NCBI GenBank assembly: GCA_009602725.1
Contig: WELB01000086.1
Location: 279,650 to 316,640 of the forward strand
From: Spirogloea muscicola
Taxonomy: Eukaryota > Streptophyta > Zygnematophyceae > Spirogloeales > Spirogloeaceae
Direction: 5' to 3'
Length of the DNA stretch: 36,991 bases
Shown here: positions 1-36,991 of the stretch, piece after piece
Layout of the letters: the number at the start of each line of letters is the position of its first letter
Position numbering within the stretch: the stretch's first letter is position 1
The notes under the pieces: model-generated
The model's input: the letters and a program-made list of their open reading frames with translations, nothing else
Told to the model about the DNA's origin: nothing
Database searches by the model: none
Translations under genes and position numbers: made by a program

Positions 1-333
1 GAAAGCGGCTGCTGATATTAAAAGAGCGGCTGTGAAAGCCAGCCAGATGCATACAGGTGTTCATGACGGAGCCACAGGCTAGATAGCCAGGGCGCTCTTA
101 GTAACCCCGTGTCAGCAGTAGGAAGTCAGATGAGCTGAGGGGAGGAAGAGCAACCCCGCTGCGCAAGCCAGAGGCTGCTGCAAGGGCACGACCAGCGCGG
201 CGATGCAGAGCAAGCGCTTGGGAACGCTGTAGCGACATAGACAAACGCATACGGTAGCAGGACACAAGACCCAAAGGCACCGAGCCACCGGGAAGGGCTG
301 CACGCTGTTCCCGGCGCCGCTGGTCAGCTTGAG

Positions 334-780
334 ATGCCAGCAGCGACAGTAACGAGGACCACCGACCCCCGTAACACCCATGGATGTCCATGGCCAGGGG
401 TTAGAAGGTATTACCCGCCGGGTCGCGGAAACGACTCTTGGTACAGCCGCGATGGCCACGCCCGGCGGCGGCGGCGGCGGCGGCGGCGCGGGCGCTGCCC
501 TGGGCTTTTCAAACGGCCCGCGGCGGGGGGCCCGCCGATTTGCCGGCGGCCTGGCCGTCGGCACGATGCCTGAAGCCGTCGGTACCGACGACGAGCAGAC
601 GCCTAGACGACGACATTAGCCGTCGGTGCCGACGCCCTTGAACGTAGGCACCGACGCCCAGCGAACGGTCAGCCGACGGCGCCCTCCCCGGGGGCCCCTT
701 TTTGACTGGACCGGCTTCGCCCGGCGCCGTCAGCGCCACCCTGACCCCACCATCAGCCGTCGCCGTGCCGTTAATACGGC
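334..780. other. GC-rich low-complexity region with GGC repeat and palindromic motifs
   Basis: No convincing gene is seen. A pure GGC run lies at about 465-488. Further on are several copies of a CCGTCGG/CCGACG motif, including a perfect 14-base palindrome at 577-590 and a near copy at 621-634. Long open frames exist on both strands, but they are the by-product of very high GC and encode Arg/Gly/Ala runs with no recognisable domain. It could hold a diverged GC-rich exon of an unrecognised gene. Confidence 0.4.
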
Positions 781-2100
781 AAAATGAAAGAAGCTCATCC
801 AAAGCGAAGAAAGCGCGGCCAGATTGACTGGTGGCTGGGAGAAGAAGTGGTTCTCCCAATGGGTGCAAGGGCTGTCTCCCCCCAGCGGTCCATGGCCCAC
901 GCCTTGCATCTGCGTGCTGGCCGTGCTCTCGCTGCGGCCTCCGGCTTTCGTCAGGGGGATAGTTTCCCGGCAGCTAGTCTGTCGGATGTGAGGCTCCTCA
1001 CTCGTAACCACCGAGTGGTCCATCCTCCCCCGTTCTGCCATGGCCCCGCAGTCGCTGCTGGGAGAGGCCAGCCCATAGGAATGGAGCGAGCTCGGCCGTG
1101 CTGGCATGCGTGGTGGGAACCTAGACAAAGAAGAAGTGGCTCTCCCGATGGGGGCAAGGGCTGTGAGAAGCCAGCCCGAAAAGAATTGACAAGGTTCGAA
1201 GGGGCCAAACTACGAGCTAAGCAGCGACTGCGGGGCCTAAAGGGGCCGAAGGCTGTAGAAAGCGTGCCCGCAATGAACGGACAAGGTCCGAAACAGCCGG
1301 TTGGTTCGCTGCTGTACAAACGGTGCCATTATTCCCCGTCAAGGCAGCAGATGGTTGCGTGGTGGTCAATACAATACCATCTACGACCACCCATTAGTAC
1401 CTGCTCCGTGTGCTCAGACTTGCCACAAATGGTACAAGTGGCACAACTGGCAAGTATGAGCACAAAGAGCAGGTACTGATGGGTGGTCGTAGATGGTAAT
1501 ATATTGACCACTTTTGTGCTCTTTGTACTCAAACCTGCCACAACTGGCAACATATTTGCCACTTGCGATGCTATGAGGTCAGCGCTTTCCAGCCCCTTCG
1601 GACCTTGTCCCATTGATATGGGCTGGCTGGCCTTTCACAGCATTGCCCCCCTTGGGTAAAGTCCTCTACCTTTCTACAACTAACATAGTCGCACCAATTG
1701 ATGGAAGCTGTCATTGTAGTGCATAAGCCGACTTGGGAGTCCTTGACAAGTCTCGAACTATGCTATGCCCTGCAGCTGTTAGTTCTCCTCCTTTCCGGCC
1801 ATTTCCGGCCTTGTGCATTCCATAGCCTGGCCTTCACAGCCACTGCCTTACTCTGCAAGAGCCTTTCCCTCCTTCCGAGTTCGCAGTGACAATCCCCAAG
1901 TAGTAACCACTCCATTTTTGCTAGTACTTGCTCGGCCCCTATGCATGCTGCAACTTCTGATATAGGTGGCAACTGACTATCTATGTACAATCTTGTGTAC
2001 TATCTCTCTGTAGCTTGTTCATTCTTTTGTGGACTGGCTTTTCACAGCCCTCCCTCCCTTTGGACGAGCTGCTTCTCCTCTTGAGTGGTTGGACCAAGAG
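780..2100. repeat. Cluster of dispersed repeat family copies (left cluster)
   Basis: Copies of one repeat family occur in both orientations. The clearest is 1130-1238, which matches 9699-9807 at all but one position. Its recognisable core reads roughly CTCTCCC...GGGGGCAAGGGCTGTGAGAAGCCAGCCC, followed by GGACAAGGTCTGAAGGGGCC. Partial copies are at about 830-880 and 1261-1300, and in reverse at about 1595-1650, 1790-1850 and 2030-2090. No coding capacity, target-site duplication or transposase is visible. It is probably a non-autonomous or decayed element. Confidence 0.65.
1362..1511. repeat. Inverted repeat (45-base arms) inside the repeat cluster
   Basis: Arms 1362-1406 and 1467-1511 are near-perfect reverse complements, separated by about 60 bases. 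The loop and right flank themselves contain two direct copies of a CCACAACTGGCAA-like sequence. A transcript or single strand could fold into a long hairpin. This resembles a foldback or MITE-like unit, but no terminal duplication was found. Confidence 0.65.
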
Positions 2101-3218
2101 GCAAGCCGACGAGCCAGTATGTGTGTAGAACTGCAGGTCTTGTCACCTTGCCGTGTGCTACTCATCGGCCAGCCCAGGTATGAAAAGGTTATCGTCTCGA
2201 GATTGTTCAGAGGCATTGCACTATCACTGCATCCATCATGAGTGACTCAACGGACGTAGATGGGCACAGCCCTTGCTTGTTCCATGTCTTACTGCTGTTG
2301 CATTGCAGCAGTTGCGATCGGTCTGCTTTGCCAACGCCTTAAGCTGTTTGAGAGTGCACTCCCATGCGAGTTTGCTTACAACAGCACAATTCTGGCTCCT
2401 GTTTGTAGTTGTTATAAACACATTTCAGAAGTAGACCCAGTCTGCCAGTGGGGAAGCAGGCTGGGGTGGATGACAATGAATTGAGCACTGATTGGCATGG
2501 AGGTGTGGACATTCTTAAGGGCAATTGATTCTTGTTAAGTGCGAGCTTGTCAGTGAATCTGCATCATAGGGTCTCACAGAACGAGTGCCAGACATGGGGA
2601 CAAGTGGGCGCTTGTAGATACAGAGTGTTGAACCTGCAGTGACGGAGCGAAGATCAGAGAATCAATCGCTCATGTCAAAACACCAACCTTGAAGACAATC
2701 TGCACAACTATCAGCGGGTGGCCCAGCCCATTCGTTACACACATGTTCTCGTGTTGCATAGCAAGCCTGACTTTTGGCAGCATTCATACCTGCACGGGCT
2801 TGAGCGAGCTGACACGAATAGGCCGTGCATGAAGTGGCTTCCTGCAAGATAGACGACACAAATCTCTTAGCAGCTAGCACTCGAATCCAAGGCATTCTCG
2901 GGAGCTTAGATGCTCAGTAATGGAGGGTACTACTAGATGGGTCTTCCATAATGTGCTAAAGATCTCTTGCAAAAGTCAGAGAGGCGTCTGCCAGCCGCGG
3001 AGGGCCTCCAGCAATTCTTGTATAGAGTCTTCATCACACCTGAGTATTCTGCTTGCTACGGCAGCTGCTCCACCAAGAGATGGGGTCAGCCAGGTGGCAC
3101 TTCGGGGCTGCAGCCTTTGCGGAGCGCAGACTCTTGGGCCTGCAAAATGAAAAGCTTTATGCATGAGAGGCGTCCACTTTGCAGTCAATTGTCATGCTTC
3201 CATTAAGAAGAGTTGACC
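2100..3218. other. Intergenic region, no gene seen
   Basis: This lies beyond the 3' end of the minus-strand cyclophilin gene. The base composition is moderate and there is no recognisable domain in any frame, no RNA gene and no clear repeat. It probably holds the 3' UTR of the cyclophilin gene next to 3218 and otherwise spacer DNA. Confidence 0.4.
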
Positions 3219-4988
3219 TCATAGACTGACTTTAGTGTGGCTGCTGAATTTACTAGCTGCGCAGGCCCTGGCCGCTGGTGCAGTGACGACACCGCAGTCG
3301 TAGATCATGACATCCTGCACAAATTCACCCTCATTGTCAGTCAGCAGTGCACTAACTGACAGTGACACACAGCAGTCAGACGTAGTCTTCTGCTGCATGA
3401 CCAATAAACAACATGTATGCTGCCAACATTTGTGTGGCAGCTTGGCTTTCGATGCGACCTGCGACGTCTCTCCGCTGCGATTGCCCAGGGACTCGATGGC
3501 CTTCACAACACCAAAGCCCTCAATCACTTGCCCAAAGACAACATGGCGGCCATTCAACCTGCAATCAGCACATTGACAGTACAGCAAATGTGAGCACCTT
3601 CAGAGATAAATATATCAGACGCTGGTGCCAAAAGGTATGACTGATGATCAAGCTTTTGAGCATGCATATGTTCAAACCCCGAAGTAGACCGCCAATTGTC
3701 AACTTATAACTGGCATGGCTGCTGCTGGTCAGAGATGCGTACCACGGTGTTGCAGCCACACACAGGAAGAACTGCGAGCCGTTTGTGTTTGGGCCCGAGT
3801 TGGCCATGGAGAGGACACCTGCGTGTCGCAGCAAGGCTAATTGTGCGTCATTTCAGAACAAGATGACCACTCTACGCAAAATGCTGCTGATGCAATGATG
3901 ACTTTGTTGATGCTGTGCTTCTATACACTTGACCGCAGCCCAAGCAGGAATCTCAGCACAGTCATTCTGTCAGCCTTCCGATTTGGGATCTCATTGTTTG
4001 TGATTGCAGGACAGGTCAGTGCCAGGTTGCTCTTTGAGCTCACGGTGCGGCAGCCCGCACCTGGGCCTTCGTGGCTGAGGACGAAGGTCTCGTCGGGGAA
4101 CTTGTTGCCGTAGATTGATCTACCCCCCGTGCCATTATCATTGGTGAAATCTCCGCCTGCTCGCAGATGGAGGAAGGTCAGACGCAACAAAGAGGACTAT
4201 TAAGAAGCTGATCAAAGTACCCCAAAACATTGGGACCTCGACTCCCAGGCTGTGAGCTCTAGGCTTCCTGGACTTCACAGTTCAGAAGGGGGATCCGTAG
4301 CAGGCACAAAACATCTACACGATACTTATTACATAATGGTGCACGACTGACTAGAGCATTATAACAATCACAAGTCACTCCACTTCCTGTAGGAAAACAA
4401 TTTCTTATTGTCTATGCTGCTCCGAAAGGTTATCTATGAATTCATTACGAGCACCGCCAATGCGGCGCGGCCTGCCAGAGCGGGGCGGCGGTGGAGTGAA
4501 GACTGGCCCTGGCACATGAAGCCGGGGATGATGCGGTGGAAGCGGGAGTTGCGGTAGCCCTCGCCCGCGGGCCGCTGGCAGAGCTGCAGGAAATTGTCGG
4601 CGGTGCGGGGCGCCATGTCCTTCTTCAGCTGCGCGCCGCCGCCGTCGCTCGGGCAGGTCTAGGGTTTAGGGGTTTAAGCTTTGGGGTTTTAGGGTTCAGG
4701 TTTATGGTTGGTCATTTTCAGGATCACATTAGGTTAAATTAGGTTAGGTCAGGTTACGTTAGATCAGGTTACGTCAGGCTAGGTTAAGTTAGGTTGGGGA
4801 TAAGGCGGGCGCCGGACCTCGATGACGACGCGGCCGAGGGGCGTGCCGGGGCCGTAGCGGCCGAGCACGAGGTCGAGGTAGACGCGGGGGTTGGACGGCG
4901 CTGGCGGGCCCAGCGGCGGTCGGTAGCCCTCGCCGCCGGCCGCCGCCCGCGCCGCCACATCCTCGGGCTTGCTGCCGCCCTGGCCCAT
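3219..4988 (-). CDS. Cyclophilin-type peptidyl-prolyl cis-trans isomerase, six exons
   Basis: Catalyses cis-trans isomerisation of Xaa-Pro bonds and assists folding. Exons on the minus strand are 4818-4988, 4508-4628, 4061-4156, 3743-3818, 3459-3558 and 3219-3314 (660 bases, 219 residues plus stop). The domain starts at about residue 31 (SNPRVYLDL). Family landmarks follow: [23 protein letters not shown] with catalytic Arg, Phe and Gln, [37 protein letters not shown] with the cyclosporin-contact Trp and the active His, and final IYDCGVV. The catalytic residues expected are all present, so it should be active. The ATG at 4988 was chosen because it gives MGQGGSK, a plausible N-myristoylation signal. 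An in-frame ATG at 5141 would add a poly-Ala leader. Intron 2 uses a GC donor (4507-4506), and intron 1 (4629-4817) contains telomere-like repeats. A Pro-rich frame over the GCC run at about 5005-5037 leaves the true N-terminus slightly uncertain. Confidence 0.9.
4661..4798. repeat. Degenerate telomere-like repeats inside cyclophilin intron 1
   Basis: The plus strand begins with TTTAGGG-like units (AGGGTTTAGGGGTTTAAG). It then passes into about 80 bases of degenerate 5-6-mers built from TTAGG, TCAGG and GGTTACG. In the sense of the gene (minus strand) it reads as CCTAAC/CCCTAAA. It occupies most of a 189-base intron and lies close to the exon 2 acceptor. Confidence 0.75.
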
Positions 4989-4998
4989 GGCGCCTGAC

Positions 4999-5038
<40 letters not shown>

Positions 5039-5432
5039 GGTGGAGCTGATGGCCTGGTCGGCGGACGTGGCGGCCACGTCGGATACCGACATCCTGATCG
5101 ACCAATGAGGCGCCGCGAGCGCCACCCTGGCTAAGCTGCAAGCTATCTCGAAACTAGCGGCGAAGTCTTTCCCCTTCTTCAGCCTGTGTACATTTCGTTT
5201 GCTGAGCCTCTCTCAGCCTTTGCCTTCATTTGCCTTGAAGATCTGTTTCTGTTTCAGTCATTGAGAATTGAGTGATGAATTGTCCACTATCGGCGGACTG
5301 ACGGCTAATGGCTGGTTTGACGATAACAACGCGGCGCAGCGGACCGCCACGTGGTCTGTCTCAGCATTTTCCTCACCACCCTGACCAGCGTTTCCGCCGC
5401 CGCCACCGCGGCCGCCGCCGCCGCCGCCAGCA
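4989..5432. promoter_or_regulatory. Divergent intergenic region upstream of cyclophilin and a plus-strand first exon
   Basis: About 445 bases separate the chosen cyclophilin start (minus) from the candidate plus-strand first exon at 5433. A GGC run of about 11 units spans 5002-5037 and may belong to the cyclophilin 5' UTR or leader. No TATA box or other motif is convincing. It is called a shared promoter region only by its head-to-head position. Confidence 0.3.
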
Positions 5433-5668
5433 ATGGCGGCCGCCGCGATCTACAGCCCGGCCGCTCCGCGAGTCGGCAAGCCCGCCGACGAGCTATGCCT
5501 AGCAGCGCCAGCCGCCGCGGCGGCGAAGGCGTCCGCCGCCGGGGGCCTGCGGCGGCTTGGCGCCAGCGCCTCCCGTGGCGGCGGCCCCGACGGCGNGCGC
5601 TGCTCCGGCGCGCCGCCGCCGCTGCCGCGCCACGGCTGCGCCGCGGCCGCAGTGGCGCGCCTCGAGCT
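5433..5668 (+). CDS. Candidate first coding exon (Ala-rich leader), possibly of the NDK gene
   Basis: An ATG in a GC-rich context opens a 78-codon frame beginning MAAAAIYSPAAPR, rich in Ala, Arg, Gly and Ser and poor in acidic residues, as in organelle transit peptides. A good donor (CT|GTGAGC) ends it at 5668 in phase 2. Its position fits a 5' exon of the kinase gene downstream. I could not find an intermediate exon that links it in frame to 6548, so the connection is inference. One n lies within it at 5596. It could be a shadow of GC-rich DNA. Confidence 0.3.
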
Positions 5669-6547
5669 GTGAGCACCCTGCCGCCATTGCTCCCCTTGCC
5701 CCTGACTCCATCCTCATTGTCGAGCGCCAGCTCTGTCCATCAGCTCACCGTAAAGACGTCCTTCGATCTTACCGTCAAGCATGTCACTCAGCTGCAGCCA
5801 CAGCTACTGTACTTACTGTAGCTACTAGACTCGTAGCTGCTGTAAGAAGAGCCGATGCGCCTACGTCAAAGCTTGGACGGAGCGGCAACTGTGAAACGCC
5901 GCCAAGCGCTGCAGAAGAGCCACTGATCCTGGAGTGCTGAACTGCCCTTAGTGTGCTTCGCGTTGCTCACCACTGCCGGCTAAGCTGAGCGTCGCCAAGT
6001 ACCGCCTGATCAGGGGGGTGGCAGCAGGAGCACTCCAAAAACCACTCAGTCGGTGCTGAACCCTGGCTAGACCAGCTACTCAGCACAGGCTGGCCTTTGC
6101 GCCAGCTCAGAAGGAGCTTGAGCATACGATCATTTCACATCGTTCTTCAAGATTCTGGTCGATGCATCCAGTTCCACAGCGATCCTGAAAAACTGCAGAG
6201 CAATTTGTCAATTATTCGATTCCCCCTCGCACCCCCATTGCATGGCGGTTCTCGGCACGGAGTCCTGCAGGCGAGCTTCACCGCGGGCGTCTATGCCGCC
6301 GCCGCTCTCCACTGCCTCTGCACGCTGCCCTGGGCCAGTGTTGCTGCTACTTGGCCACCACCGCCTCTGCCGCAATTGACCAGCCCCGGCTCTGGCGCAT
6401 GCAACCCGGGAGCCCTTACCAATGTGTCCTCCAAAGCCTCGCCAGCCTCAAGTGCTGAAAAGCATGCTCGTCTGCAGTAGTGCAGCAGCACAAGGCCTCC
6501 AGTCAGCTACTCTGACACTGCCTGCGGCATTGCCTACGGTCTTGCAG

Positions 6548-8039
6548 GCAGTGGAGCGAAGCTTCGTCATGGTCAAGCCCGATGGTGTGCAGCGCGGCTT
6601 GGTGAGCCCACCACAGAAGCGGACGTCATCAGTGCTTATGAGGCAGCCATGCTTGGAGGTCGATTCAGGCTGATTCCCCTTGTTGATGGGCACAGGTTGG
6701 AGACATCATTTCCCGATTCGAGCGCAAGGGCTTCTTGCTGCGCGGCCTCAAGCTCTACCAGACACCTGAGGACCTTGCCAAGGTCCTGCACATACCTACA
6801 CCACTGTGTGCGCACGTGCATCAGTCCTGAACGACTACTAATCACAGAAAGTTCCATTCATAGGAAATGTGTTTCACAGCAGATGGAAGTCTGTGGTGGT
6901 CCATTTTGTGTTTAGATAAGTCAAGCCGGCTGATGACGTGATAGTTCTGTTCCAAAGTGTTGGTTGGTCACCTTACATGCCAACCACAATTGCAGTCAAG
7001 AACGAGAATGCAGGTTAAATGATCACTTACAAAGTCCATGCCTCTGCCAGGAGCACTATAAGGACCTGAGCTCCAAGCCATTCTATGGCAAGCTGGTGGA
7101 GTACATCCTCTCTGGCCCGGTGGTTTGCATGGTAGGAACATAACCTCCTTCGTGCTTGACACTACGAAGTGTTCATTACCTGCCTTGCCATGACTTGGAC
7201 ATCCTCAAGTAGCTGAGACGAGATGACCAAGCTGAGCTTACAACGATTCACAGGTCAACAATTGCGGCTCTTGCTATTCAGAAGGATACTAGCAGCCAAT
7301 TCAATGTTAGAGCTTAATGCACCATCGGAAACTTTGTCTGCTCATTTTAGAGCTCAAGGATGAGTCCATCTGAGTGCAGATCTGGGAGGGCAGTGGCGTC
7401 GTCGCATCAGCCAGAAAGCTGATCGGTGTAACCAATCCTCTCCAAGCGGAGCCTGGGACCATCAGAGGAGACCTGGCGGTGGAGGTTGGCAGGTGACTGG
7501 CTGTAATTAGATGCAGCGTAGTGGTGACGGGCATCCACATATATGTGCTCACTTTTGCTGTCTTCCAGAACTCTGTAACATTTGTGCATAAGGATGGAAT
7601 ATGGATACTCAGGATGGGGTTGTATGTCAATCCTCATCGGAGGTCTGTTTACAACAGTAGGACTGCAGCAGGTACATTATATGTGGTCAAAGGGAGCAAG
7701 TGTTTGATCTGTGTTAGTATGAAGTCCTCAAAGTGGTGTAACAAATATTTTCAACTGCTGAATACTTAAGCAAATAGATATGGTGCAGGAATGTGGTGCA
7801 TGGCAGCGACAGTCCCGAGAATGGCGAGCGCGAGATTGGTGAGCACGTTGTCGTGGCTGCCCCTGTAGATATTGCACAGGCATCAGATCAGCATCTTCAA
7901 CAGCGTGATCTCGACAATGTACACATATTGGCGGTGCCTTGCTCTAACACAGGTGTTGCCATCTTTGCCAGGGTTGTGGTTCGAGGAGTCCGAGATTGTA
8001 TCTTGGGAGCAGCACCTTACACCTTGGCTGCGAGAATGA
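6548..8039 (+). CDS. Nucleoside diphosphate kinase, complete catalytic core in six exons (5' exon unresolved)
   Basis: Transfers the gamma phosphate of ATP to nucleoside diphosphates through a phospho-histidine. Exons are 6548-6601, 6696-6782, 7051-7131, 7380-7492, 7789-7838 and 7972-8039, together 150 residues plus stop, the usual core length. Motifs are [13 protein letters not shown] (nucleotide-contact Lys), [45 protein letters not shown], the active-site NVVHGSDS with its His, and C-terminal [11 protein letters not shown]. All expected catalytic residues are present. All introns are GT-AG and all phases agree. The first listed exon begins at an acceptor, not an ATG, so at least one 5' exon is missing from this model. 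Candidate leader sequence is at 5433-5668 or about 6242-6420, where an Ala-rich hydrophobic stretch could be a targeting segment. Confidence 0.92.
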
Positions 8040-8880
8040 CATCAGACTCAGATAACATCTGGCTCTGTATGACTTGAGCTTAGCTCCAGCACCGGTTTCC
8101 CTTCGCCCTTCCGTTGCCACTTTTCATTCCCCTTCAGCAGACATTATCAACCTGACTCACAGCACCCAAGTCAAGTAGAGTCACCAGATTCTTGATCACT
8201 GATGGCCTGCCTTGGGGGCTTTGAGCCAAGAAATTTTGCAGTTGAAACCAAATTTATATATCTTAGGCTGTAGGCAAATTCCTTCTTGTAGAATGTTGGA
8301 GGGGTCCAAAGACAGTGGGCCCCAGGCCGCTCTTGTACCAATGCTCCACAAAGAAGAATGTGACTTTCCATACTGCGTGACTATGGAAGTCCTGAAGGTC
8401 CTGGATTCTGCATCCTGCTGAATCACGCTGGCCCTTTACCAAACCCTGCTACCCATCCAGGCAATGTATACGTCTGAATTATGGGGTGGTCACCACGAAC
8501 GTGCATATACAGTGACTCCATATACCCAATTGGAAAGTATGCTCTACTTCTTCACAACTCTTCCATCCTGATACGCCTGCAAGCACTAGTGAGCACAACT
8601 CACGCAACTTTCTCCAAATGATGGAGCCGTCAGCATCAGAACCAACATTACGGCAACAACAGCCGTTAGCATCATCAGTGCGGCTGCGCTCAAACAAAAA
8701 GGGTTACCTGTACCTGGACCTGGACCTTGTCAGTCCTCGTGTAGGCTGGCCGTTTGCAGCCCTTGCCTCGTTCATAGTAGCTGTGCCTTCTTCTTATGCG
8801 GTGTTCTGCTTCAGTGCCTTCTTTCCTGAGCACTACATGGTCGCCTTGTGGTGAGCGTCCTGGATAGAATTGGCCCTGCA
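8040..8880. other. Intergenic region, no gene seen
   Basis: Sequence after the kinase stop codon has moderate GC and several short unrelated open frames without recognisable motifs. It probably includes the kinase 3' UTR. The dispersed repeat family begins at its right-hand end. Confidence 0.4.
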
Positions 8881-9157
8881 TAGAGAAACAGCTCTTCCAA
8901 TTTTCAGGCAAGGAGGCCAGTTCAGAGGAATGCACAAGGTTTGCGGGAGCCGGATGGCGCAAAGGGGCGGAGCGCTGTGGAAAGAGAAAACAGCTCTTCC
9001 AATGTAGAGCAGTGGCTGTGAGAGGCCCAAAAGGCACGTACAAGGTCTGAAAGGGCCGGAGGGTGCAGGATACAAGTCTCCCATGACTGCTGCAAGTGGG
9101 CGCTCAAGAAAGCAAGCGTGGCCAGATCAACTGGTGGCTGGGAGAGGCCAGCCCAAA
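8880..9157. repeat. Dispersed repeat family copies (right cluster, direct)
   Basis: Two to three diverged direct copies share AACAGCTCTTCCAA, GGCTGTGAGAGGCC and ACAAGGTCTGAAAGGGCCGGA-like stretches, at about 8886-8960, 8985-9065 and 9097-9157. The same family fills 780-2100. No open frame or transposase signature is visible. Confidence 0.6.
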
Positions 9158-9527
9158 GGAATGGACAAGGTCTGAAGGAGCCGGAGTGCTGAGGACTGAG
9201 ACAGCAGCAAGCGGACTCTCAGTAACCTCTAGTCAGTAGATGCAAGTCTGAATAGCTAGCAGGCGGAAAGACGTCATCAAGAACCTCCAGCCAGCCCAGA
9301 AGAAACGGCTCTTCCAGAGTTAGTAGACAAGGTCCACTGCAGAAAGTCTGAAGATGCCGAAGATGCTGAAAGGCGCCAGACCCACGCAGCATCCGGCTTC
9401 CGTCAGGCCGACGTCTTTCCGCCTGCTAGCTATTCAGACTTGCATCTACTGACTAGAGGTTACTGAGAGTCCGCTTGCTGCTGTCTCCGTCCTTAGCACT
9501 CCGGCTCCTTCAGACCTTGTCCATTCC
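9158..9527. repeat. Large palindrome I (118-base arms)
   Basis: Arms 9158-9275 and 9410-9527 are reverse complements of equal length with only a few mismatches, separated by about 134 bases. The outer part of the arms is the dispersed repeat (GGAATGGACAAGGTCTGAAGG). The inner part includes TCAGTAACCTCTAGTCAGTA and its complement. It is either a foldback element or a head-to-head duplication. Confidence 0.75.
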
Positions 9528-9530
9528 GTT

Positions 9531-9854
9531 GTAACTACTAAGTGGTCCATCCTCCCCCGTTCTGCCATAGCCTCTTCAGGCCCCTTCGAACCTTGTCAAA
9601 TTCTTTTCGGGCTGGCTTCTCACAGCCCTTGCCCCCTTTGGGAGAGCCACTTCTTCTTCTTCTTCAGGCCCCGCAGTCGCTGCTTAGCTCGTAGTTTAGA
9701 AGAAGTGGCTCTCCCAATGGGGGCAAGGGCTGTGAGAAGCCAGCCCGAAAAGAATTGACAAGGTTCGAAGGGGCCAAACTACGAGCTAAGCAGCGACTGC
9801 GGGGCCTGAAGAGGCTATGGCAGAACGGGGGAGGATGGACCACTTAGTAGTTAC
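9531..9854. repeat. Large palindrome II with nested copy of the repeat
   Basis: The left arm (9531 to about 9655) and the right arm (about 9700 to 9854) are reverse complements over most of their length. The right arm carries an extra 34-base stretch (about 9774-9807). The complement of that stretch, rather than being in the left arm, is in the loop at about 9664-9698. The right arm is also a direct copy of 1130-1238. The final 50 bases (about 9820-9873) are the reverse complement of about 983-1040. The structure ends at the n at 9874, just before a TBC exon. Confidence 0.7.
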
Positions 9855-9876
9855 GAGTGAGGAGCCTCACATCNCG

Positions 9877-12225
9877 GAGGCCTTTGACGACGACAACGGC
9901 GGCTGCCTGGTCGGGCGTGGCGAGCGGATCATCGGCCAGGTCCGCCGCGGGGTGAGTGCCATCGGCCTCCGCCGCCGCCGCCCCCCGTGCGAGGCGGCTC
10001 ATGAGTCCGTCGCAGCAGCGCAGGCCTGCCGCTGTACGCGTACCAATAGTCTGGGCCGCCTTACCATTGGCAATCACCGCTGTTTTTGTGGCTGCAGGGC
10101 GTGGACCCTCACATCCGGGCAGAGGTGTGGCCGTTCCTGCTCGGCCTGTGAGTCCCCATTGCCCGGCTCACGGAGGCCTTGAAACTGGTCACAGGGATGC
10201 TGCTGCTGGGCATGCTAGTCAAGCCTTGTCAGCTCCAAAGCAGACGCGCTGATAGGCATGGTGTTGCTGTGGTGGTCGGCATGGACAGATGTGCTGGAGG
10301 TCAACTGACGTCAGCTGACTTCGGCTGAGCTTGAGCTTGAGCTCCCTGGTAGTCTGCCAATGCACATGGATCTTTGGTGCGCAGGTACCAGTTGGACAGC
10401 ACAGCCAGCCAGCGGGCGCTGCAGCACCTTGAGAGACGGTTTGCTCCGCGACTTTGGTGCTCACTGTGGCTACACTGCTTCTGGACCCATGCCTTGCTGT
10501 GTGTCGACGTTTGGTGTGCTCTTTGATCTCCGCTTCACAAGAGCTAAGTGTCCAGGCTCGTTGACTGGACACTGTTCCTCTGGTGGTGGCCTCCAGAGAG
10601 GTCTATGAAGGTCTGCGCAAGAAGTGTCAGGAGCTACGGAGGCAGGCGGCTGCCAGGGAGGCAGCGGCGGAGGCAGAGCAAGAATCTCATCAAGCTCGAG
10701 GAGCGGCAGGGGAGGCTGCCAGCCATCCCCTGGAAGAGGAAGCAGATGCGGGATCTGAAGTTAAACCTGTCAATGGCGTGGCACGTGAGGCTGACAACAC
10801 AGATTCGGCTGCAGGAGATATGTCTGCAGGGGGTGTCAATGGGCTGGTGGAGAGCCTCCAGGGCGTGCAACTTGCGCAAGACAAAGAGGGACCAGAAGAT
10901 GGTGGGGGAGATGTAGAGGAGGCAGAGGAGGAGGATGAGCAGCAGGAGGAGGGGGTGAAAGAGGTGGAGGAGGTGGAGGAGGAGGAGGAGGAGGCCAGTA
11001 CCAGCGGTGAGACCACTGCCTTGCTGCGCAGGAGGAAGGAGAACGGAGCTGTTGCGGACTTGGACAGCGTTGGCAGTGGCACAGGGGCCTCCGCTAGGGA
11101 GGCAAGTGCAGGGCAGCAGGGCAACAGAATTAACCCTGGCACGAGGCGTGGTGGTGGCAAGCCTTGGATTGAGCTGAATGGGCAGAAGGAGGAGGACTTT
11201 GAGGTCTGGCAGCGTATCATGCGCTTGGACGCAGTGAGAATGAACGCGGCATGGGTGCCGTACGCGCCATCCCAGGCCACAGTAAGCGAGGAGGACGCCA
11301 GTGTGCTGGCCGACTATGTGGGCCTCACAGACGACACTCACTTGGAGCCCTCTCGGCGGCACCATGCTGGTACTTAGACATCCAATACTGTGTGGTTTTT
11401 TCTGCTCCTCCTTGGTAGAGCTACGTGCACTGCACTTCAGCAGATGTGATCATTATGTTCGAGAGAATACTGTCTTAGTGAGCTATTGCTTTGAGCATAG
11501 CTTGCCTCGTGTCCTTGATTGATGCTCCTGAAGAATGCCAAAAACTGCGCTGTGATACATGCTAAGCCAAGGATTGTCTGTTGAGGTTTGCAGCCAGGCT
11601 GGTCGCCATCTTGGAGGCTTACGCCTTGGTAGACCCCGATATTGGTTACTGCCAGGGCATGAGTGACCTGCTGTCGCCATTCGTGGCGCTGATCAACGAC
11701 GATGCAGAGGCCTTCTTTTGCTTCCGGACCTTCATGGAGAAGGCCCGGCAGAACTTCCGGACAGACGAGGTCGGCATTCGCCGCCAACTGGCTCGGGTGT
11801 CCGACATTGTGCGCAGTGCCGACCGCAAGCTGTATGCTCACCTCATAGAGCTGAAGGCAGAGGACTGCATTTTCGTGTACCGCATGGTGGTGGTGCTACT
11901 GCGACGGGAGCTCTCGTTCGAGCAGACGCTCTGCCTGTGGGAGGTCACATGGGCTGACGCGCTCGCGGCGCAGACGTCCGAGGCCGCCACTCGTGAGGCT
12001 GCAGCTGTGGGCGCCAAGGTGACACCGGCTGGCAGCAATGGACAGGCAACCAAGGATCTTCTGTTGTATGTCATTGCTGCTATCGTGCTGAGCAAGCGGA
12101 AAGTGATGATTGAGAAGTGCCGAGGCATGGATGAGGTCCTCCGATTGTGTAATAGTGTTGCCGGCACCCTAGACGTTTGGCAGCTTGTGGAGGCAGCAAG
12201 GGAGCTTGTTCGTTTGGGCCACTGA
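9877..12225 (+). CDS. TBC-domain Rab GTPase-activating protein (TBC1D15/GYP7-like), 5' end missing
   Basis: Stimulates GTP hydrolysis by Rab GTPases in membrane traffic. Visible exons are 9877-9951, 10098-10147, 10385-10438, 10597-11369 and 11594-12225, giving 527 residues plus stop in consistent phases. Landmarks are GGVDPHIRAEVWPFLLGLY, then the arginine finger in RIMRLDAVR (IxxDxxR), the glutamine finger in IGYCQGMSDLLSP (YxQ), RRELSFEQTLCLWEV and a C-terminal helix ending LGH. Both catalytic fingers are present, so activity is expected. Between the third exon and the arginine finger lies an insert of about 190 residues, very acidic (EE-rich runs around 10910-11000) and probably disordered. 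The N-terminus is lost where the palindromic repeat and the n at 9874 abut the first exon; a regulatory N-terminal region would normally precede it. Confidence 0.9.
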
Positions 12226-13497
12226 TGACCTGGTACCACCAGTCCATAGCACCATCCATTCATTCCCAGCCAGCTGTAGTGGACTTAAATAGGACAAAGA
12301 GGACGGCATGCCTACTCAATGGGACAATTCGGCACTCGACTTGAGAAATGTAGCCTGTTTGTGTACTATGATGATACTCGTTGTAGGGGGTGAATGGAGG
12401 TTGTTACTCAGCGGCCTTCATGGCCTCTGCCAGCGTGAATGCAAGCTTCTGCATATTGTCTTTGTTATCACAATCTTAACGGGGAAATGGCAAACAGAAA
12501 CTGACACTCTGGTTAAAAAATTTGTCAAGGAGCATCTCCAGATCTCAACTATTGCCTGTCTACAATGCTTTGCCAACCATTTGCGCTAGCCATACTGGTG
12601 CACAGAAACTTGTGCAGCAAGGCAGTAAGCTGTACAAGCAACAGCAGTGGGGCCCGTACATGCGCGCATTCTCTACGCTAATCTATGAAGCGCTCCTTGA
12701 AATTGTTGTCGCTTATTCGGCAGTTGTCCCTCTTCCCAAGGATGCTGTATCGATTGTTGGCCACGAGATCGTAAAAAGAGTCTCGCAGGAAGCTGGGATA
12801 CATGGAACAACAGGCTTAGAACTTGGACAGAGATGCAGGTGAGACCTCACATAGGCTTTGAGGTAAAGTTGCACACAAGAGTTGCAGAACGAGCTAGGCC
12901 GTTGCAAAGCATCACCGATCTCAAGCAGGCAATTGCTCTGCCGTTGACACACAAGGGACACGTACCCTGGTGCCACAAAGCCGAGGGAGCTGAGAGGCGG
13001 GAATGGGAAGTCAAGGTAGCGGGCAATCTTCAGGACAGCTTCCGACTTGATGTATGAACTGGGAGTAGGGGCCAATGAAGACAAATCTTGGATTTTAATT
13101 ACCCAAAATGCACGCCTTTTTGACCAATTCCACAGGTCGTTTCTTTCGTGACCCAAACACCCACTTCAGTGGACTTGGATAGACAGGTCAGGAAGGACTG
13201 CAGTGCTTGCACACGAGGCCCACGACAGCTCCTTGCACACTCCGATGGTTTGTGCAGCAAGGTGAATTTTGCGTCTAAGCGAACTATGCAGACTGATCGT
13301 CAGCTTCTACGATGATCAAGAGACCTTGGATCTCAGAAATAGGGCCGAGACGAAATTCACCCGTCTTGCTCGACCAGGACAATGCTGGAGATGTCATTGG
13401 GCGCACGACCGGACCGCCGGAGCAGAGCGCGCCCAGCCTCGCTTTGCAGCGCGGCAAAGCGGACCTTTCTGCAATCCCGTCATTACCAGTTTGACAG
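12226..13497. other. Intergenic region, possible unseen 5' exons of the downstream gene
   Basis: After the TBC stop codon I see no recognisable domain in any frame. The UbiA-like gene downstream has only its last two exons identified, so its upstream exons may lie here. The open frame from 13269 is continuous into the first identified exon but does not resemble the family before 13498. Confidence 0.3.
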
Positions 13498-14223
13498 CCG
13501 CCGGCGTCCGCACGCTGCCCGTGGCGCTCGGAGCCCGCGCCAGCCTCGCCGTTGCCGCCGCCGCGCTGCTCGCCGGCCATGCCGCGCTGGTGAGGACCAT
13601 GACTTTAGGCAAATCTTTACTTCTTCCCCTCTTCCTCTCTCCTCCTCTGGCTACCTGTGTCTGTCCACTATCCTCCGTCGTCCCTCACCCCTTTCGGGCA
13701 TCAGTTAGCTACCTCTATGTGCTCATCCGTGGTTACTGAGCTGTGCTGCCTCGTGGTTACTGAGCGGGTCAGCTTAGCGGCAGGTGATGTACATCTGTCA
13801 GTGTGCTTGCTTTGGTACTTGGCCACTCAGGCCCTCCGACGCTCAATACACGCTCCATTCCCTCCCTCCCCCTCTTCCCCTCTCTCTCTCCCACCCTCGT
13901 CCATACCCACTTTCCCTTCCTCCTCCCTCTCTCCGCTTGCCCGTGTGGAAGCACACGTCTGCCAGGATTGCCCTCTGAAGCCCAACAAGCACGACTGGCC
14001 GTGTGCCTTCTTGCAGATCTGGGCGTTGGCGGCAGCGGCGGCGCCGCTGCTCGTGCGGGCAGCCGGCGCACTGGCGCTGCTCCCAGCCTATGCGCTGGCA
14101 TTGCCAGTGTGGCGTGCCACGCGGGCACCAGGCCCGCTGCCACAGGACAAGCTTCAGGCTGCCGTCGATGGGTCCATGGCGCCCATTGGCGCCGCGCTGC
14201 TCATCCTCGCTCTCGCGTCCTGA
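13498..14223 (+). CDS. UbiA-like membrane prenyltransferase, C-terminal two exons (tentative)
   Basis: Exons 13498-13589 and 14017-14223 join in phase 0 and encode about 99 residues ending in a stop codon. The start, AAGVRTLPVALG, resembles the segment after the second Asp-rich motif of UbiA-family enzymes, where a G(I/V)RTLPV-like stretch is common. What follows is two to three hydrophobic helices very rich in Ala and Leu, separated by a short polar loop (WRATRAPGPLPQDKLQ). This family condenses isoprenoid chains onto aromatic rings (quinones, tocopherols, chlorophyll, haem O). The Asp-rich motif itself and all upstream exons were not found, so neither substrate nor activity can be assigned. 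Another multi-spanning membrane protein is possible. The intron has a striking pyrimidine tract at about 13852-13935. Confidence 0.4.
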
Positions 14224-16121
14224 CACCTTTTCGCACTCCGGCACCGCCGCTGGAGGCCACTCATTTATCTGCGGCGCATCGCCGCTGTGTACAGAAATAC
14301 TGGCAACGGGCAGTGCCGCCATTGCTCCTGAGGTCAGAGGGCGGTGCCTTGACCACCACTGCCATGATGTCTTGCCACGCTCTCGCAGGAGCAAACATAA
14401 AGACACGCTGATCCGGCTCCTGTTTGGGGAAGTTGCTGGCACATGGAAGGAACTCCAACTTTGATTGGAATTAGCTCATGGCTGCGCATCATTCATCCAT
14501 ATGTTGCTTCACTTTAGATGTGTGCATGACCAGCGCTCACCAACTAGCACATTCATACTGTAGCAGTTTTTATCTGGTTAGAAGGTGAAGCTTCTATCTT
14601 GAGAGCTTCTGACATTCAAATACTCGAGTTCAGTGTTTTGGAGGTTGTGCCATCATCTGACGGCACATGTTTCCATTAGTCATTTGACTGGTTAACCCTG
14701 TCTCTGGAGAGGATGGAGCTCCAAGCTTGATGTCTGAGGTCCTTACAAGGAAGTGAGGCGGAGCTCACACCACCTTAAGAAGGACGTAATTAAGAACCAC
14801 AGTGTTGAGGGGCGGGGAAAAGGCCTGAGCTGGTGCAAATTGCACGCTTTATGTGCTGCTAAAATCAAAGGCCTTGCAACTTGCTTGGAACTTAGGCTTC
14901 AACTTTGGGCGACCTCCTTTCACTTTGCCGCTTTCTCCATGTCGTCACATGTTAGCTGCCATCTAAAATGTGCATGTGGAGCTCTGGAGGGCCTGGACAG
15001 GGCTGCCAGAGTGCGGTAACACTGTCTTTTGGTGACAATTCAAGCACTTTGGCTCGTGGGCTTTCCAGGCACTTATTGTAGATGTTGTGACGCTGTTGAC
15101 CTGCTGGATTACATCAGCTGCATCTTCCCCGTGTATAATCAACAGGCCATGGTTTAGGCCCTATTTACCCACATACATCGTGGTTCTTTGAGCTGGAGGA
15201 AATCGTCACAAGGTGTGTTGTTGCATAGATCGCTCATCATCAGCTTTCCCCTTTTGTGAGTCAGGGCAGACATCCAATGCATAGATGAAGGAGAGCACAA
15301 GTTGCTAAAGCGAGGCCGTCAATGTCGCACAAGCCCCATGCATGTTGACAGTCAGCTCTGCCAAGGGACATGTCACACTAGGGCCCATCATACTCCTCTC
15401 AATCAAGAATAGCATCTACAAATACCATACTACAAGTACCATAAATGCAATCTGTCAGCATACGCTCTGGACATGGACACCGTCCTGATGCGGTGCCACA
15501 GCCACAGCTCATGGGGCACTGACTTGCATAAACATGGAAGTTACTAATGATCAAAGAATGATATGGCAGATGCTCTGGTTGAGATAGCGAGGGCCTCAGA
15601 TGTCAATCTGCAGACGCATTGTTCACTGGGAGCCTGATCGTGATGTAGGTGACAGGCAGCCAAAAGCTGAGACCCGACCCAGACTGCTCCTGCTTGCATT
15701 TGCTGTCGGCGAGCCGTCTGACCATTCGTTGAGATCTGAGCATCCTTTCTTTCCCCATATGTAAAAGCCATGCGTAAAACTTCTGCGCTTTGTCACAGCA
15801 CGGTGGTGCGGCGCCGTGCTGTAGGCGCTGCACCAAGCACCGTAATGGGCGTCAGCGACCGCAGAGGCTTCGGCGGCGTTCTCAGCGGCCAGTCACGTCA
15901 GCCCGCAGCTCCCCAAGTTGCAGCAAAGGGCAGCCGACAACAATATCTACTCGATACAGGATGCCCAGCTCCTCCAACCACACCCATCTTATTAAGGCTT
16001 GTATTCTCTTTCTGATTTCTTGGGCTAGTGCTGTGCCACATGAATCACAACGATGCCACTACAATCTAAACCCTGCTACTCTACTTGAAACCCTCCAAAA
16101 GCTAGGCCTGCTGAAGTCCAG
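14224..16121. other. Intergenic region, no gene confidently seen
   Basis: Downstream of the UbiA-like stop codon the sequence is of ordinary composition. An ATG frame at 15770 gives a basic, Arg/Ser/Ala-rich peptide (MRKTSALCHSTVVRRRAVG), which could be a first exon of the small gene model that follows. No donor links the two in frame. Confidence 0.3.
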
Positions 16122-16441
16122 GAAGCCCCAGAGGTCATCCCCGAATGTCAAATGCTGTTGGAGAGGTCAGTTGCTCAGTAACTGAAAGCAGCAATTGTGA
16201 CGTCTTGCAGGACGTCTACTGCATTGCAAACATTGCCTCACCAGATGCTCGAGCAGTATTCACAAGGACAACGGGGAGGAGGTCTGGAAGCGACTGCTCC
16301 AAGAAATAGCACTGATGACCAGCGCAAAATGAATGTACAGGTGAGAGGCTTTGAGGTGAGAGGCTGCGCCAGAATTTGAGTGAGGCACACTAGTGGACGA
16401 GCAGTGTCCTGCAATGGCAGGCTCTCCTTCAGCGATGCTAG
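16122..16441 (+). CDS. Possible small gene, last three exons (unknown product)
   Basis: I do not recognise this protein. Three stretches with good splice sites join in frame: 16122-16165, 16211-16340 and 16421-16441. Together they encode 64 residues ending in a TAG stop at 16439-16441. The peptide includes EVIPECQMLLER and LPHQMLEQYSQG and is moderately polar. It ends 133 bases before the convergent formin stop codon. Support is limited to splice-site and phase agreement (GT-AG each time), with no family match. It may be chance. Confidence 0.25.
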
Positions 16442-16574
16442 ATGCTAACTTCTGACCCGTCAAGCTCATTATGTATCAATGCTAATACTAACATACTCCA
16501 CAACCAGCAGCGCTCCACGTATGTATCATGTTAACGACAGCTGCAAGGGTAAGGGAGTCTGAGGTGGGGGTTTC

Positions 16575-19500
16575 TCATGTTGCCACCATTGGCACAGGTG
16601 CTGCCCCTGTCCCTGCTGTCGCCGTCGGCGGTGGCAGCAGCGGAGGCTGCATCACGTGCTGCAGGGCCTTGTCAAAGTCCAGCACAAACGACCAGAGAGC
16701 TCCAAACACCGTCTGCACGTATCAGCAGAAAAATAAGCGGTCAGTCAGCTCGCACGGCACGCCTGATTATTGCGACCAGCGTATTGAGCCCCAATTAGGC
16801 ACCTCTGGCGCAGTGGTGTCAGCCTTCTCGCCTAGGAACATCGCCAGGCCCTGGAACGCCTCCCTGCCCGCGCACAAGCCAAGCGATCTTCTGGTCAAAA
16901 GCTGCAGCCAGTATAGAGGTAGTTATTGACAATCTAACTGCTGCTTGTTAGGCAAACCCATGATAATTGTGTCAAGAGCAGGTCAGAGAGGCAGCGCAAG
17001 AGCTGTACCGGCAGGCTGCAGCGGCATCCACCAGCTCGACTTGCCGGGCCTCTGCGGCCTCCAGGAAGTCACCCAGCCAGAGCGCGAAATGGCCCTCAGT
17101 CATGTCGCCGCCAGCAGCAGCGGCAGCGGCGCCCGACAGAGCAGCCGCCCGCTCGTCCCGCGCCGCCGCCATGCCGCGCTCGAGCGACGACAGCACCTCC
17201 ACAAGCTCCCCCTGGGCCACCCGAAAATGACAAGGAGACATCCATGGACCAGCCATGGCAGCTCTATCAGCACATAAAATCGACACTTTTGTACGGCATT
17301 TAGTACAGAAAATTTGATACTGACATGCTTAACTTTGAAGTGGAGTACATCATGCAGCACACTGAAAGCTAGGAACCTACCCCTCATCTGAGGCTAGCTC
17401 TAGATATGGGACCCCTTGACCTTAAAAGCAGATCATGGACAAACGAGCTCGCCATAAGTTACCTGAGACCAACGGGATGCAGCGCCGACGGCCTCCAGCT
17501 CCGCGGCGAGCTCCTGGCCAGGCGCCACAAGCGCCGCCTCCCCCATGGCCGCAGCCACGAACTCCAGGAACGACGTGGCACGAGCGAGCGCCCCAGAAAC
17601 GCTGCCAGGTCTCGGCTCGCCGTCGCTGCTGCTGTCATCTGCCGTTGGGGTGGGTGCAGCTGGTCCACGTTTTGGCTTCATGGGGTCGGGGCGCGCCGCT
17701 GGTACGCTGCCGGGCCTTCTTGGCTGAACCACCACCGCCAACACTGATGTCACCTTCAGGTCCGCGAGCTTCAATAGGGAGTCTAAGCGCACGCCCAAGG
17801 CGGAGCCTGAACATAAGTCCAACTTACAACAGTAGTGATCAGAAATATATGGAGTAAGCAGTCCCTCGTTCACCTTCTGCTTGAGGTGTAAGGGGGTTTC
17901 ATGAAGTTTACAAGCATAGGAGACTAGTCCAAAATTCTAAGCCTTTGACCCTCTCGCCCTTAGACCACTGACATGGAGCAATGCCCAAATTCGATGACCT
18001 GCAGCTCTTAGCCATTGTGTTACCTATGCAATGCTCTCTAGCTCAAGTCTGAGCTCAATTTAGGACCACAGGCATCCCGAGGTGTTGTCGAGTTGGGGCG
18101 ACCAGTCGGACTTGTGATACGCTAACAAGACAGACACCCCAAGTCGTCCATTTTAAATAGCCTCACGCCTTCAGGTTTAGATTTCGACTGGCTCACGCCT
18201 TAAGGGTTCTGACCTTAGATCTTTGACAACAACTGCTGCAGGTCAGGATTTAGCTCGTACAAGCACTTATCTAGCTCTTGTCAATACCAGCCAGTCATGG
18301 GCAGACACACAGGGCAGTACCTCGGGCCGTCCCTGCATTGAGCTCGTTGCCGGCGGCTAGGCAGGCGGCCAGAATGGAGCGTAGAAGCGCGCTGCCGCGC
18401 ACCTGCTTGCAGGCCTGCTGTACTGTTGCCAGTGCCTCCATCGCGTCCTTGACAACAGCATCAAAGTGGCGCACGAAAATCATCACCTGCATGCCCAATC
18501 GGCTATACCGCTGAGAGCTCTGAAATTACTGGGTCTGCAGATCAGGGGTAGAGTTCCACAACCTGACGTTGAATATTCACAAATCTTAAAAATGCCCCCA
18601 TTGTATGGTCTGCATGAAGTGATGGAAGTAGGAGAGCGTGAGGGGCAGAGATTGTTAGTTGAATAAGAAATGCAATCAGCTGTTGCATTGATTGATTAGT
18701 ACGTGAGGGTGAGCCAGACCTGCACTTTAGTGCGAAGGCGGGGGACCTGGGCCATGGCGGCAAGGAATTGCTCGGAGGATGTCAGGGTGTCCACGGGAAT
18801 CGTAGACTGCTTGAAGACCGCGACCTCCTCGTCAGTGGGTATCACCTGCACCGCTTTGGAAGATGAGCAAGGGAAACCAATCAGCACAGCTTGAAGGACA
18901 GCCGTGCCGCGGGGGCAAGCGGAAGAGCTAAGCAGACTAGCATGACCAAGGGGCTTTGTGTGTGAGACAAGAAGACATGCCGTATCGAAGCCCAATGATG
19001 TGCATGTACCGCAAACAGGCGGCGTGTAGAGTGTAAGAGGAGCACCAGAACCAAGACAGAGTGTTCGAGGAGAGGACTAAGACAGGAAGCAGAGAGAGAG
19101 GAGGTTGTCAAGAGTGGGAGGGAGAGGGGTTGACGGAAAGGAGGAGAGGAGTTAGAGAGGAAGAGGCCACAAGCGACGAGAAGGGGCAGAGGAGGAGGGA
19201 GGCACATGGGGAGAGGAACAGGGGACAGAGGAGCGAAGCAACGATTACAACAACGAAGCAACAATGGTAACAATGATAATATTGTAATTAACAATGATAT
19301 GGACGACGGTGTGACCATACTCAGGAGTAAGCGGGGCAGCGACGAGAAGAGCAGGCAGACAGTCGAAGGCAGGAGAAAGGAGAGAGGGGGCTCAGAAGAG
19401 AGAGGTAGAGTAGAGACTGAGATCCAAGTACAGGAATTTGGGGTTTCGGGTTAGGTGTTAGGGTTTGGATAATGGTTTAGAGATGTGCTAAGGAGCTGAT

Positions 19501-20036
19501 GCCTGCATGAGAAGTCCGAGCCGCTCCAGCGTGAACACGTCGTCGGGGTCGCCGGCCAGGACGGCCTCCTTGATTGCGGCGTGCGGCATGCGGAACTGCG
19601 TGAGCATGATCGCGATGTTGTTCGCCCTCGTCAGCGTGACGAGGCGCACGCGCCGGGACCGGTCGCCGCCCTCCTCGGCGCCTCCGCTGCGGCTGCCCAG
19701 GCCCGGCCCCATGGCCGCCCTCCGCCGCGGCTTGACACGGAACAGCCAGCGGAGGGCCTCCTTTTGGGCATCCCCGAGCTCGACGCCAGAAGGCGTTGCA
19801 CTACTGTCGGCTGCCGCGCCCGAGCTGACGGCCGCTCCGACGAGGTCCTCCCAGATCGTACCCTTGGTTTGCGGAAGCTTCGTCCAGAAGACCCCCTTGA
19901 CGGTCGCAGCACCTTGCGGCGCCAAGCCTGGTGGCCGCAGTGCGGTGGGGGCTGGAGGCCGCCGGCCATGGAGGCCGAGAGGAGGCGGAGGCGGCGGCGG
20001 CGGGAGCCCTCCAGGGCCTCTGCTTAGCGACAGCTT

Positions 20037-20075
<39 letters not shown>

Positions 20076-23000
20076 ACCTGGACAGGCGGGGGTGCTTGGC
20101 CAGCCGGTTGAGATAGTCGCTCGGGTCCTCCNGCAGCCGGCGGCTGCGACTCCAGAGCGCCAATAGACTCAGGCAAGACCTCAGCAAGCGGCTGCACTCC
20201 ACATCCATGGCCACCTTCCCGGCCAGCAAGCGGCTCCGCCTCATTAGCCAGCAGCCCCACCTCAGCCGGCGGGGCCGCTCGCTTGCCGGCGCTGGCACCA
20301 GCGGCCTGCTGCTCCTCCTTTGGCGGCACCGGCCGGAGGTGTGGCACGCCGTCGGCGTGCGCCGCTTTCATCTGCGTCATCACCCTCTCCATGGCCCTGC
20401 AACCACCAAGATGCAATGCCAATGGGCCGGTTGACCATGCATGATCGATCGCATAAAGAGCTGCATAAGTATAGTGATACATGATCGTTATACATGACTT
20501 TTGCTGATTAATGAAGTATATTTCAGCTTCATCCATGGCGCTCTGACTGGAAATCATAAACCAGAAGTTCAGTATCTGAGTTTTACGCCCTGCCGTTACA
20601 ACCTGCGCTTGAGACGCTCGCTGGAGGCGTGCGCCGTAAAGGTCTCTGGGTCCTCCATCCCGTACTCAGCAAGCACGCCGCGCCACGTATCGACTTCGCG
20701 GGCGCCCTCCAGGAGGACGGTGGACACCCGCGGGTCCAGCGTGATGTCCACGAAGAAGTCCTCCGGCACGTCCATGTCTCCAGAGTAAGCTGAGTCCAGC
20801 TGGGGGGGCAAAGGAGCAGAGCAGCAACGGCTTTGCATCGAGTAAGACAACCACGCACGATTCTAATAGCCTGCAGACCCACGGGCACAACACTCTGCAT
20901 GATTGAGACACATCAGGATCCAGAATCCTAAGAAACCATTGAGCATGCTTGTACACTGATGTCACCTCGTGCAGTGCCCCTCAACTAGTCACTATCATTA
21001 ATAAGCAAAATGCAAGATTCATACTGCGATTGTTGTTGAAACAAGTGGGGGTCAACCAATCAGGCACACACTTGAAGGAGGTCAGCTGCATTTCCCTGAC
21101 AAGTAGGGGGTTAAGATTACCCTTCGGAGACAAAAATTTGTTATCTAAGGATTCCAAATTTCTTCTGACGGGTATATTTAAGGCCCTGAAGCACTTGGAG
21201 GACGTCAGCTTTGGCGCAATCAGAGATACTGACCTGGCGGCGTGTGATGCGGATCAAGCCCGTGTCAATGTAACCAGTGTGGAAGGCAAAGACGAACAAG
21301 GGCAGCTCGTCTGATATTGTAATGTTGCCTGAAGAATGAACGATAAGAAGAACTTCAGAGAACCTGCCTAAACTCAAGTCAATATGCTACTTCAATGTTA
21401 CGACAGTTATGTCTCTCACAGACATGTGGATGATACCTGTCCAGTTGTGGACGGAGAGCGCAACGTCCCCCCAGATGGACAGCCCAAGCTCAAAGGGGAC
21501 CATCCAATTCAAACTGGCCTCCTGCCTTGCTGGTACCTGAAGAAGACCATTGACGGCAAGAACAACAACTTTATTCCCCACGAAGCATGGCAAGGATCTA
21601 GGGGAAAGAGATTCCGATTCTGCAGTCATTCAGCTCAGAAGCTAATATAGATTGTGGTTCTGGCTCATACAATCTTAAGATCTTGGTGCAAGGTGTCCTC
21701 CAAATTCAATGGTAGGAAGAAGCGGCACAGCTGGCACTTCTATACTCACTTCGCCTGTCTTGAAGCTGCACCCAATCTCCTGGCCGCGCCTCCAAACCTG
21801 GAGTGCTCAAGAGCTCACCTTTTACGAACATCACTCAGTTACCATATGCTGGATCCAAATTCCTTCTAAGAAGGTCACAGCACTCCTTCAGTGATGCGTA
21901 AATATCGACGGTGGAGTTACATTTCAACCTTATAAAACTAGAGTACTATAACATGAATCTATATGTAAAATTCCTGCGTCCGATGAGCAACCTTGATGTA
22001 TGGTCGGCAGCCATCTGCCCCATCAATTGACGGGCAAGATCCCAGTATGACTTTCTGCAGTGTCACAGCACCCTTCCTCCGCTGCGATGCTGACTGCAAG
22101 GCAAGATGTCCAGAAGATGGTGCTTGGCAGCTAGTGTCAGTGGTCTGATGGGTACCTCAGCCAGGTGAGGGTAAGTACTGTACCATACAGTAGTTCTTTA
22201 ATACACAAAGTAGAGAGTACGGGATAACATACGTCCACAGTGAGACGTCGTTAAAAAAGACCGACAAAATTGGGCAACTTATTCCTTTGCCCGGAAGAGC
22301 TAGATCAAAAGTGTCATCTTGACAATTTACATACTTGACAGCTTCTCAAGTCATGCTAGTACAATGAGGGAACAGCTAATCGCTCGAATAGAGCAAGGGA
22401 GTCGAGGTGGAGTAGACGCACAGGGGAGTAGAGGACGTCGCCAAAGTACTGGCAATAGCGCCGTTGGGCGGCAGTGGCGGTCGCAGCCGCGCCCTTCCCT
22501 ACTGGTGCCACCGCCGCCTGCTTCCTCAGCGGAGAGGGGCCTCCAGTGGCAAACCGCGGAGGTTCATCATCGAGGGCCCGTGGCAGCGACTCCAGGGCCT
22601 CCAATGCGTGGTCGAACTCGGAGCTAGCACCAACAAATGCACAAGCACTTCGTGTGAGGCACAAACCTCAGAACATTGGAGTCTGAGAGTAGGATCAAGC
22701 TGTAGCTTTCAGCGTGACATCAAAGAGACAGTAAAAGTTGCATCATACATCATGCATCATGCAACTATTACTGATTGGGAAATGGCCAGTACTAGCGAAC
22801 CAGAAGGCCAGGTAGCACGCAGTCACGAAGCGCAGGAAGGTGGCTGCGTTGCCGTCGGCGTGCGAGCGCGTGTGCAGCACTGCCACGTGCTCGTCATCGA
22901 GTGCAAGCCTGCCCTGCCGGCCCCACTTAGTCAGCAGGACCGTCCAGCGATTGCATGGTTACAATGCTGTGCCAAGTGCGGAGTGCCATGATGGCCCTCC

Positions 23001-24559
23001 CAATGCCTGACCCTGGGCCTGACCAGGCAGACAGCATAGGCTTCATGTGACTCGGCACTACTTAGGCATCACTAAGTGTGAGCAGAAAGACTAGCATAAG
23101 CCATCGGCTCTACATGTACCCACTAAACCATTTGTCTCGGTCGATAATCTGTGGCCTTAATGAACCTAATGAGCCCTTTGAAGGCCAGACTCCTAGAACC
23201 ATGCAAAGCAAGTACAAGAAGGGTGACAGGCTGCTGCACCAGTTGTTGATCGACGCGCAGGCAGCAAAGAGGGTGTCGAGAGGGCAGACGCCCGCCCCCC
23301 GAGGCTGGTCCCAAGCGGCTCCGAGCTGCATGCGGCAAGTGAGCGATGTGCAGTCACGTTGCAGAGATTCCTTTTTACACGGCTCTTGACAAAAGTGCGA
23401 CCATTGGCTCCAATGGTGAAGCTCTGCTGGCAATCAGGCAGTCAACTCTGATGAAGTGCATGCCTCTAAATCCTGCTCATTTGAGACCTCGTTCATTGGC
23501 GGTAATGGCAGAGTCAAAATGTGACCACCACCTACTGCAACAAGCTTCTGCTTGCGGCTGAGGCTGTCACAAGGCTTGTCTACGCTTCCACTTAAATACC
23601 AATAAGTCGAATACCAACTTCGATGGGTTGTCCTGCCTTGGAGCCTCAAGCATATATGAGCAAGAAAGAGAAGATTGTTGACAGTCATGCAGCTGACAGA
23701 ATGGAAGAATCACCACTCACCTCGCACACATTGTTGCCAAAGAGTGCATAGAGCTCTGGACGCAGGAGCAGAGCGCCGAGGTTGACGAGCAACACGGTGT
23801 CCGGGTGATGCTGCGCCAGGAATGCCGCCACGTCCTTTAGGCACCGCACATACCTGCGCAGATACTGGCAGATAGGTCCTCACCTTGAAGAGCTAGGTCC
23901 ATGGAGTCGCAGTACAACAGACCAATCCTAGAGCTACAGTAGAGGCGAGACCACAAACTTCATCGGTTTCTACGACAGACTGCTGTCGGCAGCTGTCTGC
24001 ATTGGCATGCTGTTGATGGGCGAACTTGGATGAAGGCCAGACGGCGGCTCCACCACAAGGGCTCGTCAGCCTCGTGAGATTGAAACCCGTCATGCAGCGA
24101 AGAACTTGACTATGCACTACTCGGACTCCTGGAGAGGCTGGAGCGTGCAGAATTCACGCCTCTGCATGTGAACCCCCAATCTCACAAATTAATGGAAAGC
24201 CCTAAGCTTTTCTCCTCACAGCTATGGCTAGATTCACTAAACCGTATCCCTTAACTCTAACCGTAAAGATCAACCCCTGTTACCTGAACCTTAAACCTAG
24301 ACCCTCAACCCTAAATCCTAAACCCTAACCCTAACCCGGCATACCTGCGGTCGTCCTCCTGCTCGCCAACGTGCTCCACGTCGCTCTCGACCGCAAAGGC
24401 GAGGAGGCGCTCGTGGAGGTACTCTGGAAGGACCTCGTCCGGAGGAGGGCGCCGGTGTCGGCTGCCGCCGCCCCGCCGTCCAAAGCCACCGCCGCCGCCG
24501 CCGCCGCCACCGCCGCCGCCAAAGAGTGCGCTCAGGAGGCTGCTGGACCTGCGGAGCTC
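16575..24559 (-). CDS. Class II-type formin: PTEN-like/C2, FH1 and FH2 domains, 17 exons
   Basis: Nucleates and elongates actin filaments. Minus-strand exons: 24345-24559 (5' limit uncertain), 23721-23853, 23240-23325, 22801-22908, 22422-22623, 21992-22054, 21750-21797, 21437-21536, 21234-21328, 20603-20799, 19503-20396, 18720-18845, 18321-18486, 17463-17806, 17009-17211, 16803-16863 and 16575-16712; about 1,059 residues. The order is a PTEN-like fold (RRPPPDEVLPEYLHERLL, DTVLLVNLGALLLRPELY, EHVAVLHTRSHADGN) and a C2 domain (DGCRPYIKVW, IWGDVALSVHNW, LFVFAFHTGYIDTG, VPEDFFVDI). A proline-rich FH1 follows, then FH2 (GVFWTKLPQTKGTIWEDL, TRANNIAIMLTQFRMP, GNELNAGTARGSALGVRL, FGALWSFVLDFDKAL). 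The phosphatase loop lacks its Cys. The exon 19503-20396 does not stay in frame: the PP tract reads one base off the upstream frame, probably an assembly indel in the GCC run or at the n at 20132. The donor at 19502-19501 is GC. Confidence 0.9.
19060..19420. repeat. Purine-rich (GA) tract in a formin intron
   Basis: About 360 bases of the plus strand are strongly purine-biased, with AGAGAGGAGG-like runs, interrupted by an AT-rich stretch at about 19240-19300. In the sense of the gene it is a polypyrimidine tract within the intron 18846-19502. Such tracts can form triplex or slipped structures. A similar pyrimidine tract in sense orientation occurs in the UbiA-like intron. Confidence 0.6.
19440..19480. 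repeat. Short telomere-like stretch next to the formin GC donor
   Basis: The plus strand reads GGGTTTCGGGTTAGGTGTTAG and similar units. In gene sense these are CCCTAAC-like units starting about 20 bases inside the intron whose donor is the non-canonical GC at 19502-19501. Confidence 0.6.
24237..24338. repeat. Telomere-like repeats at the 5' end of a formin intron
   Basis: About 100 bases on the plus strand grade from degenerate to nearly perfect CCCTAAA/CCCTAA units. The best copies lie immediately beside the splice donor of exon 24345-24559. In gene sense the intron therefore begins GTATGCCGGGTTAGGGTTAG. Confidence 0.8.
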
Positions 24560-24657
24560 CTGCGTGACAGACGCAAGCGCAGCGCATGGCGCCTGAGAGC
24601 CAGCGGCTGCTCCTTGGGCATGGCCTCAGCTGCCACCAGCTCCGCCACTACCGCCGC

Positions 24658-24697
<40 letters not shown>

Positions 24698-24827
24698 TCC
24701 GCAGCCGCCGGCACTGACAGCGGCGCGGGGGCCGGAGATAGCTGCGGCGGCCAGCGCGGCCATGCTGACCTTCGCCTCGCCGTCCGCGTCGTGGTTGGCG
24801 TCCCATCGCCACCGCCGCGAACGGCCG
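24560..24827. other. GC-rich region upstream of the formin N-terminal exon
   Basis: An ATG on the minus strand at about 24762 starts MAALAAAAISGPRAAVSAGG followed by a poly-Gly run over the GCC repeat (about 24660-24700). It is a candidate formin start, but a stop comes at about 24626 unless spliced. Another frame gives MPKEQPLALRRHALRLRLS. No frame joins cleanly to 24559, so the true start may be here or in the gap. Confidence 0.3.
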
Positions 24828-25639
24828 NNNNNNNNNNNNNNNNNNNNNNNNNNNNNNNNNNNNNNNNNNNNNNNNNNNNNNNNNNNNNNNNNNNNNNNNN
24901 NNNNNNNNNNNNNNNNNNNNNNNNNNNNNNNNNNNNNNNNNNNNNNNNNNNNNNNNNNNNNNNNNNNNNNNNNNNNNNNNNNNNNNNNNNNNNNNNNNNN
25001 NNNNNNNNNNNNNNNNNNNNNNNNNNNNNNNNNNNNNNNNNNNNNNNNNNNNNNNNNNNNNNNNNNNNNNNNNNNNNNNNNNNNNNNNNNNNNNNNNNNN
25101 NNNNNNNNNNNNNNNNNNNNNNNNNNNNNNNNNNNNNNNNNNNNNNNNNNNNNNNNNNNNNNNNNNNNNNNNNNNNNNNNNNNNNNNNNNNNNNNNNNNN
25201 NNNNNNNNNNNNNNNNNNNNNNNNNNNNNNNNNNNNNNNNNNNNNNNNNNNNNNNNNNNNNNNNNNNNNNNNNNNNNNNNNNNNNNNNNNNNNNNNNNNN
25301 NNNNNNNNNNNNNNNNNNNNNNNNNNNNNNNNNNNNNNNNNNNNNNNNNNNNNNNNNNNNNNNNNNNNNNNNNNNNNNNNNNNNNNNNNNNNNNNNNNNN
25401 NNNNNNNNNNNNNNNNNNNNNNNNNNNNNNNNNNNNNNNNNNNNNNNNNNNNNNNNNNNNNNNNNNNNNNNNNNNNNNNNNNNNNNNNNNNNNNNNNNNN
25501 NNNNNNNNNNNNNNNNNNNNNNNNNNNNNNNNNNNNNNNNNNNNNNNNNNNNNNNNNNNNNNNNNNNNNNNNNNNNNNNNNNNNNNNNNNNNNNNNNNNN
25601 NNNNNNNNNNNNNNNNNNNNNNNNNNNNNNNNNNNNNNN
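24828..25639. other. Assembly gap (812 n)
   Basis: A run of undetermined bases. It separates the 5' part of the minus-strand formin from the first visible exon of the plus-strand D-lyxose isomerase-like gene. The promoters of both, and the start of the isomerase, are probably inside. Gap size may be an estimate. Confidence 0.99.
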
Positions 25640-26975
25640 CGCCGCGCGCCTGGCCTTCGCGCGCCACGACTGGGCTCTGCCGCCGCGGTGCGCGCTTCGC
25701 CGCCGCCGCCGCCGCCGCCGCCGTCGCCGCGAGTCTCGCCAGGGCGTACCTAAACCCCTAATCCGGAAACCTAACCCCAAAACCTAACCCTAAGTTGTTA
25801 AGCCCTTAACCGCAGGCCGCAGTGGGACGTGACGGGGTTTGGGCTGGGGGCCTTCGACGCCGCGGGCCTGGTGCTCGTCAACCTCGCCGACCTGCCGCAG
25901 TACTGCGAGAAGCTCATCTTCGCCCGCCGCCGCCAGGTCCGGCTCTCGCCCACCGAGCTCCGACTGACGCTGCAGAACCAGTACGCGACGGCGTAGCCAG
26001 AGTACATAAAACCAGAACCCAACCCAAACCCCAAAACTGACCCATAACCCGAACCCAAATCCAAACCACAATAAAAAGCCCTAACCTTATCAACGAGCGT
26101 TGAGAGCCGGCGGCGGCCTCCTCAGCGGCGCCTTTGGGCCGCCCATCTGGCCCGCCAGCCTCGTCATCGGCCGGCCGACATCCCAAGCCCTAACCCTTAA
26201 ACCCAACTCCTAGCCCTTAAATCCCAACTCTTAACCCTTCAACCCCAACTCCTAGCCCTTAAACCCTGATACTCCGACACCCCAACCCCTAAACCTTGAT
26301 CATTTCTTCTGAGCTGACCATTACAGCCGTCACCCATTACTGGAAGAGAATTTCTCTATAACCCTTAAACCCTGAACCCACGGAAGGCGGCGGCGCACAG
26401 CTGTGCATCATGCACTGCCACCGGCGGAAGCAGGAGGACATCATCGCGCGCGTGGGCACGCTGGCGCTGCGCCTGGCCAGTGCGACGGGCGACGCCGCCA
26501 ACCTGCTCGAGGACGTGACCGCCGACCGCGGCGGCCCGCCCGTCCGCGCGCTCGTCAACGGCGTGGAGCACTTTGTCGAGAGCAACTCGGTCCTCTACCT
26601 TAATGCAGGTTTCCTAACCACAATCCCCAGCCTGACATATGCATCCATCAAGACCCATTTAGATTTAAGTCCTAGGGTTCAGGATTGAGGGTTTAGGAAA
26701 GTGTAGGGTTTAGGGTGCTAAATACTCTCTTTGTCCAATCCTCGTTGCTTGGTGCCTGCTGATTTGGTGGCTATTGGCGTGCAGGCGAGCGCGTGACTGT
26801 GTACCCCGGCGTTTTTCACGAGTTCTGGCCTGTCTCGGACTACTGCATCATCGGCGAGGTGTCGACGGCCAACGATGACCAGCACGATAACGTGTTTGAG
26901 AACCGCTCCGCTGGTCGCTTCGAGTCAGTCATCGAGGATGAGCCCGCGCTCGAGGGCCTGCTTGGCAAGAAGTGA
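25640..26975 (+). CDS. D-lyxose ketol-isomerase-like cupin, 5' end in gap
   Basis: The family interconverts D-lyxose and D-xylulose (and often D-mannose and D-fructose) in a metal-binding cupin barrel. Exons are 25640-25745, 25823-25936, 26401-26608 and 26785-26975; 205 residues are visible. Landmarks are HDWALPP at the N-terminal helices, WDVTGFGLGAFDAAGLVL, YCEKLIF, then the metal site MHCHRRKQEDI (His, His and Glu in the family spacing HxHxxxxE), VNGVEHFVESNSVLYLNAG, YPGVFHEFWP with the fourth ligand His, and GEVSTANDD, NVFENRSAGRF. All four expected metal ligands are present. The acceptor of the second exon could instead be at 25816 with a donor 22 bases earlier, because the GCC run leaves the join ambiguous. 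The introns carry telomere-like repeats. A bacterial-type sugar isomerase in a multi-intron nuclear gene suggests old transfer or a rare eukaryotic lineage. Confidence 0.85.
25749..25812. repeat. Telomere-like repeats filling isomerase intron 1
   Basis: Almost the whole 77-base intron is built of CCTAAACCCC, CCTAACCCC and CCTAACCCTAAG units on the plus (sense) strand. They begin two bases after the donor GT. Confidence 0.8.
26010..26380. repeat. Telomere-like repeats in isomerase intron 2 (three blocks)
   Basis: Blocks at about 26010-26090, 26185-26300 and 26358-26380 consist of AACCCAAACCCC, AACCCTTAAACCC and similar units on the sense strand. They are split by a GC-rich stretch (26091-26184) with no telomere similarity. 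The middle block looks like a higher-order tandem of about 27-30 bases (CCCAACTCCTAGCCCTTAAA). Confidence 0.75.
26669..26720. repeat. Telomere-like repeats in isomerase intron 3 (G-rich sense)
   Basis: The sense strand reads TAGGGTTCAGG, TTGAGGGTTTAGG and TAGGGTTTAGGG. This is the opposite orientation to the blocks in introns 1 and 2 of the same gene. Confidence 0.75.
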
Positions 26976-27383
26976 GCAGGCTGACAGCCCACTGCAGCAC
27001 AGCCATTGTCCCGACCTGAATTATTGCTGACTGCACTATCTTGCACAAGCTTCATAAGCACAAGATCTATATGATCGTGGCCTAGAAGCAAAGGATTGAC
27101 ACCTGTTCCGAGTGCATGGAGATTTGTACCTTCCGATGAAGGTGTCCAGAGTGATGATCAAGAACATGTGCAGAGAAAGTAGTTTTGGAACTTGCTGACC
27201 TGAAAAGCACTTCGATGGTTAGGTTAAATAAGAGACCTGCACCATCAAGCATACTCGTCAGTCGCTTGTGCATCAGACTGGAACTTATAGTTGTCGAGCC
27301 ACTCCGCATAGATTATGCAGTGCAATCAATGCTGGTGTTGTTGCCTCTTGCACTGACCTGGGAGCCTTGGCTGGCCGCTGCAG
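26976..27383. other. Intergenic region or unseen 5' exon
   Basis: This region lies between the isomerase stop codon and the first visible exon of the GCR1_C-like gene. An in-frame ATG at 27268 is continuous with that exon and could be its start without an intron, but the peptide before 27384 (Cys/Ala-rich) is unlike the rest. No other signal is seen. Confidence 0.35.
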
Positions 27384-28655
27384 CAGCGTGCCGGCGCTGG
27401 CGCGGCTGGACAAGGAGCCGATACTGACCAACAGCAAGAGCAAGAAGGAGGAGCACCCCGACTTTGTGTCGCAGACATACATGCTCAAGCGCTCCGTGCT
27501 CACAGTCAAAGGTGAGGCCCTGGCACAGCAAAGCCCAATCATCCTTGAAGCTCTTTCTTGCAGCTAGCCCCTGGCGCCACGCAAACGGCATGGCATTGTG
27601 GTGCGCCCCATTGCGTGATGTACTGTGCCCACCATTAGCGTTATTGCAGTCTTGCTTGATAGGACTTTGGTTGTCTACGTGTCAAGTACCTGCATGCACG
27701 TCATTCCATGTAATAGAATCCAAAGCAAGTCAACTCTAGGAGCGGTGTGGCCGACCTTTAACACAGGGCGATGGGTTCTCCTTCTATCGCCCCATCTGCG
27801 GCAGAGGTCTGGGACGAGTTCTACCACTCCGGGCCTGACGGGAAGCCGCCAGTCATCCAGCTCATGGCGCGGTGGGGCGAGAAGGACTGGTTCGCGCTGA
27901 CACGTACTAAGGAGGGCCAGCAGAACCGCATCAACATCTGGAATGGCCGGTGTGGCATCTTCCCCTCAATCACCAAGCCCTGTGCTCTATCCATATCTCA
28001 TGCTTTTCTTGTTCCTTCTGGTGGTATGTGAGAGGGTATGTTGCAGCTCATTTTGGTGGACTAATGGTTTGAACACATCCTAGCATCTAATATCTGAAGC
28101 CGACAACATTGCCTGTATCATGAAAAGCCAAGCCCCTCTGAAGCTGAATGCAGCCAAATGCTAAGCTTTGGTCTCGAAGCTGGCGAGCTGAGTTCCTAAA
28201 GAGCAACACAGTAGCTCCAAGTGTCAGCTACAAGCTCATAGTCTGCTGACGCTGATCTAAATTGAGGGCAGCGCCCCTCCTTGCCCTCTTAAGGAGGCAA
28301 CGCCTGCGCTGGCGAGCGGTGGCCTGGGCATGCGCTTGTGGAGATTGACTAATCGCCTCGGATGATGACGCATTGTCACGCCTGCAGGAACAAGGCAATA
28401 GTGCTGGAGATCCTGTGGCGCATGCGCCAGTTATCGGAGCGCGAAGATGAGGCGATTGCGTACCTGGAGCTGCGCAAGGGGGACTTGAAGCCGCCGTCGG
28501 TGCCGTCGCTTGCCATGTGGCTGAAGGCAGAGGGCGTGATCGCCGACAAGGGCCCCGAGGGCAAGAAGGAGCAGGCGGTCATGTACATGCGCGACATCAC
28601 CCGCAACCTCGTCCCCCAGCCTGACGATGCTTCCCGCAAGCGCCTCCGCATGTGA
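27384..28655 (+). CDS. GCR1_C-like DNA-binding domain protein, three exons (start uncertain)
   Basis: Exons 27384-27511, 27805-27949 and 28388-28655 join in consistent phases (GT-AG) and give 179 residues plus stop. The centre resembles the C-terminal DNA-binding domain of the yeast glycolytic activator Gcr1 (GCR1_C): SVLTVKEVWDEFYHSG, KPPVIQLMARWGEKDW, then a basic/aromatic helix and KAIVLEILWRMRQLS with spaced Trp residues. The flanks are a Lys-rich segment (NSKSKKEEHPDF) and a C-terminal tail ending RKRLRM, a possible nuclear signal. This domain occurs in fungal regulators and in Crypton tyrosine-recombinase transposons, so it may be a transcription factor or a domesticated transposon fragment. 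No recombinase motif is visible here. The family call rests on remembered pattern, not on a profile search. The 5' end may start at ATG 27268. Confidence 0.6.
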
Positions 28656-29629
28656 TGGCCACAGCCTATCAACAGTAATCGCAAGTGAAGTGTGACAGCT
28701 GCATAGCTCGATTCCGACTGAAGCCATAGCGGAGCCTCATGTGGGATCGTGCACGCTTCCAACTGGGCACCCCGCTTAGCATTGGTGAGGATTGCGGCAA
28801 ACAAAGGGAAGGCCTGTACTTATCTTGCTTCTAGTACTCGGAGCTTGGGGCAGCTCTGAGAAGTCGTCACCTGCGTGCTGCTGAAGCAAGCGCATGCATG
28901 TGACTGATGGCAAAGCGCCACCTGTAAATCTGTAAGTGCGCACACGGGCTCAAGACGCCCGCCGGCTCAATCATTGAGCATTTGTAAGCCTCGACTCAGA
29001 TCATGTCAAGGTACTCCTTGATATGATCTTTACTGGCAAAATATTCCTAAGCGACTACAGCTTAGCAACGCGCAACTACATTATGGGTCAGCGAGTCCTG
29101 AAATGTGAAGTTAGTGAGATGCTGAACAAAGCAAGGTTACTAAGTCTCACTGCTTCTGGGAAGTCGAAGTTGGGACATTCAGTCAGCAATGATCAGTCGG
29201 CCAACTACAGCAGAGGATATCACGCACAGCATCAAACTAATGTCACGCAAGTCCTGAGATGGGTAGTACAGCAGACTGCTTGTTATTGACTGAACATCAA
29301 GTGCTGCCAGCGGCAGTGGGAGCGTTTGCATTGCTATGCGAGTGCGTAATAATATTCAAAGGTGCGATGCAACCAATATCACAACCTGAGCCTCGGACTC
29401 CAGAGAGCGCAAACTTGGAAAGAAAAATCACTCAAGCAGCTGTCAGCTGCGCAAGAGCGAGCAAGCATGCAGACTGCTTGGGTTGTCACATATATAACTT
29501 GAAGATCTGTGGGGACAAAGTCTAAGTTTCACAATATACATCTCAGTTGAAAGGTCTGAGAATGTCAAGAGCAAGGCCTGGAGGTGGCCCTTACGCAAGC
29601 GGTCTCAGCAGCATAGTACATGATGCAAC
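28656..29629. other. Convergent intergenic region, no gene seen
   Basis: This region lies between the 3' ends of the plus-strand GCR1_C-like gene and the minus-strand FKBP15-like gene. The composition is AT-richer than the exons, with no domain or RNA gene. It should hold both 3' UTRs. Confidence 0.4.
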
Positions 29630-32600
29630 TCATGTTCCGCTGTCGCCGTGCGGCCCGCTCCTTGGCGAGCCCGTCTCCATGGAGGACAGCTCTTCGAGCC
29701 GCTCATCCACCGCAGCCTGCACGTCCTTGGTGGCCGCCCTCAGCTTGCACTTTACCTGCACAATCAGGTCACATGAGGTCAATGGAGGTCAATATCAATC
29801 ATAGACTAGCAACTGATGTGAGACTATCTCCATGTTGATATAGCACAGGGGTCACTTTGAGCATAGCACTTTAAAGCTTGGAAACCTGGGTTTCCAGAGT
29901 GGAGAGCAAGCAGGTCACAAAGTCAGTGCTGCGGCCTTTCAACAGGTTCTTCAGTACAACATAGATCAGGATAGATATTCAATCAAGGATCTCGCAGCCA
30001 CCTACATAAGTGTCCAGGTAATTACTGGACACTAAGTACTAAGTTCTTCTCTTGTCACAGAGGGCTGAGAATTACAAGAGGGCCTCACCAGGCCCACAAC
30101 CTGGGCTTTCGACAATGACGAGTAGGTCTCCAAGTCGTCCTTGAGCTCGCTGCGACATGAACAAGGCCAGTGAGGCAGTGAGCACCCGCCCGCAGAAAGG
30201 TGCGCTGCAGTGACATCAAACTGCCTGCAGAGCTAGCTGGCCCCGAAGCATATGCAAGCGACTGTTATCTGCGACTCCAGAGCAACAGCTATCAGCCCCA
30301 AAGCTTTGCTCGTCTGGCTCGTCTAGACAACCATGACCAGCGCCGATTAAAGCAGATCTCTGAATAATGGGTGGTAAGAGGAAGGCCTGGCTTCATAGGC
30401 TCCGATGGAGGGGGGGCATGGTATAAGTGATAATGATGAAGACTGAAGAGTGCATTCTTGGTGTAATTAGATTGTTATATAGCATAGTTAGTCACCTTCA
30501 GTCTGGTTGAACTGATGTCCAGCATGGTGGATGTATTAAGTGCAGTATCTAAATGTTTAAATTAAGGTACGGCAGGAGTTTAGTGGGATCAGTTGTAGTC
30601 AAGGGCTCTCACATGTAGAGCTTCCCCAGCACGTGCTTGAGGAGACGGAGCATGTCCTCGCGTGCCCGAACCTCGGCCGCAACCGCCGCATCAGTCTCAC
30701 TCCGCCGCAATCGGTCAGACGCATCTGCTGCCCCCTCAGCACCGCTTGGCGTCTCGGCACCACCTTCGCTGCCACCGCCGCCGGCGGTCAGCCACTGCGC
30801 CACGCTGTCCTGTTTGTACTGCTCGTCCTCGCCGGCTTGCGCAGCCTCCTTGTCCGCCTCCTCCTTGCGCATCTCAAAGTACGAGCTTCGGTTCTGGGTG
30901 CCCATCCACTGCCCACCGACAGCGGGCTTTGGCTTTTCCAGCGAAGATCTACTGTGATCCACATCGTCGGCACCCTGTCTAATGTCCGTCGCCCCGGAGG
31001 CAGTGGCCACATCCTGTTGCTGCCTCTCCAGCGACGCCTCGTGGTGCAGCCTCTGAATCGTCTCGCTCGCCTGCCGCTGCATGAGCGCCGCGCGGGCCTG
31101 CTGCACCTCGGCCCGCGCCTCGCTCAGCTCCTGCCGCAGGCCCACCTCGAGCGCCTGCGAAGCTGCCAGCGCCGCGCGCTGCCGCTCCTCGCCGAGCTCG
31201 ATCGCCTCTGCTAGCCGAGCAGCGCTTGCGTCCATCAGGTCCTGCTGCGTGACTGGACAAACCCACCGACACATCCTGCTCAGGCACTGGTCCTAGCATG
31301 CTGGACTGGAGACTATATTATTTTGGCTAAAGCCAAAGTAATATACAACATACTGCTTCACACGATGAATGTAGAGTAAGAGGACAGAAGACACGAGGAA
31401 ATAATCATCACACACTGTCACCATATGCTATTAAGTGTCGAGCCTTCTCGTGACTACCACTGGAGCACATACTCAGAGTCTCAAGAGTGTTGGTACTTGA
31501 GAAGGTCACAGCGCCTTCTGGAGGCCGCAAGGTCGCAGCTCCTAAAACCGAGCTGCTCTTCAGAGAGGACGTGCCCTCTCTGCTGCTGCTCAGCCGCCGC
31601 TTGAGCTCCCGGTTCTCTGCCAACATGAGGGCTACCATGTCCACCAGGCCATTGCAGCCATCATCGTCCTCGACATCCACAGCTGCCTCTGTACGCTCCA
31701 GCGCTGCCAAGGCCCTTGGGCTTGGCTTGTCCAGCCCCCCATGATCGTTCCGAACACCCGTGTGCTGGCGCATCATCCTCGTCAGGTCCTCCAAGCTGGC
31801 AGCCATGGCTTTCTGTTGCATCATGTTGGTGACACAAAGGACCTCACTGTAGTCAGAGACTTCAGCACACAAAGTCGTGACAAACCCCCACATCCTGTTT
31901 CTGCTTTGGCCGCAGGCAATCAGAAAGCACCTCTGCTCACTCGGATACTGACTTCTTAACTATTGAAAGTTGGTATGTGGCTGCTAGAATCGCACTGTAG
32001 CAGAGGCAACTGCCACAACTGCGTCAATGGTCACTCTTGAGATGTGCAAGTTCAAATCTCAACTTAAGATGAAAGGGACTGTCTAGCTCGCAACGTGATT
32101 CTCCCCTCGTCCTCGGAATAAGAGGCTCACCTGAGCGCCCTGGATGGCCGCCAGAATAGCCTGCTGGTTGCGTGCCAGCATGGGACTCCTATGTACAATG
32201 GGCGCGCCTTGCCCTGATGGGTCCTCCCATTGGCCACCATCTGTTGCCATGGTGTCAGCCAATGCTGGTACCACTGGAGCAGCATCCCTCGAGATCGTGG
32301 GCGCCGGCCTGGTGGCAGCGCCGGAGGCCGCGGAGCTCGCGCCAAGTGGGTTGGCAGGGTCCGGGAGCAACATGCCGCTGTCCACTGGTACCTCCTGGTG
32401 CTCATACAGTGAGCTGTGGCGACCGTCAGAGCTGCTCAACGCCGGCTGGCTCGATGCCTGCAGCCAGACCTCGCCTACGCCGCTGCTCTCCTGCCTCGCC
32501 TGCTGCTCGCCGTTGCTGCTGACCGCGACATCAGGCGGTGCCTGACCGTCCACCTCATCCGCCATGCCTGTCCTCCCTGTCACATGATCAGACAGAGCCT

Positions 32601-35600
32601 TGTCTTCGAGCTCGTCCATCGCGTCCTGCTCAGTGCCGCAAGCCTGCCGCACAGCTTCACTGCTGGCAGCTGCCTGCGAGGCTGTGTTTGCGACGTTGCT
32701 TGCTGCCTTTGGGTGCCCCACTGACTTCACTTGCAAGTCGAGATCAACTGAGGCCGTCTCTCCATTCATTTCGTGCGTAACTTCAGCCACACCAAGTTGT
32801 GGAGCGTCCAGCAGCTCCGAAGAAGCAGCCTCAGGAGGCTCTGCGTTGCCATCGTCCCCCACGTCGCCTTGGCGCTCAGCCTGCATGTCTGTCAGCAGTG
32901 CGGCCAACCGCCGCTGCGCTTCGCCCTCCTTGCGTGGGCTCGCTAGCGGGCTATCGAGTGAGCGTCGCACATCGAGTCGCAGCTTCGGGGCGCTGCCCAC
33001 CATGCCGCCAATCCTGCTCAGTAGCGCCCTGCGCGCCACGAGCAAGTCCTTGTCGTCTCCCTGCTCCCCATCATCCTCCAGCTCCGGCTCGTCAGACGGC
33101 ATGGACGACTTGAGGCCCTTGCTTTCTCCCATGGCAGTGGTGTATGCGCCCGACCCGAAGAGGGACTCTTTGGTCTCTGCAGCGTCGAGGTGCAGCCGCG
33201 GAGATGTAGCCACGGCTAGTGAGACCAGGGACGAGGACGACTGCGAGCGCTGCTCCCGCAGCAGTGCCTGCATTGGTGGCTGCTTCTTTATCTTCAGGAC
33301 AGTAACGTCGTAGAATAGCGCAGCGCCTGCCGGAACCTGCACTTTATCACGTGTCCGCAGTTCAGTATCTTGTAAAAGTTTTACATCGATCAGCTTCAAT
33401 CTTACTGCTTTGTGTGACCAGGAAGCGGCAATGGACTTCAAGCAATCCACAGGCAACAACCCCTGAACCTGGGCAGCCAAGACCAACTACGAGCTGCAGA
33501 CTCTGTAGAGGTATTAGTGTTTGGATACAAGTCCTTAATGTCCTCTTGAGAGCCACATTTAAGCTCAAAAGCCTGACTCTTATGCACCTGGGAAGGCCGG
33601 CTGGGTTGGAAGCCGTAGCCCAGGTGAGCTGGCACAACCAGAAACCGGCAGCTGCCCTTGCTCATGCCCAGCACACCCTGCTCCAGTCCTGAACCAGCAA
33701 AAGTGAGCCGACTGATTGCATCATTTGCTGGCTACTTGCGGCAGTGAGCTTTTATTGTCATAAACCCTTGTCCTCTTTGATGACTATTGCAATGATGAAG
33801 GACAAATACAAGATGCCAGCGCTTGTCGCAGTCACCTGGTAAGTCAAGAAGACCTTAACCTTTCCTCACTAAATGATGACTTTCACTAAACTTCATGCCT
33901 GATAGAAATGATAAATTCAATTAAGGTGCAAGGAATCAGATGCAGCATTGCCTGGAGGTGCCTTCTTGCTTCCAAGCTGCACTTTTACGCCTTTGCCTGC
34001 AAGCACCCTCAGGCCCTGTTAGCCACGTGCCTCAGCTCTGCCAATTTTGGTCTGAGTGCAGAGTCTCTCGATGGCAGCATCATGTCCCACAACATAATCA
34101 CAAGCGCAAATCGACCTTCTGTTGCATGGACGGCTGGCCCAAGTTGGCCAGGCAATCCTGGGACCTCGGCCCACAGCGTGTATGCCAGCACGACCTGCTC
34201 GCAGTAAAGAACACGCAGTGCAAACGGCTTAACAAATCAGCAGATGGATTATGGCTGGAACAGCTTCTGACAATCACGTTGTAGTACAGGCAGCTGCATA
34301 GCAGGCTGTGATGATAGCCTGAACTTGACCAAGGATGTTGACTACGACTTACTGCACTGCTGTACAGCTACCAGGCAGCGCTGCACTGCTCATACTCTGG
34401 AAGCGCAGACGGACGTAGTTTATGGGTCAGAGGGCCACACCAAATCACCATTCCGGAGGTGCGCGGATGACTCCACCTCCCCCAAGGATACATCCTGTGA
34501 AAGAAACATGCCAAAATGCCAAGATACAAATCAATGCAGGCTTGTCAAAACAGTAGTGTTGATGTATAGTGGTCTGACTTTGCTTTGACAACACCAGCAA
34601 CATATTGGTGATGACTCTTGCTAAGCAGGTCACCTGCACCACGACGCAACGAGAGGAGCCCTCCATAGCGCGCGCAGCCACGCTGCGCGCCAGGGCTAGG
34701 GCCCGCGCCAGGCCCTCCCAGTCCTCAGAGCTGCACAGTGAGCAGAACACAAATCCATCTGATTTGTTGGCCGCGAGATTCCCCGTACCAACATGAGCTG
34801 CAGCACATGAGTGGAGTTGCTCGAGGGCGAGAGCTCGAGGGCGAGCCCTTGCCTTCAATCTGTGCAAGGTATATCTACTTGCTGTAAGGTGCAATACAAA
34901 AGGCAGGTCTTGATGCCATATCTCCCTTGTGGAGCTTGCACACAAGCTTCAGCGCGGCTGTCTGTCTATAAGGTCTTGCAGCAACAGGCGAATCTGTGGC
35001 ACCCACCTGCGGAAGTGGGCTATCCAGCTCTGCTGCATGTCGTCGCGAATACGCACACCCCCTTCCGCCTCTAGCTGTGGAAAAGTAGTGCACGGGGTAT
35101 CTAGACGTCAGAACAGCAACAGGCCATGCAAAGAATGATAAATCTCAGCGAGCAAAAGTTATACATCACAGAAGTGAAGTGAAGCTCAACGCGCAACAAG
35201 TGAAGCTCAGTCCCAAAGTTCATTTGTAGCTCCGAAAGCGGGTTATCACTGAGCGCACCGTGCAAACCATGTCCGACACAATGGCAAGCTTGACAATTGG
35301 CGCCTTCTTTTTGTCGTACACGAGCAGGTGCCGCAGCTGTGGAGCACGAGGAAAGGCCACTTGAAATTAGCCGAGGACCTCACAATGTGGCAGCCTGCTC
35401 CACAAAGACAGATGGCTCCACATAGTAAGCTGCAGCAGCAGCTATTACGGCTTCAGCACTGAGCTTGGCGGTCCTCTATACCGTCCAAGAGGGCGAGAGA
35501 ACGCACCTGTGCCACGCCTCGATGGCCAAGCACTACTGCACCCACAGTGCCAAACAACTTCTGTGTGCCTGTCGCAACGACGCAAGGCAAGTGGCTCAGC

Positions 35601-36859
35601 TTCACTTGAGGTATGATTAAGCTCTTGTTTAAGGAAATGAGAGTGGAACTTGTGGGGTGAATGCTCTCCTTTGACATTGATTTGTGCATTGCTCTCCAGG
35701 TACCACAGAGGACAGGTCTGCAGCTGAGGAGCAAGCAAGCTGCTGGCGCTGGAGCTCTCACCTGTGTCGTCCACGGTGACCAGCCGGGACAGCACGACGG
35801 AGTGCAACACCTGGGCAACGGCAAGCAGATATCAGCCAGCAGACAGTAATTGAAGACACAGTCGGTAAACTTTCTACACCATAGTGGCATGTAGCCAGTG
35901 TGATGAGTAGCAACATTGATAGGGTTAGAGCAGATGACTGTTCGGCTTTCGCTGTGCGGAGCCCAATGTCGAGAAGCGATAGGGCGCGTGGTGTCACAGC
36001 TGACGGCAATACCTCGGCACCAGAGTGGCTCCGGCTGCGGTCCCGGCTGCCATTGACACCAGAGGGCGACGACCGAGTGCGCACGATGTTGTTACTACCC
36101 GAAGGCAGCTTCAGGGGCTGGTAGTGGAAGGAGGCGTTCCCGCTCTGCACACAGCAGTCTTTATGGGCTTGAGCTCGCACTAGTAGAAATGACTTTCCTA
36201 ACCGGCAATGCTGGCTCGTCTTGTCGGAGATTGTCTCATAACGGTGGAGTTGTAGGTTAAAGCCCTGCTAACCCTACTGTTACTAACGGGTGTACAGCTC
36301 AGTGGGCAGAGCATTGGGCTTTTAATCTAGTAGTCACAGATTCAAGCCCTGCTACACTCAGTCTAATCGGAGATTGTCTCATAACGGTGATATTGTGAAC
36401 TCAAGCCCTATTGAGCCTACTGTTAATAACAGGTGTACAGCTCAGTTGGCAAAGCACTGGGCTTTTAACCCAATGGTCGCAGGTTCAAGCCCTGCGATAC
36501 TCAGTCTTGTCGGAGATTGTCCCATTATGGTGATATTGTAGGTGCAAGCCCTACTAAGCCTACCATTACTAACGGGTGTACAGCTCAACTGACGAAGCAA
36601 CGGACTTCCAATCTAAAGGTCGCAGGTTCAAGCCCTGCTACGCTCAGGCGGGTATGATGGAACTGGATTAGGTTCTAATGATTTTTCGTGGGAGTCATCT
36701 CCGGCGTACCTGCGGGCTGTTGTGGTCGGCGTCGAACAGGGCGCTGAGCTTGGCGGCAGCGGCGGCGGCACGGCGGCCGGCGGCGGAGTCGTCCTCGTCG
36801 AAGTCGAGCTCGTCGTGGCTCGCCGCGCCCAGGCTGGGCAGCCGCGTCAAGGAGGCGGC
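29630..36859 (-). CDS. FKBP15-like protein: WH1-like N-terminus, FKBP domain, coiled coil; 16 exons
   Basis: Animal FKBP15 (WAFL) links actin and endosome transport; the role here is inferred. Minus-strand exons: 36710-36859, 36013-36144, 35762-35810, 35507-35568, 35268-35336, 35007-35074, 34634-34730, 34441-34494, 34116-34194, 33952-33996, 33588-33688, 32131-33336, 31473-31812, 30613-31252, 30101-30149 and 29630-29755; 3,267 bases, 1,088 residues plus stop, all phases agreeing. The start shows DFDEDDS, KLSALFDADHNSPQ, then SGNASFHYQPLKLP, as in FKBP15. WH1-like strands follow (KLFGTVGAVVLGHRGVAQ, LRHLLVYDKKK, SEDWEGLARALALAR). The FKBP region includes GDLVVLAYTLWAE, LEQGVLGMSKGSCRFLVVP, LGYG and VPAGAALFYDVTVL. 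After it come an acidic Ser-rich linker and Ala/Glu/Gln coiled coils. The FD and W of the FKBP pocket are missing. The donor at 33951-33950 is GC. The true start is upstream of 36859, perhaps outside the window. Confidence 0.92.
36288..36360 (+). pseudogene. tRNA-Lys(TTT)-like copy 1, organellar/bacterial type
   Basis: It is 73 bases ending in A73. The acceptor GGGTGTA pairs with TACACTC in all seven positions (one G-T). The D arm is CAGCTCAGTGGGCAGAGC, and the anticodon loop CTTTTAA gives anticodon TTT. Position 8 is C instead of the usual T, and the T stem has two mismatches, so function is doubtful. The sequence resembles bacterial and plant-mitochondrial tRNA-Lys more than a eukaryotic cytosolic one. 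No intragenic CCA. Confidence 0.6.
36431..36503 (+). pseudogene. tRNA-Lys(TTT)-like copy 2
   Basis: It is 73 bases. The T arm GCAGG-TTCAAGC-CCTGC is perfect, the anticodon loop CTTTTAA (TTT) has a four-pair stem, and the D arm is GCTCAGTTGGCAAAGC. The acceptor AGGTGTA against GATACTC loses both end pairs. Position 8 is C. Different arms are intact here and in copy 1, as expected for independent decay of duplicates. Confidence 0.6.
36574..36646 (+). pseudogene. tRNA-Lys-like copy 3 with altered anticodon loop
   Basis: It is 73 bases. The acceptor (GGGTGTA with TACGCTC) and T arm are intact, allowing G-T pairs. The anticodon loop has changed to CTTCCAA, which would read TCC, and its stem is mostly unpaired. 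Position 8 is C. A decayed copy of the Lys sequence is more likely than a genuine Gly tRNA. Confidence 0.55.
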
Positions 36860-36991
36860 CTGTCAGCGTAGCCGCCACGGCGTCGGCCAGCAGCAGCGGC
36901 CGAAGGCCGAGCCTTTTCACTCGGCGGCCCGCCGGCCGCAGACGGCGACTGCGACGGCGGCGCCGACGGATGCGGCGGCGCCGGCGGCGGC

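What the first reader, a model, noticed from the sequence alone, without database searches (positions are those of the whole stretch)
24237..26720. Telomere-like repeats occupy introns of two head-to-head genes, in both orientations
Seen: degenerate CCCTAAA/TTTAGGG-type DNA starts almost at the donor of a formin intron (24237-24338), fills isomerase intron 1 (25749-25812), and recurs in introns 2 and 3 (26010-26380, 26669-26720). In every case the exons on either side join in frame, so the repeats stop at splice sites. Orientation relative to the gene is G-rich in two introns and C-rich in two. Known: interstitial telomeric repeats arise by break repair or telomerase insertion, and introner-like elements create introns in some algae. 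Inference: telomere-like DNA may have seeded or enlarged introns here.
Basis: partly seen in the sequence, partly recalled or inferred. Interest (0 to 1): 0.75.

Follow-up and report, generated by a model that had tools for sequence, protein, structure and literature searches.

The report
Old telomere-like repeats inside algal introns
Short, worn stretches of chromosome-end repeat sit inside ordinary introns of several genes of what is probably a green alga; they are real and old, but they look like passengers in introns that already existed rather than the makers of those introns.

Summary
Details need correcting: isomerase intron 1 is 128 nt (25688-25815) and only its 3' half is telomere-like; intron 2 is 464 nt with unrelated DNA inside; the repeats mostly do not stop at splice sites.

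Many loci of this genome exist in two to four diverged copies. In 12 repeat-bearing intron groups, 33 of 33 copies have the intron and 32 of 33 keep a repeat scoring at least 24 (two of them only 24-30). So the repeats are not assembly joins, are older than the copies' divergence, and change length by indels. No copy lacks the intron. One repeat-bearing intron (CCT-zeta-like) shares residue and phase with a repeat-free intron of a paralogue, which suggests that the repeat joined an older intron.

Genome-wide the motif is about ten times its reversed control. Repeats lie near donor-side exon ends more often than random placements, but within introns position and orientation show no clear bias. 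Best reading: short interstitial telomeric repeats, probably break-repair insertions, tolerated in introns. Enlarging introns is supported; seeding them is not, though not excluded.

The parts
23854..24344 (-). Intron of the formin-side gene (491 nt), GTATGC...GCGCAG
   Evidence: Joins ...EDDRR to YVRCLK in frame; conserved in the C320 copy with an intron of 518 nt. No RNA data.
24237..24337 (-). Telomere-like repeat, G-rich in the gene's sense, starts 7 nt after the donor
   Evidence: Score 87; 142 bp, score 134, in C320
25641..25687 (+). D-lyxose isomerase, end of an exon cut by the N gap before it
   Evidence: Frame ...AFARHDWALPPR
25688..25815 (+). Isomerase intron 1 (128 nt)
   Evidence: Donor GTGCGC here, GTGAGC in C2 and C320; lengths 128, 140, 121 nt
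25749..25793 (+). Telomere-like repeat, C-rich sense
   Evidence: Score 47; 60 and 50 in the other copies
25816..25936 (+). Isomerase exon
   Evidence: PF07385; boundary
25937..26400 (+). Isomerase intron 2 (464 nt)
   Evidence: Lengths 464, 552, 524 nt in the three copies; acceptor chosen to keep the Pfam alignment whole
26007..26067 (+). Telomere-like repeat, C-rich sense
   Evidence: Score 40
26182..26295 (+). Telomere-like repeat, C-rich sense, with a longer repeat unit of 42 or 21 bp
   Evidence: Score 78; tandem repeat finder rows
26401..26608 (+). Isomerase exon
26609..26784 (+). Isomerase intron 3 (176 nt)
   Evidence: Lengths 176, 197, 176 nt in the three copies
26658..26716 (+). Telomere-like repeat, G-rich sense
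   Evidence: Score 51; 32 and 55 in the other copies
26785..26975 (+). Isomerase last exon with stop
4629..4817 (-). Cyclophilin intron holding a telomere-like repeat at 4656-4709 (C-rich sense) and a 5-bp CCTAA-type repeat at about 4729-4795
   Evidence: PF00160 over the joined exons. No close second copy found.
19437..19480 (-). Telomere-like repeat, C-rich in the sense of the formin FH2 exon next to it
   Evidence: Score 41; FH2 33.1 bits, just under Pfam's cut-off of 34.8; donor not resolved

Best explanation
These are short interstitial telomeric repeats lodged in introns that already existed. Telomere-type DNA was put in at internal sites, most likely during repair of double-strand breaks by telomerase or by capture of telomeric DNA (inferred). 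Insertions that hit exons or splice signals were lost, so survivors lie in intron interiors and in intergenic DNA (inferred). The arrays then decayed and changed length, lengthening or shortening the intron (shown between gene copies). Splicing removes them whichever strand is sense, so they need no function of their own. Shown: presence, intron location by gene model, age older than the copies' divergence, length change, no intronless copy among 33, no orientation bias in 16 introns. Inferred: break-repair origin, neutrality, actual splicing.
For: CCCTAAAx2 with up to 2 mismatches: 9152 matches in 153.1 Mb against 891 for the reversed control. Arrays at the starts of contigs C10 and C22 make TTTAGGG the probable telomere. 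Intron present in 33 of 33 copies of 12 groups; repeat at score 24 or more in 32 of 33 (alignments). Both splice sites were located by exact context in 31 of 33; for the two L039 copies the intron rests on flanking exon matches. Length change: tRNA-synthetase-like scores 87, 83, 23; L040 group 86 in C1 against 24 and 30 in C52 and C10, which hold other DNA and longer introns (228, 388, 410 nt). The CCT-zeta-like intron with repeat and the CCT-delta-like intron (105 nt) without share residue and phase. Orientation 9 C-rich to 7 G-rich in 16 modelled introns, and mean relative position fits uniform placement once 6 nt at the donor and 40 nt at the acceptor are set aside (p 0.22). Precedent in mammals: insertion at repaired breaks, deletions frequent, none in human exons, 31% in human introns, in line with chance (PMC7215372, PMC2246262; passages seen).
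Against: No clean empty site was found, so insertion by break repair is not shown here; growth of a chance seed by slippage is not excluded. Repeats lie within 45 nt of a donor-side exon end at 12 of 40 sites against 11.7% of random placements (binomial p 0.0016, or 0.004 for 11 of 39 after merging one homologous pair), and the donor distance is the smaller in 13 of 16 introns (p 0.02), so a donor-side preference may exist that plain neutrality does not predict. The window is denser (7 segments in 37 kb) than random sequence (1 weak in 52 kb). Cyclophilin and PLD-like paralogues lack the intron.
Confidence: 0.75

Rival explanations
1. Telomeric DNA inserted into coding sequence and became the intron itself (intron birth, introner-like), later decaying to internal repeats.
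For: The amine-oxidase-like intron starts 2 nt before a G-rich repeat and ends near a C-rich one in both copies, and folds into a long hairpin (z -2.2 and -3.0). Cyclophilin paralogues (42-44% identity) align straight across the junction where the repeat-bearing intron lies; PLD-like paralogues (45-46%) also span it, but with about 28 query residues unmatched. Repeats are enriched near donor-side exon ends.
Against: 33 of 33 copies have the intron. The CCT intron site is shared with a repeat-free paralogue. Most repeats lie tens of bases from both splice sites. No shared element from donor to acceptor was seen.
Confidence: 0.08
2. Slippage: chance CCCTAAA-like seeds in C-rich or G-rich intron DNA expanded as ordinary microsatellites, with no tie to telomeres.
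For: The arrays are degenerate, differ in length between copies and include related units (42/21 bp in intron 2, a 5-bp CCTAA type in the cyclophilin intron). Other permuted units such as CCTCAAA also hit (15 segments against 20).
Against: The exact telomere motif is ten times its reversed control, and CCCTAAACCTTAAACC gave 21 matches against 0 for its reversal. The hits to permuted units were not checked for overlap with the telomere-like segments.
Confidence: 0.12
3. The repeats are regulatory, like plant telo boxes bound by TRB-type proteins near gene starts.
For: Telo boxes are commoner in the first two introns of Arabidopsis genes (PMC3022908, passages seen); the repeats here flank the gap between two head-to-head genes.
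Against: Repeats also lie in the last isomerase intron and in mid-gene introns. Both the sequence and the length of the arrays change much between copies, unlike a conserved site.
Confidence: 0.05

Closest known systems
Short interstitial telomeric sequences of mammals (PMC2246262, PMC7215372; passages seen)
   Same: Short telomere-type arrays at scattered internal sites, found in introns and not in human exons
   Different: Here more degenerate, plant-type TTTAGGG, and shared by diverged copies; no empty site seen, so the one-step insertion is untested
Plant telo boxes (PMC3022908; passages seen)
   Same: Telomere motif within introns in a TTTAGGG genome
   Different: Telo boxes are single 8-bp motifs concentrated in 5' regions; these are arrays of about 15-115 bp, also in late introns
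Introner elements of algae (recalled, no paper read on them)
   Same: Repeated DNA associated with introns in algae
   Different: No shared element from splice site to splice site found, no intronless copy, repeats mostly internal to the intron

Membership tests
Short interstitial telomeric sequence | Tandem motif of the species' own telomere type at an internal site | tested here: met
   CCCTAAA arrays at two contig starts and at internal sites
Short interstitial telomeric sequence | One-step appearance against an empty orthologous site | tested here: inconclusive
   12 groups compared; the two that vary most (L040, tRNA-synthetase-like) keep remnants
Short interstitial telomeric sequence | Absent from exons | tested here: inconclusive
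   The modelled cases lie in introns, but exons at most of the 40 sites are only predicted and 11 of 40 were called as introns
Introner element | Many introns share one sequence from donor to acceptor | tested here: not met
   Intron ends differ between groups; the one look-alike pair gave 44 genome matches against 13 reversed for its 3' end. No genome-wide intron clustering was done.
Introner element | Presence/absence of the whole intron between close copies | tested here: not met
   33 of 33 copies have it
Introner element | Target-site duplication at the intron edges | not tested
   No intronless close copy to compare
Telo-box regulatory element | Concentration in 5' introns or 5'UTR | tested here: inconclusive
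   Early and late introns both seen; too few whole gene models to count
Telo-box regulatory element | Bound by telomere-repeat-binding proteins with effect on expression | not testable with these tools
   Needs experiments

The most novel reading that the evidence does not exclude
Telomeric insertions can create introns in this lineage: inverted telomere repeats near the two ends of an insertion fold into a hairpin that brings the splice sites together, as in the amine-oxidase-like intron, and older ones have decayed to the interior arrays seen elsewhere.
Probability: 0.06. Interest if true: 0.75.

Novelty: new member of a known kind. Interest (0 to 1): 0.3.

Why it matters
It gives a multi-copy, probably algal, genome in which the fate of intron-borne telomeric repeats can be followed copy by copy, and it shows how a repeat that seems to fill an intron can mislead when the donor is misplaced. 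If any such intron were shown to be born from a telomeric insertion, that would add a route to the short list of intron-gain mechanisms.

Tried and rejected
Shared intron ends: the cyclophilin intron and isomerase intron 2 begin GTCCGGC and end GGCGGCGCRCAG|CTG. In the window the 3'-end pattern had 3 matches within 2 mismatches (chance mean 0.45) and the 5'-end pattern 2 (chance mean 0.14), chosen after the fact; the genome count of the 3' end is 44 against 13 reversed and the word is CCG-rich. No family was claimed.

Isomerase intron 1 as a wholly telomeric intron: rejected once the GTGAGC donor was seen in the other copies.

Donor heptamer near the repeat: AGGTGAG 15-45 nt before CCCTAAACC gave 11 matches against 2 for the reversed heptamer. 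Not used as proof, because a donor word is expected to be commoner than its reversal anyway.

Donor-side preference: 12 of 28 donor-side neighbours within 45 nt against 15.1% of placements in the same loci, acceptor side 4 of 35 against 15.7%; against independent random loci 12 of 40 against 11.7%, acceptor side 4 of 40 against 11.8%. Sites called as introns: 11 of 40 against 101 of 600 random placements, a weak excess that I did not test further.

Rows left out: of 21 sites, 20 were fetched (C27:903822 left out). From the rows that one search listed (only the first places are listed), 20 isolated sites were chosen and array sites skipped. The C74 copy of the amine-oxidase-like gene was dropped because it does not align past part of the first exon. 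Script-called introns in L034, L051, L050 minus strand and L007 215-555 were not used. L028, L046 and L059 are in the 16-intron table without a checked second copy and with less certain boundaries; that table was typed by hand. Random placements came from 15 of 20 random loci; the other five gave none (N runs). For isomerase intron 2 the script preferred an acceptor at 26433; I use 26400 because it keeps the Pfam alignment whole. In one search I entered exon 2 one base too long, and the C188 intron one base too long. The codon model was scored on the exons it was trained on (62 of 72 found), so its recall is optimistic.

Literature: eight of ten searches used. Among the titles and abstract starts listed I saw none that reports telomere-like arrays as an intron feature of a green alga; only the listed papers were looked at, and most subscription journals are not held.
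Full report
What is there. The window (contig C86, 279650-316640, of a 153.1-Mb assembly in 471 contigs) holds degenerate telomere-type repeats at seven places. Exact arrays lie at the start of contig C10 (from base 1) and of C22 (from base 22), so TTTAGGG is the likely telomere of this organism. It is unnamed; that it is a green alga is my inference (TTTAGGG is reported for Chlorella and Coccomyxa: PMC12636532, passages seen). The chance control is clear: 11 matches to CCCTAAAx2 with up to 2 mismatches against a shuffle mean of 0.07, and 1 segment in ten dinucleotide shuffles of the window plus L001-L019 against 20 in the real sequence. Permuted units such as CCTCAAA and AAATCCC also scored (15 and 9 segments); I did not check how far these overlap with the 20, but degenerate C-rich arrays can match several units.

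Gene models. The plus-strand gene is a D-lyxose isomerase (PF07385, E 1.1e-36). Its introns are 25688-25815, 25937-26400 and 26609-26784. The minus-strand gene on the other side has an intron 24344-23854 whose repeat starts 7 nt from the donor. An FH2 exon lies further along that strand (33.1 bits, just under the Pfam cut-off); that both belong to one formin gene is inferred, and the N-terminal piece had no match over a Pfam cut-off. A further repeat lies in a cyclophilin intron, 4629-4817.

Copies. The isomerase search gave nine matches in three sets, on C86, C2 and C320, at 91-97% amino-acid identity; the aligned DNA pieces of the loci are 82-88% identical (the long ones 84-85%). The three introns lie at the same places with matching splice sites and telomere-like DNA in the same orientation, with many indels inside. 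The chaperonin search shows similar sets of two or three elsewhere. The repeats therefore are not assembly joins and are older than the divergence of the copies.

More introns. Forty repeat sites chosen by motif alone were fetched, exons were predicted with a codon model trained on chaperonin exons, and introns were modelled. In the short modelled introns the repeat begins 25-64 nt after the donor and ends 57-85 nt before the acceptor. One search with exon pairs of ten genes located further copies; the introns of eight groups were aligned (the cut part was partly redone). With isomerase introns 1-3 and the CCT-zeta-like intron, 12 groups with 33 copies were examined: the intron is present in 33 of 33, both splice sites were found by exact context in 31 of 33 (the two L039 copies rest on flanking exon matches), and a repeat scoring at least 24 is present in 32 of 33. 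The exception is the C45 copy of the tRNA-synthetase-like gene (score 23, intron 123 nt against 175 and 174); C52 and C10 of the L040 group are marginal (24 and 30) and hold other DNA in longer introns where C1 has its array. The cyclophilin and PLD-like genes had no close second copy. Gene names other than those with a Pfam call (isomerase, cyclophilin, FH2, Cpn60/TCP1) are recalled from sequence look, not from a call.

Insertion or birth. The CCT-zeta-like intron with the repeat follows TTLRTK; the CCT-delta-like intron without it, 105 nt long, follows TSLNSK or TALNSK at the same profile position and phase (that stretch is in frame without stops in both copies, so its being an intron rests on the conserved SK-VVSQYSS join, which is recalled). 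The simplest reading is that the repeat came later than the intron. Against this, cyclophilin paralogues at 42-44% identity align straight across the junction where the repeat-bearing intron lies, and PLD-like paralogues at 45-46% also span theirs, with about 28 query residues unmatched; gain in one paralogue or loss in the others is open there. The amine-oxidase-like intron has a G-rich array 2 nt after its donor and a C-rich array near its acceptor in both copies, and folds into a long hairpin (z -2.2 and -3.0); it is one group of twelve, and the isomerase and formin-side introns show no such structure (z between -0.95 and +1.8).

Position and orientation. Within 45 nt of a donor-side exon end lie 12 of 40 repeats against 11.7% of random placements in independent loci; on the acceptor side 4 of 40 against 11.8%. 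In 16 modelled introns the donor distance is the smaller in 13 (p 0.02), but once the space needed for splice signals is set aside the mean position is compatible with uniform placement (p 0.22), and orientation is 9 C-rich to 7 G-rich. I read this as repeats lying in the unconstrained interior of mostly short introns.

Density. The motif count genome-wide is 9152 against 891 reversed; random sequence held 1 weak segment in 52 kb, and the 40 fetched loci held 9 further segments in 114 kb.

Comparison with the literature. Mammalian interstitial telomeric sequences arose in one step at repaired breaks, often with small deletions (PMC2246262, PMC7215372; passages seen); none were in human exons and 31% were in introns, as expected by chance. 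In Arabidopsis single telo boxes are commoner in the first two introns (PMC3022908, passages seen). A review notes interstitial telomeric sequences in some plants and their instability (PMC6410037, passages seen). The finding fits the first kind best, with the one-step insertion itself untested here.

Noticed in passing
G000, contigs C86, C2, C320 and others: Many loci tested occur in two to four copies at roughly 82-88% DNA identity, as if the assembly held about three diverged genomes of some 50 Mb; one DnaJ-like gene has two copies 1.1 Mb apart on contig C1, one of them nearly identical to a copy on C44.
   Followed up: partly
G000:C27:905790-906261: A telomere array runs TTTAGGG-wise and then turns to CCCTAAA within a few bases, as at an end-to-end fusion or a mis-join (listing).
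   Followed up: no
window 36224-36647: A 143-bp unit repeated about three times in tandem overlaps a tRNA-Lys(TTT); only one copy is recognised as a tRNA (36431-36503).
   Followed up: no
window 4729-4795: A 5-bp CCTAA-type repeat lies beside the 7-bp telomere-like repeat in the same cyclophilin intron.
   Followed up: no
window 4629-4817 and 25937-26400: The two introns share look-alike ends (GTCCGGC... and ...GGCGGCGCRCAG|CTG) though their genes are unrelated.
   Followed up: partly
window 24829-25639; L001 1-5124; L002 5161-9170: All three copies have an N run between the head-to-head genes, of different sizes; perhaps a hard-to-sequence CCG-rich stretch.
   Followed up: no
L030 1494-1553; G000:C160:263405-263460: G-rich and C-rich telomere-like repeats lie back to back, as arms of an inverted repeat.
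   Followed up: no
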